From Bacteroidales bacterium (GTDB lineage Bacteria; Bacteroidota; Bacteroidia; Bacteroidales; UBA932), in assembly GCA_017550655.1 (NCBI GenBank), contig JAFZOK010000017.1, forward strand, positions 225,030 to 289,029: a stretch of 64,000 nucleotides of DNA. The letters run 5' to 3'. A program made the position numbers and the translations under genes. Positions within the stretch are counted from its first letter, which is position 1. Each line of letters begins with the position of its first letter. Positions 1-64,000 of the stretch are shown one piece after another. The notes below the pieces were generated by a model. That model was not told where the DNA came from. It searched no databases and worked only from the letters and a program-made list of their open reading frames with translations.

Positions 1-2454
1 AACAGCGAGGCGCAGGACGTTTATCTGGCCGGCATCAAGCTGAATGACGCTATTACCGGCTATTCCCCGTTCTCACTGTGGAGCGGACTTAACGAGGCTA
101 CCAGAACAAAGTTCACCGTAAACGGAAACGAGATTTCAGATTACGGGTTCGGAGGCTATAACGGCCTGACCAACATTCCTGCAAACGCATCCAACGTGCG
201 CAAGGGATGGAGGGGAAGCGTTATGACCAACAGCAGCCTCTATCGTCTGAGACTCATGCTCACCTACGCCTCCGGAGTTCTGGACAACGGATGGAGCTAT
301 GCCTTCAGCGTCTCCGCGAGACTTGGCGGAAATGACTGGGTTAACGGTGTTTACTACCGCTCATTCGGCTATTATCTATCCATAGAGAAGAAAATGGGAA
401 AGGCTTCCAGACTGGGCTTGACCTTCCTCGGAACCCCAGGCCAGAGAGGAGCGCAGCAGGCTTCCACACAAGAGGTTTACGATCTTATGGGAGACAATAT
501 GTACAACTCCAACTGGGGCTACCAGAACGGCAAGATCCGCAACGCCAGAGAGAGAAGGACTCACGAGCCTATCGCCATTCTGAAGTATGACTTCACTCCT
601 TCAGACAAATTCAAGGCATCGCTGACCACTCTCTACAGGTTTGGCAAAAACGGCTACACTGCCCTTGACTGGTATGACGCTGCAGACCCGAGGCCAGACT
701 ACTACCGCAATCTCCCTTCATATTTCTGGATGGAGAATCCGGACTATAACCGCAACAATATGCAGAAGTATCTCTGGGCAAAGGACAGCTGGGAGCAGGA
801 CATCAGCAGCATAACCCACATTAATTGGGACAGGATCGTCAATGTAAACTTGAACAATACAACAGCCGAAGGCCGCCGTTCCAAGTATGTAATCGAGGAA
901 AGGAGAGTTGACCAGAAAGACCTGAATGTGGGAGGAAACTTCAAGTGGAGAGCATTAAAGTGGTGGACTATCACCGCTGGAGCAAGCTACAAGTGGAACA
1001 ACACCCACAACTACAAGCAGGTAGCCGATCTCCTGGGTGGCGATTACTATGTAAACCTCGACAACTTCGCCGAGAGAGACTACGCCACCAACGACGCCAA
1101 GATCCAGAACGACCTCAACTACTTCTTCAAGCACGGCCAGGCACAGATCCTTCACAAGGGAGACAAGTACGGCTATAACTACGATGCCAACATCCGCAAC
1201 CTTACCGGCTGGATGAACTGGAACTTCAATTATGCCGGCTTCCAGACCAATCTGGCAGCAAAGATCGAGAAGACCCGGTTCTGGAGAGACGGTCTGTACC
1301 GCAAAGGCCTGTTTGCAGGACTGAACGAGGACGGTTCAGAGATAATCTACAACGGCGAGACCCTCACCAGCTATGACGAGGACGGAAAAGTCATTTCCTC
1401 CTACGGAAACAGCGACAAGAGCGATTTCACCACCTGGGCGGCAAAGGGTATCATAAGCTACAATTTTGCAGGCGGACACAGATTCGCAATAAGCGGAGGT
1501 TATTTCACCGATGCTCCTAAGTTCAACAAGGCCTTCATATCACCGAGGACAAGAAACACCCTGATTCCTCATCTTGACAAGACCAAGATAGTTTCGGCAG
1601 AGGCTTCCTACACCCTGATTAACAGTTTGATAAACTTCAGGGTCAGCGGATTCTTCGCGACCATCAAGGACCAGACGGATGTTATGAGCCTCTACGACGA
1701 CAGCCAGAACTCCTTCACCAACTTTGCTATGAGCGGAATTGACGAAAGGCATATGGGTGTTGAGATGGGCTTCAAGATGCCTACCTTCATTACAGGACTG
1801 AGCATTGTGGGAGCGGCCACCTATGGAGAGTATATCTATACATCCAACCCTAGGATGACGCAGACCTACGACAACACTACCGAAGTCATTTACAAAGATG
1901 TTCTTATTCCTTACTGGATGAGCCACCCTACTTTCCAAAAGGACGCAGACGGCAACTATGTAAGGGACGCCTCCGGCAGATATGTCGTTGAGAAGTACAA
2001 GCAGCACTATGTTCCTTCCACTCCTCAGCTGGCCGCTAGTCTCGGACTGTCCTACTTCCGCAACTACTGGTTCATTGACGCTAACGTTAACTACTTCGAC
2101 AAGTCCTACCTCAGCATGAACCCTCTCTACAGAACGGATATGGCAACAGCCGGACCGGACAAGGTCATCACTCCTCAGGAAGTGGAATACATGACCAGCC
2201 AGGAGAAGTTCAAGAGGGCCTGGATAGTTAACCTCAGCATCGGAAAGAGCTGGTACATAAGGAGAAAGTATCAGATCGGCTTCAGCTGCAACATCAACAA
2301 CGTCCTCAATAACAAGGATGTCAAGATTGGAGGTTTCGAGCAGAGCCGTATGGTGGACAACACCACCAGCAAGGAGCGTTATTACAAGTTCGACCCTAAG
2401 TATTTCTACATGCAGGGCCTGAACTATATGTTCAATCTCTACTTCAGATTCTAA
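1..2454 (+). CDS. TonB-dependent receptor, C-terminal part (5' end outside window)
   Basis: The reading frame is open from base 1 to a TAA at 2452-2454, so this is the 3' part of a longer gene; the first in-frame ATG at 196 is internal. What is visible is an outer-membrane beta-barrel: alternating aromatic-rich strands, long polar loops and a C-terminus ending in Phe-Arg-Phe after a tyrosine-rich last strand, as is usual for TonB-dependent receptors of Bacteroidota. The plug and any N-terminal carboxypeptidase-like domain lie upstream of the window. Six bases separate it from a DUF5689 lipoprotein, so the two are probably co-transcribed and the lipoprotein may act with the receptor at the cell surface. 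The substrate cannot be told from this fragment. Confidence 0.88.
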   Translation, partial: NSEAQDVYLAGIKLNDAITGYSPFSLWSGLNEATRTKFTVNGNEISDYGFGGYNGLTNIPANASNVRKGWRGSVMTNSSLYRLRLMLTYASGVLDNGWSYAFSVSARLGGNDWVNGVYYRSFGYYLSIEKKMGKASRLGLTFLGTPGQRGAQQASTQEVYDLMGDNMYNSNWGYQNGKIRNARERRTHEPIAILKYDFTPSDKFKASLTTLYRFGKNGYTALDWYDAADPRPDYYRNLPSYFWMENPDYNRNNMQKYLWAKDSWEQDISSITHINWDRIVNVNLNNTTAEGRRSKYVIEERRVDQKDLNVGGNFKWRALKWWTITAGASYKWNNTHNYKQVADLLGGDYYVNLDNFAERDYATNDAKIQNDLNYFFKHGQAQILHKGDKYGYNYDANIRNLTGWMNWNFNYAGFQTNLAAKIEKTRFWRDGLYRKGLFAGLNEDGSEIIYNGETLTSYDEDGKVISSYGNSDKSDFTTWAAKGIISYNFAGGHRFAISGGYFTDAPKFNKAFISPRTRNTLIPHLDKTKIVSAEASYTLINSLINFRVSGFFATIKDQTDVMSLYDDSQNSFTNFAMSGIDERHMGVEMGFKMPTFITGLSIVGAATYGEYIYTSNPRMTQTYDNTTEVIYKDVLIPYWMSHPTFQKDADGNYVRDASGRYVVEKYKQHYVPSTPQLAASLGLSYFRNYWFIDANVNYFDKSYLSMNPLYRTDMATAGPDKVITPQEVEYMTSQEKFKRAWIVNLSIGKSWYIRRKYQIGFSCNINNVLNNKDVKIGGFEQSRMVDNTTSKERYYKFDPKYFYMQGLNYMFNLYFRF

Positions 2455-2460
2455 AACACT

Positions 2461-3471
2461 ATGGCTATGAAAAAGATACTGAATATTGCATATGTGATGG
2501 CAGTTGCCGCATTCCTTGCCGCCGGTTGCGACGAATGGGATCCGGTTGTGAACTTCGGTTATGATGATCCTCTCACCGACCAGGTGACAGGAATGACCGC
2601 CAACACCACTATAGCCGCCGTAAAGGCTCTCTACGTGGACAAACCGGTTCACATAGAGAAGGATCTGATTATCGCCGGCCAGGTAACGTCTTCTGACCAG
2701 AGTGGAAACATCTACCGCTCGATGTATATCCAGGACGCTACCGGAGCGCTTGAGATAAAGATTGGAAAGAGTTCTCTCTACAACGACTACCGCCCTGGCC
2801 AGTGGATATATGTCAAACTGGACGGACTTACCATCGGTGCCTACGAAGGCATGCTCCAGATCGGACTCGACGATCCTACCGGAGAATACGAGACCGCTTA
2901 CATAGATGTCCAGAGGATTATAGACCTGCACGTTTTCAAGGGCAAGATTGACACTCCTGTGCAGCCTGTAGAGCTCACCGAGAGCGAACTTACCTTCAAG
3001 CCGAATATGGAGAAACTTGTAACCTTGAAAGGCCTCAAATACGGCAACGAGGCGTTTGCCCTGCTCTACCCTAACCCTAACGGAGACAAGTCAAGTACCT
3101 CTAACCGTGTATTCCTCAGCGACAAGACCTGGGGCATAACCACCTGGGCCATGAGCAAGAACAAGATGCAGGCCTACCTTGATTCCGGAATCTGGGACGA
3201 GGCCAAGACTGCAGACGGCGGCAAGACAGTCGCCCAGCTCAGGGCCGAGGGAGCCATCGAGGCCAGCGCCAACTATGTCAGCCAGTACTTCAAGATGGGA
3301 AGCACCGAAATCCAGATCAGGACCAGCGGCTACGCCAAGTTCGCAGACCTTGAACTGGACGAGGGCATCCTAAACGGTACCAAGCAGATCGACATTACCG
3401 GCATCCTGACAAATTATCGCGGAGCCCCTCAGTTCACACTTATAGATATGGAGGGCGTAAAAGTTTATTAA
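2461..3471 (+). CDS. DUF5689 domain lipoprotein
   Basis: A 336-residue protein with a lipoprotein signal: basic start, hydrophobic stretch and a lipobox ending in Ala-Ala-Gly-Cys (Cys23). Residues about 55-130 resemble the OB-fold-like DUF5689 domain: an alternating strand pattern around a segment reading IAGQVTSSDQSGNIYRSMYI, followed by a hydrophobic KLDGL strand. DUF5689 proteins commonly sit directly behind TonB-dependent receptors in Bacteroidales, as here, and are expected on the outer membrane; their ligands are unknown. An ATG at 2467 is an alternative start. The C-terminal half repeats an OB-like pattern and ends on a hydrophobic strand. The family assignment is from recognition of the sequence pattern, not from a search. 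Confidence 0.78.
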   Translation: MAMKKILNIAYVMAVAAFLAAGCDEWDPVVNFGYDDPLTDQVTGMTANTTIAAVKALYVDKPVHIEKDLIIAGQVTSSDQSGNIYRSMYIQDATGALEIKIGKSSLYNDYRPGQWIYVKLDGLTIGAYEGMLQIGLDDPTGEYETAYIDVQRIIDLHVFKGKIDTPVQPVELTESELTFKPNMEKLVTLKGLKYGNEAFALLYPNPNGDKSSTSNRVFLSDKTWGITTWAMSKNKMQAYLDSGIWDEAKTADGGKTVAQLRAEGAIEASANYVSQYFKMGSTEIQIRTSGYAKFADLELDEGILNGTKQIDITGILTNYRGAPQFTLIDMEGVKVY

Positions 3472-3485
3472 GCAACGCAGTAACA

Positions 3486-5504
3486 ATGAAAAAAATTACG
3501 GTTTTATTTGCGATACTTATGATGGTTGCAGCGTGCAAAGACAAGAATCCTTTCCTTGCGGACTGGAATACTCCTTACGGAATTCCTCCGTTTGACCAGA
3601 TCAAGACAGAAAACTATATCCCTGCCATAAAGGAAGGTATAGAGCAGAACAAGAAGGAAATCGAGGCCATCATTAACAATCCCGAAGCTCCTAACTTTGC
3701 CAACACCGTTGCGGCATACGAGCTTTCCGGACAGCTTCTTGCAAAGGTCAGCGGTGTGCTTTTCAACCTCGCGGAGACAGATTCTGATTCTACCATCAGC
3801 AAGATTGAAGACGAGGCCAATAAGCTTCTTACCGCCCACAGCGACGAAATCTTCATGAACCGCAAGCTCTTCGAGAGAGTAAAGGCCGTTTATGAAGCTG
3901 ACCAGAGCCGTCTGGACCGCGAGCAGCAGATGACACTGAAAAAACTCTACCAGGCCTTTACACGTAACGGCGTGGACCTTGCAGACGAGGCACAGGAGAA
4001 GCTGAAGGAAATCAACCAGGCTCTCAGCGATGCCCAGCACAAGTTCGGCGACAACCTGCTTGCCCAGAACAACGCCTTCAAGGAGAAGTTCGGCATTCCT
4101 GTTTCCGCCTATCCTGACGAGATGGCAAGCTGCCCTGACAGGGAAAGACGCCAGGCAATGTTCGAGGCCTATTCCAACCGTTCCAACCACGGCGACGAGT
4201 TTGACAACAAGGCTCTCTGCCTCCAGATTCTAAAGCTCAAGGCCCAGAAAGCCAAGCTCCTTGGATTCGAGACCTTTGCTGCCTACCAGCTGGATAACAA
4301 GATGGCTCACGATCCTCAGACCGTGGATGCCTTCCTGGATGAGATTCAGGTGGCCGCAAACGCCAAGAGCAAGGAAGAGGTAGCGGATATGCAGAAGGTT
4401 ATGGACCGCGACATCGCCGCCGGCTTGCTCCCTAAGGGAAGCAAGATCGAGCCTTGGGACTGGTTCTACTATGCAGAGAAGGTAAGGAAGGAAAAGTATG
4501 ACCTTGACGAGGAGCAGACCAAGCCTTACTTCAAGATGGAGAATGTGCGTAACGGCATATTCTACGCCGCCAACCTTCTTTACGGTATCAACGTTGAACC
4601 ACTGGATAATGCTCCTAAGTACAACCCTGAAGTTGACGTTTTCAAGGTAACGGATTCTGACGGCTCTCTCCTGGGAATATTCATGACTGATTACTTCCCG
4701 AGGAGCACCAAGAGAGGCGGTGCCTGGATGAACAACTTCAGAGACCAGTATGTGGACAAGGACGGAAATGAAGTCCGCCCTATCATAGTAAACGTGGGCA
4801 ACTTCAACGCCCCTACCGATTCTCTTCCGGGACTTCTTACCATTGACCAGGTGGAGACCATGTTCCACGAATTCGGACACGCCCTCCACGGCCTCCTGAC
4901 CAAGTGCCACTATCCTTCCGTCAGCGGAACCAGCGTGGCAAGGGACTTTGTGGAGACCTTCTCCCAGTTCAACGAGAACTGGGCGTTCCAGCCTGAGATC
5001 CTGGCCCAGTACGCCAAGCATTACAAGACAGGAGAGGTTATTCCGGATTCTCTGGTTAACAAGATTCTCTCTGCCCGCCAGTTCAACCAGGGATTCATGA
5101 CCGCGGAACTCTGCGCCGCATCCATCCTGGACATGAAGTGGCACGAACTCAGCGAGGAACAGCTGGACGGCATTGACATCAAGGCGTTTGAAGACAAGGT
5201 CTGCAAGGATATGGGGCTTATCAAGGAAATCATTCCTAGATACCGCACCACCTACTTCAACCATATCTTCAACTCCGGCTACAGCGCTGGCTACTACAGT
5301 TATCTGTGGAGCGAGGTTCTGGATAAGGACGCCTTCGACTACTTCAAGCAGCAGGGCATCTACAACAAGGACGTTGCTACCAGATTCCGCAAGACCTTCC
5401 TCGAGAAGGGCGGATCAGAAGAACCGATGGTTCTGTACGAGATGTTCAAGGGAAGCCAGCCGGACCCTAAGGCAATGCTCAGGGCCAGAGGCCTTATAAA
5501 GTAA
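3486..5504 (+). CDS. M3 family metallopeptidase, lipoprotein (Dcp-like)
   Basis: A 672-residue zinc metallopeptidase of the M3 (thimet/oligopeptidase) family. The zinc site HEFGH is at residues 461-465 and the third ligand Glu490 lies 25 residues after the second His, the normal M3 spacing. Length and domain order match peptidyl-dipeptidase Dcp. The N-terminus is a short signal ending in a Val-Ala-Ala-Cys lipobox (Cys17), so the enzyme is probably anchored to a membrane in the envelope, where it would trim oligopeptides. It starts 14 bases after the DUF5689 gene and is likely in the same operon. Its stop codon abuts the stop of the convergent receptor gene on the other strand with no spacer and no terminator visible. 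Confidence 0.93.
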   Translation: MKKITVLFAILMMVAACKDKNPFLADWNTPYGIPPFDQIKTENYIPAIKEGIEQNKKEIEAIINNPEAPNFANTVAAYELSGQLLAKVSGVLFNLAETDSDSTISKIEDEANKLLTAHSDEIFMNRKLFERVKAVYEADQSRLDREQQMTLKKLYQAFTRNGVDLADEAQEKLKEINQALSDAQHKFGDNLLAQNNAFKEKFGIPVSAYPDEMASCPDRERRQAMFEAYSNRSNHGDEFDNKALCLQILKLKAQKAKLLGFETFAAYQLDNKMAHDPQTVDAFLDEIQVAANAKSKEEVADMQKVMDRDIAAGLLPKGSKIEPWDWFYYAEKVRKEKYDLDEEQTKPYFKMENVRNGIFYAANLLYGINVEPLDNAPKYNPEVDVFKVTDSDGSLLGIFMTDYFPRSTKRGGAWMNNFRDQYVDKDGNEVRPIIVNVGNFNAPTDSLPGLLTIDQVETMFHEFGHALHGLLTKCHYPSVSGTSVARDFVETFSQFNENWAFQPEILAQYAKHYKTGEVIPDSLVNKILSARQFNQGFMTAELCAASILDMKWHELSEEQLDGIDIKAFEDKVCKDMGLIKEIIPRYRTTYFNHIFNSGYSAGYYSYLWSEVLDKDAFDYFKQQGIYNKDVATRFRKTFLEKGGSEEPMVLYEMFKGSQPDPKAMLRARGLIK

Positions 5505-7832
5505 CTAGAACTTAATCCTCAGGTCGATTCCGGCCTGGGACGGGCGGCCGCGCTGCATGAATCCGGCGCTTGTGCTGTCGAAATAGAACAGTGCATAATC
5601 CTTATCCAGGATATTGCTGCACCAAAGGGAAACCTCTAGAGACGCATAGCCGCTTCTGGAGGATTTCTTTTTGCCCAGTGAATAGGTAATCCTTCCACCC
5701 AGAAGGCCGTAGAAATCCTGGCTCACGTCGTTTGCCTCGGTGAAGTAAACCTTGCCCGCTCCGGTATAATCCACGCCAAAGGATAGCCTGCCATTCAGTC
5801 CCAGATCAAAGCCGTAGGAAGCGGCAAGATGAAGCGTATGCTTCGGGGCAAAAGGCACATACTTGTCCTTGTAATCCCTGTCTTCCAGCACTCTCTTTCC
5901 CTCCTTCGTTACCATAACCTGCGTAAGGTTACGGGTGAATCTTGCATCTGTATATCCGTAGCCGGCCACAAAGTCAAGTCCATATAAAGGATTCCAGATC
6001 ATAGAAACCTCTCCTCCCAGACTACGGCTCTTTCCGGCATTGGAAGTGTAGCGGCCCAGTCCGCTTTCCACAAACCTGGATACCTGCTGGTTCTTAACCT
6101 TCATGTAGAAAAGGCTCATATCCATAGATAGTCTGGAGTCTGAAGAAGTGAAATGCCCTCCTATCTCGTGGTTCCAGCAGTACTCGGGCTTATATCGCAG
6201 AGCCTCGTTTATGGTCTCGTCATTCTCAAGAGTTCCCACGTTCTTCTGCAGGTCTGTCTGCATATAATCGCTGAGCATCTGTATGTTGAATCCTCCTCCT
6301 CGATAGCCTTTTGCAGCCATTATGTAGATGTTGTTCCTGGAGTTGAAGTCGTACTTGAGGGCCACTCTCGGCAGCACCGGTATTGCCTCCTGATACTGCT
6401 TTCCCAGATATTCCACCTTGTAGGTTCCTTCAGACGTCTTTCCCATCATCGTCATAACATAGTTCATCGCACAACTTGTGGCATAGTCTATCTTCACCTT
6501 CTCGTAGTCAAACCTGACGGCCAGGGTTGCGGACAGCCCCTTTGCTCCAAATATATCGTTGAACACGCTCTGATGGAAGATTGCCCCTCCGTATGATGGC
6601 AAATGGAAAAGCCCCGGAACATTCATATATTCGTCCGTAAGCTTCACTTTAACAGGAGAATGCGCCATTGCGGCATCCATAGTTGCCTGTAGGGAAGAAA
6701 CAAAGTCGCTTCCAAATGTAAGAGGCGTATTGTTGCGGTTCCACTGGTAAAAACCGCTAACTCCCGTTGAATAATCCATTCCGCCCCAGAACTCGTTCCA
6801 CTTGCCCTTCAGGACCACTTCCTGGCTTACGGTATTCTGCAGCTGGTTCTGGTTCATGGTAAACCTGTCCGCCGGAGAATAGTCCGTGTCCATCGTCATC
6901 CTGTCTTTCAGATATTGCCAGGCGGTTGTAGAAACAACCTCCAGTCCAGAAGCGGAGGCATATTTGGTTATCAGTCCCGCATTCAGCATATTGCGCCTGT
7001 AGCTGCTCTTGAAGTTATATGACGGCAGGGAAAACTCCCCAACCTCCTTGTCATAGGCCCCGTATGGATAGCCACCATCATCGTTATACTCGTAACTCAC
7101 GTTCAAGTCCAGAGATAATCCGGAAACAGGCTTCCAGATGCCATGCATCCTTCCTCCGGCACTGGATCCCTTGTCTATCTTCTTGCCCGTAAACTCATTC
7201 CTGTAAAAGCCCCCGCTATAATCGTAGAATCCTCCTGCGGAAAAGGCAAACTTTGAACTTATCCTGTGATAATGCGTAAGATACGCTCTATAACCATTCT
7301 TGGTTGCGGCACTCAGCATCAGGTCCGTTCCGCTATAGTCAAACGGGCTCTTGGTCCTGACGTTTATCAGTCCGCCCATCGTATTCCTCCCATACAAGGT
7401 TCCCTGAGGTCCCCTGAGCACCTCTACCCTCTCGATATCGGAATAGTCAAAGTCAAAGCCAGACTTGTCGAAGTACGGAATCCCGTCCACATAGATTCCC
7501 ACTGCCGGAGAATTAATCCTGGAGCCTATTCCCCTCACATAAATTGATGAAGTGTATTTTGTCCCGTAATCAGGAATGTAGAGATTCGGCACCAGACCTG
7601 TGAGGCTCTTCATAGAGAATACCCTGTTCTCTTCCATTGCCTTCCTCTGCACAATCGATGAGGAAACCGGCTGATCCCGAAGCACCCTGTTCTCCTTTGG
7701 AGAATCCACAACCCACAGGCTCTCAATTGAATATTCAGCGATGGTATCTTTCTGGCCCCATGCCAATCCGCAATTCAAAAGGGCGATAGACAGCATTCCT
7801 GTCCTTATCCCGATGGAAATACTCTTTTTCAT
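5505..7832 (-). CDS. TonB-dependent receptor
   Basis: An outer-membrane TonB-dependent transporter of 775 residues counted from the ATG at 7832, which begins a good signal peptide (basic start, hydrophobic core, cleavage after a Trp-Gly-Gln); the frame extends upstream but that part has no signal peptide. After a short mature N-terminus there is a plug domain with conserved VRGIGSR and RGPQGTLYGRNTMGG motifs, then a barrel rich in aromatic residues, ending in Arg-Ile-Lys-Phe. There is no N-terminal carboxypeptidase-like domain and no SusD partner, so it resembles stand-alone siderophore or cofactor receptors rather than SusC. The substrate is unknown. It lies next to DUF4491 and a RiPP-like locus but is separated from them by a gene on the other strand. 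Confidence 0.93.
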   Translation of the reverse strand: MKKSISIGIRTGMLSIALLNCGLAWGQKDTIAEYSIESLWVVDSPKENRVLRDQPVSSSIVQRKAMEENRVFSMKSLTGLVPNLYIPDYGTKYTSSIYVRGIGSRINSPAVGIYVDGIPYFDKSGFDFDYSDIERVEVLRGPQGTLYGRNTMGGLINVRTKSPFDYSGTDLMLSAATKNGYRAYLTHYHRISSKFAFSAGGFYDYSGGFYRNEFTGKKIDKGSSAGGRMHGIWKPVSGLSLDLNVSYEYNDDGGYPYGAYDKEVGEFSLPSYNFKSSYRRNMLNAGLITKYASASGLEVVSTTAWQYLKDRMTMDTDYSPADRFTMNQNQLQNTVSQEVVLKGKWNEFWGGMDYSTGVSGFYQWNRNNTPLTFGSDFVSSLQATMDAAMAHSPVKVKLTDEYMNVPGLFHLPSYGGAIFHQSVFNDIFGAKGLSATLAVRFDYEKVKIDYATSCAMNYVMTMMGKTSEGTYKVEYLGKQYQEAIPVLPRVALKYDFNSRNNIYIMAAKGYRGGGFNIQMLSDYMQTDLQKNVGTLENDETINEALRYKPEYCWNHEIGGHFTSSDSRLSMDMSLFYMKVKNQQVSRFVESGLGRYTSNAGKSRSLGGEVSMIWNPLYGLDFVAGYGYTDARFTRNLTQVMVTKEGKRVLEDRDYKDKYVPFAPKHTLHLAASYGFDLGLNGRLSFGVDYTGAGKVYFTEANDVSQDFYGLLGGRITYSLGKKKSSRSGYASLEVSLWCSNILDKDYALFYFDSTSAGFMQRGRPSQAGIDLRIKF

Positions 7833-7851
7833 AGGGCGCAAATGTATCAAA

Positions 7852-7880
7852 TATCTTTGAAAAACTGAGTATCTTTGAAA
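7852..7880 (+). promoter_or_regulatory. Tandem -7-like boxes upstream of the DUF4491 gene
   Basis: The motif TATCTTTGAAA occurs twice, at 7852-7862 and 7870-7880, 18 bases apart. Each copy contains a perfect TAnnTTTG -7 box of the Bacteroidota housekeeping promoter. The second lies about 20 bases before the ATG at 7900. No convincing TTTG -33 element is seen at the normal distance from either. Confidence 0.5.
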
Positions 7881-7899
7881 CTGTATAAAGACTCGAACA

Positions 7900-8199
7900 A
7901 TGAACTGGTACGGAATACTTATAGGAGCCATCTCCTTCCTGATTATCGGCATATTTCATCCATTTGTAATCAAGGGAGAGTATTACTTTGGAGTCAAGAT
8001 CTGGTGGGCTTTCCTCATTGCCGGCATTGGTTTCGGCGTCTGGGCTTGCCTTACCCCAAGCCTTTTCTGGAGCGCCATACTGGGCGTAACATCCTTTTCC
8101 AGTTTCTGGGGCATTTTGGAAGTTTTTCATCAGAGAGAAAGAGTCCGCAAGGGCTGGTTCCCAGCAAACCCTAACCACAAAAAAAATAAAGATAATTAA
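7900..8199 (+). CDS. DUF4491 family membrane protein
   Basis: A 99-residue integral membrane protein with three predicted hydrophobic helices (about residues 5-25, 34-52 and 56-74). It matches the pattern of DUF4491 proteins known from Bacteroidales: an N-terminal MNWYGILIGA, then IGIFHPFVIKGEYYFG and a C-terminal EVFHQRERVRKGWFPANP before a short basic tail. The family has no known function. It is a monocistronic gene, convergent with the PqqD-like gene (5 bases between the stops) and divergent from the receptor at 5505-7832. Position between a receptor and a RiPP locus gives no firm functional hint. Confidence 0.85.
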   Translation: MNWYGILIGAISFLIIGIFHPFVIKGEYYFGVKIWWAFLIAGIGFGVWACLTPSLFWSAILGVTSFSSFWGILEVFHQRERVRKGWFPANPNHKKNKDN

Positions 8200-8204
8200 G
8201 AATA

Positions 8205-8462
8205 CTATACAAGGCCCTTACTAACGATGTCTTCCCAGAAGGAGTCGACGTCCCGTTTCACAAGTTCGTAAGGGGCACCGTATTCAGTTGCTATACGGTT
8301 TGTTACGGCCTCAGCATCCAGCCCTTCCGAAAACAGCCGCAACATATATGCTGCCGTCTCGTTCAGAGTGAAAACCTGCTCTACGGTTCCTTTTTCGGGA
8401 TCCTTTGCGGCTACAACATATTTCGCTCCCAAAGGAGCCATTTCAATGGAATACTTTAGCAT
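8205..8462 (-). CDS. PqqD-like RiPP recognition protein
   Basis: An 85-residue protein with the PqqD fold signature: an N-terminal strand pair ending in a VFTLNETAAYMLRLF segment, then an acidic helix with an EYG motif and a final amphipathic helix ending DIVSKGLV. PqqD-like proteins bind the leader of a ribosomally made peptide and deliver it to a radical SAM enzyme. It overlaps the 3' end of the radical SAM gene by 8 bases (stop of that gene at 8456, ATG here at 8462), which argues for translational coupling and a joint role. No odd features. The alternative, a stray PqqD-family protein unrelated to the precursor, is unlikely given the overlap. Confidence 0.85.
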   Translation of the reverse strand: MLKYSIEMAPLGAKYVVAAKDPEKGTVEQVFTLNETAAYMLRLFSEGLDAEAVTNRIATEYGAPYELVKRDVDSFWEDIVSKGLV

Positions 8463-9835
8463 GGCTTTGATTCATCTGTCGCTGAATCCTGGTCAGCGTT
8501 AATTTTCTTTGCATAGTAGACTGCACGCATCTCGGACCGAAGCCTATTCAGCGCATAGTTTCTTGATTCTGGATAACAACCAAAAAAACTATCGCATCTT
8601 ATAAGTCTGATGCAGTCCGGATATATCGGACAGTGTTCGCATTCCTCAATATCAGGATGGGTTTGCCTGTATGCGGCCAATTCTTCCTGGTCGAAAAGGC
8701 CGCCTTTATCCAGATGCCCTACGAAGTGATCCTCCATATAATGCTCACACTTTCCAAATTGTCCGGACGGTAAGATTGTCAGGGACATATGGTTGTCAGC
8801 CATGCAGCAGTTCGTCTTTATGTAACGTCTATACAAGGAATTCCGCCCCATACCCGCACCATCAAAGGTTTCTTGCAGCTGCTCCATCCTTACGAAGATA
8901 TCCTTCCGCTTTACAGGATCGTGCAACGCGTAATGCATATTGCTCCCGAATAACGGATGCACATAAACATAAAGACCCCGTTTCCCTGAGAATTCCTTTA
9001 CGAGAAGGCCGGAGAGGTCCAGCAGGTCATCAGAGTTATAGGTATCTATGTTGAGGCGGATATCCACGGTAATGTCAGCATCCAGCAGGAGATGAATATT
9101 TCCAATCACCCTTCTAAAAGCATTTACCCCCTTATGAATAAAAGCCTTGGTCTTGTTATAGACATCCTCTGTGCCGTCTAGAGTAATCTGAACGTTTCTT
9201 AACTTCCACATCTCCTTGGCCTTGCGGACAATTTCACTGTCGAAGAGGTATCCATTGGATACCATCGTCGAGCGGAAAGAGACCCCTCTTTCTTCAAGTC
9301 TGCAGCAGATAATGTCTATCGCTCCCATATTATAGAGAGGCTCGCCGCCGAACCAGGACAAGGACACTTCTTTGCCACCACAATGCTCAGCAATGAACTC
9401 GGCAGTCTTCTCCGCCACCGCAGAAGACATAGGTATCCGCTTTGCGCTTTTCTCAAAGCAATAGAAGCAACGCGCATTGCAGTCAGTTGTGGTGAAGATG
9501 GTATAGCCTGTGATATTTTTCACAGGAGGAAGCAACATCTTGGCGACATTCCTAACCTGCTGGCAGAGGGTCTTATCATCGTGGTCTTCCAGAACGTAGA
9601 ACCAGTTTTCCACGAGTTCGGACAAAGGGGCGCCTCCTAACCTGATGCTTTCCATCTCAGCATAAGAAAGCAGCACCATAGACTTTGTCATAGTGTTGAA
9701 AAGGAGCACCCCTTCGGGGATATGCTCTGTAATGCAGTATGTTAAAGGACGATATCGCTCCCAGGTATATTGAGAGTACGGCTGCTCCCCCAACAATTTG
9801 TCGAAAGGATCTATGATTGGGAATATCTCTCGCAT
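8456..9835 (-). CDS. Radical SAM/SPASM peptide maturase
   Basis: A 459-residue radical SAM enzyme counted from the ATG at 9835; the frame runs to 9904, but the extra residues overlap a terminator hairpin and look non-coding. The [4Fe-4S] motif CNARCFYC (CX3CX2C) is at residues 119-126, followed by the SAM-binding WFGGEP segment. The C-terminal third carries a SPASM/twitch-type set of cysteines (TNCCMADNH, GKCEHYMED, ECEHCPIYPDC and further Cys) that would bind auxiliary clusters, as in sactipeptide and ranthipeptide maturases. It lies between a Cys-rich small peptide gene and a PqqD-like gene on the same strand, so it probably cross-links or otherwise modifies that peptide. The exact chemistry cannot be read from the sequence. 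Confidence 0.9.
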   Translation of the reverse strand: MREIFPIIDPFDKLLGEQPYSQYTWERYRPLTYCITEHIPEGVLLFNTMTKSMVLLSYAEMESIRLGGAPLSELVENWFYVLEDHDDKTLCQQVRNVAKMLLPPVKNITGYTIFTTTDCNARCFYCFEKSAKRIPMSSAVAEKTAEFIAEHCGGKEVSLSWFGGEPLYNMGAIDIICCRLEERGVSFRSTMVSNGYLFDSEIVRKAKEMWKLRNVQITLDGTEDVYNKTKAFIHKGVNAFRRVIGNIHLLLDADITVDIRLNIDTYNSDDLLDLSGLLVKEFSGKRGLYVYVHPLFGSNMHYALHDPVKRKDIFVRMEQLQETFDGAGMGRNSLYRRYIKTNCCMADNHMSLTILPSGQFGKCEHYMEDHFVGHLDKGGLFDQEELAAYRQTHPDIEECEHCPIYPDCIRLIRCDSFFGCYPESRNYALNRLRSEMRAVYYAKKINADQDSATDESKPC

Positions 9836-9860
9836 AGGCAAATTGCTTATCAAAATAAAC

Positions 9861-9896
9861 GAAAAAATATCGGGTGTCAAATGACTACCCGATATT
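9861..9896 (-). terminator. Intrinsic terminator/attenuator between precursor and maturase genes
   Basis: A perfect 10-bp stem (arms AATATCGGGT, 9887-9896, and ACCCGATATT, 9866-9875) with an 11-base loop, followed on the minus strand by a run of six T. It lies 54 bases after the stop of the small precursor gene and 26 bases before the maturase start. Partial termination here would make more precursor than enzyme mRNA, as is common in RiPP operons. Confidence 0.78.
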
Positions 9897-9949
9897 CTGT
9901 GCATTAGGATTCATTAGAATGAATCTTGGAAGTAAGACAGTCTCCATTA

Positions 9950-10138
9950 TTAATTCTTGGTACCTGGAAGACCAGGGAAACCACCAACGCTGCAAGCAGG
10001 TGCATCACCGCCATCGCCATGGGAGCAACCAGTATATGACGGACAATCATCACCGCACCCGCTCTGACATACGATTCCTTCGAGCTTTGTTTCGATTTCC
10101 TTGATTACAGGAGACTCATAACAATTAGTCTTTTTCAT
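9950..10138 (-). CDS. Candidate RiPP precursor peptide, Cys-rich
   Basis: A 62-residue peptide. Residues 1-22 are a charged, Cys-poor leader-like part containing YESPVIKEIETKLEG, a type of leader seen in small Bacteroidetes natural-product precursors. From residue 23 the composition changes to Cys, Gly, Asp, Ser and Pro, with Cys24, Cys28 and Cys32 spaced exactly four apart (CX3CX3C), then Cys38 and Cys49, and a tail rich in Gly and Pro. It is the first gene of the locus, followed by a terminator, the radical SAM maturase and the PqqD-like protein. An AGGAA stretch precedes the ATG. I infer that the core is residues about 23-62; no cleavage site or dedicated protease/exporter is seen nearby. 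Confidence 0.77.
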   Translation of the reverse strand: MKKTNCYESPVIKEIETKLEGIVCQSGCGDDCPSYTGCSHGDGGDAPACSVGGFPGLPGTKN

Positions 10139-10201
10139 TTCCTTATATGAATTAAGTATTAATAATATTCTTTACTCTCCCTTCCTTGCGGAAAATTTGT
10201 T

Positions 10202-10232
10202 CAAAGTTAACGATTCCACCTAAAAAAACAAA
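10202..10232 (-). promoter_or_regulatory. Consensus promoter of the RiPP locus
   Basis: On the minus strand TTTG (10232-10229), a 19-base spacer, and TAACTTTG (10209-10202) match the Bacteroidota promoter TTTG-N19-TAnnTTTG exactly. It sits between the stop of the PKD lipoprotein gene and the precursor gene, giving a leader of about 55-60 bases. The locus therefore has its own promoter and is not only read from the upstream btuB operon. Confidence 0.78.
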
Positions 10233-10241
10233 TAATATGAA

Positions 10242-11933
10242 TTATTTGCTCATGTTATAGTCGGAGATAAAGAGGATTTCCGTGGAAAGTTCCCCTATCC
10301 AGCCGGCTTTGGCGCAGACTGAGGTTTGAATTTTTATGAAGTCTATGTACTGGAGGTTGGCAGGCTGGCCGTCCCAGGTAACAGCATCGCTGATCTTAAA
10401 GTGGTTATCTAGTGCCCCGCCGGAAGAATTGTCATTGGAGGAGAGGCGGTCTATGGTGCTGAAATTGTCTGCATAACCCCAGTCAAAATCCTGGTTGATC
10501 CAGTTGTCCTTGCTCACTTCCTTGGTTTTGGAAATCAGTTTTGAGCCGTAAAGGGTGTAGGAAGAAGTCTTTACCCAGTTCGGATAATAGAAGTCTTGGC
10601 TGTGGTATGCGGCAAGGTAATCCACGCTGCCGGACTTGCCGTCAGAGGACGTCCACATCACGCTGGATTTTGCGTTTGGCTTATAGTATGTTATTGCATA
10701 ATCCTTTGTTTCATAGGCATAATCACTGCCCTTAAGCTCGTACCAGGTATCATCCGGAAGGCCGTTGCCGTTTTCATCCTGCATCACCCAGACAATGCCA
10801 GGCTCGGAGGAATTGTGAAAGGCGTTGCCGGTGATGGCAATGTTGTAGCCGCCGTCGTTTTCCACACTGTGGTCAAAGCCGGCGACAAGATAACCGCCCC
10901 AGGCTCCGAGAGATACAAATGTCTTGGCCTCCATCCTCTTCTGTGCCCAGGCACAGGCTTCTTCCATTGTGTTTGCCGTAAAGTCAGCGTTAATGAACTG
11001 CCCGGGAGCAGGCATATACTCGTATATCTTGTTCCACGGAGCCTTGCCGCCTATGCGCTTGTATGTGCCTTCTGGAGGGCAGACATTTACCTTGAGAGTC
11101 TTGGACTGGGACCTGAAGGAGTTTTTCATCGTGACGGAAAGTGTATGCACTCCGACAGTAGCCTCATTGCATACATAATAAGGCTCGGCAGATTCCTTAA
11201 CCTTGGTTCCGTCCAGAGTCCAGGTGAATGTGGCGTCAAAAGCGTTTTCAAGATCGCGGATGAGAATTCTTATGCTTCTTCCTGTTGAATAGTTGTAAGT
11301 ATCTGATTCAAAGTTCCATTTGAAAGGCATATCCTTCTCTTCCAGAACCTTTACGGTAAAAGATATGGAAGCCTGTCCGTCCTCGTTCTTTGCTGTAAAC
11401 TTGAATGTATGTGTGCCTGTCTGGGATGCCTTGTACTTGTAGGTTTTGGAAGTGGAAACCTCAGTACCGTCTATTGTCCAGCTATATGTGGCTCCATCGG
11501 TGTTGGCAACCTCCGGGCTGAACTCGTATTCCGAGCCCTTGAGGATGGAGAAACCGCCCTGCGGAACTGCGAAGCCAATCACCGGAGGAAGTTTCTCGGC
11601 GACAGTGATCTTTACTTCCCTTGAAGCGCTACCGATTGAGTTGGTGACAGTGATCTTTGCATAGTAAATGCCAACTGTATTTGAAGAGAATGTCAGGTTT
11701 GGGGAGGTGGAAACCACCTTGCCTTCAATAGTCCAGATGAACGATGCACCGTCCGCATTAGAATATGTTGGAGTTATAGTTATGCTCTTGCCAATCTTTA
11801 CCGTAACCGCCTGGCTTTCCAGGGAAATGGAAGGACCCGGCTTAGGAGTAGGATTGACAGGCTTTCCGCCACAGCTCACTATCACCAGTGCAAAGAGTAT
11901 TGCAGCAAAACCGTTTAACAGGGAATATTTCAT
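10242..11933 (-). CDS. PKD-like surface lipoprotein of the cobalamin locus
   Basis: A 563-residue lipoprotein (lipobox Ile-Val-Ser-Cys, Cys21), then a Pro-rich linker and three PKD/Ig-like repeats of about 85 residues each; each holds an F/Y-x-W-T-(I/L)-(E/D)-G core and a G-x-Y/H-x-x-x-(I/V)-T/S end strand. The C-terminal 270 residues form a different domain with a GAWGGYLVAGFDHSV motif, a DENGNGLPDDTWYELKG acidic loop that could bind calcium, and many aromatics. Its ATG overlaps the stop of the BtuB-like gene by 4 bases (ATGA), so it is translationally coupled and under the same cobalamin riboswitch. I infer a surface partner that captures corrinoids for the receptor, in the role of BtuG or BtuH, but it is not an obvious BtuG propeller. 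Confidence 0.82.
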   Translation of the reverse strand: MKYSLLNGFAAILFALVIVSCGGKPVNPTPKPGPSISLESQAVTVKIGKSITITPTYSNADGASFIWTIEGKVVSTSPNLTFSSNTVGIYYAKITVTNSIGSASREVKITVAEKLPPVIGFAVPQGGFSILKGSEYEFSPEVANTDGATYSWTIDGTEVSTSKTYKYKASQTGTHTFKFTAKNEDGQASISFTVKVLEEKDMPFKWNFESDTYNYSTGRSIRILIRDLENAFDATFTWTLDGTKVKESAEPYYVCNEATVGVHTLSVTMKNSFRSQSKTLKVNVCPPEGTYKRIGGKAPWNKIYEYMPAPGQFINADFTANTMEEACAWAQKRMEAKTFVSLGAWGGYLVAGFDHSVENDGGYNIAITGNAFHNSSEPGIVWVMQDENGNGLPDDTWYELKGSDYAYETKDYAITYYKPNAKSSVMWTSSDGKSGSVDYLAAYHSQDFYYPNWVKTSSYTLYGSKLISKTKEVSKDNWINQDFDWGYADNFSTIDRLSSNDNSSGGALDNHFKISDAVTWDGQPANLQYIDFIKIQTSVCAKAGWIGELSTEILFISDYNMSK

Positions 11934-13954
11934 AGATCAAAATTCAGCTTTAATTTGACATTTGTGCCAGGCATCGGATAGCACTGAACAACCTCGTACT
12001 GCTGGTTGAGGATATTGTTGATTTCCAGAGTAACCTTAAGTTCCCTTTTCATTTGGCCAATGGAGAAGGTGCGGGTAATGCCCATATCGTGAGTGTACCA
12101 GGCGGGAGAATAATTCTCCGCGATGTTGGCAACAGACTCGTACCTTTCTCCCGTATAGATAAAACTGTAGGTAACGGCCCACTTCCTGTAGTCGGCGGTA
12201 ACTATGACGCTTCCGCTGTGCCACGGAATGTAAGGAATCTGCCCCCTGTACCACTGGCTGGTCTTGTCCGTAACGTCCTCGGCTCTCTGGTATGTGTAGG
12301 CAAGACGGGTGTTCCAGCCAATCTCTCCGGTAGAGAAGGATGTCTGTGCAGAAGCGTCTATTCCCTTGATTTCCACCCTTCCGAAGTTCAGCATAGTCCA
12401 GCGGAACTGGTTGGAGGAAGGAACAGCCACGATCTTGTTCTTTACCGTATTGTAATAGGCATCCACACTGGCGTCAAAAGCCTTGAAGAAGCCAGTCTTG
12501 AACTTCTGGCTGAAGACCGCTCCAATGTTGTACTGGGTGGTGGATTCAGGCTTCAGGTTTATGTTGCCTACAAATGTGTAGTAAAGGTCGTTGAATGTCG
12601 GAAGACGGAAGACTCTCTTGTAGAAAGCCCTGATGTCCAGATTTATATCCCTGAACGGGCGGTATGAGGCGATAATGGTTGGAGTGAACCTGCCGTTAGT
12701 GGAGAAATGTGCGGACTCGTACTTTGAGCGGTCCTTTACGTATGTATAGAGCAGGCTTGCCTGGAACTTGAACCTGTCCCGGGAAACGGATGTTGCAACG
12801 GCGTTCAGGAATGTGAACCTGTTCGGATAGATAAAACCCGCAAGGTCAGCGTTCAATTTGTTGTACTGGATATCGTCAGAAAGGGACAGGCTCCACCACT
12901 TTGTAACGTTGAAGAGATGGGCCAGGGACGCATAGCCCTCGTTCTGGCGGAAATGGCTGTTGACATACATCGTTGAGACATCTTCCCTCGGATCGGATAG
13001 ATAATGAAGATAGTCGTAGGCGTATTTGCCGTTGAAAAGCAGGCTGTAGCTCTTGCTGAACTCCTTCTTGAACTGCGTCTGGAGGAAGAAATTGCGGTCC
13101 CACTGGCGGTCCTGGTGGCGGAAACGGCCCGGCTCTTCCCTTACGCTGGCTCCAGGGAATCCCCTTTCTGAATCGTAGAAATAGGCCTTGATCTTCCAGT
13201 GGCCACCCTCTATGAAGCGGAAAAGGCCCATCTCCACCCTTTCCATCCTCACGTCCCCGTTGTGGCGGTAAGCGGTTGTGTCATAGCCTCCCCTGGTGGC
13301 GTATGTGAAGCGGTAGCGGCCGTTTGTGTGCATATACTCGGCACTGGCGCTCAGGGAGAGCCTGTCGCTAAACTTGTGCTCCCAGAAGGCGGAAGGGTTT
13401 ACAAGGGCGAAGGATCCGGTCTTGAAGCCAAGGTTTATGTTGTCCCTCTTTCCCGGGGCAAATACCGGAATCTTGCTCTGGAGATAAACCGCACTGGCGC
13501 TGGCGTAATCCTTCGCACTCTGGAATATGGCGCTCTTCTGTCCGTTATACACGGAAACGGCCTCAAGGTTGTCCAGGCTGAAGCGCCCGAGGTCCACGAT
13601 GCCGTTCTGGGCATTCCCCATCTCGAGGCCATCGTAGAACACTCCCACGTGCTGGCTTCCCAGGGAACGGATATTCACGCTCTTGAGCCCACCTATTCCG
13701 CCATAATCCTTGATCTGCGCTCCGGAAAAATAACGGATGGCATCCGCAACGGAAAAGGCGGAAAGCCTTTCCATCTGCTCTCCGGAGAGGAACTGCACCG
13801 GAGCAATCTCCCTTACAATCCTCTGGGCCACAACCGTAACCGGACTCAAGGTATCCGCCTTGGGAGACTCCTGGGCAAAGGAAGAAGCAGCCGCCAGCAG
13901 CAGAACTGCAGACAACAATACCTTTAAAACCGTATTTCTGAAAACTGTCATCAT
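11930..13954 (-). CDS. btuB: BtuB-like TonB-dependent corrinoid receptor
   Basis: An outer-membrane TonB-dependent transporter of about 674 residues. The ATG at 13954 (or 13951) begins a clear signal peptide; earlier in-frame ATGs (13966, 13987, 14020) either lack one or run into the riboswitch. A VTVVAQRI segment could be the TonB box region, followed by a compact plug with VNIRSLGSQHVGVFYDGLEM and a 22-strand-type barrel ending KLKLNFDL. The assignment to cobalamin uptake comes from the canonical cobalamin riboswitch directly upstream, not from specific residues. It lacks a carboxypeptidase-like N-terminal domain. It is followed with a 4-base overlap by a PKD-like surface lipoprotein. Confidence 0.88.
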   Translation of the reverse strand: MMTVFRNTVLKVLLSAVLLLAAASSFAQESPKADTLSPVTVVAQRIVREIAPVQFLSGEQMERLSAFSVADAIRYFSGAQIKDYGGIGGLKSVNIRSLGSQHVGVFYDGLEMGNAQNGIVDLGRFSLDNLEAVSVYNGQKSAIFQSAKDYASASAVYLQSKIPVFAPGKRDNINLGFKTGSFALVNPSAFWEHKFSDRLSLSASAEYMHTNGRYRFTYATRGGYDTTAYRHNGDVRMERVEMGLFRFIEGGHWKIKAYFYDSERGFPGASVREEPGRFRHQDRQWDRNFFLQTQFKKEFSKSYSLLFNGKYAYDYLHYLSDPREDVSTMYVNSHFRQNEGYASLAHLFNVTKWWSLSLSDDIQYNKLNADLAGFIYPNRFTFLNAVATSVSRDRFKFQASLLYTYVKDRSKYESAHFSTNGRFTPTIIASYRPFRDINLDIRAFYKRVFRLPTFNDLYYTFVGNINLKPESTTQYNIGAVFSQKFKTGFFKAFDASVDAYYNTVKNKIVAVPSSNQFRWTMLNFGRVEIKGIDASAQTSFSTGEIGWNTRLAYTYQRAEDVTDKTSQWYRGQIPYIPWHSGSVIVTADYRKWAVTYSFIYTGERYESVANIAENYSPAWYTHDMGITRTFSIGQMKRELKVTLEINNILNQQYEVVQCYPMPGTNVKLKLNFDL

Positions 13955-13994
13955 CCTCCAACCCATTACCCGCAGGTTATAATCCATAATGCAA

Positions 13995-14160
13995 GAGGCA
14001 GGTCTTCTGACTCGTTCCATCCGAATGCCTTCCCGGCTGAAAACCAGTGGCTAAGAGTATCCGGACTTTAAGGAACTCACAGCAGCGGGAACTGTCCGGG
14101 AATTGCACCCGATTCCCATTTAATCCGCAGCTTCGAGTTGCTGCAGAACCGCTTGCGCAG
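13995..14160 (-). promoter_or_regulatory. Cobalamin riboswitch
   Basis: Read on the minus strand this stretch carries all conserved blocks of the B12 element in order: GGGAATCGGGTGCAATTCCC, then a CAG-TCCCGC-type core with GCTGTGAG, AGCCACTGG, GGGAAGGC and finally the B12 box GAGTCAGAAGACCTGCCT (14013-13996). It ends about 40 bases before the btuB start, so it most likely blocks translation initiation when adenosylcobalamin or another corrinoid is bound. A TATCTTTG -7 box lies on the minus strand at 14168-14161, immediately before it. Confidence 0.95.
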
Positions 14161-14168
14161 CAAAGATA
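14161..14168 (-). promoter_or_regulatory. -7 box of the riboswitch-btuB transcript
   Basis: TATCTTTG on the minus strand matches TAnnTTTG and is followed at once by the riboswitch. A TTTG -33 element at the right distance is not evident, so the promoter may be weak or activated. Confidence 0.5.
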
Positions 14169-14242
14169 GTGTTTTTAGGCACAATCATCATTTTTCTATC
14201 AATATCTCCATCGCCGAGACAAAATCCGGTCTTTTGGCATAA

Positions 14243-14274
14243 TTGCTGATAATTGCTAAATTTGTTAACACATA
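14243..14274 (+). promoter_or_regulatory. Likely promoter of the alpha-2-macroglobulin gene
   Basis: TAAATTTG at 14267-14274 fits the TAnnTTTG -7 box; an ATTG at 14242-14245 lies 21 bases before it and may serve as -33 element. The ATG of the gene follows 13 bases after the -7 box, which leaves a very short leader. The rest of 14169-14287 shows nothing else recognisable. Confidence 0.45.
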
Positions 14275-14287
14275 AAAACGGTCTATT

Positions 14288-17200
14288 ATGAAAACTCATC
14301 TACTCACCTTAATCCTTATTATAATGGCAACATTAGGATTCGGTTTCAGTAAGCCTGCCGCTCAGGACGCTTCATACGACCAGCTCTGGAAGCAGGTCAG
14401 AGAAGCAGAGAGCAAGGACCACCCCAAGACAGTGGTGGAAATCTGCGACAAGATACTCGCCAAGGCCCGCAGCGAGGGCAACAAGGGCCAATTGCTGAAA
14501 GCATACTTCTACAGGGTGGACAACAAGATGCGGATAACTCCAGACACCCTGTACGCAAACATAGCCGAGCTGGAGAAGATGGCTGCCGAGGAAAAGGACC
14601 CGGCTACAAAGATGGTCCTTCACAGCTGCCTTGGAACCATTTACGCCAACTATGCCAGTTCCAATGCCTGGGAACTGGCCCGCCGTACAAATATTGACGG
14701 AGGGGAGGATGTTTCAGACATAGAGCAGTGGGGAAGCGTCAAGATTACCCAAACGATTCTCTACAACGTCAACGAATCGCTGAGTAATATTGAAATCCTC
14801 AGAAAAACCGGCAACAAGGCCTTTGTTCCTTTTGTCAACCAGCAGGAAGACAGCAAGTATTACAACCACGACCTTCTGCACATTATTGCAAAGCGGGCCG
14901 TTAACAGTCTCGCCTCTGCGGAAATGGTGGCAAAAGACAAGAAGGCAATCAGGCAGAGGATACAGCAGGTCTGGGAAGACGCCATACGGAACTACCGGGA
15001 TGCTTCCAAAACGGAGGCCTATATCCTTATGTCTCTCGACTATATAGATTACCGCAATCTTGCCGGTAAAGCCCACATACAGGCTCTGGAAGAGTTGATG
15101 GACGAGAAGGTGAAGGCAAATCCTCTCTGCGCGGAAATTCTAATAGAACTGGCTAGAATCCATGCACCGAACAACCCTGTCAAGGCAATGGAACTCTGCG
15201 ATTTGGGAAAAGCCTCCTATTCTTCCTACAAAAGGACTGGACTTCTGGATGAACTGAAGCAAAAGCTTCTCCTTCCTAAAGCCAGCGTCAACCTTCCTTC
15301 ATACGCATACACAGGAGATAAAAAGGAGATCATTCTTACCCATAAGAATCTGGATAAGGTAACCATCATCCTCTATAAGATTCCAGAGTCTATCCAAAAG
15401 ATTATCAGGGAGAAAGGCATCTACAAACTTGAAAAGTCAGATCTTAAGAAATGCCAGCAGTATTCTGTCCAGTCCTTTGCAGTGGCAAGGCCTGCAGACT
15501 ATAAGGACACTCAGGAAAATATCTATCTGGAGATTCCGGCAGAACCGGGGCTCTACACCTCCAAGCTGATTGCCGCAGACAAGGAAATCTTTGACTGGAA
15601 TCTTATGGCTGTCGGAAAGATTAAACTGATGTACACATCCTGGGAGTATGGCAAACTGGAAGTGACGGCAGTCGACCGGCTTAGCGGACATCCGCTTGAG
15701 GGAGTGGAAATTACCGTTGAATCATCCCCAAGGTCATACGACGGCAAGAAAAAGACAACTGTTCTGAAAACCGGCAAGGACGGCAAGATGGTCTATGAGG
15801 AAGACCTGAGCAAATACAATGGTTATGTCAACCTTAAAGCGGCATTGGGAGACGACACCTATATGCCTACGGTCAATACCTCTATAACCTCCAACCCTCA
15901 GGATTTGAACCACTATGGAAGCGGGAGACTTAACATTATAACGGACAGGAGCATTTACCGCCCGGGGCAGACCGTTTATGTCAAGGGACTGTACTACTAC
16001 GAGAAAGGGGACGAGGCCCATGTCAGGGAAGGTGAAAAGATGACCATAGAGCTTGTTAACTCCAACCGGGAGACTGTGGACAGAAAAGAGGCTGTTACCA
16101 ACAGTTTCGGCTCTTTTGACGCTTCTCTCCAGATACCTTCCGGAGGACTGATGGGCAACTACACTGTCAAGGTAAACTCACAATCCAGAAACATCCGGGT
16201 GGAGGAATACAAGAGACCTACCTTTGAAGTCAAGGCGGACGATGTGGAGGGAACCTACAAGTTCGGCGACAGGGTTGAGGTTAAGGCAAATGCAAAGACC
16301 TTCTCCGGAGTTCCTGTAGATGAGGCTGATGTAAAATACACCGTAACCCGCCGCAAATGGAGATGGTGGAGCCCGTCTTCAGAAGACATTCTGGAAACGG
16401 GAGAACTCAAGACAGACAGCGAGGGAAACGTGATGGTACCGTTGACTTTGCTTCCGGAGGATGACGACGATGAGATCGAAGACCGCTACTCAAGCAGCCA
16501 TTACTCCTACGAGGTCAGGATAGACGTGACGAATGCTGCCGGGGAAACCCAGAGCACCACTGCCTTCGTCTATGCGGGAAAGAACAGCATGATCCTTAGC
16601 TTCACCGGTGTAGGACAGATCTGCAAGGACAGGGATATCAAATTCGAGATGGTTGCCTCCAATCTCGCCCAGAACCCAGTTGATGTCGATGTACAATACA
16701 CAGTTTACCGGCTGACCGGAAAGGACGGGAAGGAAAAGGTTGAAGAGGGAACCGTCAAGTCCAACACCCAGATAAAGAAGGAAGAATGGAAGACTCTTCC
16801 AAGCGGAAAATACCGCATCGAGTATTCCGCAAAGGACAATGCCGGAGAACTTGTTGAAGGAGCGAAGGAGTTTACATTGTTCTCCGCAAAAGACACTAAG
16901 CCTATTGAAGGTACAGACTTCTGGACTTATCGCGATGGAGACTATATCTATTACGGAACTTCCCACAAGGATGCCGTTGTCTTCATAGACATATATGCAG
17001 ACAACAAACTCATCGAGAGCAAACTCGTAAATATTTCAGACCAGATTCTCTCCCAGAAGTTCGTATACAAGCCGGAATACAAGGACGGAGCTTCCATAGT
17101 CTTGAGAATGGTGCGCAACGACCGTATGTTCAAGGAAGGATTTTCGGTTTACAAGCCGCGCCCGGACTATGACCTTCGCCTTAAGTGGAGTGTATTCCGC

Positions 17201-20104
17201 AACCGCCTGATTCCTGGGCAGAAAGAAGAGTGGAAGATGAGCGTTGTGGATGCGGACGGAAAGCCGGCCGATGCGGAAGTCCTGGCAATGATGTACGACG
17301 CTTCCCTGGACAAGATCTATCCTTACTATATGAGCAGGGTTTATCACAGTTTCCCGAGAAAGATCACCTGGGTTTACTGGAATTCTCAAACTACCGGAGT
17401 TTATTCCATGAGTTATTCCGCCGGTACTGGAATTTATGTCCCTTCGATGTATTTCGACGATTTCTCGAAACTGCCTCAATTCTTCAGAAAATACGGTTAT
17501 TATTACACCAAGGGAGCCGCTTTGGGCGGACGGGCTGTCCGCAAAGAAGCGGGAATGGTAGAATCCGTTGCTATGTTGGACGATGCCGTCGCTCCTGCCG
17601 CTGCCCAGAATATGAGGATAAGGGGTGTGACCCCTGTTTCAGAAGAGGAAGTTGCAGAAACCAAGAATGAAACTGTAGACGAGGGCAAGCCTCAGGCCAA
17701 GACGGAAGAGGAAGGCCCTCAGATCAGGACCAACTTCAACGAGACGGCATTCTTCCTTCCTCAGCTTGTTACGGACAAGGACGGTAACGTAAGCATCAGT
17801 TTCACTCTCCCGGAGAGTCTTACAAGATGGAGATTCCTCTCTATGGCTCACACCAGAGACCTCAAGACCGGATATCTGTCAGACAACATCGAGGCCAAGA
17901 AAGACTTTATGATTTCCCCTAACATGCCTCGTTTCCTCAGGAACGGAGACAAGACCACGATAGCCTCCACCCTTACAAACCTGTCTGACAAGGACATTGA
18001 GGCAACCGTCAAGTTCGAGATGTTTGACCCTGCCACCGAAAAGGTATTCCACACCCAGACCAAGAAGGTCAGCGCCAAAGCTTCAAAGACAGGCAAGGTA
18101 GCCTTCAGCTTCCCTGTGGAAGACACTTACGATGTAGTGGGAATCAGGATAGTAGCGGAAGGCGGGCAGTTCTCTGATGGAGAGCAGCACTTACTGGCTG
18201 TACTCAGCGACAAGATAAGGCTGGTTGAGAGCGTCGCCCTCCCTATCCGCGGAGAGCAGAAGAAGGAATTCTCCCTTGAAAGCTTGTTCAACCACCATAG
18301 CGCATCGGCGACAAAGAAGACTCTTACCATAGAGTTTACCGGCAACCCTGCCTGGTATGCGGTTCAGGCACTGCCTTCTCTGGCAGAACCGGATGACGAC
18401 TGCGCAATTTGCTGGACCAATGCCCTTTATGCAAACGTCCTGGCAAGCAAGATTGCCAACTCACAGCCTAAGATCAAGAACGTTTACGAGAGCTGGAAGA
18501 AGAGCGGCCAGAACAAGGAAACCCTGCTTAGCAACCTTCAGAAGAACCAGGAGCTGAAAACCATTCTTCTTAGCGAATCTCCTTGGGTTCTGGAGGCCAA
18601 GAGCGAGGAAGACCAGAAGAACATGATTTCCGCCCTCTTCGACGTGATGAGCATTGGCAACACAAAGGACAAGGCCCTCAAGAAACTCCAGGAACTCCAG
18701 ATGGGAGACGGAGGCTGGACCTGGTTCAAGGGAATGGAATCCAGCCCTTGGATTACCGAATACGTTCTTACCCAGGATATCCGCCTGAGGATACTGACAG
18801 GAGACGAGATGTCTTCCGCCCAGAAGGCTATGCACCAGAAAGGTATGGACTATATGCATAACGAGGTAAAGAAGGAATACGACTGGATTATGAAGGAGAA
18901 GATCAAATCCAAGGGAGTTTCCTACTTCATCCTCAAGTATCTCTATCTGGTTGCCCTCGAGGCCCAGGCAAATGGCGTGGACAATCCTGTAAACATTGTT
19001 CCTAAAAACCGCCAGAAGTACTACAACTACTTCCTGAATAAGGTCGCCGAGGCTCCGAGAAGCCAGGATATGCAGGAAAAGTCTATGGCTGCGGTAGTCC
19101 TGAAGGCTAACGGCAATATGGCCAAGGCAAACGAGTACATGCAGTCCATCAGGGAGCACCTGACAAGTTCAGAGGAAATGGGAATGTACTTTGCCTTCAA
19201 CGAGAATCCTTACCGCTGGGGAAGTATGAACGTCAACGCCCAGGTTGCCGCAATCGAGGCCTTCGACCAGGTTGCAGGCGACATGCAGACCGTGGAAGAG
19301 ATGAAGATCTGGCTCCTCAAGCAGAAGCAGACACAGATGTGGGGAACTTCCGTCCTTACCGCAGACGCTATCTTCGCCCTTCTGGCAAGGGGAGACAACT
19401 GGCTTGCAAGCGAGGGAGTTGCAGACCTGAGCTTTGCCGGCAGGACAGTGTCCACCAACAAGCCGGACGAGGAAGGCAACGCCCCTATTCCTGGCCTTAA
19501 CTACATCAAGAGAGCCTACACCGACAATGAAGCCACCGATGCCAGAACCATCACCGTGGACAAGAAAGACAAGGGCATTGCCTGGGGCGCCGCCTACGCT
19601 ACCTTCTTCGAGAAACTGGAGAACGTAAAGAATAACGGCGGCAAGGAGATGAGCATCACCAAGGAGCTCTTTGTAAAGAGAGTCAACAAGGTTTCAGAAA
19701 GCGGAAACACGGACAACGGAGCCCTGGCCTACACTCTTGAACCTATAAAGAACGGAGCCGTTATCAAGGTCGGCGACATTGTTACCGCAAGGATGGTAAT
19801 CAAGATAGACCGCAGGATGGACTTTGTCCAGCTCAAGGAACAGAGAGGTGCTTGCTTCGAGCCTATGACTCAGATTTCAGGCTACCGCCGCGGAGGCGGA
19901 ACCGGCTACTACGAGGAGATCAAGGATGCCGCCACAAGCTTCTTCTTCTACTCTCTGGGCAAGGGAACATACGTTCTGGAAGTCAACTACAGGGCAAGCC
20001 GTCCTGGAGAATACGAGGTTGGACTTGCAACCCTCCAGTGCGCATACGCTCCTGAATACACGGCACACACAACCTCCACACGCATAACCGTGGAGGACAA
20101 ATAA
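14288..20104 (+). CDS. Alpha-2-macroglobulin family protein, very large
   Basis: A 1938-residue exported protein with an N-terminal signal peptide lacking a lipobox Cys, so probably periplasmic. Residues 25-340 are helical and TPR-like. MG-type beta domains follow: the MG2 motif SIYRPGQTVYVKGLYYY is at about 555, and the A2M domain with FNETAFFLPQL and LPESLTRWRFLSMAHT is at about 1150-1190. The thioester region (about 1367-1380) reads PDDDCAICW, so the CxEQ thioester motif of trap-type macroglobulins is missing although a Cys (1372) is kept; the following helices match the thioester-domain toroid. Non-thioester bacterial macroglobulins are thought to trap or shield against proteases in the periplasm. 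No penicillin-binding protein 1C gene is adjacent. Its 3' end faces the structured element at 20122-20258. Confidence 0.92.
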   Translation: MKTHLLTLILIIMATLGFGFSKPAAQDASYDQLWKQVREAESKDHPKTVVEICDKILAKARSEGNKGQLLKAYFYRVDNKMRITPDTLYANIAELEKMAAEEKDPATKMVLHSCLGTIYANYASSNAWELARRTNIDGGEDVSDIEQWGSVKITQTILYNVNESLSNIEILRKTGNKAFVPFVNQQEDSKYYNHDLLHIIAKRAVNSLASAEMVAKDKKAIRQRIQQVWEDAIRNYRDASKTEAYILMSLDYIDYRNLAGKAHIQALEELMDEKVKANPLCAEILIELARIHAPNNPVKAMELCDLGKASYSSYKRTGLLDELKQKLLLPKASVNLPSYAYTGDKKEIILTHKNLDKVTIILYKIPESIQKIIREKGIYKLEKSDLKKCQQYSVQSFAVARPADYKDTQENIYLEIPAEPGLYTSKLIAADKEIFDWNLMAVGKIKLMYTSWEYGKLEVTAVDRLSGHPLEGVEITVESSPRSYDGKKKTTVLKTGKDGKMVYEEDLSKYNGYVNLKAALGDDTYMPTVNTSITSNPQDLNHYGSGRLNIITDRSIYRPGQTVYVKGLYYYEKGDEAHVREGEKMTIELVNSNRETVDRKEAVTNSFGSFDASLQIPSGGLMGNYTVKVNSQSRNIRVEEYKRPTFEVKADDVEGTYKFGDRVEVKANAKTFSGVPVDEADVKYTVTRRKWRWWSPSSEDILETGELKTDSEGNVMVPLTLLPEDDDDEIEDRYSSSHYSYEVRIDVTNAAGETQSTTAFVYAGKNSMILSFTGVGQICKDRDIKFEMVASNLAQNPVDVDVQYTVYRLTGKDGKEKVEEGTVKSNTQIKKEEWKTLPSGKYRIEYSAKDNAGELVEGAKEFTLFSAKDTKPIEGTDFWTYRDGDYIYYGTSHKDAVVFIDIYADNKLIESKLVNISDQILSQKFVYKPEYKDGASIVLRMVRNDRMFKEGFSVYKPRPDYDLRLKWSVFRNRLIPGQKEEWKMSVVDADGKPADAEVLAMMYDASLDKIYPYYMSRVYHSFPRKITWVYWNSQTTGVYSMSYSAGTGIYVPSMYFDDFSKLPQFFRKYGYYYTKGAALGGRAVRKEAGMVESVAMLDDAVAPAAAQNMRIRGVTPVSEEEVAETKNETVDEGKPQAKTEEEGPQIRTNFNETAFFLPQLVTDKDGNVSISFTLPESLTRWRFLSMAHTRDLKTGYLSDNIEAKKDFMISPNMPRFLRNGDKTTIASTLTNLSDKDIEATVKFEMFDPATEKVFHTQTKKVSAKASKTGKVAFSFPVEDTYDVVGIRIVAEGGQFSDGEQHLLAVLSDKIRLVESVALPIRGEQKKEFSLESLFNHHSASATKKTLTIEFTGNPAWYAVQALPSLAEPDDDCAICWTNALYANVLASKIANSQPKIKNVYESWKKSGQNKETLLSNLQKNQELKTILLSESPWVLEAKSEEDQKNMISALFDVMSIGNTKDKALKKLQELQMGDGGWTWFKGMESSPWITEYVLTQDIRLRILTGDEMSSAQKAMHQKGMDYMHNEVKKEYDWIMKEKIKSKGVSYFILKYLYLVALEAQANGVDNPVNIVPKNRQKYYNYFLNKVAEAPRSQDMQEKSMAAVVLKANGNMAKANEYMQSIREHLTSSEEMGMYFAFNENPYRWGSMNVNAQVAAIEAFDQVAGDMQTVEEMKIWLLKQKQTQMWGTSVLTADAIFALLARGDNWLASEGVADLSFAGRTVSTNKPDEEGNAPIPGLNYIKRAYTDNEATDARTITVDKKDKGIAWGAAYATFFEKLENVKNNGGKEMSITKELFVKRVNKVSESGNTDNGALAYTLEPIKNGAVIKVGDIVTARMVIKIDRRMDFVQLKEQRGACFEPMTQISGYRRGGGTGYYEEIKDAATSFFFYSLGKGTYVLEVNYRASRPGEYEVGLATLQCAYAPEYTAHTTSTRITVEDK

Positions 20105-20121
20105 ACCACGCTAATGTTAGT

Positions 20122-20258
20122 CAAGCGAGACTGACTTCTCAAAAGAACCTGTTGACGCCCATGTCAACATGAATGGGTGGCAAGCCGTCAGGCTTGACAG
20201 GATGAAGCGAAGCACAAAGTGCCGAGCGGAAGGTTCTGGAGAATGTCAGTCTCGCTTG
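20122..20258. repeat. Multi-hairpin inverted-repeat element
   Basis: A 137-base non-coding element between two convergent genes. Its ends are a perfect 14-bp inverted repeat (CAAGCGAGACTGAC at 20122-20135, GTCAGTCTCGCTTG at 20245-20258), extended inwards by TTCTC/GAGAA and AGAACCT/AGGTTCT to about 26 paired bases. Inside are further hairpins: GTTGAC/GTCAAC (20151-20156, 20163-20168), CAAGCC/GGCTTG with a 4-base loop (20181-20196) and GCAC/GTGC (20212-20222). The whole would fold as a cloverleaf. It may be a non-autonomous mobile element, a structured RNA, or a bidirectional transcription end; no T-run terminator is present. Confidence 0.7.
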
Positions 20259-20259
20259 G

Positions 20260-22308
20260 TTAATATTCGAGCAGAGCAATCACTCCGTCCATCGTTGAGA
20301 CAAGTAATTGCCTGTTTCCAACAGGAAGGGCGTAGTTTACAAGAGCCCCTGCAACATTGTGCTGCCAGGCAACCGAGCCGTCCGAGCAGTTAAGGGCAAA
20401 GACATTGCCCTTGTCGGTCGAAATGAAGAGCAGTCCCTTTCCGTCCTTCCCCGCATTTTCCTTTACGGTTATCGGAGACGGGGCTATCTCGTATTTGTAT
20501 TCCGTGATTGTCTGCCAGGCAGCCATCTCCTTAGGATCCAGCACAATGGCCTTGCCGTCCGAGATGGACGCTCCGTCAAGTGCAGAATCTATTTTGGCAA
20601 TGGAATATGCCCTTACAGTATCCTTCATGCACTTGATGTAATACTCTCCCTTATCCGGAGAAAGGCCGATGGCTTCCCTTCCGCCGTAGATTGTGGAAAG
20701 GGTGATTCCGTATTCGGCATCTATCACATAGCTTATCCTGTCGGGATTCACAATGAAAATCTTGCCCCTGGATTTAACCGGCCATACCTGCGCCGGAGAA
20801 AAGTTCCTTACGCTCTTTGGAGTTGTCCAGCTCCACTGCAGATGTCCGCTTTTCGGGTCAAAGGAATAAAGAGTGTTGCCCCAGTCTCCGATGACCACCT
20901 GATCCTTGTCCACGTATGGGCGGCTTACCACAAATCCCTTCATCTTCTTGTAACTCCACATTAACTTTCCTGTCTTGAGGTTTATTGCCCGGAAAATGCC
21001 GTCAGAAGCCCCGATATAGGCCGTTTCCTTCAAGATATTGGCGCTGCCAAGTACAGACTTGCCGCAAGCGAGTTTCCACCTTAATTTGCCGTTTTCCGGA
21101 TTCAGGCAGTAGATGTTGTTGTCAGAACTTCCCACCACAACATATTCCCCTGAAACTGCAGGAGTGGAGAATATCTTCCCTTCCGTTTTGAACTCCCACT
21201 TTTTCTTTCCGTTTACGGCATCCAGGCCATAGATCATTCCAGCCTCATCGGCGAATATGACAATATCCCCTTCCTGAACTCCACCGGAAACAGATGGCAG
21301 TGCGTTGAATCCCGCTCCCGGTACAACCATCCCCTTCTTCCTCCATATTGCCGCGCCACTTCCGATGTCTGCATTGTTTTCATATCTCCAGACTTCCTTA
21401 ACCTGAGGGAACCTAACATTGAAATCATTCTTGGGATGCTCATACACAATGTTATCCGGATAAGCCTTGCCCTGACTTAGCCTGACGGTGTACCATACCT
21501 TTCCCGGCTCCTTCTTGCCCACAATCTTGTCCTGGAAAGTAATCAGAGAGCCCTTCAGCTCGGCGATGACATATCCCTTGTCTCCCTTAGCCGTTGCCAA
21601 AGTAGAGCGGATTATCACTCCCGGAACTCCCTCGTATTCCATAGCCCTGTCCACGTGCCAGTGGCCTGAGAACACCAGCTGGATGTTCTTTGTTTTCAGA
21701 AGTTCCAGCACATTGTCATACTTGAGAAGGGATGTGTCCAGTGGATAATGGTTCACATAAAACAGCGGCTGAGCCTCAGGCATCTTCCCTATCTGCTCCT
21801 CCAGCCAGAGCATGCTCTCCCTTGGAACCAGCGCCGGAGCCATCCTGATGTTAGGCCCGCACGGAGTTCCCAGGAACTTTATTCCACCCGCCTCAAATTC
21901 AAACCTTTCGTATCCGAATATACGGGTAAATGAATTGGTTCCGCTCTCGCTCCATGTAGCGTCGTGATTACCCGGAATGATGAACCACGGCATCTTAAGC
22001 TGGTCTAATATTTTCTTCGCCGATGCTATCTCATCGTCCGAACCGAAGTTCGCGATATCTCCCGTTATCAGCACAAACTGTATTTCAGGATCCTTGTTTA
22101 TGTCCTCCACACAATCCAGCGTTCCCTGTTCACTCGGTGTACCTACAGAAATGTGCACATCGCTCATAACGGCAAACTTCAGAGAACCGTCCTCCTTTGC
22201 AGGAATCCTGACTCCTGAATAAGTTCCGTCCTTTTTCTCCTGTGCAAACAAAACAACTGCAGCCGTCATCAAGACAGCCACAGTCAACATAAACTTCCTG
22301 AAATACAT
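20260..22308 (-). CDS. Metallophosphoesterase fused to PQQ-type beta-propeller
   Basis: A 682-residue exported protein (signal peptide cleaved after Phe-Ala-Gln). Residues 43-260 are a calcineurin-like phosphoesterase with the full metal set: D50-x-H52, GD 83-84, GNHD 113-116, H187 and GHWH 215-218. Residues about 320-680 hold repeated YGLDAVNGKKKWEF-like blades, the PQQ/WD-type seven- or eight-bladed propeller also seen in BamB. It is the last gene of the moxR-bat operon, 10 bases after batE. I infer a periplasmic phosphohydrolase with a binding or scaffold propeller; substrate unknown. The element at 20122-20258 lies immediately behind its stop. Confidence 0.9.
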   Translation of the reverse strand: MYFRKFMLTVAVLMTAAVVLFAQEKKDGTYSGVRIPAKEDGSLKFAVMSDVHISVGTPSEQGTLDCVEDINKDPEIQFVLITGDIANFGSDDEIASAKKILDQLKMPWFIIPGNHDATWSESGTNSFTRIFGYERFEFEAGGIKFLGTPCGPNIRMAPALVPRESMLWLEEQIGKMPEAQPLFYVNHYPLDTSLLKYDNVLELLKTKNIQLVFSGHWHVDRAMEYEGVPGVIIRSTLATAKGDKGYVIAELKGSLITFQDKIVGKKEPGKVWYTVRLSQGKAYPDNIVYEHPKNDFNVRFPQVKEVWRYENNADIGSGAAIWRKKGMVVPGAGFNALPSVSGGVQEGDIVIFADEAGMIYGLDAVNGKKKWEFKTEGKIFSTPAVSGEYVVVGSSDNNIYCLNPENGKLRWKLACGKSVLGSANILKETAYIGASDGIFRAINLKTGKLMWSYKKMKGFVVSRPYVDKDQVVIGDWGNTLYSFDPKSGHLQWSWTTPKSVRNFSPAQVWPVKSRGKIFIVNPDRISYVIDAEYGITLSTIYGGREAIGLSPDKGEYYIKCMKDTVRAYSIAKIDSALDGASISDGKAIVLDPKEMAAWQTITEYKYEIAPSPITVKENAGKDGKGLLFISTDKGNVFALNCSDGSVAWQHNVAGALVNYALPVGNRQLLVSTMDGVIALLEY

Positions 22309-22318
22309 ATAAAACGGT

Positions 22319-23098
22319 TTAAATAACTTCTATGTCAGAGGTTTTAATCCAGCCCTGGCGGCCGTCCTGAATCTCGATCTTACTCCACTGCTCAACGCTT
22401 TCAAGGATCTTTACCTTGGTTCCCTCGTGTAGGACGAAGATGCTGTTGCCTCCTGCCGCAGGAGAACTCTTTACGCTTCCGATGTTTTCAACCACTACCG
22501 CAGTGTCATTCCCGGTGGACTGCCTTGCAAGGCTAAGAGAGAACAGAAAACTGAAAATGGTAAAGAGAAGTAGTATCATCGCGATGATAAAATAAAGCCT
22601 TCTTGAAGAAGTGGAGCGGCCGAACTTGCAAAGCAGAAGCAGTGCAACACCTATTGCAAGCAGTATCAGCGAAACAATTGCCCAGGCGTTGGAAGACAGC
22701 TTGTTGCGGAGATTCCTAACCCACTCCACCAGAATGAACTGGGGAACGGAATCTATCTTGTCCAGAGTCTGGAGTCTTGCCATATCAAGGTTGTTGCGTA
22801 TGTCCTTGTCTGCAGGATCAAGCTTGAGGGCTCTCTCGTAATAGAGGATTGCCTTGCCTACGCTTCCCTTGCGGTAGAAGGCGTTACCCAGATTGTAAAA
22901 GAGGGAAGAAGAAACAGCTCCGGCCGTTTCCAGAGACTGGTACTCGCGGATGGCACCGTCAAAATCACCTACTGCGTATGCTTCCTCGGCACTCTTCCAG
23001 ATAGCGGCCTGGCTTTTAGGAGCCTCCGTTTCCTGGGCGATTAGGCCTGTTGCAAAGCAGGCAATAGCAAGTGTGAGTAAAAACCTTTTCATCTCCAT
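22319..23098 (-). CDS. batE: BatE: TPR and SH3-like membrane protein
   Basis: A 259-residue protein of the Bat aerotolerance set. After a signal peptide, residues 30-110 contain two to three tetratricopeptide repeats (SLFYNLGNAFYRKGSVGKAI and next), then two transmembrane helices at about 140-160 and 168-192, and a C-terminal bacterial SH3-like domain (SIFVLHEGTKVKILE ... GWIKTSDIEVI). This architecture is that of BatE. It starts 5 bases after batD ends and is followed by the phosphoesterase gene. Bat proteins are linked to oxidative-stress tolerance and to periplasmic protein complexes with MoxR; the precise role is unsettled. Confidence 0.9.
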   Translation of the reverse strand: MEMKRFLLTLAIACFATGLIAQETEAPKSQAAIWKSAEEAYAVGDFDGAIREYQSLETAGAVSSSLFYNLGNAFYRKGSVGKAILYYERALKLDPADKDIRNNLDMARLQTLDKIDSVPQFILVEWVRNLRNKLSSNAWAIVSLILLAIGVALLLLCKFGRSTSSRRLYFIIAMILLLFTIFSFLFSLSLARQSTGNDTAVVVENIGSVKSSPAAGGNSIFVLHEGTKVKILESVEQWSKIEIQDGRQGWIKTSDIEVI

Positions 23099-23103
23099 AT
23101 CCT

Positions 23104-24987
23104 TTACAATTTGTTCTCGAATCCAGAAATAAGTTCAGCAGCCTTGCGGTACTGCGCATCCATTGCTCCGGCAGCACCTTCAGGAGAATAGCGCACCATC
23201 TCGCAATCATCCAGAAGTGCGATCAGGTCCTTGACATCCTCCTGCGGAACATTCTTGGAAAGTAGGGTCTCCTGAATGACATCCCTCTGAAGGTCAGACC
23301 GCTGGATGGAAAGTTTGTCTGCAGTGTAACCCAGAATGGCCTTGTGGAGTTCCTCGTAGAATTCCTGCACCTTGTTCTGGGAAAGGAAAGTCTGGGCCTG
23401 GCGCAGCCTCTGTCGGGCAACCTTGTTGGCCTTGCGGTTACGGCTGCGCACAACATCCTTCCTCAAGGCGATCCTGTCTTTCATAAGCTTGGTCACCAGG
23501 AAGAACAGGCCTGCCAAAATTGCGGCTATTACATAATATATCCAGTTGAACACCAGGAAGTTTTCTCCCTTCATGGAAGGCATTGCTGTCTTGATGTAGC
23601 GTATATCCTCTCCAAGATTGTTTACGGTTTTCTGGGTTTGCGGGATATACATTCCGCCGGTGTTCTGGGAAGTTCCCTTGCCAACCTTAACGGTAATTGT
23701 ATCTGTCGTCAAAGTCCTGTACTGCCTCTGTCCAAGGTCAAAGTACGAGTAATGGATCGGAGGAATCTCATATACGCCCTCTCCTCTTGGAATGAACGGA
23801 TATTCAATGGTTTTCTTTCCGGAATAGCCCTCAATGGAGTTGGAGAAGTTGTTGGTGCTCTTGGCATCGTATCTCTCGAAATCCGGCGGGAAGGAAACCA
23901 CAGGATTCTCAATCAAATTGAGGTTGCCGCTTCCGCTAAGTTCAACGATGAGGGAAGCCGCCTCATTGGCATTAAGGCTGTCCTTTGTAAGGCGGGCTGT
24001 CATATTCAGTTTGCCCACTCCGCCGCCGAAGGTAGAAGGAGCGCCGCTTGGAATCTCTGAAACGTGAACGGATAGCTTACCTGTGGAAAGGCGTTTCTTG
24101 ACATAGTTGCGGTCCACCATATCGAAGAAATCGTCCAGGATGCTGCGGCCCCTTGGCTGGGAAGCCACCTCCACCTGGACAACCATCTCGGCCGGATCAA
24201 TCGTTAGCGTTCCACTCTTCTGAGGCATAAGCATATACCGGCGGATAACCGCACTGTTGTATATCTGGTTCCCGACCTTCTCCCTTACGAAATTCAGGTT
24301 CTGCGGAGCCTCGGTCTCCTGGCTCCAGAAACCGTTGAACACAGGGAACTTTATATCCTCGAAACCAACAATATTGCTTCTTGTATAAATCTTGAGGACT
24401 GCCGTAACAGGCTCGCCCTTGAAGACTTTGGTCTTGTTCAGAGACAGTCTCAGGAACAGGTCTGCCTTGCCGTAGGTAATGGCAGGATCGTCGTCATAGT
24501 CCTGGCTGCGGTTCTGGGTCTGGGACTGAGCCTGGGAAGAAGCGGCGGACGGCTGAGCCTGCTGTGTCTGAGTCTGTGAAGAAGCCTGCTGGCCGGAAGA
24601 ACCCTTTACAATCTCTATGGAAAGAGGATTGGTTGTATAGGTTGTCCCTTCTATATCTGCGCTTGCCGAAGAAACAGTCACCGTTCCCTGATCCGAAGCC
24701 TCCAGAACGTATGTGTAAGTTTTGGTGTAGGAGCTTGACCTCTTGCCGTTTATGATAGTAGAACTCCAGGATGTGGAAGTGGTTGGGCCTGCTATGACAT
24801 CTGCTCCGGCAAAGGATGGAGGATTAAAATTGGAAACCTCTCCGTTAGCCACAAACTTTACAAGAAACCTCTCGCCATCACCCACTACATTAGGGGCTTC
24901 CACCTTGAAACTGTTCTGCGCCCAAAGGCAGGACGCACTCAGCACAAGGCTTACAATCAACGATAATCTCAATAATCCGTTCTTCAT
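23104..24987 (-). CDS. batD: BatD: oxygen-tolerance surface/periplasmic protein
   Basis: A 627-residue BatD protein: signal peptide (cleavage after Leu-Trp-Ala-Gln), beta-sandwich domains to about residue 440, a transmembrane helix near 480-500 and a cytoplasmic C-terminal part with basic and helical segments (residues 505-627). Conserved BatD elements visible are the N-terminal VGDGERFLVKFVANG segment and the EYPFIPRGEGVYEIPPIHYSYFD motif. A Gln/Ser-rich low-complexity linker spans about 135-160. It lies between the batB-batC fusion (16 bases away) and batE (5 bases). The assignment rests on architecture and gene order. Confidence 0.92.
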   Translation of the reverse strand: MKNGLLRLSLIVSLVLSASCLWAQNSFKVEAPNVVGDGERFLVKFVANGEVSNFNPPSFAGADVIAGPTTSTSWSSTIINGKRSSSYTKTYTYVLEASDQGTVTVSSASADIEGTTYTTNPLSIEIVKGSSGQQASSQTQTQQAQPSAASSQAQSQTQNRSQDYDDDPAITYGKADLFLRLSLNKTKVFKGEPVTAVLKIYTRSNIVGFEDIKFPVFNGFWSQETEAPQNLNFVREKVGNQIYNSAVIRRYMLMPQKSGTLTIDPAEMVVQVEVASQPRGRSILDDFFDMVDRNYVKKRLSTGKLSVHVSEIPSGAPSTFGGGVGKLNMTARLTKDSLNANEAASLIVELSGSGNLNLIENPVVSFPPDFERYDAKSTNNFSNSIEGYSGKKTIEYPFIPRGEGVYEIPPIHYSYFDLGQRQYRTLTTDTITVKVGKGTSQNTGGMYIPQTQKTVNNLGEDIRYIKTAMPSMKGENFLVFNWIYYVIAAILAGLFFLVTKLMKDRIALRKDVVRSRNRKANKVARQRLRQAQTFLSQNKVQEFYEELHKAILGYTADKLSIQRSDLQRDVIQETLLSKNVPQEDVKDLIALLDDCEMVRYSPEGAAGAMDAQYRKAAELISGFENKL

Positions 24988-25003
24988 ATATGCAAACGCA
25001 AAT

Positions 25004-27040
25004 TTACCAATTCTTGTCTTTCTTCTTTTTCTTTGCTGCTGCGGCCTTTGCTTTCTTCACTTTTTCCTGAGTGCCTTTCTCCTTGTCCTGAATTGCCTGA
25101 AGCATCTGGGCTGCAGCCTGAGAACTCATCTTCTGGTCAGAACCGCCACCCTGCGGCTGATTCTGCTGATCCTGTTTCTGATCATTCTGGTCCTGATTCT
25201 GATCTTTGTTCTGGTCCTGATTCTGATCCTTGTTCTGGTCCTGATTCTGGTCTTTGTTCTGGTCTTTGTTCTGGTCCTTGTTCTGGTCCTTGTTCTGGTC
25301 CTGATTCTGGTCCTTGTTCTGGTCCTTGTTCTGATCCTGATTCTGGTCCTTGTTCTGGTCCTTGTTCTGGTCCTTGTTCTGGTCCTTGTTCTGATCCTTG
25401 TTCTGGTCCTGGTTCTGATCCTTGTTCTGGTCCTTGTTCTGATCCTGATTCTGGTCCTGATTCTGATCCTGATTCTGATCCTGATTCTGCTGGTTCTGCT
25501 GCTGTTGCTGCTGGTTCTGGAGCATCTTCCTTGCGTAAGAGTAGCTTGCCTTTGCAGTCATATCCGCAGGATTTCGCAGGAGGGCTTGCCTGTATGCTTC
25601 CATTGCCTTGTCATACTGCTTGGCCTGAAGCATCATGTTTCCCAGATTGAAGAAGTACTTGGAAGCCGCATCGTCCTTGCCCTGCATCTTGAGCAGAGGA
25701 TCATCCTTGGAACCCTGGACATTCTCCGGCATCACCGGCATTTTTGTAGCAACACCTTTCCAGGAAGGAGAATAAGGAAGCTTGGAAACCGTATCCGCAA
25801 TCGCCGAGTAGGCCTTTGCGGCACCTTCCATATCCTGCTGCTTCCAAAGAGCGTTTCCAAGGTTGTAATTGCCTTTTACCGAGAGAGAATCCTTGAGGAG
25901 GCCCTTACGGTATTCCACCTCGGACTGCTTGAATTTGTCTTTATTGAAATAGCGGTTTCCACGCCTTACATCCCTCTTGTCCACCTGGGCGGACATCTGC
26001 ACGGAAGTAAGGGTAAGAAGTATCAGCACCGCAAAAAGTTTCTTTTTCATTTTCCTGTCGCCGATCAAGAATTCAAGTACAAGGAAGAACAGGGCAATGC
26101 CGAAGAAATACATGAACTGCTCGTTGTATTCTTCAAAGGCAAGTTCCTGATATGAAGTCTTTTTCAGTTCCCTGATCTTCTCAACTATATCTCCGATGCC
26201 AAAGTTGGTGTCGGAAGCTCTGACATAGATTCCGCCACCAGCCTCAGCGATGCTTTTAAGGGTTTCTTCGTCGAGTTTGGTTACGACAATCTGGCCGGCT
26301 TTGTCCTTCATCAGCCCGCCGCCTTCATCAGGAATCGGCTCGCCCTTTGGAGTTCCCACGCCGATGCAATATACGTTGATTCCGGCCTTGTGGGCATACT
26401 CGGCGGCGGCAACCGCGTCATCCTCGTGGTTTTCTCCATCGCTGATTACGATTATGGCCTTGTTGCCCTCTTCCTGCATTCCTTCCATGGAGAAGCTCTG
26501 GGCACAGGTCATAATGGCGTTGCCGATAGCGGTTCCCTGAACAGGAATGGAGTTGGTGTTGATTCCGGAAAGGAACATCTTGGCGGAAACATAGTCTGCG
26601 GTTATTGGAACCTGGACAAAACTCTCCCCGGCAAAAATTACCAGGCCTACACGGTCGCTGTGAAGCTTGTCCATAAGGCGGGACAGGTCCATCTTGGCCC
26701 TTTCCAGACGGTTAGGAGAATAATCCTTGGCCTTCATGGAGTTGGAAACGTCCAGAGCCACCATAATCTCGCTTCCTGTATTGCTGCTCTCGCGGAGCTT
26801 TGCCCCTATCTGCGGACGGGCAAGGCCGAGCATCAGGAACAGCCAGGCAAGGCTGAAGCAGGTAAGCCTAAGCCAGCCCTTGGCGCTGGAACGCTCGGGC
26901 ATCAGGGACGATACCATTTCCGGATTCCCGAAACGCCTCAGCCTGCGGTTCCTTCCCCTGCGGTACAGAGCGTAGAATACATAGAAAAACGGTATCGCGA
27001 ATATGAAAAGAAGAAATATCGGTCTAGCAAATTGTAACAT
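25004..27040 (-). CDS. batB: BatB-BatC fusion: VWA domain plus TPR and Lys/Asp/Gln/Asn repeat
   Basis: A single 678-residue frame joins two proteins that are usually separate. Residues 1-335 are BatB: two N-terminal transmembrane helices, a von Willebrand A domain with the MIDAS motif DVSNS, and a third helix at about 310-330. At about residue 338 a second start-like sequence (MKKKLFAVLILLTL) with a signal-peptide-like segment begins the BatC part: TPR repeats (GNYNLGNALWKQQDMEGA; YFFNLGNMMLQAKQYDKA), then a 100-residue NxDQ repeat and a basic Lys/Ala C-terminus. No stop or frameshift is seen between the two. The internal signal-like helix would return the BatC part to the periplasm, or the two parts may be made separately from an internal start. 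Confidence 0.9.
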   Translation of the reverse strand: MLQFARPIFLLFIFAIPFFYVFYALYRRGRNRRLRRFGNPEMVSSLMPERSSAKGWLRLTCFSLAWLFLMLGLARPQIGAKLRESSNTGSEIMVALDVSNSMKAKDYSPNRLERAKMDLSRLMDKLHSDRVGLVIFAGESFVQVPITADYVSAKMFLSGINTNSIPVQGTAIGNAIMTCAQSFSMEGMQEEGNKAIIVISDGENHEDDAVAAAEYAHKAGINVYCIGVGTPKGEPIPDEGGGLMKDKAGQIVVTKLDEETLKSIAEAGGGIYVRASDTNFGIGDIVEKIRELKKTSYQELAFEEYNEQFMYFFGIALFFLVLEFLIGDRKMKKKLFAVLILLTLTSVQMSAQVDKRDVRRGNRYFNKDKFKQSEVEYRKGLLKDSLSVKGNYNLGNALWKQQDMEGAAKAYSAIADTVSKLPYSPSWKGVATKMPVMPENVQGSKDDPLLKMQGKDDAASKYFFNLGNMMLQAKQYDKAMEAYRQALLRNPADMTAKASYSYARKMLQNQQQQQQNQQNQDQNQDQNQDQNQDQNKDQNKDQNQDQNKDQNKDQNKDQNKDQNKDQNQDQNKDQNKDQNQDQNKDQNKDQNKDQNKDQNQDQNKDQNQDQNKDQNQDQNDQKQDQQNQPQGGGSDQKMSSQAAAQMLQAIQDKEKGTQEKVKKAKAAAAKKKKKDKNW
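25187..25486. repeat. 25 tandem 12-bp units inside the BatC part
   Basis: Exactly 300 bases made of 25 units of 12 bp, each encoding Asn-(Lys/Gln)-Asp-Gln on the minus strand; on the plus strand units read CTG-(G/A)TC-CT(T/G)-(G/A)TT. Because the unit is a multiple of three, slippage would change protein length without breaking the frame. It is not a CRISPR array: there are no spacers. Confidence 0.95.
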
Positions 27041-27053
27041 GATCCCTCCTTTT

Positions 27054-28031
27054 CTAATCAGGCAAATGCCTTGTAAACAATCTCATTATAACCTCAAGAA
27101 TCACAGCCAGGAACGCTATCAGCGCAAATCTCATGAACAGTTCCTTGTACTGCGGATAAGTGTCAACGATGGTTCTTGACTTTTCCATCTTGTTGATCTC
27201 TGCATAGATTTCAGCCAGCTTGGTGTTGTCAGTTGCGCGGAAATATTTTCCTCCGGTGTCGGCAGCAATCTGCTTCATCAGCGGCTCGTCAATGTCCACC
27301 TTCACCATCTGGATTCCGTAGTCAGTTGGATATGGAGCCTCTCCCATTGCTCCGATTCCTATAGTGTAAATCCTTACGCCATAGGTCTTTGCAATCTCGG
27401 TAGCCATCTGCGGGGAAATCTCTCCGCAGTTGTTGACTCCATCCGTAAGCAGAATCACAACCCTGCTCTTTGCATCTGACTCCTTCAGGCGGGCGACTGC
27501 GGTAGCGATTCCGTTTCCGATTGCCGTTCCGTCTTCTATGATTCCACAGCTGATATCCTTCATCATATTGATAAGGGTCTGGCGGTCAGTGGTAAGCGGG
27601 CACTGGGTGTAACTCTCTCCTGCAAATACCACAACGCCCATCCTGTCTGCCGGCCTCTGGGCCACGAACTCCATCGCTATCTGCTTTGCGGCGTTGATCC
27701 TGTCTGGCTTGAAGTCCATCGCCAGCATACTGGTGGAAACGTCTATGCCAAGAACTATGTCTATTCCTTCAGTGGAAACCTTCTCCAGTTCCGATGCGGA
27801 ACGCGGACGGGCAATCGCAAGCACCAGAGCCGCAATGGCAATGCACCTCAGAATGAACGGAATATGCCGCATCAGCCTCTTGAAAAAGCCTTGGTTATCA
27901 AGCTTCCACGGTGTTATGTCTGAAACCGTAAGATAAGGATGCCTGCCCTTTATCTCTCGCCATATATAAATCAGTATGGCGAGAGGAACCAGCGCAAGCA
28001 GCCATAACAGTTTTGGATATTCAAAGAACAT
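27054..28031 (-). CDS. batA: BatA: VWA domain membrane protein
   Basis: A 325-residue protein with two N-terminal transmembrane helices (about 8-26 and 56-76), a von Willebrand A domain with intact MIDAS (DVSTS at about 95-99, later GTAIGNG and TDGVNN), and a C-terminal helix near 300-318. This is the BatA layout. Its ATG overlaps the TAA of the upstream gene by one base (TAATG), and the batB-batC fusion begins 13 bases after its stop. BatA and BatB are thought to form membrane complexes whose periplasmic or cytoplasmic VWA domains bind partners, acting with the MoxR ATPase of the same operon. Confidence 0.93.
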   Translation of the reverse strand: MFFEYPKLLWLLALVPLAILIYIWREIKGRHPYLTVSDITPWKLDNQGFFKRLMRHIPFILRCIAIAALVLAIARPRSASELEKVSTEGIDIVLGIDVSTSMLAMDFKPDRINAAKQIAMEFVAQRPADRMGVVVFAGESYTQCPLTTDRQTLINMMKDISCGIIEDGTAIGNGIATAVARLKESDAKSRVVILLTDGVNNCGEISPQMATEIAKTYGVRIYTIGIGAMGEAPYPTDYGIQMVKVDIDEPLMKQIAADTGGKYFRATDNTKLAEIYAEINKMEKSRTIVDTYPQYKELFMRFALIAFLAVILEVIMRLFTRHLPD

Positions 28032-29014
28032 TACTTATCCTCCCCGATTTTCTTTTCGCCTTCCATCTCGGACAGCTGCTGCATGTAGGCGAAGTTTACA
28101 AAGTTCACGGCAGCCGGTATTGCCTTTTCATTCTCCTCTGCAGATGGACTGTGCTTGGCAAACTTCACAAGGTCTGAAGTGGAGAACATTGAGCCGAGAT
28201 CGCCGAGAATCTTCTCGTCTATATTCTTGTCTTTCAAAGAGTCCATAATCTCAGTGGAAGTCTGCTCCATAGCCCTTACGCTATAGCGCTTCTCGATATA
28301 TTCCCTGACTGCATCGGTGACACCGGTGTAGAAGAGTTTCTCCTTGCCGCTCTGCCAGAGCTTGTCCGTGCGGATCTTCTCCAGTTTCTTAAGAGCCACG
28401 ATGTGAGGAGGATCGGATTCCACGCTGCGGCCGAAGAAGTCCTTGTTTTTCCTCTTCATCGCGATGTATCTGGCTATACCCCAGACAAGCAGTGCAATGC
28501 CAAGACCGAGGAGTATCCACGGCAACACTTCCTTGAAGGTTACCGGATAAGTCTCCTGCGGCTTGATATCGTACATCTTGAAAGTGGCGGTATCTACCGG
28601 TATCGTATTTACATACAATGTCTTAGGATCTATCTTCAATGTGTCTGCCGCCCCGCTGCCGTCCCGATCCACCAGGATCAGAGGAGGTGGTAGGCGGAAG
28701 GCTCCGCTGTCGAAGGAAGTCAGCAGGATCTTTCCCCTTAACTGGGCCAGGTTCTTCTTAACGCCCAGGGTATCCAGCTCAAAATCCCGAACCACCTCCA
28801 CGGAACCCTTGATGGTTGTATCCCGAACAAGAATCTCCGCGTATGGTGCCACGGCCAGCATCTTCCCCTGCGGAACGCTGAAGTCCAGAGTCCAGACCAC
28901 CTGGTCTCCCACCAGAATGGAATCGGCGGAAAGAGTGGACTTGTCCAGCCTCTGACCCCAGACAGCCTGAAGGGAAAACAGGCAAACGGCCAATGCTATA
29001 ATTGCTTTTCTCAT
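28031..29014 (-). CDS. Membrane protein of the moxR-bat operon, unnamed
   Basis: A 327-residue protein from the ATG at 29014 (a GTG two codons earlier overlaps the previous stop). It has a signal peptide (to about Trp-Gly-Gln), an Ig-like beta domain to about residue 150, a transmembrane helix at about 168-188 and a cytoplasmic helical tail. The N-terminal part resembles the beta domains of BatD and the position after the DUF58 gene is occupied by such proteins in many Bacteroidales bat operons. No catalytic motif is seen. It probably helps assemble the BatA/BatB complex; the name is left open. Confidence 0.83.
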   Translation of the reverse strand: MRKAIIALAVCLFSLQAVWGQRLDKSTLSADSILVGDQVVWTLDFSVPQGKMLAVAPYAEILVRDTTIKGSVEVVRDFELDTLGVKKNLAQLRGKILLTSFDSGAFRLPPPLILVDRDGSGAADTLKIDPKTLYVNTIPVDTATFKMYDIKPQETYPVTFKEVLPWILLGLGIALLVWGIARYIAMKRKNKDFFGRSVESDPPHIVALKKLEKIRTDKLWQSGKEKLFYTGVTDAVREYIEKRYSVRAMEQTSTEIMDSLKDKNIDEKILGDLGSMFSTSDLVKFAKHSPSAEENEKAIPAAVNFVNFAYMQQLSEMEGEKKIGEDK

Positions 29015-29016
29015 AA

Positions 29017-29895
29017 TCACTTGTTCTTGAAGAACGCTATCAGGCTCTTCACATAATCATCGTCGGTTGAGATGCTTACCGTATCCACCTTGTAGCGGTT
29101 GAAAAGCTGCTGGGCATTGCTCAGCACGTTTCTGCTCCACTGGGCGTAACTGTTGCGCACGCTCCGGCTGGATGTGTCTATCCATCCTTCAGCCCCGGTT
29201 TCCGCATCCCTTACCCTTACAAGTCCGAGGTCCGGGATTTCCCTTTCTCTCGGGTCATAGATATTGATTGCGGAAATCTCGTGACGGTTGGCGGCCAGCT
29301 TCAGGGCATCCTCATAGCGAGGCTTTCCGTTGCTGTCCACATCAAGCAAATCGCTGAGCAAAAACGCAGTGCATCTTTTCTTGATGGCCCTTGAGAGGAA
29401 CCTCAGCGCCTCGGAAATATCCGTTCCGCTCTGCGTAGGCTTGAATTCCAGAAGCTCGGAGATGATTCTCAGCAGATGGCTTCTTCCCTTCTTGGGAGGA
29501 ATGAATTTCTCCACCTTGGAGGAGAAGAACAGGGCTCCAACTTTATCGTTGTTGATTGACGCCGAGAATGAAAGCACTGCGGCAATCTCTGCAACGAGCT
29601 CCCTCTTGGTCTTGGTGGAAGTTCCGAAAATACTGGATGAAGACACGTCCACAAGCAGAACAACCGTAAGTTCCCTCTCCTCTTCATATACTTTAATGTA
29701 AGGGGAGCGGAGCCTGGCGGTAACGTTCCAGTCCATATTGCGGACATCGTCTCCAAACTGGTATTCCCTGACCTCGCTGAAGGCCATACCCCTGCCCTTG
29801 TAGGCGGAGTGGTACTCTCCGGCAAAGATCTGGTGGGAAAGGCTCCTGGTCCGGATCTCAATCTTTCGTACTTTCTTCAAAAGAGAGTTATCCAT
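29017..29895 (-). CDS. DUF58 domain protein
   Basis: A 292-residue cytoplasmic protein of the DUF58 family, a VWA-like fold that goes with MoxR ATPases. The family signature is visible as a FSEVREYQFGDDVRNMDWNV stretch at about 39-58 (kept short here), followed by YEEERELTVVLLVDVSSS with a MIDAS-like DVSSS. There are no membrane helices. It lies 12 bases after moxR and just before the unnamed membrane protein gene. MoxR and DUF58 proteins are thought to work together as a chaperone-like module for the Bat membrane complexes. Confidence 0.93.
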   Translation of the reverse strand: MDNSLLKKVRKIEIRTRSLSHQIFAGEYHSAYKGRGMAFSEVREYQFGDDVRNMDWNVTARLRSPYIKVYEEERELTVVLLVDVSSSSIFGTSTKTKRELVAEIAAVLSFSASINNDKVGALFFSSKVEKFIPPKKGRSHLLRIISELLEFKPTQSGTDISEALRFLSRAIKKRCTAFLLSDLLDVDSNGKPRYEDALKLAANRHEISAINIYDPREREIPDLGLVRVRDAETGAEGWIDTSSRSVRNSYAQWSRNVLSNAQQLFNRYKVDTVSISTDDDYVKSLIAFFKNK

Positions 29896-29907
29896 AACGG
29901 TTTTCCT

Positions 29908-30900
29908 TTAAGGAACTGCAACTACGTTTACGATTTCAGTGATAAGGTTTTCTGTTGTGATATCCTCAGCCTCAGCCTCGTAAGTAAGGCCGATACGGTG
30001 GCGCAGAACCTCGTAGCATACTGCTCTCACGTCCTCAGGAATGACATATCCCCTTCTCTTTATGAAGGCGTATGCTTTGGCTGCCTTTGCCAGTGAGATG
30101 CTCGCTCTTGGAGACGCTCCGTACTGGATCATGCTCTTGATCTTGCCCAGGCCATATTCCTCCGGAGTTCTGGTTGCATAGACAATATCCACGATGTAGC
30201 GCTCGATTTTCTCGTCCATGTAAACGTCCTTTACCACGCTGCGGGCCCTGATGATATCCTCAGGCTTGAGGACGGTGCTTGCCTTAGGGAATTCCTGGGC
30301 GTTGTGCATCTTGATGATCTGCTTTTCCTCGTCCTTGCGCGGATAGTTTACGATGACCTTGAGCATGAAACGGTCCATCTGGGCCTCAGGAAGCGGATAG
30401 GTACCCTCCTGCTCTATCGGGTTCTGGGTAGCCATTACCAGGAACGGCTTAGGAAGTTCATAGGTCTGGTCGCCGATTGTAACGGCTCTTTCCTGCATCG
30501 CCTCAAGCAGCGCGCTCTGCACCTTTGCAGGAGAACGGTTAATCTCGTCGGCGAGAACGAAGTTTGCGAAAACCGGACCCTTCTTCACCTGGAACTGCTC
30601 GTTCTTCTGGCTGTAGATCATTGTTCCCACGATATCGGACGGGAGCAGGTCCGGGGTAAACTGAATCCTCTGGAACTTGGCATCTATGATATCGCTGAGT
30701 GTGCTTATTGCCAGAGTCTTTGCCAGTCCCGGCATTCCTTCCAGCAGAAGATGTCCGTCTGCCAGCAGGCCGATAAGCAGATCTTCAACCAGATGCTTCT
30801 GCCCTACTATGACCTTGTTCATTTCCATCGAGATGATGTCTACAAAGGCACTCTCTTTCTGAATCCTGTCGTTCAGTTCTTTTATGTTTACGTTCTCCAT
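29908..30900 (-). CDS. moxR: MoxR family AAA+ ATPase
   Basis: A 330-residue AAA+ ATPase of the MoxR family. The Walker A motif is GMPGLAKT at 55-62, the variant typical of MoxR; Walker B reads FVLADEINR, followed by SALLEAMQE and the sensor-1 region VMATQNPIEQEGTYPLPEAQ. It is the first gene of an eight-gene operon that runs to 20260. MoxR proteins act as ATP-driven chaperones for VWA-domain proteins, here most likely DUF58, BatA and BatB. A minus-strand TATCTTTA box at 30956-30949 is a probable promoter. Confidence 0.95.
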   Translation of the reverse strand: MENVNIKELNDRIQKESAFVDIISMEMNKVIVGQKHLVEDLLIGLLADGHLLLEGMPGLAKTLAISTLSDIIDAKFQRIQFTPDLLPSDIVGTMIYSQKNEQFQVKKGPVFANFVLADEINRSPAKVQSALLEAMQERAVTIGDQTYELPKPFLVMATQNPIEQEGTYPLPEAQMDRFMLKVIVNYPRKDEEKQIIKMHNAQEFPKASTVLKPEDIIRARSVVKDVYMDEKIERYIVDIVYATRTPEEYGLGKIKSMIQYGASPRASISLAKAAKAYAFIKRRGYVIPEDVRAVCYEVLRHRIGLTYEAEAEDITTENLITEIVNVVAVP

Positions 30901-30948
30901 AACTTTGAATAACTATTATATTGTTTCTATCTTTTTCGCTTCGCTCAT

Positions 30949-31011
30949 AAAGATAAGCTGCATCTCGGAAAACCAAGCAAGCTTTTTTTCGCTCGATTTG
31001 CATTATCTTTA
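30949..31011. promoter_or_regulatory. Divergent promoter pair moxR / truA
   Basis: AAAGATAA (30949-30956) and TTATCTTT (31003-31010) are inverted copies facing away from each other. Each gives a TATCTTTA box, one base off TAnnTTTG, on the strand of its gene: minus for moxR, plus for truA. The truA ATG lies only 9 bases after its box. Confidence 0.5.
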
Positions 31012-31019
31012 CACCCAAT

Positions 31020-31811
31020 ATGAAATACTTCATAAAGCTTTCATACGACGGAGCCGGTTTCAACGGCTGGCAGCTCCAGAAGAATGCTCCGAGCATCCAG
31101 GAGGAGCTGCAAAAGGCTTTCTCTCTTTTGCTTAAGGAAGACATTGAAATTACCGGTTGCGGCAGGACAGACAGCGGAGTGAATGCAGTTAACTATGTCG
31201 CTCACGCTGAAATCGCTTCCCAAATGGCTTTGAGCGGAAAAACCAAGCATCATTTCCTCTACAAAATAAATGCCATTTTGCCCAATTCCATCAAGGTTTC
31301 GGGCATATACAGAATGCATCCGGAGGCACACGCCAGATTCGATGCTACATCCCGCACATACAAGTATTATCTGAGCACTGAGCCGTCCCCATTCCTGGGC
31401 CCTCACACCTGGTATTTCAAGTGCAGGGAACTGGATATGGAGGCTATGAACAAGGCAGCCGCCCATTTCATCGGGACCAAGGACTTTTCCAGCCTCCAGA
31501 AGACCGGAAGCGACGTCACAAACCCTGTCTGCACCGTAACCGAGGCCTTCTGGAAGAAAGCCCCTCTCCCGGCCCCTTTTGCCAGGGAAACAGCCGGACG
31601 GAGACTGGTTTTCACCGTTACCTCCAACCGTTTCCTCAGGAATATGGTCCGGGCAATGGTCGGCTCCCTGCTGGAAGTCGGCACCCATAAGAAGGATCCC
31701 GAGTGGATCTCCGAGATGCTGAAAAAGAAAGACCGCTCGGCCGCAGGACTCAGCGTTCCCGGAGAGGCCCTTTTCCTCTGCGACATAAAATATCCCTACC
31801 CTATAAAGTAA
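31020..31811 (+). CDS. truA: tRNA pseudouridine synthase A
   Basis: A 263-residue TruA, which makes pseudouridine at positions 38-40 of tRNA anticodon arms. The catalytic Asp51 lies in GCGRTDSGVNA, and the conserved FDATSRTYKYY and FLRNMVRAMVGSLLEVG motifs are present. Length and order are normal. It is divergent from moxR and followed 47 bases later by the ExbB-like gene; a weak AGCA/TGCT hairpin lies between but there is no clear terminator. Confidence 0.96.
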   Translation: MKYFIKLSYDGAGFNGWQLQKNAPSIQEELQKAFSLLLKEDIEITGCGRTDSGVNAVNYVAHAEIASQMALSGKTKHHFLYKINAILPNSIKVSGIYRMHPEAHARFDATSRTYKYYLSTEPSPFLGPHTWYFKCRELDMEAMNKAAAHFIGTKDFSSLQKTGSDVTNPVCTVTEAFWKKAPLPAPFARETAGRRLVFTVTSNRFLRNMVRAMVGSLLEVGTHKKDPEWISEMLKKKDRSAAGLSVPGEALFLCDIKYPYPIK

Positions 31812-31858
31812 TACAGCACAATTTTTGCTGACAAAACGAAATTATAATTGATTTAGAT

Positions 31859-32575
31859 ATGACACTGCTCACATTTTTACTCCAGGCAGACACTGCAGAA
31901 GCCTTGACACAGGCCGCAGCCGCAGTCGCCACCAAAGAAAAAGTCTCCCTTTCAATGATCGATATGGCCGTCAAGGGAGGATGGCTTATGATTCCGCTGA
32001 TTATCCTGAGTCTGATTACCATCTACATTTTCGGAATGAAATGGTGGACCATCAGCCGCGCTTCCAAGATCGATCCTAACTTCATGAGAGACATCCGCGA
32101 TTATATCCACGACGGAAAGATTGCCGCCGCCCAGAACCTTTGCAGGCAGCAGGACACTCCGGTTTCCCATCTGATAGAGAAGGGAATAGAGAGGATGGGA
32201 AGGCCGCTGACAGACATCCAGGCCGCTGTGGAGAATATGGGAAACATAGAGGTTGCGAGGCTGGAGAAAGGGCTTCCTACCCTGGCTTCCATTGCCGGTG
32301 GCGCTCCAATGATCGGATTCCTGGGAACCGTGCTGGGTATGGTACAGGCCTTCTTCAACATGAGCCAGGCCGGAAACAACATAGACATCACCCTGCTTTC
32401 CGGCGGTATCTACACTGCAATGATCACCACAGTTGCCGGTCTTATCGTGGGTATCCTCGCCTACTTCGGATACAACTACCTTACATCCAAGGTATCCGAC
32501 CTTGTATTCACCCTTCAGAGCAACACCATTGAGTTCATGGATCTGCTCCACGAGCCGGGCGGAAGTTCCAAGTAA
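31859..32575 (+). CDS. MotA/TolQ/ExbB proton channel family protein
   Basis: A 238-residue inner-membrane protein with three transmembrane helices (about 40-60, 155-175 and 190-212) and the conserved IAGGAPMIGFLGTVLGMVQAF motif of ExbB/TolQ. Together with the ExbD-like and TonB-like proteins that follow on the same strand it would use the proton gradient to energise outer-membrane transport. An N-terminal extension of about 35 residues before the first helix is typical for Bacteroidota. The next gene begins 33 bases downstream. It could serve TonB-dependent receptors or a Tol-like function; the TonB-like third gene favours the former. Confidence 0.94.
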   Translation: MTLLTFLLQADTAEALTQAAAAVATKEKVSLSMIDMAVKGGWLMIPLIILSLITIYIFGMKWWTISRASKIDPNFMRDIRDYIHDGKIAAAQNLCRQQDTPVSHLIEKGIERMGRPLTDIQAAVENMGNIEVARLEKGLPTLASIAGGAPMIGFLGTVLGMVQAFFNMSQAGNNIDITLLSGGIYTAMITTVAGLIVGILAYFGYNYLTSKVSDLVFTLQSNTIEFMDLLHEPGGSSK

Positions 32576-32608
32576 ACATCGCTGAGAAAAACACCAAAAC
32601 AGCAAGTT

Positions 32609-33022
32609 ATGGCAATCAAACAGAGAAACAAGGTGAATGCGGCTTTCAGCATGTCCAGTATGACGGACGTAGTGTTCCTGTTGCTGATTTTCTTCCTTGT
32701 TACATCCACACTGATAAATCCTAACGCCCTGAAGCTGCTGCTGCCAAAAAGCACCAACCAGATTTCGGCCAAGCCTCAGGTGAGCGTTTCCATAAAGCAC
32801 TACCAGGAGAACAATACCTTCTCCTACCATATCAACGGCCTCAAGCAGGAAACTCCATTCGAGCAGGTGGAGGTTTCCATCCAGGCCCTGCTCCAAAACA
32901 CGGAGGAACCTACTTTCACCATCCTCGCGGACCAGAGTGTCCCTATCGAGAAAGTGGTGGAACTGATGAACATAGCAAAGCGCAACCAGTACAAGGTTAT
33001 ACTTGCAACATCTCCTGAGTAA
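32609..33022 (+). CDS. ExbD/TolR family biopolymer transport protein
   Basis: A 137-residue protein with one N-terminal transmembrane helix that carries the essential Asp in SMTDVVFLLLIFFLV, followed by a periplasmic domain (about 45-137) with the usual TILADQSVPIEKVVELMNIA segment. It is the ExbD/TolR partner of the channel protein encoded just upstream, and the TonB-like protein follows 65 bases later. Length is normal for the family. Confidence 0.94.
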   Translation: MAIKQRNKVNAAFSMSSMTDVVFLLLIFFLVTSTLINPNALKLLLPKSTNQISAKPQVSVSIKHYQENNTFSYHINGLKQETPFEQVEVSIQALLQNTEEPTFTILADQSVPIEKVVELMNIAKRNQYKVILATSPE

Positions 33023-33087
33023 TTAACTCTCCGTAGAAATCATACGGACTATTTTAAGTCAATTGCATTAACAGAAAAGACTTCAAG

Positions 33088-33849
33088 ATGTATTCCCTTA
33101 CAAAGCAGCAGCGGCAAGCCAAAGAAGGCAAGAAGATAGGCGTGGCTCTTACCATCGCCTTTCACGTTGTGCTGCTCTTTGTTCTGGGAATAACAGGCTT
33201 CAAGCTCATATATCCTCCGCCTGCAGAAAAAGGCATTCTGCTTGAGATCCCGATAGAGGAAGTTCCAAGAAAGGCCGTCCCTAAAAAGGCTCCGGAACCA
33301 AGGGCTCCGGAAGCGGATCCAAAGAAGGATGTCAACATCGTCCAGAAAGCCAAGGCTCCGCTTCAGAGCGAAAAGTCCAATGCCGGCAAACCGACTACAG
33401 CACAGGGCAAGGGAGATGTGGAAATCCCTGAGCCAAAGCGTGAAATAGACAAGCGTGCCCTCTTCCCGAGCGCAGACAACAAGAAAGACACCAAGGCCGC
33501 CCAGACTGCGGAAAAAGTTGAAAACGACCTCAAGGCCGGCCACTCCAAAGGCAACACAGACAGCGGCAAGCTCAACGGCATTCCGTCCGTAAAACTGGAA
33601 GGCCGCTCAACCCTTGGATCCCTTCCGCTCCCGGCCTATACCGTAAATGAAAGCGGAACAGTTGTCGTCAAAATCATCGTAAACGAAAAAGGAGAAGTAA
33701 CCAACGCCATCCCAGGCCAGAAGGGCACAACCACCAACAACTCAACCCTCTGGAACGCAGCCAAGCAGGCAGCCCTCAAAGCCCGCTTCTCCCCATCCGA
33801 CGCTCCTACCCAGGTCGGCTACATCACCTACATCTTCACCTTGAAGTAA
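33088..33849 (+). CDS. TonB-like energy transducer
   Basis: A 253-residue protein with a basic cytoplasmic start, a transmembrane helix at about 22-42, a Pro/Lys/Ala/Glu-rich periplasmic spacer (about 55-165) and a C-terminal TonB-type domain (GTVVVKIIVNEKGEVTNA ... AALKARFSP ... YITYIFTLK). It completes an ExbB-ExbD-TonB set and would carry energy to receptors such as those at 1-2454, 5505-7832 and 11930-13954. The last strand lacks the classical TonB YP motif, so a related envelope role is possible. Confidence 0.9.
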   Translation: MYSLTKQQRQAKEGKKIGVALTIAFHVVLLFVLGITGFKLIYPPPAEKGILLEIPIEEVPRKAVPKKAPEPRAPEADPKKDVNIVQKAKAPLQSEKSNAGKPTTAQGKGDVEIPEPKREIDKRALFPSADNKKDTKAAQTAEKVENDLKAGHSKGNTDSGKLNGIPSVKLEGRSTLGSLPLPAYTVNESGTVVVKIIVNEKGEVTNAIPGQKGTTTNNSTLWNAAKQAALKARFSPSDAPTQVGYITYIFTLK

Positions 33850-33868
33850 AATTTGCACGAAGCATCTT

Positions 33869-33949
33869 TTTGTTTTACGGCAAAAACTATATATCTTTGC
33901 ATATAAATTAAATTTAATGTTGATTTAAGCATTATATTTGGGCTTAAAT
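33869..33949 (+). promoter_or_regulatory. hipBA promoter with AT-rich operator candidates
   Basis: TTTG (33869-33872), a 19-base spacer and TATCTTTG (33892-33899) form a consensus promoter. Downstream, in the leader, are a perfect 12-bp palindrome ATTAAATTTAAT (33907-33918) and an inverted repeat ATTTAAGC/GCTTAAAT (33923-33930, 33942-33949). Such symmetric sites just after the start point fit autoregulation by the HipB-like repressor encoded next. Confidence 0.68.
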
Positions 33950-33969
33950 TAAATTTTATTTTAATATAT

Positions 33970-34284
33970 ATGGAAGATTATTCAGCATATTCAGCACCTG
34001 AAATTGTAAGGATACTGGGAGTACGGTTTAAAGATTACAGGATGAGAGCGAATCTGACTCAGAAGGAGGTCTCGGAAAAGGCCGGAATCACAATCCAGAC
34101 AATTCACAGGTTTGAAAGCGGACTGGCAAACAATATCACGCTGGGAAACTTTCTGATGCTGCTCAAAACGGTGGGAAGTCTGCGGGATCTGGACAATCTG
34201 ATGCCAGAACAGCCTGAATCTCCATATCTTTTGAAAAACAGGAAAAAGACACAAAGAATAAGACATAAAAAAGAGCAGTTATGA
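33970..34284 (+). CDS. hipB: HipB-like XRE antitoxin/repressor
   Basis: A 104-residue protein with a Cro/C1-type helix-turn-helix at about 18-72 (RMRANLTQKEVSEKAGITIQ then HRFESG) and a basic C-terminal tail. It overlaps the following HipA-like gene by 4 bases (ATGA), the usual coupling of antitoxin and toxin. HipB proteins bind operators as dimers and neutralise HipA. The palindromes in its own leader are good operator candidates. Confidence 0.85.
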   Translation: MEDYSAYSAPEIVRILGVRFKDYRMRANLTQKEVSEKAGITIQTIHRFESGLANNITLGNFLMLLKTVGSLRDLDNLMPEQPESPYLLKNRKKTQRIRHKKEQL

Positions 34285-35768
34285 AAGAAGCGTTGAAAGT
34301 ATTTCTATGGGGTAAAGAAATAGGAAGGCTGATGTGGCATAGAGAACGCAACACTTCTTATTTCATCTACAATCAGGATTTTCTAAAGGGAAATCTGGAC
34401 ATAGCTCCGTTAACCGCCTCTATCCGGGATGCTTCAAGTACCAGAGCCATATTTGGAGAGAGAGAACGCATGTACCAGAAACTACCGTCGTTTATTGCGG
34501 ATTCTCTTCCGGATGCCTGGGGAAATCAGCTTTTTGACCAGTGGAGAAAAGACAATCACCTATCATCTCAAAGTGTAACTCCACTGGAAAAACTTGCATT
34601 TATAGGGAAGCGGGGAATGGGAGCTCTTGAATTTGTACCAGAGATAGAAAGGGGCAAAGGCAGTGATAAAATCGACATAAAAGCATTGGCGGATCTGGCA
34701 GAGAGGATAGTGAAAGAAAGAGAGAACATAAAACTCTCTCTCAGCGATTCCCCTACTCTGCAATCCCTGATTGCAGTAGGAACTTCAGCGGGCGGACGCC
34801 AGCCAAAAGGCATAATCTCAATAAACAGCAAGACAGGAGAAATCCGGTCCGGACAAATTGAGACAGATGATGACTATGAATACTTTATCCTGAAATTCGG
34901 AGACAGAATACGCAGTTCGGCGGAGCTGGAACAGACTTATTATGAGATGGCTACTAAGGCCGGCATCAATATGATGGAATCCAAGCTTCTTGAGGTTGAA
35001 GGAACCATACATTTTCTGACAAGACGTTTTGACAGGAATCATGGAAAACTTCATACGCAGACACTGGCAGCAATGTATCCGGAAGCGGACAGCTATGAAT
35101 ATCTCCTGTTCGTTTGCCGCAAACTGGATTTACCTCAAAAGGATTGTCAGGAAGTTTTCCGCCGTCTGGTTTTCAACATACTCGCCAACAATACCGACGA
35201 CCATAACAAGAACTTCTCTTTCATTATGGACAAGAGCGGTCAGTGGAGGCTTTCTCCGGCATACGATATGACATATATCTTTGACACCGGCGGTTACCTT
35301 CCAAATGAAGACCATTGCCTGATGATTAGAGGCAAATACAGGAATATCAGCAAAGAAGACATCTTAAACTTTGCACGGGAAGAGGGAATCAGTCTGCCGG
35401 AAAGAATTATTGACAAAGTCGCAGAGGCCATAAGAGATTTCAGGAGTTTGGCCACAAAGAACGGTGTTAAGGAGGAATGGATCGGGAGGATAGAGAGTTG
35501 CCTTAACGGGCATCTCGGCGATTGGGGATTCCCCACCTCTGAACACATTTTCACCTACACAGACGAGGCTGGACAACTGATAGAGAAAGCACACATAGAA
35601 GCCTCATATAAAGGCAATTACCACCTGATTGCCAGAATTGGCAATAGAGACAGAAAGTACATCATCCGCAAAGGCACACCAGAGCACGATATGATTACCC
35701 GAACCGGTTTTGCAAACATAACAGAAGAAACTGTAAGGAAACTAGTCAAAAAGATTCTGCCAGCCTGA
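34281..35768 (+). CDS. hipA: HipA-like serine/threonine kinase toxin
   Basis: A 495-residue HipA-family protein. It contains the N-terminal subdomain with FLKGNLDIAPLTASIRD-like sequence (an N-terminal 'couple_hipA' region), then the kinase fold: ATP-lid segment VGTSAGGRQPKGI at about 173-186, the catalytic motif NNTDDHNKN at 303-311 and the metal-binding SPAYDMT with Asp329. HipA of E. coli phosphorylates glutamyl-tRNA synthetase and causes persistence; targets in other families differ. The C-terminus has about 70 extra residues beyond the kinase (from about 425). All key residues are kept, so it looks active. Its 3' end overlaps the convergent barrel gene by 27 bases. Confidence 0.9.
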   Translation: MKEALKVFLWGKEIGRLMWHRERNTSYFIYNQDFLKGNLDIAPLTASIRDASSTRAIFGERERMYQKLPSFIADSLPDAWGNQLFDQWRKDNHLSSQSVTPLEKLAFIGKRGMGALEFVPEIERGKGSDKIDIKALADLAERIVKERENIKLSLSDSPTLQSLIAVGTSAGGRQPKGIISINSKTGEIRSGQIETDDDYEYFILKFGDRIRSSAELEQTYYEMATKAGINMMESKLLEVEGTIHFLTRRFDRNHGKLHTQTLAAMYPEADSYEYLLFVCRKLDLPQKDCQEVFRRLVFNILANNTDDHNKNFSFIMDKSGQWRLSPAYDMTYIFDTGGYLPNEDHCLMIRGKYRNISKEDILNFAREEGISLPERIIDKVAEAIRDFRSLATKNGVKEEWIGRIESCLNGHLGDWGFPTSEHIFTYTDEAGQLIEKAHIEASYKGNYHLIARIGNRDRKYIIRKGTPEHDMITRTGFANITEETVRKLVKKILPA

Positions 35769-36374
35769 AGGGCGGGAGGGTCTTGAATACATACCGCCGC
35801 CAATGATAAAGCCCACGGATAAGCCAAGATGGCTGAATTCCTTGTGTTGCAGTTTGTAGTAAACCCCTATCCTGAACCGGTGATTTATGTCAAGTCCAAC
35901 CCTTGGCATAAAGCAAGCGGAAAAATCGCTGCTGTGATTGTCATTCCCCTCAATGTAACCAGCAATGCCAGCCGCAGCGCTAATATACATTTCTGCCCTG
36001 TTTGTCAGGAAAAAAGGCAGTTCTGCCAAGGCAAGAGCGCTCCAGGAGACAAAACTGTTTCCGCTATCCCAGTCCGGATCCAGGCTGTTGCGCCTAAAAT
36101 TTGCTCCAAGAGCCAGTTGTCCGGCAAACTTTATCGGATGGGATGAAGGAATATGCCGGAGTTCAAAATAAACTTCAGTGCCCGGATTTGAGTTACGCTT
36201 GAATCCGCATTTGTCAAACACGAAAGTGGGACCTATGCCAATCTCCGGCTCCCATATTCGCAGATACCGGTAGGGCTCGCTCCCCTGCGCAAAAGCCTTT
36301 GCTGGAAGCAGCAAAATAATAAACGCAGCAATGCTTATTGCACAGAATAATCTAATATTCACACCTTCCCTCAT
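35742..36374 (-). CDS. Small outer-membrane beta-barrel protein, unknown
   Basis: A 210-residue protein from the ATG at 36374. That start gives a signal peptide cleaved near Ala-Phe-Ala-Gln; the frame is open further up but would overlap the previous gene. The mature part has alternating hydrophobic strands ending in aromatic residues (GIGPTFVF, VYFELRHI, GIAGYIEG, IGVYYKLQH), the pattern of an eight- to ten-stranded barrel. I do not recognise a family. It is the third gene of a minus-strand group with the M64 peptidase and an unknown membrane-anchored protein. Confidence 0.68.
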   Translation of the reverse strand: MREGVNIRLFCAISIAAFIILLLPAKAFAQGSEPYRYLRIWEPEIGIGPTFVFDKCGFKRNSNPGTEVYFELRHIPSSHPIKFAGQLALGANFRRNSLDPDWDSGNSFVSWSALALAELPFFLTNRAEMYISAAAGIAGYIEGNDNHSSDFSACFMPRVGLDINHRFRIGVYYKLQHKEFSHLGLSVGFIIGGGMYSRPSRPSGWQNLFD

Positions 36375-36396
36375 ACAGACAATTAAACACTCATTA

Positions 36397-37368
36397 TCAA
36401 AGCAGCATAATGTTTTGAGGGAATAAGGCATGTATTTCCTTCTGTTTAGGATGATCCAAAGTTTCATATGGTTTGCCGTATGTCTTCAGGCAGTAGTCAT
36501 TCCGATACTTATGCACTATTCTGGCAAATTCGTAAACGATTGAAATACAGTCTTCAAATGTCATCCTTTCTGTATTGACAACCAAGACATAGGAATTAGG
36601 GTTAGGGGAAGAAAGAAGTGTATCAAAGAAATTGGTAAGGTTTTCTTCAAGCCTCCAATTATCTCCACATATTACCCCAAAGGTATTAGCACGGTCAAAC
36701 TTAGAGACCTCTACACCTTTATAGTGAGGAAAATATTTCTGAACCTCTGTGGCAAAGGAGTCTTCTATATAGACAAACTTGAAAACCTCAATTCTTTTGT
36801 AGTAAGGAATAGAATCGTAAACTTCAATGGTGGAAATGGAATCCTTTATCCGATAATGGAAATAAATGTATGCGGAAGTGTCCTTGTCGCGGAGAACAAA
36901 AGCCACCCGGGGGCGGGAAGAACTTATTCTGTAAAGCACAGACAAAACCTCTTTCATTGGCATATCTTTGTCCACGAAAGTTCTCAGAGGATATGAGTAC
37001 CGTTCTAGACTGTCCATCCAGTCAGCGGTATTATCCAGTTTCTCCGCGATTTCAGACTTGCCTATTGTTTCAAATTTGAATCCTTTCCGTGGGTTATCCT
37101 CTTCTTTGAAGGTTGCAAAAACAATAGAACCTGATTTCAGGAAAATGTTGCCAATGTCTACACCTTCCTGACCCGGCAATGAATTCATATACTTTTTGTA
37201 ACAGGAAACAGAAGGAATATCTATTCCTATCTTATCCATATAGCGGTCAAAAGACTTCTGCATAAGGACATTAGGAAGGCTAAACAAAGCTAGGAGATAG
37301 CAGCATAACGGGATGACTATAGCAGCAATCCCAATGACAAGCAGAAGATTATTTGAATGGTTCCTCAT
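36397..37368 (-). CDS. Membrane-anchored protein of unknown function
   Basis: A 323-residue protein I do not recognise. One transmembrane helix lies at about 9-30; the rest is soluble and probably periplasmic. Two segments, around 132-160 (VDKDMPMKEVLSVLYRISSS, then RVAFVLRD) and around 265-290 (TERMTFEDCISIVYEFA), share the helix-then-strand pattern of ExbD/TolR periplasmic domains, so it may be a distant tandem relative; this is a weak inference. It begins 19 bases after the M64 peptidase gene and ends 22 bases before the barrel gene, so the three are probably co-transcribed. Base composition is more AT-rich than in the neighbouring core genes. Confidence 0.68.
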   Translation of the reverse strand: MRNHSNNLLLVIGIAAIVIPLCCYLLALFSLPNVLMQKSFDRYMDKIGIDIPSVSCYKKYMNSLPGQEGVDIGNIFLKSGSIVFATFKEEDNPRKGFKFETIGKSEIAEKLDNTADWMDSLERYSYPLRTFVDKDMPMKEVLSVLYRISSSRPRVAFVLRDKDTSAYIYFHYRIKDSISTIEVYDSIPYYKRIEVFKFVYIEDSFATEVQKYFPHYKGVEVSKFDRANTFGVICGDNWRLEENLTNFFDTLLSSPNPNSYVLVVNTERMTFEDCISIVYEFARIVHKYRNDYCLKTYGKPYETLDHPKQKEIHALFPQNIMLL

Positions 37369-37387
37369 TGATCAAAAAAACAAGAAA

Positions 37388-38836
37388 CTATGGCTCGGCG
37401 ATATTGACCGTGTGGTAGTCAATCATGCGGGAGATGGCGCGTTGGCAGACAGGACAGAAAACAGGGTAAGTGTTATCCCTCATCCTGCAGGTCGGGAACG
37501 GGCGGTAGATGCCTTCAGAGAGGTAGCCGCCACCTTCATAGATACCAACCTTGTAATCAGACTCTATCAGCGTCGAGTATGCGGGGAGCTTTTGGTCGGC
37601 CTTTGTAACCACTTCAAAATCTCCAAAGTTTCCCGTTCCGATATGAATCTTTGGCTGGCTTTTCTTGGACTTCTTGCCTTTCTTTGGTGCGGGAGTGTTT
37701 TTGAAGGCGTTGTCCATAAGATCCTGCCACTTGGACTGGAAACCCACCAGGGTGGTGATATTCGGTTCCCAAGGCTCTACGTTGAGGTCGTACTGGTCAG
37801 TGCCGTCATCATAGAAATACTCGTCTGCAAGGGCTCCGAAACTGTGGCCGAACTCGTGCACTACAACAGGCATAGCCCAGCGGTTGTGGGCTGCTGTAAG
37901 TACGTATGAGTTGAATATGCCACCGCCTCCGTAATTGTCTGTGTTGGCAAGGATTATGATATGCTCGTACGGAACGCTCGCAAGCGCGTCGTGAAGGTCA
38001 AAAATATGCAGCGTTGTAAGATAGCGGTCCATGTAGAAAGTGGAGAAACTAGAAGAGAAAGCCGTCTGCTTCCACTCGTTCTTCAGCGGAATGCTCACAC
38101 CGCTATCCTTGCTCTCCACCGGAACGGCAATGAAATTAAGATTGGAGGCATTGCTCTTGAAAGGCTCGTAACTCAGAATCTGGTCAGCAGTCTCTTTTGC
38201 ATCGCGATAGAAAATCTCCATCTCCTCTTTGGTATAGCCCTCTCCAACAATTGCGATATCAATGGCTTCCCTGCTGTCTCCACCTTTGTGGACATAGCGG
38301 CACTTGTCCAGGGTGTAAGGAGAATTAACAGGACGGATGAGAATATCGTCCGGATGGACAACGTGCGTAAAGGAAGCCACAATGCAATCCATCTTGTCAA
38401 ATATCTGGACGGTAACATAAGCGGTATTCTCCGGCATCGGCACAAGGTAGACGTTCTCGAATGCTTTTCTTGTATGCAAGGCTTCCGGAGTGGACTGCCA
38501 CTCGGAGAAAAGTGTGGAGAAAGAGTTGCAATAGAGAACCTGGTTTGTGGCTGAATCCCTGAGAGTTATCTGGCCGTTGCCCCGCAGCAGGAACCTGTCC
38601 ATGTTAATAGTTCTTCCCCACCATCCATCCAGCTTTCCCATCTTCGCAAGGGCAATCTCCGTATGAGTTGCATCTCCTGAAAAGATGTAGTCCAGCCTCA
38701 GCGTGAAATCCTTATTTACAAGAGGTGAAGCAACCAGGCTTTTCGTGAAAAGAAAAATAAACAACAAAAGCACCATAGGGCGATGGTGCTTTGTAACTAT
38801 CTTATTCTCAAGTTTCTGCATAATAACCGTATTCAT
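37388..38836 (-). CDS. M64 family metallopeptidase (IgA-peptidase-like)
   Basis: A secreted zinc peptidase of family M64. The active-site motif HEFGHSFGALADEY starts at residue 327 of the longest 482-residue reading and is the hallmark of this family, which includes the Clostridium ramosum IgA protease. The N-terminal VDF-like region is an M64_N domain (about residues 40-160). Start choice is open: 38836 and 38821 give a signal peptide with a basic n-region (KHHRP), while 38776 would start at the hydrophobic core and lies inside a hairpin. Bacteroidales M64 enzymes are common in gut species; IgA cleavage is not implied for this one. Confidence 0.88.
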   Translation of the reverse strand: MNTVIMQKLENKIVTKHHRPMVLLLFIFLFTKSLVASPLVNKDFTLRLDYIFSGDATHTEIALAKMGKLDGWWGRTINMDRFLLRGNGQITLRDSATNQVLYCNSFSTLFSEWQSTPEALHTRKAFENVYLVPMPENTAYVTVQIFDKMDCIVASFTHVVHPDDILIRPVNSPYTLDKCRYVHKGGDSREAIDIAIVGEGYTKEEMEIFYRDAKETADQILSYEPFKSNASNLNFIAVPVESKDSGVSIPLKNEWKQTAFSSSFSTFYMDRYLTTLHIFDLHDALASVPYEHIIILANTDNYGGGGIFNSYVLTAAHNRWAMPVVVHEFGHSFGALADEYFYDDGTDQYDLNVEPWEPNITTLVGFQSKWQDLMDNAFKNTPAPKKGKKSKKSQPKIHIGTGNFGDFEVVTKADQKLPAYSTLIESDYKVGIYEGGGYLSEGIYRPFPTCRMRDNTYPVFCPVCQRAISRMIDYHTVNIAEP

Positions 38837-38895
38837 AAAACTATGCTTATTTTATATATTTCTGTTTTTCAATGACTTACAAGACACCATCGCCC
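38767..38895 (-). promoter_or_regulatory. Hairpin with a competing long-range pairing at the M64 start
   Basis: A 10-bp stem with a 6-base loop (38767-38776 with 38783-38792, arms AAAGCACCAT/ATGGTGCTTT) is followed on the minus strand by T-rich sequence. Its 5' arm and loop can instead pair over 11 bases with GGGCGATGGTG further upstream in the same transcript (plus-strand CACCATCGCCC at 38885-38895 against 38778-38788). The two structures exclude each other. Confidence 0.45.
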
Positions 38896-38938
38896 GCGGT
38901 CTTTCTCCATTGGAAAAACAACATCGTAGAGAAGACCT

Positions 38939-39877
38939 CTACTGGATATAGCCGAAACGCTTAAGCTCCTTCTTGTTCTCTCTCCAGGATGGGTCCACCT
39001 TCACGAAGATCTTAAGGAAAACTTTCTTCTCGAAGAAGTTCTCCATCTCCTTTCTTGCCTGGGTTCCAACACGTTTGAGAGCGGCTCCCTTCTTGCCGAT
39101 GATGATGCCTTTCTGGGATTCGCGCACAACGTTGATAACAGCCTCGATGGAATACATTTCCTCTTCCTCCTTGAACTGCTCTATCACAACCTCAGTGCAA
39201 TATGGGATCTCCTTGGTGTAGTTTTCCAGGATTTTCTCCCTCAGGATTTCGGAAGCAAAGAAACGCAGGTTCTTGTCCGTGAACACATCCCGGTCGTACC
39301 AGGCCGGCTGCTGCGGAAGCAGGGAAACTATCTTGTTCAGGAGAATGTCCGTGTTGAATTTCTCCAGGGCGCTCATCGGGAGAATGTCAGCCTTTGGAAC
39401 GAGGCCGTGCCATTTCTCCACCAGAGATTCAATGCTCTGCGATTCCAGCCTACCCTTCGCATCCTTTTTGCCCGAAGCGGATTCGTCGCCGATGAGCTTG
39501 TCTATCTTGTTGATAACCACAATCACCGGAACGGAAAGGAGGTTGAGCTTGTCCACATACTCCCTGTTCTTTTCTGAGGACTCGTAAACATCGGTGACAT
39601 AGATGATTATGTCTGCGTCTCCGATGGCGGTGTCCACAAAGTTCATCATCGCCTCCTGAAGCTCGTAGCTAGGCTTGAGGATGCCTGGAGTGTCTGAGAA
39701 AACAATCTGGTAATCGTCTCCGTTCACGATGCCCATTATCCTGTGGCGGGTGGTCTGGGCCTTGGCGGTGACAATGGAAAGCTTCTCCCCTACGAGGGCG
39801 TTCATAAGGGTGGACTTGCCCACGTTAGGGTTTCCGATGATGTTTACAAAACCCGAGCGGTTGATCTTGTCTTCCAT
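38939..39877 (-). CDS. era: GTPase Era
   Basis: A 312-residue Era, the GTPase that helps assemble the small ribosomal subunit by binding the 3' end of 16S rRNA. G1 is GNPNVGKST (about 15-23), G3 is DTPG, G4 is NKID, and a KH domain fills the C-terminal 80 residues (GIIIGKKGAALKRVGTQARK). The gene begins 3 bases after the rluB-like gene, so the two RNA/ribosome genes form an operon. Length and motifs are normal. Confidence 0.97.
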   Translation of the reverse strand: MEDKINRSGFVNIIGNPNVGKSTLMNALVGEKLSIVTAKAQTTRHRIMGIVNGDDYQIVFSDTPGILKPSYELQEAMMNFVDTAIGDADIIIYVTDVYESSEKNREYVDKLNLLSVPVIVVINKIDKLIGDESASGKKDAKGRLESQSIESLVEKWHGLVPKADILPMSALEKFNTDILLNKIVSLLPQQPAWYDRDVFTDKNLRFFASEILREKILENYTKEIPYCTEVVIEQFKEEEEMYSIEAVINVVRESQKGIIIGKKGAALKRVGTQARKEMENFFEKKVFLKIFVKVDPSWRENKKELKRFGYIQ

Positions 39878-39880
39878 ATT

Positions 39881-41134
39881 CTATTCGTATGATCCCATCT
39901 TCAGGATGCCGAGTTCCTTCTCTGTCAGAAATCTCCACTGGCCTCTCCTGAGGTTTTTCTTTGTAAGTCCCGCAAAATAAACGCGGTCCAGCTTCTCCAC
40001 CTTGTAGCCAAGAGCCTCGAAGATTCTCCTTACGATACGGTTTCTTCCGCTGTGGATCTCAATGCCCACCTGGGTCTTGTCCTCGTCAATGTAGGACAGG
40101 GCGTCTGCGCTAATCATTCCGTCATCCAGGTAAACTCCCTTGAGAATCTTGTCGAAATCTGCCTGGGAAAGGTTTCTGTCCAGGAATACGTGGTAGATCT
40201 TTTTCTTGTTGTATGAAGGATGGGTGAGCTTTTCTGTCATGTCTCCGTCGTTGGTCAGAAGGAGAACGCCGGTTGTGTCCCTGTCCAGGCGGCCGACCGG
40301 ATATACCCTCTGGGGGCACTTGCCGGCAATCAGGTCCATCACAGTCTTGCGGGCGTGAGGATCGTCCGTGGTGGTAACGCAGTTTTTCGGCTTGTTCATT
40401 ATGATGTAAACCTTCTCCTCACCCTGGATGACCTTGCCGTCGAAGCGGACCTCATCTGTTTGGAACACCTTTGTTCCAAGTTCCGTTACAGTCTGGCCGT
40501 TAATGGTTATGATACCCTGGAGTATGTACTCGTCTGCCTCTCTTCTTGAGCACAGGCCGGAATTTGCGATGAAGCGGTTCAGGCGGATTCCCTCCTCTCC
40601 CTTTGCCTTTGGTTTGCGGGGCTTTGGGGTATAAGCTTCAACGCGAGGCTTTCTTGAGCCGGCAACGGGCTCTCTGCCTTCCAGCTGGCTTCTTACCTGC
40701 TCGAAATCGCTGCGGGTACGCTTAACTCTTGTATTCTTTGCAGGTATTTCCTCCCTGCGGACGCTCTTGCGGAAAGGAGCCTTGGATGCCTCAGCTCCTC
40801 TGGAAGAGAACGCTTTCTTAATTGCAGCGGATGTCCTTCCGGAAGTGGAAGTTCTCTTAGGGGCGGCTGCGCTTCTCGGCGATGACGCTCTCTTTGACGC
40901 GGTTGCAGGGCCTCTGGAGGAAAAGCTCTTCTTTGGAGCGGAGGAAGTTCCTCTTGGGGAGAAGGACTTCTTCGGGCCTGCGGATGCGCCTTTTGGAGAA
41001 AAGCTTTTCTTCGGGCCTGAAGAGGATTTCTTTGGAGAGAATGAACGTTTGCCTGTCGCTGAGGAAGGCCTTTTTGATGAAGATGGCTTCCTTCCTCTGG
41101 AAGCGGCTCTTCCCTTATTTTCTGATCTTGCCAT
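39881..41134 (-). CDS. RluB/RsuA-type pseudouridine synthase with basic repeat tail
   Basis: A 417-residue rRNA pseudouridine synthase. The N-terminal 165 residues are disordered, strongly basic and repetitive, with several copies of a unit like GPKKSFSPKG. An S4 RNA-binding domain follows at about 182-235 (LNRFIANSGLCSRREADEYI) and then the catalytic domain with GRLDRDTTGVLLLTNDG, which holds the active-site Asp. It resembles RluB, which modifies 23S rRNA, but RluB, RluE and RsuA are hard to tell apart without alignment. Basic low-complexity tails are frequent on this enzyme in Bacteroidota. It is co-transcribed with era. Confidence 0.92.
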   Translation of the reverse strand: MARSENKGRAASRGRKPSSSKRPSSATGKRSFSPKKSSSGPKKSFSPKGASAGPKKSFSPRGTSSAPKKSFSSRGPATASKRASSPRSAAAPKRTSTSGRTSAAIKKAFSSRGAEASKAPFRKSVRREEIPAKNTRVKRTRSDFEQVRSQLEGREPVAGSRKPRVEAYTPKPRKPKAKGEEGIRLNRFIANSGLCSRREADEYILQGIITINGQTVTELGTKVFQTDEVRFDGKVIQGEEKVYIIMNKPKNCVTTTDDPHARKTVMDLIAGKCPQRVYPVGRLDRDTTGVLLLTNDGDMTEKLTHPSYNKKKIYHVFLDRNLSQADFDKILKGVYLDDGMISADALSYIDEDKTQVGIEIHSGRNRIVRRIFEALGYKVEKLDRVYFAGLTKKNLRRGQWRFLTEKELGILKMGSYE

Positions 41135-41211
41135 AATTCTACCTGTTTATTCTACAAAGATATGCCGATTAAACTATTTTTCCTACTTTTACGGCTCTAA
41201 AAGTTAAGGGT

Positions 41212-42474
41212 ATGGACAGAAAGAGACGAGTTCTGATGACACCGCTGGTGAGGGAGAATGTGAAGGTCGCCCTTAAATCCATCAAAAGCAACAAGCTAAG
41301 GAGCGTCCTGACGATACTGATGATAGCCATCGGCATCACCTCCCTGCTGGGAATCCTCACGGCAACCGAGGCTCTCAAGCACGAGGTCAACGAGAGCTTT
41401 GCCTCCATCGGATCGCAGTCTTTCTTCATCCAGCCAGAATTCAGGTCTTCCGGAGAAAGAACCGGCCGTATCCGCAACAATAGTTCTATCAGCTACTTCC
41501 AGGCCACATCCTTCAAGGAACTCTTCTCTCCGCAGACTCCTTGTGTGGTATCGGTTTTCTACCGCAACGGGGGTATGACACTCAAAAGGGCGGAAAAGAG
41601 CACTAGCCCGAATATTTCCGCCATACTCAGCGACGAGGACTATGTCCTTTTCAACAACTTTACCATTGAGCAAGGAAGGGACCTGACGAAAAAGGACATC
41701 AGGGATGCATCTTTCGTATGCATTCTGGGAAGTTCTGTGGCGGCCACACTGTTCGACAGCAAGGAAAATCCTCTGGGGAACTCCGTCATCATCGGCGGAA
41801 GTCCATATATGGTAGTGGGAGTGCTGGCTAAATCCTCTTCCGGGGGAATGGGCAACAGCATAGACCAGGCGGCGATTATACCGGTAACAAACGGAAGAGC
41901 CCGCTTCAATGCCACTTCCTTCTACATCGGCATACGCCCGGCCTCCACAAAAGCTCAGATGGAAGACCTCTATTCAGAGGCGGAAACGCTGTTCCGTTCC
42001 ATCAGGAGACTTTCTCCGTCAGACGAGACCGACTTCAGCATAAGCTACAACGAGACAATGGCCAAAAGCGCGTCCAAAACTATGGGAACCATTACCCTAA
42101 TAGCCGGAATCATAGGTCTCATCACGCTTCTGGGAGCGGCTGTCGGACTGATGAACATAATGCTGGTTAGCGTAAAGGAAAGGACTGCGGAAATCGGAAT
42201 CAGGAAAGCAATCGGAGCCTCAGCCCGCCTGATAAGGCAGCAGTTCCTGGTGGAGAGCGTGGCCATTGCCCAAATCGGATGCATCATCGGGATCATCCTG
42301 GGCCTTATTGTGGGAGCTCTGGTGGCAATGGTGATGAAGGTATCCTTCGTGACCCCTTGGATGTGGATAATCGCCGCCGTGCTTATCTGCGTGGCGGTTG
42401 GAGTGGCAAGCGGCTACCTCCCGGCAAAGAAAGCCGCGGCACTGGATCCTATCGAAGCTCTCAGATACGAATAG
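41212..42474 (+). CDS. ABC transporter permease, MacB/FtsX type
   Basis: A 420-residue permease: a transmembrane helix at about 30-50, a large periplasmic MacB-type domain (about 60-285), and three C-terminal helices (about 292-315, 345-370 and 380-400) around the FtsX motif [20 protein letters not shown]. No ATPase gene is adjacent; the partner is presumably encoded elsewhere, as is common in Bacteroidales. An in-frame ATG eight codons downstream is a possible start. It lies between the rluB-like gene (divergent) and parC. Confidence 0.92.
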
Positions 42475-42498
42475 AATTTTGAAGGCGCGATTTTTTCG

Positions 42499-42506
42499 TA
42501 AATTTG
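42499..42506 (+). promoter_or_regulatory. -7 box of the parC-aroK transcript
   Basis: TAAATTTG fits TAnnTTTG; a TTTG at 42478-42481 lies 17 bases before it, slightly closer than usual. The transcript would start about 20 bases before the ATG at 42531. Confidence 0.55.
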
Positions 42507-42530
42507 CGCGGAAATACAATAGATACAGAA

Positions 42531-45248
42531 ATGTCAGAGATAGACAGGGAAGATATAAATCAGGAAGAATTGCAGCAAGAGGAGCCGAAAGGCAAATTCT
42601 CTAAGCTTCTGAAGGAGGGAGATAACAAGTACAGGCTTCCGGGAATGTTCAAGAACTGGTTCCTGGACTACGCATCATATGTTATTCTGGACCGTGCCGT
42701 ACCGCACATTGAAGATGGACTCAAGCCGGTTCAGAGAAGGATTCTGCACGCAATGAGGAAGATCCACGACGGTTCCCTTATCAAGGTGGCCACCATCGTG
42801 GGTGAAACCATGAAATACCATCCCCACAGCGATGCCTCCATCAAGGACGCTCTGGTTCAGATCGGGCAGAAAAACCTGCTGATAGACTGCCAGGGAAACT
42901 GGGGTAACACCATAACCGGAGACGAGGCAGCCGCAGGAAGATACATCGAGGGAAGGCTCTCCAACTTTGCTTTGGAGGTGGTTTTCAACCCGAAGACCAC
43001 AGAGTGGATGAACTCCTACGACGGAAGGAACAAGGAGCCGGTCACCCTGCCGGTAAAGTTCCCTCTGGTTCTTTACCAGGGAGCGGACGGTATCGCGGTA
43101 GGACTCAACTGCAAGATCCTTCCGCACAACTTCAACGAGATCATTGACGCTTCCATAGCTTTCCTCAGGAGCGAAGAGTATCACCTCTATCCTGATTTCC
43201 CTTCCGGAGGAATCATGGACGTAAGCCGCTATGCGGACGGAAAGAGGGGCGGAAAGATAACCGTCAGGGCCAGAATCCTCAAGATAGACAAGAAGACCCT
43301 GAAAATCACTGAGCTTCCTTTCGGAAAGAATTCCGGAAACATTCTCCAGAGCATCATAGCCGCCAACGACAAGGGCAAGATCAAGGTCCGCAAGGTTGAG
43401 GACCTGAGCGGAAAGAAGGCGGAAATCGTGGTTACGCTGGCCGCAGGAGAATCTCCGGACAAGACCATTGACGCTCTCTACGCGTTTACGGACTGCCAGG
43501 TTTCCATCAACCCGAACACCTGTGTCATAAAGGATAACAAGCCGCACTTCCTGACCGTATCCGAAGTGCTGGAATTCAGCACCCTCCGTACCAGAGACCT
43601 CCTGAAGAAGGAACTGGAGATAAGGCTCGGCGAACTGGAAGAAAGCTGGCACTCCCTGTCCCTTGAGAAGATCTTCTTCGAGGAAGGCAAGTACAAGCTC
43701 CTGGAAGACAAGAAGACCAGAAGCTGGGACAGCCAGGTGAACGAAATCCACAAGGCCTTGAAGGTTTACGAGCCGCTTCTGCACCAGAAAGTCACACGCG
43801 ATGATGTGCTCAAGCTCGTGGAGAAGCCAGTAAGGAAGATTTCCCGTTTCGACATCAAGGAGTGCAACGCCAAGATAGACAACGTGGAGAAGGAGATTGC
43901 CAAAGTCCATCGCGACCTTGAAAACCTTACAGAGGTTACTATTGAATACTTCCAGAGCCTGAAAGACAAATACGGAGAGGCTTATCCTCGCTGCACAGAG
44001 ATTTCTAATCTGGAGACCATCCAGGTTGCCAGAGTGGCCGTTGCAAACGCCAAGCTCTACGCCAACTTCGAGGAGGGCTTCATCGGAATGGACCTCAAGA
44101 AGGACGACAACGCCCAGTTTATCTGCAACTGCTCGGACATCGACGATGTCATCGTCTTTATGTCCAACGGCAAATATCTGGTTACCAAGGTATCGGACAA
44201 GGCTTTCGTGGGCAAGGACATTATCCACGCCGCCGTGTTCCAGAAGAACGACCTGAGAACAATCTACAACGTCATATACCGCGACGGCAAGTCCGGCAAC
44301 AACTTTGTCAAGAGATTTGCCGTAACCTCAGTCACCCGAGACAAGGAGTATGACGTTACAATGGGAACTCCGGGTTCCAAGATCCTCTGGTTTACCGCCA
44401 ACCATAACGGAGAGGCCGAGACCGTCAAGGTTAACCTCCGTCCAAGGCTCAAGCTCAAGAAACTGAACTTCGACTACGACTTTGCAACTCTTGCAATCAA
44501 GGGAAAGACCTCCAGGGGTAACCTACTGAGCAAGAACCCGATAAGCAAGATAACCCTTAAGGCCAAAGGCGGCTCCACCATCGGAGACAAGCCTCTGTGG
44601 TTCGATACCGATGTCAACCGCCTCAACGAGGACAAGAGAGGAACCTACCTGGGCAAGTTCAAGGACGAAGACCGTATCCTGGCAGTTTACAAGAACGGAA
44701 CTTACGCCACCACCAGCCAGGATCTCAACAATCACTATGAGGGAGAACTCATCCGGGTAGAGAAGTTCGATCCTGCAAAGGTCTATGCCGCTGTCTATTA
44801 CGATGCAGAATCCGAGAAATTCTACCTCAAGAGGTTCAAGTTCGAGCTTAACAACAACCCGTCAAACCTCTTCATCAGCGAGGAGGAAGGCTCATACCTT
44901 GTTGCCATCACTTCAGCCACCGGAAGCCAGGTTGTCATCCAGTTCGGCGGCAAGCATGAAGGCCGTCAGAACGAGGCTGTGGCAGTTGACAGCTTCATCG
45001 CGGAGAAAGGATGGAAAGCCAAGGGCAAGCGCCTCACCCAGTACGAGATCGAAAAGGTTGTTCTCATAGAACCTCCTGTCCTTGAGGATGAAGACGAGGA
45101 CTATGATTTTGAACCCCAGCCTGATGACGAGAATCCTTCAACCGGTTCTTCAAATGAAGAATCTGGGGAAGACATTCCTGAAGACACAGACTTCCCTGAA
45201 GAAGACTCAGACTCCTGGGACGGAGAAGACGAACCAACCCTTTTCTAA
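42531..45248 (+). CDS. parC: DNA topoisomerase IV subunit A
   Basis: A 905-residue type IIA topoisomerase A subunit. I chose the ATG at 42531 because the frame upstream begins only at a TTG within the promoter. The breakage-reunion domain starts at about residue 35; the catalytic tyrosine is Tyr138 in AGRYIEGRLSN. The C-terminal domain has a degenerate set of beta-pinwheel blades and an acidic tail of about 50 residues. It matches the ParC-like proteins of Bacteroidota rather than GyrA (no GyrA box QRRGGKG is seen). The parE gene is not adjacent here; aroK follows with no gap. Confidence 0.93.
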   Translation: MSEIDREDINQEELQQEEPKGKFSKLLKEGDNKYRLPGMFKNWFLDYASYVILDRAVPHIEDGLKPVQRRILHAMRKIHDGSLIKVATIVGETMKYHPHSDASIKDALVQIGQKNLLIDCQGNWGNTITGDEAAAGRYIEGRLSNFALEVVFNPKTTEWMNSYDGRNKEPVTLPVKFPLVLYQGADGIAVGLNCKILPHNFNEIIDASIAFLRSEEYHLYPDFPSGGIMDVSRYADGKRGGKITVRARILKIDKKTLKITELPFGKNSGNILQSIIAANDKGKIKVRKVEDLSGKKAEIVVTLAAGESPDKTIDALYAFTDCQVSINPNTCVIKDNKPHFLTVSEVLEFSTLRTRDLLKKELEIRLGELEESWHSLSLEKIFFEEGKYKLLEDKKTRSWDSQVNEIHKALKVYEPLLHQKVTRDDVLKLVEKPVRKISRFDIKECNAKIDNVEKEIAKVHRDLENLTEVTIEYFQSLKDKYGEAYPRCTEISNLETIQVARVAVANAKLYANFEEGFIGMDLKKDDNAQFICNCSDIDDVIVFMSNGKYLVTKVSDKAFVGKDIIHAAVFQKNDLRTIYNVIYRDGKSGNNFVKRFAVTSVTRDKEYDVTMGTPGSKILWFTANHNGEAETVKVNLRPRLKLKKLNFDYDFATLAIKGKTSRGNLLSKNPISKITLKAKGGSTIGDKPLWFDTDVNRLNEDKRGTYLGKFKDEDRILAVYKNGTYATTSQDLNNHYEGELIRVEKFDPAKVYAAVYYDAESEKFYLKRFKFELNNNPSNLFISEEEGSYLVAITSATGSQVVIQFGGKHEGRQNEAVAVDSFIAEKGWKAKGKRLTQYEIEKVVLIEPPVLEDEDEDYDFEPQPDDENPSTGSSNEESGEDIPEDTDFPEEDSDSWDGEDEPTLF

Positions 45249-45249
45249 A

Positions 45250-45795
45250 ATGATCATTGCACTCTGCGGTTTCATGACTTCCGGCAAGACACTGGCCGGG
45301 GAAGCCCTGTCTGAAAAGACTGGCAGGAAACTCATTGACCTTGACCAGTACATAGAGCAGAAAGAAGGCCTGGATATGGAATCCATTTTCAGGGAAAAAG
45401 GAGAAGCATATTTCAGAAAAAAGGAAGAGGAATCGCTAAGAAAAATCCTTGACACTGAAGATGATATCATCCTCTCCCTCGGCGGAGGAACTCCAATGAA
45501 TCCCAACTGCAGAGCCCTACTGAAAGAACGTACCAAGTGCTTCTTCCTGACCTGCTCTCCAAAGGTTCTTGCGGAAAGGATGCTCCTCCTCCAGGACGGC
45601 AGACCACTTGTAAAGGCCCTACTCGCCGAGCACCCGAACTCCACCAAAAAGCAAAAACTCCAAATCCTCGAAGCCTGGGCCAAAGAAAAGCTCCAGGAAC
45701 GGATCCCCCTCTACCAAGCCTGCTCCATCCAAACCATCGACACCTCAATCTGGGACATTGAATCAATCACCTCTCAGATCATGGGCGGCTTTTAG
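45250..45795 (+). CDS. aroK: Shikimate kinase
   Basis: A 181-residue shikimate kinase, which phosphorylates shikimate in aromatic amino acid synthesis. Walker A is GFMTSGKT (7-14), Asp32 sits in DLDQYIE, and GGG at 78-80 binds shikimate; LLQDGRPLV is the lid region. The ATG at 45250 follows the parC stop by one base; the frame is open earlier but lies inside parC. The last 17 bases overlap the 3' end of the convergent DnaE-like gene, marking the border of the accessory island. Confidence 0.95.
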   Translation: MIIALCGFMTSGKTLAGEALSEKTGRKLIDLDQYIEQKEGLDMESIFREKGEAYFRKKEEESLRKILDTEDDIILSLGGGTPMNPNCRALLKERTKCFFLTCSPKVLAERMLLLQDGRPLVKALLAEHPNSTKKQKLQILEAWAKEKLQERIPLYQACSIQTIDTSIWDIESITSQIMGGF

Positions 45796-46708
45796 GCCAC
45801 AACGCCTCCACCGAGAGCATCGTCCTGGCAATCTCTTCTCCCTTGAGTGCCAGAATGTAATCGTGTTCAGGAACTGTTGCCCCCATTTTCTGTAACAGGT
45901 GTGCCTGTTCCTTATATACCAGGATTCCGTAGGTTTCCTGGAGTATCCGGTCCACCCGTGGATTTCCCGTGGACGGGATGCTGCCAGGATTCTGTTTCCG
46001 GCATAGGACTTCTCTGTAGAGATGTATCCTCCGTGGAGAATTGAGCGCTCTCAGCAGACACAGGTCAGACATTGATTCCGGTTCAAAGTCTGACAGCCAC
46101 CCCCGCATTTTGTCCGTCTCGAACCAGACCGATCCATCTGTCAAACCCAGGTTAAACTTGTAGAGGACTTTCTCGGTCAGTGGCCGCCATCCTCCCTTCA
46201 GTGTCCTCTTGAACTTGTCCAGATCTTCATTTTCAATGACGTGGAGCTGGAAAGTCATCTCCGGTATCACCTCTGTAAAGGTTATCTGGAAGGTGCCCGG
46301 CTCTGTCTCAGCGATGATTTCATCACGGTCTTCCAGAACCTTCTCAGCAACAGCAACACCTCCAGTACCAGTCTCAAGAACCAGATCGTTATTAGGACCG
46401 AAGTATTCGAGGAAGAAGGAGAATGGCAAATCCCATAAGACTGGATTAACCCGTGTCACACCAGTCAGATAGAGCAGAAGGGAACAGTTGAAGTATCCAA
46501 ATCCGGGACTAGTCACGATGCCTGCAGTCCGGACTTTAGCAGCCACATCGGAAAGTAGTCTTGTGCAGGCTAACCGGATAGGATCAGCATCTATCCAATC
46601 CAATTCTTCCTTAATGCGAGCCATCAAGTCTTTTACAGTACATTGATCGAAACCGTCAATCTTGTGTTCAATGGCTCTGTTAATCTTTTGCAGTAATTGT
46701 TTATCCAT
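45779..46708 (-). CDS. DnaE-like orphan protein lacking polymerase aspartates
   Basis: A 309-residue protein (ATG at 46708; a TTG three codons earlier is unlikely). Its sequence follows the palm-finger region of bacterial DNA polymerase III alpha: GIVTSPGFGYFNCSLLLYLTG at 63-83 aligns with the GRGSAAGSLVAYLLG motif (kept in shorter parts), PFSFFLEYF with LFERFLNPE, and TYGILVYKEQ at 259-268 with the TYG(I/V)xxYQEQ motif. At the place of the catalytic PDxDxDF loop it reads NNDLVLETG (106-114), so the metal-binding aspartates are gone. No PHP, thumb or OB part is present. It is probably a non-catalytic derivative that binds DNA or a replication partner. It is divergent from the WYL regulator. 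Confidence 0.75.
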   Translation of the reverse strand: MDKQLLQKINRAIEHKIDGFDQCTVKDLMARIKEELDWIDADPIRLACTRLLSDVAAKVRTAGIVTSPGFGYFNCSLLLYLTGVTRVNPVLWDLPFSFFLEYFGPNNDLVLETGTGGVAVAEKVLEDRDEIIAETEPGTFQITFTEVIPEMTFQLHVIENEDLDKFKRTLKGGWRPLTEKVLYKFNLGLTDGSVWFETDKMRGWLSDFEPESMSDLCLLRALNSPRRIHLYREVLCRKQNPGSIPSTGNPRVDRILQETYGILVYKEQAHLLQKMGATVPEHDYILALKGEEIARTMLSVEALWPKSRP

Positions 46709-46732
46709 ACTCAACAATTCAATTATGATTTT

Positions 46733-46809
46733 TTCGGCAAAGATATATGTAGCATCGGCAAAAAAACGGCAGAATTAAATTATTTCACTTCTGCCAGAAT
46801 ATTGCCGAA
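46733..46809. promoter_or_regulatory. Nested inverted repeats between the DnaE-like and WYL genes
   Basis: An outer pair TTCGGCAA/TTGCCGAA (46733-46740, 46802-46809) encloses GGCAGAA/TTCTGCC (46768-46774, 46789-46795) in the AT-rich divergent intergenic region. Together they make a symmetric region of 77 bases that could be the operator of the WYL regulator and control both directions. A TATCTTTG -7 box lies at 46818-46825 on the plus strand, just before the WYL start. Confidence 0.55.
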
Positions 46810-46834
46810 GATATGAGTATCTTTGTGGTCAGTT

Positions 46835-47758
46835 ATGGCAAAAAACTATTTCAAATCTTACATCTGGCTGCTGGAAACTCTCCAGAGCAGAGGTTCCCTT
46901 ACACTTGCTGAAATCAAGCGCCTTTGGAAGAGGAGCTCGGTAAATGATGAAGGAAAGGAACTTGCAACACGTACTTTTTCCAACCATATTGCTTCCATCG
47001 CAGATATCTTCGGCATATACATCGTCTGTGACCGAAGCAGCAATACTTATCACATTGACAACAGGGATGAACTAAACGGAAGCGGCATTCGCGAATGGAT
47101 GCTGGAAGCCCTCAGCCTTAACAGCCTCATCAATGAAAGTGCCGGATTGCGATCCAGACTCCTTTTCGAAAGCGAGCCTTCCAGTCATCGCTTCCTTACT
47201 GATATCATCAAAGCCATCCGCGATGAGAAAATGGTAGAGGTAAACTACCAGAGTTTCAAGATGGATGAACCCAGAATATTCCTTCTGGAGCCATATTGTC
47301 TGAAAGAATACAAACGACGCTGGTATCTTTTTGCCCGTGAACACAAGGCAAAATACAAAGAGCCGCACTCCTTCTCCCTTGACAGGATGAGTTCTGTTAC
47401 AGTCAGCGATGCAACCTTCACGGTTCCAAAGTCTTTCGACTCAGAGGAATTCTTCAGCACCCGTTATGGCGTTCTTCAATATGAAGGCGAGAAGCCGGTT
47501 CGCATCAAGATCAAAACAACAGCCCATCAGGCCAACTATTTCCGAACCCTTCCGCTACACTCCAGCCAAAAGGAAATCGAAAAGACAGACACATTTTCCA
47601 TCTTCTCCTACTACCTCTCACCAAACTATGATTTCATTCACGACGTCCTATATTTCGGCGATGCCCTGGAAGTCCTGGAACCAGCAAGCTTGAGGACCTC
47701 ACTCCACGAAACCATCAGCAAACTAAACACCTGCTATGATAATGAACAATCGAGATAA
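46835..47758 (+). CDS. WYL domain transcriptional regulator
   Basis: A 307-residue regulator from the ATG at 46835 (the frame begins at a TTG inside the promoter). A winged helix-turn-helix occupies about 1-80, the WYL domain about 120-200 with the literal Trp163-Tyr164-Leu165 in RRWYLFAREH, and a WCX-type C-terminal domain ends YFGDALEVLEPASLR. WYL proteins sense ligands, often nucleic acid or nucleotide derived, and many (CapW, BrxR) control phage-defence operons. The next gene starts inside it: its ATG at 47736 lies 23 bases before this stop, so regulator and nuclease-like protein are coupled. A DnaE-like gene is divergent. Confidence 0.92.
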   Translation: MAKNYFKSYIWLLETLQSRGSLTLAEIKRLWKRSSVNDEGKELATRTFSNHIASIADIFGIYIVCDRSSNTYHIDNRDELNGSGIREWMLEALSLNSLINESAGLRSRLLFESEPSSHRFLTDIIKAIRDEKMVEVNYQSFKMDEPRIFLLEPYCLKEYKRRWYLFAREHKAKYKEPHSFSLDRMSSVTVSDATFTVPKSFDSEEFFSTRYGVLQYEGEKPVRIKIKTTAHQANYFRTLPLHSSQKEIEKTDTFSIFSYYLSPNYDFIHDVLYFGDALEVLEPASLRTSLHETISKLNTCYDNEQSR

Positions 47759-48716
47759 ACTAGAAGAATCTGCTAAAATTAAAAGCCTTTATAAGTTTTT
47801 CAAAGACAATGACTTTCTTTCTTCTGATACCATTAATCTTAAGTATAATTATTCAAAGGGGAAAAAGTCTCAATGGTCTCTTGCCTTTGCAGGAAAATGC
47901 CTAAAAGATGTCTTTGGCATTGAAAATCCAATATTCTGCTCCAAATTTGTTGAAGCCATCAGTGGGGACGGGCAAGAGGCTGATAAGATTACAACTCTTC
48001 ATTCCTCTTCTCTTGCGTCCCTATTGGTATTCTATTCAGTCAGTAAGGATAATCCTATCTATGTGGATGTTAATGGCCATTTAGAGAAGTTTATTGAGAG
48101 TCGATTTGAAGTAAAAAATGAGGTTAGTATAGGAAGCAACAACTTTTCAAACATAGATGTTGTCCTTTATGGCGATAACTGCATTTTATATCTGGAATCA
48201 AAATTTTCTGAATACCTTGGAAGCGGTCCTGTTGAAGTAAAAGAAGTCAAATACTACGACATTATTTATAATCGATTAGCAAACACTCTCAGTGATATAG
48301 GGCTTCATTTAAAGGAAAGGAAAAATGGAAAGGAAAGGGTTCTTGAAAGAGTCGATGAGAAACCTTTTTATAGCGAAGGAATCAAACAGATGATATCCCA
48401 CTATCTCGGTCTTACAACTGAAATTCAGTCTGGCAGGCTGAATTCAGATGGGAAGACAATAGTTTTAGGCGAAATCCTTTTTTATTTTGACAACAAAATT
48501 CCAAATGGCCGAAAGAAATTCAACTCATACAGAGAGGCTTATTCTATTCTAAAAAAGGGGCTAACATTATGTGCTGAAGAAGACAAAACCGGACTCATTA
48601 TCAACCACCTCAGTACATATCAGAGTATCTTGGCGGTGACAAAGAATCATGGATTCCTTATGAAACTCCCTGAGAGTATTCGTGAATTCTACCATTTCAA
48701 AGAATTGGAGGAGTGA
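47736..48716 (+). CDS. PD-(D/E)XK-like nuclease-fold protein A
   Basis: A 326-residue protein with no recognised family. Residues 139-160 read NIDVVLYGDNCILYLESKF, a strand-turn-strand with Asp141 and Glu154-x-Lys156, the PD-(D/E)XK nuclease core (D-x12-E-x-K). There are no membrane segments. ATGs at 47736 and 47742 are both possible; the first overlaps the WYL gene by 23 bases. The gene is clearly AT-richer than aroK or recJ and uses many A/T-ending codons, a sign of transfer. Its partner in sequence layout, the protein at 48983-49933, has the same active-site spacing. I infer a restriction-like or defence nuclease under WYL control; enzymatic activity is untested. Confidence 0.75.
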   Translation: MIMNNRDKLEESAKIKSLYKFFKDNDFLSSDTINLKYNYSKGKKSQWSLAFAGKCLKDVFGIENPIFCSKFVEAISGDGQEADKITTLHSSSLASLLVFYSVSKDNPIYVDVNGHLEKFIESRFEVKNEVSIGSNNFSNIDVVLYGDNCILYLESKFSEYLGSGPVEVKEVKYYDIIYNRLANTLSDIGLHLKERKNGKERVLERVDEKPFYSEGIKQMISHYLGLTTEIQSGRLNSDGKTIVLGEILFYFDNKIPNGRKKFNSYREAYSILKKGLTLCAEEDKTGLIINHLSTYQSILAVTKNHGFLMKLPESIREFYHFKELEE

Positions 48717-48821
48717 CGCAAATCCACATACTGAACAGAGTATTTGTCAAAAGATAAAATTGCAAAACAAGGGTGGAAACCGCTGGAAATCTAATATTAT
48801 TAGTATATTGCAAAAAATAAC
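48717..48821. other. Intergenic stretch upstream of the WYL relic
   Basis: AT-rich, no open frame of note, no hairpin terminator and no clear promoter. It may be further eroded regulator sequence, but I see no residual similarity to the WYL gene here. Confidence 0.4.
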
Positions 48822-48953
48822 TCATACATAGGTTACAGCGTCTTTGCCGACAACCTAGCCCCAGATTATTAAGTCAAGCAAGACATCCTCTCGTTTGGAG
48901 ATACAGTGGAAGTCCTGGAACCACTATCTTTAAGGAGGAAGACAGCTTTATAA
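48822..48953 (+). pseudogene. Remnant of a second WYL regulator (C-terminus only)
   Basis: In one frame this stretch encodes a decayed copy of the last 40 residues of a WYL regulator: SVFADNLAPDY, a stop (TAA at 48870-48872), then DILSFGDTVEVLEPLSLR and a final stop. The intact gene at 46835-47758 ends FSIFSYYLSPNYDF then DVLYFGDALEVLEPASLR; the block GGAAGTCCTGGAACCA is identical in DNA. No N-terminal part is left. Its place directly before the second nuclease-like gene mirrors the intact WYL-nuclease pair, so the island probably once held two such modules. Confidence 0.78.
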
Positions 48954-48982
48954 CTAAAACCTTTTTTTAAACATATCACGCT

Positions 48983-49933
48983 ATGAAAACTCAAGATTTC
49001 CGCAACAAATGGGAGAAAGGATTAGAGAACTACCTTTCAAAAATAGATAAATCCCGATGTAATGGGTTTACAAGAAAGTCAAAATGTAAAGAAGCTGCTA
49101 GACATAGGCACATTATTGATTTAAAGGCTGGAGAAAATGAACTTGATGTTATTAAAGAGTATAATGTTCTGGATAATAAAGACGACTTTGAATATTTGAT
49201 TGGGAGGAGGAAAGTTCATCAATATGCAAGGCACTTAAATTCATCTCAGGTGATGTGCTATAATTTTTTTCGCCCAATGATTTTAGTTGATTCAAATAAA
49301 CCTAAATATGGTTCTCCTAAGGATCTTTTGATAAGATTTGTAAATGAAAAGATCCATGTATCTATTTCAAAGGATGCTCTTTGTTATTTTGAATATGAAG
49401 ATATAGATACTCGGAAGCAATTCAAATCATATACTAACAATAAAGGAAGAGGAGAAAAAAGCCAGTTTGATTTCTATATAAAAGATGGTGTAACTGAACT
49501 TTTCTTTGAAATAAAATATACAGAATCTTCTTTTGGCAAATGGCCAAGTGATAATAACAAGATATCAGGACAGAGTATTATCAATCATTGTTCATATATT
49601 CAGAACGGTTATAAATCTTGGCTTCGTGATAGTCAATACTTCACTGAAGATTGCAAAAATAAGATACTATCATTTAAAGAATCTGAGTTTTCATATCCCC
49701 AAAACCCTTTTAACGCTCAGTATCAATTATTTAGAAATGCATTAAGAGCCAGAGATTCAAGTTATTCCATTTTTATCTTCCCTGCTGCAAATCCAGATAT
49801 CAAACGGGAATTTGAAGTTTTCAAAAAAAACCTTTGGGATAACCAACAACATATAATTGGTTTAACATGGGAGGATTTAAAGCAATATATGTTACCCGAA
49901 TTCATCGAAAAATATATAAGTATTCTTGAATAA
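48983..49933 (+). CDS. PD-(D/E)XK-like nuclease-fold protein B (PGN_0703-like)
   Basis: A 316-residue soluble protein. Residues 161-180 (QFDFYIKDGVTELFFEIKYT) hold Asp163 and Glu176-Ile-Lys178, the PD-(D/E)XK core with the same D-x12-E-x-K spacing as the protein at 47736-48716. The N-terminal RHRHIIDLKAGENELDVIKE and the ARHLNSSQVMCYNFFRPMI segments recall the PGN_0703 group of putative restriction endonucleases described in Bacteroidota. The gene is very AT-rich compared with recJ and lysS. It follows a relic of a WYL regulator and precedes a candidate small RNA. No methyltransferase is nearby, which argues against a standard restriction-modification system. Confidence 0.75.
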   Translation: MKTQDFRNKWEKGLENYLSKIDKSRCNGFTRKSKCKEAARHRHIIDLKAGENELDVIKEYNVLDNKDDFEYLIGRRKVHQYARHLNSSQVMCYNFFRPMILVDSNKPKYGSPKDLLIRFVNEKIHVSISKDALCYFEYEDIDTRKQFKSYTNNKGRGEKSQFDFYIKDGVTELFFEIKYTESSFGKWPSDNNKISGQSIINHCSYIQNGYKSWLRDSQYFTEDCKNKILSFKESEFSYPQNPFNAQYQLFRNALRARDSSYSIFIFPAANPDIKREFEVFKKNLWDNQQHIIGLTWEDLKQYMLPEFIEKYISILE

Positions 49934-49965
49934 ACTCTATATCTCTTAATACCAAAAGGAATTCT

Positions 49966-50055
49966 TATATTTGCAACGGATTGGCAAGTCCAATCAAATG
50001 GACTGGGGTGTCCCTGGTCGGAAAAGGGTTGAAGTGTAATCTCAACTCTTTTTTT
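49966..50055 (+). ncRNA. Candidate small structured RNA with own promoter and terminator
   Basis: A TATATTTG -7 box (49966-49973) is followed by a hairpin GATTGG/CCAATC (49979-49984, 49990-49995), a GC-rich hairpin around 50000-50020 (GAC-GGG/CCC-GTC type) and an intrinsic terminator: stem GGGTTGA/TCAACTC (50026-50032, 50042-50048, one G-T pair) with T7 (50049-50055). No open reading frame fits. The transcript would be about 75 bases. No -33 box is evident. It could be a regulatory RNA of the island or an unrelated sRNA. Confidence 0.6.
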
Positions 50056-50086
50056 GTTTTTTTAAAACGAGGGGATAGAATAGAGT

Positions 50087-50132
50087 GTAAAAAAGCAGGT
50101 ATCGATTCACTTTAAGTCATCAATACCTGCTT
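50087..50132 (-). terminator. Intrinsic terminator of recJ
   Basis: A 14-bp stem (50093-50106 with 50119-50132, one G-U pair in the minus-strand RNA) with a 12-base loop, followed on the minus strand by a T run, 60 bases after the recJ stop. It also closes the accessory island against read-through from the core genome. Confidence 0.8.
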
Positions 50133-50191
50133 CTACTCTCTAGTTATAATATCCATATGACACTGCAAATGTATAGAATATTTCTATTGTT

Positions 50192-51955
50192 TTAGAGGGT
50201 AGTGTCTTTGCCCTCGCGGATGTCTTTGATTCTGAGCTGGATGTTGGCGATGCTGGAACGGTAGAAGTTCTCGGCGATGCTGTAGCAGATATCCACAGGT
50301 TCTCCTGCTGCCAGATGGTCGAAATACTCGCTCATGTTGAAAGCGATGGCGCTCAGAGGACGGAATGAATCAGCTTCCTGGATGAGCTCAAGCTTGAGGT
50401 GGCCGCCTCTTCCGTCAATCGGATTACCAACGATACGTCCGTTGCCGTTGTCATAGACGCTGGTAGTCATGAAGACAGGAGACTGGTTTCCAGGTCCGAA
50501 TGGCTGGAACATGTTCAGAAGGCGGAAGAACCTTGGGGTGATCTGCCTGAATTCCAGGAAGGCGTCTATGTTGATGATAGGAGTAAGGATCTCCTTTGTA
50601 ATGTTCTTTGTTACAATGTCTTCGAATCTCTGGCGGAAAGTCTCGAGGTTCTCTTCCTTGAGGGTAAGGCCGGCGGCGTAGGTATGCCCGCCGAAGTTCT
50701 CCAGAAGGTCTGCGCAGCTCTCGATGGCATCGTAGAGGTCGAAACCTGCGATACTTCTTGCGGATCCTGAAACAAATCCGTTGGAAGATTTTGTAAGCAC
50801 GATGGTCGGCCTGTAGAATGCCTCCACCAGACGGCTGGCAACGATTCCCACAACTCCCTTGTGCCACTCCGGATTGTAAACCACAGTGGAGTTCAATGTG
50901 CTGAACTGAGGATGGTTGCGCACAATCTCAATGGCCTGCTGGGTGATGGTGCGGTCTATGCTCTTGCGCTCATTGTTATGGTCGTTGATCTGCTTTGCGA
51001 TATGTGTTGCCTCAGCGATGTCGTCAGAAGTCAGAAGGTCCACGGCCATACGTCCGCTCTCCATTCTTCCGGCGGCATTGATTCTCGGACCGATCTTGAA
51101 TACCACATCGTCTATGGTGATCTTGTGCTTTTCCAGGCCGGAGAGCTTAATCATGGAAAGAAGGCCTTTCCTCGGCGACTCGTTAAGCCTTTTCAGGCCA
51201 TAGTATGCCAACACCCTGTTTTCTCCCGTAACGCTCACAAGGTCAGCGGCGATGCTCACTGCAACAAGGTCCAGCAGAGGCTCAATTTCCTCAAACGGGA
51301 TACCGTATCGCAGAGCATAACCCTGAACCAGCTTGAAGCCCACTCCGCAACCTGAAAGATCGTCGTAAGGATAGTGGCAGTCTTCCCTCTTAGGGTCCAG
51401 CGTAGCAACTGCAGGCGGCAGTTCCTCGCCAGGAAGATGGTGGTCGCAGATGATGAAATCAATGCCCTTGCTCTTGGCGTACCTTACAGCCTCGGCCTCC
51501 TTGATTCCGCAGTCCAGGGCAATCACCAGGGAGCACTTTCTCTCAGCGGCCCAGTCCACTCCGTAGAAGGATATGCCGTAACCCTCGTCATATCTGTCAG
51601 GAATGTAATAGTCTATGTTGCCGGTAAGGCGCCTGAGGAAGGAATATACCAGGGAAACGGCGGAGGTGCCGTCCACGTCATAGTCACCGTAAACAAGGAT
51701 CTTCTCCTTGCTCATGACGGCCTTGCGGACCCTTTCCACGGCAGTTTCCATATCCGTCATAAGGAACGGATCGTGGAGCGAGGCAAGAGACGGATGGAAG
51801 AACTGGCGGACTTCGTCAGAGTTCTTTATACCCCTCTGGACCAAAAGGTTAGCCAGAACCTCGTCGATACCGAGATCCTGAACTAGCTGCCGGGTGTAAA
51901 TCGGGTTGCCCGGTTCCCTTACGATCCATTGTTTCTCCCTGCTCTTTACTACCAT
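50192..51955 (-). CDS. recJ: Single-stranded-DNA-specific exonuclease RecJ
   Basis: A 587-residue RecJ (start ATG at 51955; the upstream extension begins at TTG). RecJ degrades single-stranded DNA 5' to 3' in recombination and mismatch repair. Motif I is DYDVDGTSAV at about 90, the DHH motif is in ICDHHLPGEE, and the DHHA1 part includes GGHTYAAGLTL. The C-terminal OB domain is complete. It is divergent from lysS, with 89 bases between the starts, and marks the return to core genome after the island. Confidence 0.95.
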   Translation of the reverse strand: MVVKSREKQWIVREPGNPIYTRQLVQDLGIDEVLANLLVQRGIKNSDEVRQFFHPSLASLHDPFLMTDMETAVERVRKAVMSKEKILVYGDYDVDGTSAVSLVYSFLRRLTGNIDYYIPDRYDEGYGISFYGVDWAAERKCSLVIALDCGIKEAEAVRYAKSKGIDFIICDHHLPGEELPPAVATLDPKREDCHYPYDDLSGCGVGFKLVQGYALRYGIPFEEIEPLLDLVAVSIAADLVSVTGENRVLAYYGLKRLNESPRKGLLSMIKLSGLEKHKITIDDVVFKIGPRINAAGRMESGRMAVDLLTSDDIAEATHIAKQINDHNNERKSIDRTITQQAIEIVRNHPQFSTLNSTVVYNPEWHKGVVGIVASRLVEAFYRPTIVLTKSSNGFVSGSARSIAGFDLYDAIESCADLLENFGGHTYAAGLTLKEENLETFRQRFEDIVTKNITKEILTPIINIDAFLEFRQITPRFFRLLNMFQPFGPGNQSPVFMTTSVYDNGNGRIVGNPIDGRGGHLKLELIQEADSFRPLSAIAFNMSEYFDHLAAGEPVDICYSIAENFYRSSIANIQLRIKDIREGKDTTL

Positions 51956-52017
51956 TGCCGATTCCCCAGATTGGGTAGGTTGCAAATTTAGTTAATATTT
52001 ATCTCATAAAAAAATGT

Positions 52018-52025
52018 TACCTTTG
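52018..52025 (+). promoter_or_regulatory. -7 box of lysS
   Basis: TACCTTTG matches TAnnTTTG and lies 19 bases before the lysS ATG. No convincing TTTG is found at -33. Confidence 0.5.
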
Positions 52026-52044
52026 CCCGGTAATAGAAAAACCT

Positions 52045-53574
52045 ATGGAACAAAATCTTAACGAACAGGAACAGAACAGAAGGCAGAGCCTTCAACAGAT
52101 ACGGGATTTGGGCATTAACCCCTATCCTGCAGACGAATATCCTATAACCGCCACCTCGGCGCAGATTCTGGAAGGTTTCAACCCGGAGGCAGCGGAGGAT
52201 GACCCGTCCCAGCAGGTTTTCAAGAACATCTCTTTTGCGGGAAGGCTTATGAGCCGCAGGATTATGGGAGCCGCATCCTTCATCGAGCTGCAGGACAGCG
52301 ATGGAAGGATCCAGGCCTACGTGAAGAGAGACGAAATTTGCCCTGGGGAAGACAAGACCCTGTACAACACCGTGTTCAAGAAACTCCTGGACATCGGAGA
52401 CATCATCGGAATCAAGGGATTCGCCTTCGTTACCCAGACCGGCCAGAAGAGTATCCACGTTAAGGAACTCACCCTTCTGAGCAAGTCCCTGAGAGTGCTT
52501 CCTATCGTCAAGGAGAAGGACGGAGCTGTATTTGACGCCTTCGCCGATCCTGAAATGCGCTACCGCCAGAGATATGTGGACCTCATCGTTAACCCTGAAG
52601 TTAGGAAGGTTTTCGAGAAGAGGACCAGGATATACAACACAATGAGGGATTTCTTCAACTCCCACGGATATCTGGAAGTGGAGACCCCTATCCTCCAGCC
52701 TATTCCGGGAGGAGCCAACGCCCGTCCGTTTGTAACACACCACAACGTGCTGGACATGGACCTGTATCTCAGAATCGCCGATGAGCTTTACCTTAAGAGG
52801 CTGATAGTTGGCGGATTCCCTGGAGTTTACGAGTTCAGCAAGAACTTCCGTAACGAGGGCATGGACCGCACCCACAACCCTGAGTTCACCGCAATGGAAA
52901 TCTATGTTGCCTACAAGGACTACAACTGGATGATGGACTTTACGGAGAAGATGCTGGAGAAGATTGCAGTTGCGGTTAACGGCACCACAAAGGCCACCAT
53001 CGGGGAGAACGAGGTTGACTTTGCCGGACCTTACAAGAGGCTGCCGATGCTGGAGGCTATCAAGGAATATGCGGGTGTGGACATTACCGGAATGGACGAG
53101 GCTCAGCTTAGGGAAACCTGCAAGAAGCTCAACGTTCCGGTCCAGCCAAGCTTTGGAGAAGGCAAGCTGATTGACGCCATCTTCGGAGAGTATGTGGAGA
53201 GCCACCTCATCCAGCCTACTTTCATCATAGACTATCCGGTTTCCCTGTCTCCTCTCACCAAGCGCAAGAGAGGCAACAACAACCTGGTAGAGAGGTTTGA
53301 GCTCTTTGTTTGCGGCAAGGAACTCGCCAATGCTTATTCCGAGCTCAACGACCCTATCGACCAGCTCGGCAGGTTCCAGGACCAGCTCCGTCTGAAGAAC
53401 GGAGGAGACGACGAGGCCATGTACATAGACCACGACTTCATCCGCGCCCTGGAATACGGTATGCCGCCTACCAGCGGAATGGGCATCGGAATGGACCGCC
53501 TTACGATGTTTATGACCAACCAGATTTCCATTCAGGACGTCCTGTTCTTCCCTCAGATGAAGAAAGAGCAGTAG
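52045..53574 (+). CDS. lysS: Lysyl-tRNA synthetase, class II
   Basis: A 509-residue class II lysyl-tRNA synthetase. The N-terminal OB-fold anticodon-binding domain (about 60-165) includes [20 protein letters not shown]; class II motif 1 includes [21 protein letters not shown] in part, motif 2 is [15 protein letters not shown] and motif 3 is [12 protein letters not shown]. All key motifs are kept and length is normal. It is followed 18 bases later by a SpoU-type methyltransferase, aroE and ssb on the same strand. Confidence 0.97.
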
Positions 53575-53592
53575 TCCGCCTATAGGAACATT

Positions 53593-54414
53593 ATGCAGAA
53601 CAGCCTGTCGCAGAACAATATAACCTCCTTGCAGAATTCAAAGGTCAAGGAGGTTGTCCTTTTGCAGGAAAAGGCCAGGGAAAGGGAAAAGACCGGCCTT
53701 TTTCCGGTAGAGGGGCTCAGGGAGGTTGCCGCCTGCATAGCCGCAGGTTTTGAAATCGAGTCTGTTTTCCTCTGCGACGAGATTCTGCAAGGCAGAGCCA
53801 TTCCGGAAAACATCAGAGAGGAAAAGGTTTTCCATGTTACCCCACAGGTCTATTCAAAGATTTCCTACAGGGAATCCACGGAAGGAATCCTGGCAGTAGC
53901 AAAAGCCAGGCACACAACTCTTGAAGACCTGGGCAACATCTTGAAAGACAACAAAGAACCGGCATTGATCCTAATCGCCGAGGCCGTTGAAAAGCCCGGC
54001 AATCTGGGAGCAATCCTGAGAACGGCAGACGCCTGCGGAGCAACCGCCGTAATCTTTGCAAACCCGAGGACAGACCTCTACAATCCGAACCTAATCCGCG
54101 CAAGCCTCGGGGGAGTTTTCACCCAGACTGTCGTATGCTGCAAAAGCGAGGATGCAATATCTTTCCTGAAGGACCACGGCATCAAAATCTTTACCGCACA
54201 GCTTCAGGACAGCGTTCCTTACTACGGCACTGATATGACCGGCCCTTGCGCCATCGCCCTGGGCAGCGAGGCGGACGGGATCTCAGATATCTGGAGAAAG
54301 GCCTCTGACCGCAAGATAATGATCCCTATGCTTGGAAAACTGGATTCCCTCAACGTTTCCGTTTCCGCCGCCATCCTTTGCTATGAGGCTCTCCGCCAAA
54401 GAAATGCAAAATGA
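53593..54414 (+). CDS. TrmH/SpoU family RNA 2'-O-methyltransferase
   Basis: A 273-residue methyltransferase of the SPOUT class. The three knot motifs are seen: EKPGNLGAILRTADACGA (motif 1), IALGSEADGISD (motif 2) and IPMLGKLDSLNVSVSAAIL (motif 3). An N-terminal RNA-binding substrate domain occupies about 1-100. It methylates the ribose of a tRNA or rRNA site that cannot be named from sequence alone. Its stop overlaps the aroE start by 4 bases (ATGA). Confidence 0.93.
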   Translation: MQNSLSQNNITSLQNSKVKEVVLLQEKAREREKTGLFPVEGLREVAACIAAGFEIESVFLCDEILQGRAIPENIREEKVFHVTPQVYSKISYRESTEGILAVAKARHTTLEDLGNILKDNKEPALILIAEAVEKPGNLGAILRTADACGATAVIFANPRTDLYNPNLIRASLGGVFTQTVVCCKSEDAISFLKDHGIKIFTAQLQDSVPYYGTDMTGPCAIALGSEADGISDIWRKASDRKIMIPMLGKLDSLNVSVSAAILCYEALRQRNAK

Positions 54415-55154
54415 AAAAATTTGCCCTCATAGGAAACCCGATACAGCATTCTCTCAGTCCGGAACTTTTCAGGGAGGCTTACCCTTTCACATCTATGCGC
54501 TATGACCTGGTGGAAGAAGATTCCATTGAAAAATCCATCACCGAGCTAAAGGAAAAGGGCTATGGCGGAGCAAATGTCACGGCTCCTTTCAAGGAAAAAG
54601 TAATGGATTTTGTCACCGACCCTGATCCTGTATCAAAGGCAATAGGTGCTTCCAACCTAATCATATTTGATGGAGACAGAATCTACGGTTACAATACTGA
54701 TTACCTTGCCGTCAGAAGAATGGCCAGAGAAATGGGCCCGGTTGACAAGGCCATTGTAATCGGCTGTGGCGGAGCGGGTAAGGCCGCGGCACTCGCTTGC
54801 AGGGATGAAGGTCTGGACACCATCATAGCCAACCGTACGGAAGAGAAAGCGGAAGCCTTCGCCAGTGAAATTGGCATCAGGGCAATGGGCTTGGAAGATG
54901 CCCAGAACTTCCTTACGATCCTTACCCTTGGCAACCAAACCGCAAAGAAGAATATCCTGGTCATCTATGCCATTCCGGAAGAGGATAACATCATAAGCAA
55001 AGACCTTCTCAGCCGCGCAACAGTCATCGAGGCAAACTACAAGAATCCTTGCCTTAACCCGGAGAGCGGGCTCAAGTGGCTCAAATACCAGGCAGTGGAA
55101 AGTTTCCGCATTTTCACCGGAATCACCCCAGACGAAACTCAAATGCAGATATAG
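54411..55154 (+). CDS. aroE: Shikimate dehydrogenase
   Basis: A 247-residue shikimate dehydrogenase. The N-terminal substrate domain has GNPIQHSLSPELF and the catalytic Lys61 in NVTAPFKEKV; GYNTDY gives the second catalytic Asp. The NAD(P)-binding site reads VIGCGGAGKAAALAC. It reduces 3-dehydroshikimate, one step before the aroK gene product encoded at 45250-45795. It is slightly short, as usual for Bacteroidales. It is coupled to the upstream methyltransferase gene by a 4-base overlap. Confidence 0.95.
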   Translation: MKKFALIGNPIQHSLSPELFREAYPFTSMRYDLVEEDSIEKSITELKEKGYGGANVTAPFKEKVMDFVTDPDPVSKAIGASNLIIFDGDRIYGYNTDYLAVRRMAREMGPVDKAIVIGCGGAGKAAALACRDEGLDTIIANRTEEKAEAFASEIGIRAMGLEDAQNFLTILTLGNQTAKKNILVIYAIPEEDNIISKDLLSRATVIEANYKNPCLNPESGLKWLKYQAVESFRIFTGITPDETQMQI

Positions 55155-55161
55155 GAAACGG

Positions 55162-55193
55162 TTTGCGGGTTTTGAATTTTTAGAGTAACTTTA
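55162..55193 (+). promoter_or_regulatory. Promoter of ssb
   Basis: TTTG at 55162-55165, a 20-base spacer and TAACTTTA at 55186-55193, one base off the consensus TAnnTTTG. The ATG of ssb follows about 20 bases later. Confidence 0.55.
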
Positions 55194-55214
55194 CCCGGTT
55201 AAATTTGATTTATT

Positions 55215-55730
55215 ATGTCTTTCAACAAAGTATTGATTTTAGGGAACACCGCCGCTGCGCCTGAAGTAAGGCATCTTGACGGCGGAAGTGTGGTGGCAAA
55301 TTTCAGGGTTGCTACATCAGAGATTTTTACAGACAGAAGCGGTAACCGCACAGAGAGGACCGAGTGGCACAACATCGTGTGCTGGAGGAGATTGGCAGAA
55401 TTTGCCGAGAAGTATATCCAGAAAGGGACGCAGGTATTCATCGAAGGAAGGATTACTACCCGTGAGTTTACAGACCAGACAGGTCAGAAAAGATACAGGA
55501 CAGAAATCGTAGCTGACAATATCCAGCTTACAGGAAGAAGGCCGGACGGGCAGCAGGGCCAGCCATCCCAGCAAGGAGGATACCAGTCTCAGGGAGGATA
55601 TCAGAACCCGGCGCCTCAGCCAAGCTATCAGAGGCCTGCAGCCCAGCCACAGCCGGCTCCACCCGCTCCGCAGGACTTCCCTGCAATGGATGATTTCAAC
55701 GATACCGGATCCAACGACCTTCCATTCTAA
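55215..55730 (+). CDS. ssb: Single-stranded DNA-binding protein
   Basis: A 171-residue SSB. The OB-fold domain occupies 1-110 (MSFNKVLILGNTAAAPEVR, TEWHNIVCWRRLAEFAEKYI, KGTQVFIEGRI). A Gly/Gln/Pro-rich linker follows and the protein ends in the acidic tip DDFNDTGSNDLPF that binds repair and replication partners. Length and tail are normal. It is followed by purA; a perfect palindrome lies between them. Confidence 0.96.
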   Translation: MSFNKVLILGNTAAAPEVRHLDGGSVVANFRVATSEIFTDRSGNRTERTEWHNIVCWRRLAEFAEKYIQKGTQVFIEGRITTREFTDQTGQKRYRTEIVADNIQLTGRRPDGQQGQPSQQGGYQSQGGYQNPAPQPSYQRPAAQPQPAPPAPQDFPAMDDFNDTGSNDLPF

Positions 55731-55745
55731 AACTTGATTCAATTA

Positions 55746-55763
55746 TTTTTATCGCGATAAAAA
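55746..55763. promoter_or_regulatory. 18-bp perfect palindrome between ssb and purA
   Basis: TTTTTATCGCGATAAAAA reads the same on both strands and lies 8 bases before the purA ATG. With no loop it is more like a dimeric-protein operator than a terminator. A purine repressor site of classical type is not recognised. Confidence 0.5.
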
Positions 55764-55771
55764 GATACAAT

Positions 55772-57031
55772 ATGAAAGTTGATGTTGTATTGGGCCTTCA
55801 GTGGGGAGACGAAGGCAAGGGAAAAATTGTGGACGTTCTTGCCAGAAACTACCCCGTAATCTGCAGATTCCAGGGAGGCCCCAACGCAGGCCATTCCCTG
55901 CAGTTCTCAGGCAAAAGCTTTGTGCTCCATTCCGTTCCGGCTGGAGTATTCAGGAAAAACACTGTCAACATTGTTGGCAACGGTGTGGTGCTGGATCCGA
56001 TCATTTTCCAGGAAGAGTGCCAGGCTATTGCAAAGATGGGAGTGGACCCTACCAAGAATGTTGTCATTTCAAAGCGCGCACATCTGATTCTTCCAACCCA
56101 CAGGATCATGGATGCCGCTTCCGAGGCAAGCCTTGGCAAGACCAAGATCGGTTCCACCCTCAAGGGCATCGGCCCGACCTATATGGATAAGACCGGAAGG
56201 AACGGCCTGAGAGTCGGAGACGCTCTTGCAAAGGATTTCAAGAAGAGATTCAACACACTGAAGCAAAAGCATATAGCCCATCTCAAACAGTTTGACTTCG
56301 AGTACGATGTCAACAAGAACGAGAAGGAATGGTTCAAGGCCATAGAGTATCTGAAGAAATTCAAGATCGTTGACAGCGAGTATGAACTCAACGCCCTGCT
56401 CAAGACAAAGAAAGCCCTTGCAGAAGGAGCCCAGGGAACAATGCTGGACGTTGACTTCGGAGCATATCCGTTTGTTACTTCATCATCCACAATCTGCGCG
56501 GGAAGCTGCACAGGACTGGGAGTCGCTCCGTCAAAGGTGGGAAAGGTCTTTGGAGTTTTCAAGGCATACTGCACCAGAGTTGGTAGCGGCCCGTTCCCTA
56601 CCGAGCTTAACGATGCAGTTGGAGAGGAACTCCGCCAGAAAGGCCACGAGTTCGGAGCCACCACCGGAAGGCCGAGAAGGACCGGTTGGCTGGACCTTGC
56701 AGCTCTCAAATACGCCATTATGATTGACGGCGCTACAGACCTGATTATGATGAAGGCAGACGTTCTGGACACCTTCGACACCATCAAGGTTGCAGTTGCC
56801 TACAAGGTTGACGGAAAGAAGACGGACAGGGTTCCGTTCGACACCTTCGCCAAGATTGAACCCGTTTACAAGGAGCTCAAGGGCTGGAAGAAAGACCTCA
56901 CAAAGTGCAAGACCGCCAAGGATCTTCCGGCAGCCTTCAAGCGCTACATCGCTTTCATAGAGAAGGAGGTTGGAGTCAAGATCGCCTACGTTTCCGTAGG
57001 TCCTGACCGCTCTCAGACCATCAAGCTCTAA
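55772..57031 (+). CDS. purA: Adenylosuccinate synthetase
   Basis: A 419-residue adenylosuccinate synthetase, which makes adenylosuccinate from IMP, aspartate and GTP in AMP synthesis. The N-terminal LQWGDEGKGKIVD holds the P-loop and catalytic Asp; the GGPNAGHS motif and the GPTYMDKTGRNGLRVGD segment follow. Length is normal. An intrinsic terminator follows at 57054-57086. The palindrome 8 bases before its ATG may regulate it. Confidence 0.97.
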   Translation: MKVDVVLGLQWGDEGKGKIVDVLARNYPVICRFQGGPNAGHSLQFSGKSFVLHSVPAGVFRKNTVNIVGNGVVLDPIIFQEECQAIAKMGVDPTKNVVISKRAHLILPTHRIMDAASEASLGKTKIGSTLKGIGPTYMDKTGRNGLRVGDALAKDFKKRFNTLKQKHIAHLKQFDFEYDVNKNEKEWFKAIEYLKKFKIVDSEYELNALLKTKKALAEGAQGTMLDVDFGAYPFVTSSSTICAGSCTGLGVAPSKVGKVFGVFKAYCTRVGSGPFPTELNDAVGEELRQKGHEFGATTGRPRRTGWLDLAALKYAIMIDGATDLIMMKADVLDTFDTIKVAVAYKVDGKKTDRVPFDTFAKIEPVYKELKGWKKDLTKCKTAKDLPAAFKRYIAFIEKEVGVKIAYVSVGPDRSQTIKL

Positions 57032-57053
57032 ACAAGGGCGAAGAACAAAAAGA

Positions 57054-57086
57054 GAAGGGTGACAGAAATGCCACCCTTCATTTTTT
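57054..57086 (+). terminator. Intrinsic terminator of purA
   Basis: Stem GAAGGGTG/CACCCTTC (57054-57061, 57072-57079) with a 10-base loop, followed by A and six T. It separates purA from the convergent transporter gene that ends at 57144. Confidence 0.88.
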
Positions 57087-57143
57087 GATGCCAAAACATC
57101 GCGCTTAGTTTTGCATCTAAATCAAACATTGCAAATTTAGCAA

Positions 57144-58565
57144 TTATTTCTTCTTGTTAGGCAGATCGAGCTGGAGCTGAGGATTTTTCTTTGAAGAAGC
57201 CTTCAGCAGGAGCGATACGCAAACTGCAACGATTCCAAGACCGATGAAGATGTACTCGGCGGTAACTGCGGCAGTGATTTCCTGTGCCTTGTTGCCGGCT
57301 TCGATGACATACTTCTTGAATACCATTCCAACGAAGATTGGAACCAGGAGCATACCCATATTCTGGATCCAGTAGATCAGTGAGTAAGCCGTACCCAGGT
57401 TCTTCTCCGGGATAATCTTTGGAACGCTTGGCCACATTGCGGCAGGAACAAGGCTGTAGCCGATTCCGAGGATGCCGATAGCGGCATAGCCGGAGAACTG
57501 GCTTCCCTCAGGAGCAAAGGCAATGATGAGGTGGGCGACAAGCACCATGCAGCTTCCCAGAATCATCCAGGTAGTGGCCTTGCCTATCTTGTCCACCAGG
57601 ATTCCGAACAGAGGAGTTCCGATAACCGTGCAGAAAGGAATCATGGAAACCATCCACTTTGCAGTCTCCAGATCGAGACCGAATCTCGGGATAATGATGG
57701 AGGTTGCAAATTTCTTGAAGGAGATGATGCAGCAGTAGAAGAACACGCAAAGCAGGGAAATCAGTATGTAGTGCTTGTTGGTCAGGATCTTGAAAATATC
57801 GGAGAACTTGAACTTGTCGTCCTCGCTTGTTTCCTTGGTATCCTTTTCTCCGGTCTGCTTGTCGAATTTGGAGTCCATCGTGATGAATACGCTCCAGAGG
57901 ATGATTCCCACAATCATTATTGCAATGCCTACAAGAGCAGGACGGTTAGTCTCGGCGAAAGTGTAGAGAGCATTCTGGCCGTGCTCGCCGACAAGAGCCG
58001 GGGAAAGCACGAATGCCGTAGCGGTACCAAGTCTGGCGATTGCCAGCTGGGCGCCCATTGCGAATGCCATCTCCTTGCCCTTGAACCACTTGGCGATGGA
58101 ACGCGTAACTGCAACTCCGGCAATCTCGCTGCCCAGGCCGAACAGCATGCAGCCAACATAGGCCAGCCAAAGCGATGGCTTGGCAATTCCCACTGAATTG
58201 TGCATCCAGTTGCACAGGCCGCTGCCGTTGAAGGAACTTGAAATGGCGTACGCCACAATTGCGGCACCGCCAACCATCATTCCAACGAAGATGGAACCGG
58301 TAATCCTGACGCCCCACTTGTCAAGGAGCATACCGCAGACAATCAGTCCGCCCCATACGCAAAGGAATGAATAACCTCCGGCGTAGAAACCGTAGTTAGC
58401 TGAATCCCAGCCAAGTTCCAGAAGCTCGGGAGTCTTGAAGATATGGCTCAGGGTAGAGAACATATCGTCAAAGAAGTACGATGCAAACATCGGAACCACG
58501 AGACAGGCGAGCACAATCCACCTTGCGCTCTTGGAGTCTCTTAGAAGTTTGATTGCTTTGTTCAT
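57144..58565 (-). CDS. MFS transporter, paralogue 1
   Basis: A 473-residue major facilitator with about 12 transmembrane helices and a charged cytoplasmic loop in the middle (about 245-275). It begins with a LLRDSKSARWIVL stretch shared with the two transporters at 58584-60206 and 60309-61715, so the three are paralogues. In the second half, SIPKIIPEKNLGTAYSLIYWIQNMG-like sequence is also common to them (AMWPSVPKIIPEKNLGTAYS here). The substrate is unknown; the family resembles the NarK/oxalate-formate-antiporter side of the superfamily. It lies 18 bases after paralogue 2 in the same direction. Confidence 0.9.
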   Translation of the reverse strand: MNKAIKLLRDSKSARWIVLACLVVPMFASYFFDDMFSTLSHIFKTPELLELGWDSANYGFYAGGYSFLCVWGGLIVCGMLLDKWGVRITGSIFVGMMVGGAAIVAYAISSSFNGSGLCNWMHNSVGIAKPSLWLAYVGCMLFGLGSEIAGVAVTRSIAKWFKGKEMAFAMGAQLAIARLGTATAFVLSPALVGEHGQNALYTFAETNRPALVGIAIMIVGIILWSVFITMDSKFDKQTGEKDTKETSEDDKFKFSDIFKILTNKHYILISLLCVFFYCCIISFKKFATSIIIPRFGLDLETAKWMVSMIPFCTVIGTPLFGILVDKIGKATTWMILGSCMVLVAHLIIAFAPEGSQFSGYAAIGILGIGYSLVPAAMWPSVPKIIPEKNLGTAYSLIYWIQNMGMLLVPIFVGMVFKKYVIEAGNKAQEITAAVTAEYIFIGLGIVAVCVSLLLKASSKKNPQLQLDLPNKKK

Positions 58566-58583
58566 CTTTATAATTGTTTGTTA

Positions 58584-60206
58584 TTATTCTTTGATGTTAG
58601 GAAGCTCCAGGCCATAGCCCTTCTTGCGGTCGACTCTCTTGAGTACAACGCCAAGTATCAGGGCTGCAACTCCAAGGAATGCGAGCATAAGGAGCGGAGC
58701 CGTGTAGTTGAGCTGGGTAGGATCGTCAATATCAGGATTGGTCTTGTCCAGAATCTTGCCGATAAGCAGAGGGAAGAGCCACAGGCCGATGTTCTGAATC
58801 CAGAAAATCAAAGCGTATGCGCTACCGATAATCTTGGCGTCCACGAGTTTAGGAACACTTGGCCAAAGAGATGCCGGAACCAGTGAGAAGGAAGATCCGA
58901 GAACCAGAATGGTAATGTAAGCGATAATTACGCCTCCTACCTGGCTGCCCTTGAACATAGGAAGGATGAAAGCAAAGGTAAGGTGGCACAGGATGAGGAG
59001 CAGTGATCCCAGCACAAGCATTGAAGCCGCTTTACCCTTGTGGTCCACATAGCTTCCGAGAATAGGAGTGATACCCACTGCAAGAAGAGGGAACACGGCG
59101 AAGATTGTCTCCGCGCTCTGCCTCATATAACCCATATAGCAGAATACAACCAGAGCTATCACGGCAAGAGCCAGAAGGGTGTACTTCTTTGCCTTGCCCT
59201 TGGAGAAGTTGCTCATGAAAGCGGCAACTGCAACAACCAGCATAATTATGTACTGGACTATGGTTACGGTGTTTGTAGCCCAGAAGGAGTCTTTAGGCAC
59301 CTCGGTAAAGGTGAGGTTGCACTGGAGCATGTTAACCGCATATTTCTGGAACGGGAAAATCGCTGAGTAATAAAGAACGCACAAAAGGGCAACCAGCCAG
59401 AAACCGCTGCTCTTGAGAATTGCTCCGATATCGCTGACTTTGAAAGGATCGTCCTTTTCCTCGGCTTCTCCGGTCTGCGCATCCAGCTTCTTGTCCATAA
59501 AGAAGTAAACGATGAACATTATCAGGGCTATCATCAGAAGGACAACTCCAAAGGCCACGCTGCGGGAAACATCTATCCTTTCTCCCATCTTTGCGAACAT
59601 CGGCGAGAAAATCATGCAGGTTGCAACACCAAGGCGGGCAAGAGCCATCTCGGAACCCATTGCGAGAGCCATCTCACGGCCCTTGAACCATTTAACGATA
59701 CCTCTTGAAACGGTGATTCCGGCCATCTCCACACCGCAGCCGAAGATCATGAAGCCCACTGCGGCAAACTTGGCGGAAGCGGGCATTCCCCTGTAGAACG
59801 GAGAAATTCCCAACTCGTCGAATCCCGGTATGTAGTTGAGGTTTGCGTCGAACCATGCGGCGATGGATGTTCCTGCAAACGAGTCCGTTACGGCGTACCA
59901 TTTGATTACCGCGCCAACCAGCATCACGAATCCGGAAAGGATAGCCGTGAACCTCACGCCCATCTTGTCCAGGATGATACCCGCGAATATCAGGAAGAAA
60001 ACGAACACGTTAAGGAAGGTCTCCGCACCCTGCATCGTGCCGAATGCGGTTGAATCCCAGCCCCTTGTTTCCTGCATCAAGTCTTTAATCGGCGAAAGGA
60101 TGTCCATGAAGATGTATGAACAGAACATCGCTAGCGCCAGAAGCAACAGTGCTGTCCAGCGTATTGCTGCCGAATCTCTTAGAGTCTTTTTCAGATCTGT
60201 AGTCAT
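58584..60206 (-). CDS. MFS transporter, paralogue 2
   Basis: A 540-residue major facilitator with 12 or more hydrophobic helices. The start (TLRDSAAIRWTALLLL) and the ALIFWIQNIGLWLFPLL helix are shared with the paralogues on either side. It is about 70 residues longer than the others because of extra loops and helices in the middle (about 320-390). Substrate unknown. It is the first gene of a two-gene minus-strand unit and is divergent from paralogue 3, with 102 bases between the starts. Confidence 0.9.
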   Translation of the reverse strand: MTTDLKKTLRDSAAIRWTALLLLALAMFCSYIFMDILSPIKDLMQETRGWDSTAFGTMQGAETFLNVFVFFLIFAGIILDKMGVRFTAILSGFVMLVGAVIKWYAVTDSFAGTSIAAWFDANLNYIPGFDELGISPFYRGMPASAKFAAVGFMIFGCGVEMAGITVSRGIVKWFKGREMALAMGSEMALARLGVATCMIFSPMFAKMGERIDVSRSVAFGVVLLMIALIMFIVYFFMDKKLDAQTGEAEEKDDPFKVSDIGAILKSSGFWLVALLCVLYYSAIFPFQKYAVNMLQCNLTFTEVPKDSFWATNTVTIVQYIIMLVVAVAAFMSNFSKGKAKKYTLLALAVIALVVFCYMGYMRQSAETIFAVFPLLAVGITPILGSYVDHKGKAASMLVLGSLLLILCHLTFAFILPMFKGSQVGGVIIAYITILVLGSSFSLVPASLWPSVPKLVDAKIIGSAYALIFWIQNIGLWLFPLLIGKILDKTNPDIDDPTQLNYTAPLLMLAFLGVAALILGVVLKRVDRKKGYGLELPNIKE

Positions 60207-60308
60207 TGTTTATATGTTTAAAGATATTTTTCCTCTATGGTGCCAAAATGACTTCGCAATTTACAAAATATTGAGTAAATTGCCACCTGTTTTATTCAAA
60301 GAGCCCTG

Positions 60309-61715
60309 ATGGAGCAAATCAAAAAATTGCTTAAGGATTCGGCCAAGGCGCGCTGGACGGCACTTATGATAGTGTCGTTCGTGATGTTTGCGGCCTATCT
60401 GGCTTCCGACGTGTATTCTCCGCTGAAGACTCTCCTGGAGGAGGACAACGCCTGGACCAGCACGGAATACGGCTACTTCGGAGCCGCCCAGAGCGTGTTC
60501 AATGTCTTTCTGGGAATGCTGATTTTCAGCGGGCTGCTGCTGGACAAGAAAGGAATACGCCTGACCGGAAACCTCGGCTGCATCCTGATGGTGGCCGGTT
60601 TTGCGCTGAAATATTATGCCGTAACCTCCATCCCTTCCGATGCCGGAAACGTTTCTTTCCTTTCCATGACGATGAAGAAACAGGTCCTGTGGGCAAGCCT
60701 CGGGTTTGCCGTCTTTGGAACGGGATGCGAAATGGCCGGCATTTCCATAAGCAAGGCCATAGTCAAATGGTTCAGCGGCAAGGAACTGGCCCTGGCGATG
60801 GCCGTGCAGCTGTCAATTGCCAGGCTGGGAAGCGGAGTGGCCCTTATCTTCTCTCCGATGATATCCGAAAGGCTTCACAATGTCACTACAACAGTTGGAA
60901 TAGGCTTGGTATTCCTCATAATCGGAATGCTGGGATTCTTTGTCTATTGCCTCCAGGACAGGAAGCTGGACCGACAGCTGAAACAGCAGAGGCTGGAAGA
61001 GGGAAAGGAGGAAGAAGCATCGTTCTCCCTCAAGGATGTAAAGAGCATTATCTCCAACCCGGGATTCTGGCTGATCTCCCTGCTGTGCCTGATTTTCTAC
61101 GCGTCGGTGAGCCCTTTCTTCAAATTCACGTCGGATTTGATGGTCAACAAGTTCAACGATGTAACCCCATTCTACTCAGGCATATTCCCGTCTTTGATAC
61201 CGTTCGGATGCATTTTGTTCTCCCCTCTTTTCGGAGCGGTATATGACAAATACGGGAAAGGCACTCTGCTGATGATTATCGGAGCCCTGGCGATAACCGT
61301 GGTGCACGTTGTGTTCGGGCTTCCTGGAATCCACAGTATCTGGATTGCCGTGGCCCTGCTGCTGCTTTTGGGGCTCGGTTACGCCATGCTTCCGGCTGCC
61401 CTGTGGCCTTCCCTGGCCAAGATTATGCCGCAGAAACAGTACGGAACCTCCATTGCCCTGGCGTTTTTTATCCAGAACATAGGCCTGATGCTCGTTCCTA
61501 TGGCTATCGGCTGGGTGCTGGACAAATTCTGCCTCCTGAGCACGTTCTCGGGCGGAACCGTAAGTTATCCTGACAACATAAAGTACGATTATACCCTTCC
61601 GCAGATTATCTTTGCGGGGATGGGAGTGATAGCCATCATCCTGGCCTTTGCACTCCGCCGTCTGGACCGCAAGAAGCGCTACGGACTGGACGAGGGAAAG
61701 AAAAAAAGAGATTAA
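60309..61715 (+). CDS. MFS transporter, paralogue 3
   Basis: A 468-residue major facilitator, about 12 helices, starting LLKDSAKARWTALM and with the conserved ALWPSLAKIMPQKQYGTSIA segment of its two neighbours. A charged cytoplasmic loop lies at about 215-240. dxs begins 10 bases after its stop, so the two are probably co-transcribed. Substrate unknown; linkage to dxs may be only positional. Confidence 0.9.
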   Translation: MEQIKKLLKDSAKARWTALMIVSFVMFAAYLASDVYSPLKTLLEEDNAWTSTEYGYFGAAQSVFNVFLGMLIFSGLLLDKKGIRLTGNLGCILMVAGFALKYYAVTSIPSDAGNVSFLSMTMKKQVLWASLGFAVFGTGCEMAGISISKAIVKWFSGKELALAMAVQLSIARLGSGVALIFSPMISERLHNVTTTVGIGLVFLIIGMLGFFVYCLQDRKLDRQLKQQRLEEGKEEEASFSLKDVKSIISNPGFWLISLLCLIFYASVSPFFKFTSDLMVNKFNDVTPFYSGIFPSLIPFGCILFSPLFGAVYDKYGKGTLLMIIGALAITVVHVVFGLPGIHSIWIAVALLLLLGLGYAMLPAALWPSLAKIMPQKQYGTSIALAFFIQNIGLMLVPMAIGWVLDKFCLLSTFSGGTVSYPDNIKYDYTLPQIIFAGMGVIAIILAFALRRLDRKKRYGLDEGKKKRD

Positions 61716-61725
61716 AATTTCAGAA

Positions 61726-63591
61726 ATGGAATTCGCTATACTAGATAAAATAAATTCACCTGCAGATATCAAAAGCCTGACTATAAGGCAACTGGAAACC
61801 CTGTGCGAAGAAATCAGGGAATATATGATAGAGTGCTGCGCCACTAACCCCGGACACCTGGGAGCTTCCCTGGGAAGCGTGGAACTGGCGGTGGCGCTTC
61901 ATTATGTCCTGGATACCCCAGAGGACAAGATAGTATGGGACGTAGGCCATCAGGCTTACGCCCACAAGATCATTACCGGAAGGCGGGAGCTCTTCAGGGA
62001 AAACCGCAAGAAGGATGGCCTTTCCGGCTTCCCGAAGATGAGCGAAAGCCCTTACGACTCCTTTGGAGCGGGGCACGCCTCCACATCCGTATCCGCGGCT
62101 CTGGGCCTTGCCACGGCCGCCAGGCTTCAGGGAAAAGCCACCAAGGTGGTGGCGGTTCTGGGAGACGGAGCCTTCTCCGGCGGACTTGCATACGAGGGCA
62201 TCAATAATGCCGGAGCATCCGGGACTAACCTCCTCGTTGTGCTTAACGACAACCAGATAGCCATTGACAAGAATGTAGGCGCGATGCACAATTACCTGCT
62301 CAGGATGAGTACGTCCAAGACCTACAACAGCCTCAAGAACAAAGTCTGGGGAGTTCTGGGCAACGGTTGGCTCAGGAGCAGGATCCAGAAAGCCGTAGTC
62401 AGCACAAAGAACTTCTTCTTCAAGCACTCCACCATTTTCTCCGGACTGGGATTCAGATATTTCGGAATCATTGACGGCAACAATGTGGGCGAGCTGGTCA
62501 ATATGCTCAGGAGAATCCTGCCTATGAAAGGGCCTAAACTCCTTCATATAAGAACCCTCAAGGGAAAAGGCTACAAGCCGGCGGAAGAGCAGCAAAGCAT
62601 CTGGCACGCCCCGGGCAAGTTCGATATGGAAACCGGGGAAAGGATCCGCACTGAGGGAGCCCCTCTCAAGTACCAGAACATTTTCGGAAAAACCATAGTA
62701 AAACTGGCGGAAAAGGACAGCAGAATCGTTGGCATCACCCCTGCAATGCTCTCTGGAGGCCAGCTCAGCGATATGATGAAGGTCTTCCCGGAAAGGACTT
62801 TCGACGTGGGCATCGCAGAGGAACACGCCGTTACATTTTCAGCAGGACTTGCCGCAGACGGAATGATTCCGTTCTGCAACGTCTATTCTTCCTTCCTCCA
62901 GAGAGGGTTCGACCAGATTATCCACGATGTGGCCCTTCAGGATCTGAAGGTAATCTTTACAATAGACCGCGCAGGACTGGTGGGAGAGGACGGAGCCACC
63001 CACCAGGGAGCCTTCGACCTGGCCTACCTGAGGTTTATACCTAATATAATAGAGATGGCCCCTATCGACGAGATAGAAATGCAGGATATGCTCTACTCTG
63101 CGACACTGGAAGACTACAGGGGGCCTGTCACCATCCGCTACCCGAGGGGTAACTGCCTCGGCCTGGAACTTCCGGACGAGTTCAGGAAAGTTGAACCCGG
63201 AAAGGCCGAAAGGCTCAAGAAAGGAAGCCGCGTAGCAGTGCTTTCAATCGGAACCATCGGAAACAAGGTAAAGGAAGCCATCCTGAAGGCGGAAGATGAG
63301 GGAATGTTCCCGTCCCACTATAATATGAGGTTCCTCCGCCCGCTTGACAAGGACGCCATCCTGGAGGCCGCTTCTGAACACGATCATATCATAACAGTAG
63401 AAGACGGAAGCGTCATCGGCGGACTCTATGGCGCTGTATGCGAGACTCTTGCAGACAAGAACCACAACTGCACGGTAACAGGTCTAGGCATACCGGACAG
63501 GTTCATAGAACAGGGTACCGTTCCTCAGCAGCTGCAGGAGTGCGGACTGGACACCGAGAGCATTCTCAGGGCTATAAAATACTTTTTTTGA
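61726..63591 (+). CDS. dxs: 1-deoxy-D-xylulose-5-phosphate synthase
   Basis: A 621-residue DXS, the thiamine-diphosphate enzyme that opens the non-mevalonate isoprenoid pathway from pyruvate and glyceraldehyde 3-phosphate. I chose the ATG at 61726; the frame is open earlier but lies in the transporter gene. Visible motifs are VWDVGHQAYAHKII, FGAGHASTSVSAALG, the ThDP motif GDGAFSGGLAYEGINNAG to LNDNQIAID, and DVGIAEEHAVTFSAGLA with the catalytic Glu. A C-terminal transketolase domain is complete. Length is normal. Confidence 0.97.
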   Translation: MEFAILDKINSPADIKSLTIRQLETLCEEIREYMIECCATNPGHLGASLGSVELAVALHYVLDTPEDKIVWDVGHQAYAHKIITGRRELFRENRKKDGLSGFPKMSESPYDSFGAGHASTSVSAALGLATAARLQGKATKVVAVLGDGAFSGGLAYEGINNAGASGTNLLVVLNDNQIAIDKNVGAMHNYLLRMSTSKTYNSLKNKVWGVLGNGWLRSRIQKAVVSTKNFFFKHSTIFSGLGFRYFGIIDGNNVGELVNMLRRILPMKGPKLLHIRTLKGKGYKPAEEQQSIWHAPGKFDMETGERIRTEGAPLKYQNIFGKTIVKLAEKDSRIVGITPAMLSGGQLSDMMKVFPERTFDVGIAEEHAVTFSAGLAADGMIPFCNVYSSFLQRGFDQIIHDVALQDLKVIFTIDRAGLVGEDGATHQGAFDLAYLRFIPNIIEMAPIDEIEMQDMLYSATLEDYRGPVTIRYPRGNCLGLELPDEFRKVEPGKAERLKKGSRVAVLSIGTIGNKVKEAILKAEDEGMFPSHYNMRFLRPLDKDAILEAASEHDHIITVEDGSVIGGLYGAVCETLADKNHNCTVTGLGIPDRFIEQGTVPQQLQECGLDTESILRAIKYFF

Positions 63592-63608
63592 TATTTTTTC
63601 TAAAAAGT

Positions 63609-63639
63609 TTTGGTAAATAATTTAAATCTTATACCTTTG
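63609..63639 (+). promoter_or_regulatory. Consensus promoter of the tRNA cluster
   Basis: TTTG (63609-63612), a 19-base spacer and TACCTTTG (63632-63639) match the Bacteroidota housekeeping promoter exactly. The first tRNA starts about 30 bases downstream. Confidence 0.85.
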
Positions 63640-63669
63640 CAGTCCCTTTTGAGAAACGCAGATTTATCT

Positions 63670-63743
63670 GCCGATGTAGCTCAGTTGGCCAGAGCAGCTG
63701 ATTTGTAATCAGCTGGTCGGGGGTTCGAATCCCTCCATCGGCT
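63670..63743 (+). tRNA. tRNA-Thr (UGU)
   Basis: A complete cloverleaf: acceptor GCCGATG/CATCGGC, D-arm with AGCTCAGTTGG, anticodon stem GCTGA/TCAGC around loop TTTGTAA with anticodon TGT at 63704-63706, and T-arm GGGTTCGAATCCC. CCA is not encoded. Confidence 0.97.
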
Positions 63744-63766
63744 CAAAAAAGACATAATTATTGGAC

Positions 63767-63849
63767 GGAGGGGTACCAAAGTGGCCAACTGGGGCAGACT
63801 GTAAATCTGCTGGCTCATGCCTTCGGAGGTTCGAATCCTTCCCCCTCCA
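63767..63849 (+). tRNA. tRNA-Tyr (GUA)
   Basis: Class II tRNA with a long variable arm (GGCTCATGCC region). Acceptor GGAGGGG/CCCCTCC, anticodon stem GCAGA/TCTGC and anticodon GTA at 63801-63803; T-arm with GGTTCGAATCC. CCA is not encoded. Confidence 0.97.
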
Positions 63850-63862
63850 CAAACTTTAGATT

Positions 63863-63935
63863 GCGGAAGTAGCTCAGTTGGTAGAGCATCAGCCTTCCAA
63901 GCTGAGGGTCGCGGGTTCGAACCTCGTCTTCCGCT
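63863..63935 (+). tRNA. tRNA-Gly (UCC)
   Basis: Acceptor GCGGAAG/CTTCCGC, D-arm AGCTCAGTTGGTAGAGC, anticodon stem TCAGC/GCTGA with anticodon TCC at 63896-63898, T-arm GGGTTCGAACCTC. CCA is not encoded. Confidence 0.97.
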
Positions 63936-63940
63936 CTAAG

Positions 63941-64000
<60 letters not shown>

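What the first reader, a model, noticed from the sequence alone, without database searches (positions are those of the whole stretch)
45779..50055. Accessory island with duplicated WYL-nuclease modules, a dead DnaE-like gene and a small RNA
Between core genes aroK and recJ lies an AT-rich block: a DnaE-derived orphan, a divergent WYL regulator translationally coupled to a PD-(D/E)XK-like protein, a decayed WYL C-terminus, a second PD-(D/E)XK-like protein with the same D-x12-E-x-K spacing, and a small RNA candidate. WYL regulators are known to control phage-defence operons (CapW, BrxR). There is no methyltransferase, helicase or known defence core gene, so this does not look like a described restriction or BREX/CBASS system. 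The island is the best candidate for an undescribed defence system; function is inference from context.
Basis: partly seen in the sequence, partly recalled or inferred. Interest (0 to 1): 0.78.

Follow-up and report, generated by a model that had tools for sequence, protein, structure and literature searches.

The report
Swappable nuclease cassette with dead polymerase
In uncultured gut and rumen bacteria, a conserved but apparently inactivated shrunken copy of the replication polymerase DnaE recurs near a DNA-binding regulator and an exchangeable gene that looks like a DNA-cutting enzyme, which may be an undescribed anti-phage cassette whose polymerase-like part has an unknown job.

Summary
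An accessory island lies between aroK and recJ: a DnaE-derived orphan, a WYL regulator overlapping a PD-(D/E)XK-like gene, a WYL remnant and a second PD-(D/E)XK gene (Pfam REase-ARP). The orphan is not debris. It is a ~300-residue family, found here in uncultured Bacteroidales/Bacteroidia MAGs and one IMG/VR contig, with dN/dS ~0.2, reduced to a palm piece plus fingers, with at least two of three catalytic aspartate positions replaced.

In 21 of 22 mini-DnaE loci a regulator lies within 3 kb (an Arm-DNA-bind+DUF1653 protein in 18, WYL in 3), with an exchangeable cargo slot. Eight of eight cargo families carry a PD-(D/E)XK-type motif, against 1 of 111 control families (motif written after seeing the cargo). 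Three larger DnaE-like proteins with lost aspartates also lie near WYL-nuclease cassettes.

The island is absent from this site in relatives, some of which hold McrBC, Fic/BRO or HepT/MNT genes there. The small RNA occurs elsewhere without the module.

Best reading: a defence cassette with swappable nucleases, in which a dead polymerase mimic acts as sensor or adaptor. Defence is inferred; the mimic's role is speculative.

The parts
45779..46708 (-). mini-DnaE: about 309-residue pseudo-DNA polymerase III alpha (palm piece plus fingers; PHP and the C-terminal parts absent; two of three catalytic aspartate positions replaced in the window copy)
   Evidence: Pfam PF07733 and PF17657; profile of the family maps to Taq Pol III alpha 380-455 (weak on its own) and 650-753 only; aspartate positions; dN/dS median 0.21 in the family
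46709..46834 (.). divergent control region: inverted-repeat arms 46728-46740 / 46802-46814 (TTCGGCAA...TTGCCGAA) and a Bacteroidota-type -7 element TATCTTTG at 46818-46825 in front of WYL (promoter type recalled, from no call)
   Evidence: 13-nt arms, 85% complementary, 61 nt apart; TGCCGAAG upstream of WYL in 7 of 10 aligned loci
46835..47758 (+). WYL-WCX regulator
   Evidence: Pfam WYL and WCX over cut-off; close homologues head nuclease cassettes elsewhere
47736..48716 (+). PD-(D/E)XK-type nuclease 1 (family F3), overlapping the WYL stop; D141, E154, K156 invariant
   Evidence: alignment of 8; homologue in L049 matches REase-ARP over cut-off, 33.1 against 27 bits, L033 homologue under it, 20 bits; no Pfam match for the window protein
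48834..48935 (+). remnant of a second WYL C-terminus, with a stop
   Evidence: tblastn 53% over 34 residues, E 8e-10
48983..49933 (+). PD-(D/E)XK nuclease 2, REase-ARP family (F12); D163, E176, K178 invariant
   Evidence: PF22558 97 bits, PDDEXK_13 27.7 bits, both over cut-off; alignment of 6

Best explanation
The island is a mobile, regulated nuclease cassette, most likely anti-phage, at a chromosomal site that in some relatives holds other conflict genes. Shown by sequence: a regulator (WYL here, an Arm-DNA-binding+DUF1653 protein, F2, in most mini-DnaE loci) lies next to a slot holding a swappable gene, nearly always of a family with a PD-(D/E)XK-type motif; a conserved pseudo-DnaE is encoded alongside, divergent from F2 in all 18 F2 loci and from WYL in the window. 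Inferred: the regulator keeps the cassette low until infection or DNA damage; the released PD-(D/E)XK enzyme then cuts DNA, of the phage or of phage and host together. With no methyltransferase, self-protection would have to come from expression control, recognition of modified DNA, or a trigger. Most speculative: the mini-DnaE, a predicted catalytically dead Pol III alpha derivative, is the non-enzymatic sensor or adaptor. It would bind primer-template, a replisome partner, or a phage protein that targets the polymerase, and license the regulator or nuclease. In the window two WYL-nuclease cassettes stand in tandem; the second keeps only a WYL remnant.
For: Co-occurrence: full-length mini-DnaE in 6 of 149 family genomes; F2 in 6 of 149, 5 shared and adjacent (hypergeometric p 6e-8, not corrected for relatedness); in the sixth (G079) the contig ends 223 bp beyond F2. 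Nuclease F3 in 4 of 149, 3 of them in mini-DnaE genomes (p 1.5e-4). Of 22 mini-DnaE loci (window, 20, one), 18 have F2 (L035, 16 residues only, and L041 cut by contig ends), 3 have WYL, 1 has neither. Purifying selection: dN/dS median 0.21 over 122 usable of 190 pairs of 20 sequences. Swapping: in ten loci mini-DnaE is 75-95% and F2 70-92% identical while the cargo gene is 0-24%; in L049 against L051 DNA homology stops 67 bases before the WYL end and resumes just after the nuclease. Motif: 8 of 8 cargo families against 1 of 111 control families, Fisher 1e-11. Pseudo-DnaEs p787, p445 and p835 have lost two or three of three catalytic aspartates and lie near WYL-F3 cassettes, and group with mini-DnaE at support 100. 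Defence context: island absent, with aroK within 470 bp of recJ, in 14 of 30 genus loci; of 8 such sites read in full, G552 holds a Fic/BRO protein (PADLOC PDC-S04), G547 HepT/MNT and G003 an McrBC-family protein with AAA ATPases; one cassette lies between integrase and tail genes on an IMG/VR contig; one (L036) beside methyltransferase, specificity and kinase/NERD genes (PADLOC best matches MTase_II, Specificity_II, mad6); L037 has YoeB and a YefM-like antitoxin in the slot. BrxR-family WYL regulators co-localize with defence systems (PMC9122601, abstract and passages).
Against: No phage or nuclease assay exists. Neither the nuclease fold nor the mini-DnaE fold could be modelled, and F3 and F12 have no PDB relative by sequence. 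The mini-DnaE is not obligatory for WYL-nuclease cassettes: of 10 loci with close WYL homologues, 3 have mini-DnaE, 2 have larger pseudo-DnaEs, 1 a fragment and 4 none in the fetched stretch; in L105, at the same site as L047, L049 and L051, it is missing. More distant WYL relatives are common (54 of 149 genomes at E 1e-30), so WYL alone says little. One mini-DnaE (L042) has no regulator or nuclease beside it. The motif regex was written after I had seen the cargo motifs; one of 20 cargo sequences (L043) lacks it; and the 8 families are not all independent (F3 and F12 are linked through REase-ARP, L036 and L040 share a short stretch). The mini-DnaE keeps an acidic residue at the first catalytic position in 4 of 5 copies aligned. 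The dead-polymerase clade rests on long branches and its place among host DnaEs is unsupported (46). Nearly all data are MAGs. No match in annotated phages for either nuclease.
Confidence: 0.6

Rival explanations
1. A selfish or addiction cassette: the regulator and nuclease act like a toxin with its control for keeping a mobile element, and the mini-DnaE serves the element (for example contact with the host replisome), with defence only a side effect.
For: YoeB with a YefM-like antitoxin fills the slot in L037; F2 has an integrase-type arm DNA-binding domain; integrases lie near the cassette in L124 and L036 (the other loci were not scanned for integrases); tandem cassettes in the window.
Against: The gene-for-gene swapping of nucleases is more like diversifying defence; the aroK-recJ site holds defence-type genes in some relatives.
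Confidence: 0.2
2. A DNA-damage or mutagenesis module: a dead polymerase works as a scaffold for a real polymerase, as the catalytically dead Y-family protein ImuB does in the ImuA-ImuB-DnaE2 mutasome, and WYL responds to DNA damage.
For: Precedent for a dead polymerase as an essential component (ImuB; PMC6511836, start of the abstract in the listing). WYL regulators that respond to ssDNA are recalled, from no call.
Against: The recurrent partners are interchangeable nuclease-type genes; the patchy distribution (6 of 149 family genomes; 1 of 393 in the order draw) is unlike a repair module.
Confidence: 0.08
3. The mini-DnaE is a passenger or pseudogene that shares hotspots with unrelated nuclease cassettes.
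For: No pseudo-DnaE found in 4 of 10 WYL loci, L105 at a shared site among them; alone in L042.
Against: dN/dS about 0.2; 18 of 22 loci beside the same F2 gene; shared stretches in the region upstream of F2 in 14 aligned loci; several truncation forms of pseudo-DnaE near the same kind of cassette.
Confidence: 0.08

Closest known systems
REase-ARP (Pfam PF22558) / PD-(D/E)XK nucleases
   Same: The 48983 protein matches at 97 bits, over cut-off; the 47736 protein is linked through a homologue
   Different: The partner in the family name (ARP) is not identified here, and the held library has no paper with the string 'REase-ARP'; the WYL/F2 and mini-DnaE setting is not part of the family's one-line description
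BrxR-type WYL regulators of defence islands
   Same: WYL protein encoded directly upstream of and overlapping its cargo, with inverted-repeat arms in its control region
   Different: Repeat arms lie 61 nt apart, not 11-bp repeats with a 5-bp spacer as reported for BrxR (PMC9122601, passages); the cargo here is single nuclease-type genes
DNA polymerase III alpha (DnaE)
   Same: Sequence homology in the palm N-part and fingers
   Different: No PHP domain, no match to the rest of the protein, two or three catalytic aspartate positions replaced; about a quarter of the length
ImuB, a catalytically dead polymerase component
   Same: Idea only: a dead polymerase kept as a non-enzymatic component (PMC6511836, start of abstract in a listing)
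   Different: Y family, mutasome partners; no homology claimed

Membership tests
REase-ARP (PF22558) | Score over the curated cut-off (27 bits) | tested here: met
   48983 protein 97 bits. For the F3 family mixed: homologue L049 33.1 bits, L033 20 bits, under cut-off, the window F3 protein no match
PD-(D/E)XK superfamily | Conserved D ... (E)xK active site | tested here: met
   Invariant D/E/K in 8 F3 and 6 F12 sequences
PD-(D/E)XK superfamily | Restriction-endonuclease fold | not testable with these tools
   Structure prediction switched off; no PDB relative by sequence
WYL regulator | WYL and WCX domains | tested here: met
   54.7 and 36 bits, both over cut-off
BrxR-type autoregulation | Closely spaced inverted repeat in front of the gene | tested here: inconclusive
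   13-nt arms but 61 nt apart; TGCCGAAG in 7 of 10 upstream regions
DNA polymerase III alpha | Catalytic aspartates and full domain set | tested here: not met
   Two or three of the three aspartate positions replaced in the five copies aligned; only two segments match
Restriction-modification system | Cognate methyltransferase beside the nuclease | tested here: not met
   None among the four island proteins; in the relative L036 a methyltransferase stands downstream of the mini-DnaE
Described defence systems (PADLOC-DB 2.0.0) | Model match of system core genes | tested here: not met
   Of the four island proteins only the WYL protein matched, by WYL models and by Cas3c and AbiEii models over the same region; none for relatives' F2, F3, F12, F4, F17, F40 at E 0.01

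The most novel reading that the evidence does not exclude
A defence class in which duplicated, catalytically dead Pol III alpha proteins are kept as replisome mimics: the mimic senses replication forks, or phage factors that attack the polymerase, and licenses an interchangeable PD-(D/E)XK nuclease held in a regulated slot.
Probability: 0.28. Interest if true: 0.9.

Novelty: new variant of a known kind. Interest (0 to 1): 0.75.

Why it matters
It adds a cassette type in which the effector nuclease is exchanged like a cartridge while a regulator and a polymerase mimic stay fixed. If the mimic is a sensor, it would show bacteria keeping dead replisome parts as detectors or bait, which is directly testable. 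It also marks the aroK-recJ junction of this Bacteroidales genus as a place to look for further conflict genes.

Tried and rejected
Rfam over 45000-52000 gave one match, far under its gathering score. The small RNA as part of the module: rejected. It is in 3 of 149 family genomes including this one, and the stretches around the other two show no hit to my module reference proteins; its 13-base core is in no module locus other than those of this window and a longer pattern is in no viral contig. Annotated phages: 19 records match mini-DnaE, none covering 80% of the query (the 10 listed cover 33-57% at 31-35% identity), none match the nucleases; F3 had no relative in viral contigs. A distant REase-ARP relative, L125, came and was not studied. 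An order-wide draw at a strict cut-off (1 of 393, the own genome) and a phylum-wide draw for F2 (0 of 296) found no wider spread; the latter had no positive control among its genomes, so it shows little. Mini-DnaE as debris: rejected by dN/dS. PDB searches for F3, F12 and F2 gave nothing useful. Terminase search on the IMG/VR contig was empty. Repeats of 40 nt or more within window 45000-50300: none. Paper searches listed no paper on a DnaE-like protein with WYL-nuclease cassettes; the library lacks most subscription papers.
Full report
WHAT IS THERE. The island lies between a shikimate kinase gene (aroK, 45250-45795) and recJ (minus strand, its 3' end at 50192). In order: a minus-strand DnaE-derived gene (45779-46708), its 3' end overlapping that of aroK; a control region; a WYL-WCX regulator (46835-47758); a gene overlapping the WYL stop (47736-48716, family F3); a WYL remnant (48834-48935); a REase-ARP gene (48983-49933, family F12); then an RNA candidate (49976-50062). 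I passed the WYL protein to tools without its first residue (46838 on). GC falls steadily from the mini-DnaE (0.489) to the REase-ARP gene (0.308), and codon adaptation is lowest for the two nucleases, as expected if the nucleases are the newest arrivals.

THE SITE. recJ was found in 38 of 39 genus genomes; 30 of these loci, the own one included, were fetched with up to 1.5 kb flanks and searched. In 14 of 30, aroK lies within 470 bp of the recJ end, in some overlapping it; among them is G553, whose recJ is 98.8% identical (a 95-aa ORF fills its gap). The other 15 relatives have longer gaps, no aroK in reach, a different neighbour or a contig end. Only the own locus (L074) shows WYL, F3, F12 or mini-DnaE hits. 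I read 8 sites in full: G553 and G119 are empty or nearly so; G546 has an IS200-type transposase; G537 a 456-aa gene that I did not scan; G552 a Fic/BRO protein (PADLOC PDC-S04), and G549 a look-alike that I did not scan; G547 a HepT/nucleotidyltransferase pair; G003 two AAA ATPases and an McrBC-family protein. The site is variable and in at least 3 of 8 holds conflict-type genes.

THE MINI-DnaE FAMILY. Full-length relatives occur in 6 of 149 genomes of the family, in 1 of 393 of an order draw (the own genome, cut-off 1e-25), in 20 loci of GTDB-derived contigs whose titles are all uncultured Bacteroidales, Bacteroidia or Prevotellaceae (five have the contig lengths hits), and on one IMG/VR contig. 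In an alignment of 21 they are 43-60% identical to the window protein, with many invariant positions. dN/dS is 0.09-0.44, median 0.21, over the 122 of 190 pairs with usable dS (20 sequences). Against solved Pol III alpha sequences the profile matches Taq residues 380-455 (weak alone, 0.04) and 650-753 only. Aligned with host DnaE, in five mini-DnaEs the second aspartate of PDIDIDF is V, S or P and the DFLGL aspartate H, R or Q; the first is D in three (the window among them), E in one, I in one. That these three are the catalytic aspartates is recalled. Two proteins in G051 (787 aa, two of three lost; 445 aa, all three lost) and one in G096 (835 aa as called, from an alternative start; two lost) are further DnaE-like proteins, all near a WYL gene with F3. 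In a tree of 306 columns they group with the mini-DnaEs at support 100 among 14 host DnaEs, with no supported place there (46); branches are long, so this is a lead. In 15 genomes that I chose because they carry such WYL or DnaE-like genes, all 7 extra DnaE-like copies lie at WYL or F2 loci; that choice is biased, the 149-genome search (weakest rows not listed) is not.

THE CASSETTE. In 22 mini-DnaE loci (window, L033-L052, L124), the regulator is F2, a 195-aa protein with Arm-DNA-bind_5 and DUF1653, in 18 (L035, 16 residues only, and L041 cut by contig ends), always divergent; WYL in 3, divergent in the window and upstream on the same strand, about 1.5-1.7 kb away, in L049 and L051; and neither in L042. 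F2 is in 6 of 149 family genomes, 5 shared with mini-DnaE and adjacent (p 6e-8, not corrected for relatedness); the sixth, G079, is cut by the contig end. The region upstream of F2 aligns in part across 14 loci (in L040 and L045 it ends at an intervening SLOG gene). Of the 22 loci, 18 carry a cargo gene of a family with a PD-(D/E)XK-type motif (in L033 and L034 behind the mini-DnaE, in L047 and L048 two such genes in tandem; L044 by membership in family F17 only), one has YoeB with a YefM-like antitoxin (L037; the antitoxin is just under its Pfam cut-off), one has none (L042), and two cannot be judged (L035, L041).

CARGO EXCHANGE. In ten F2 loci, mini-DnaE is 75-95%, F2 70-92%, and the cargo 0-24% identical; where an RNase J-like MBL protein follows (six of these loci), it is 48-95%. 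In L050 against L043 and L052, DNA homology stops at the F2 end and resumes at the MBL start; in L049 against L051 it stops 67 bases before the WYL end and resumes behind the nuclease. L047, L049 and L051 share one chromosomal site but carry F2-F17-F3, WYL-F3 and WYL-REase-ARP; L105 has WYL-REase-ARP there and no mini-DnaE. The strict motif is in 19 of 20 cargo sequences and 8 of 8 families (by majority), against 1 of 111 control families; that one, L109, is itself in a WYL-MBL locus. The regex was written after one search had shown me the motifs, and F3/F12 and perhaps L036/L040 are related, so the p value is indicative.

WINDOW HISTORY. The WYL remnant in front of the REase-ARP gene, and WYL-REase-ARP pairs elsewhere (L051, L105, L106), indicate two WYL-nuclease cassettes in tandem, the second having lost most of its WYL.

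DEFENCE CONTEXT. One copy (F12, F2, mini-DnaE) lies between an integrase and tail genes on a 56.6-kb IMG/VR contig; the terminase search there was empty. In L036 a methyltransferase, a specificity protein and a kinase/NERD protein stand downstream (PADLOC best matches MTase_II, Specificity_II and mad6). WYL relatives in L107-L109 precede metallophosphoesterases (the L107 protein matches PADLOC PDC-S10). About half (48%) of BrxR homologues co-localize with known defence systems (PMC9122601, abstract and passages); distant WYL relatives are common here too (54 of 149 genomes).

JUDGEMENT. Sure: island, conserved mini-DnaE family, regulator and swappable cargo. Likely: the cargo are nucleases and the cassette is for conflict, most probably anti-phage. 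Open: what the dead polymerase does. I put sensor or adaptor first because it stays fixed while nucleases change, but its absence from some WYL cassettes shows that it is not always needed.

Noticed in passing
window 49976-50062 (+): Structured RNA candidate (-29.7 kcal/mol, z -3.57) with promoter-like and terminator-like ends; relatives in 2 further family genomes (G114 92% over 96 nt, G121 81% over 57 nt) at sites without the module; no Rfam family over threshold.
   Followed up: partly
L025 7926-8759 and 6554-7891: In G051 a DnaB_C-family protein (277 aa) stands beside the 445-aa pseudo-DnaE; an RNase_T-type exonuclease (F10) recurs near WYL genes (L110, L111, L115), so more replisome-like parts may be involved.
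   Followed up: partly
L107, L108, L109: WYL followed by a metallophosphoesterase (PADLOC PDC-S10 match for L107), a variable gene, an RNase J-like MBL protein and a ~200-320-aa protein: a possible second cassette type.
   Followed up: partly
L050 4679-9943, L052 4212-9394: Dispersed direct repeats of about 50-120 nt around the cassette, on both sides in L052, possible recombination substrates.
   Followed up: partly
L123 1473-6007 (G003, aroK-recJ site): AAA_14/DUF4143 protein, AAA_5 protein and McrBC-family protein at the same site in a relative.
   Followed up: yes
L040, L041, L045, L106: A SLOG/DprA-like (YspA) protein sits between F2 and mini-DnaE (L040, L041, L045) or beside WYL (L106); only the L040 protein was scanned.
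   Followed up: no
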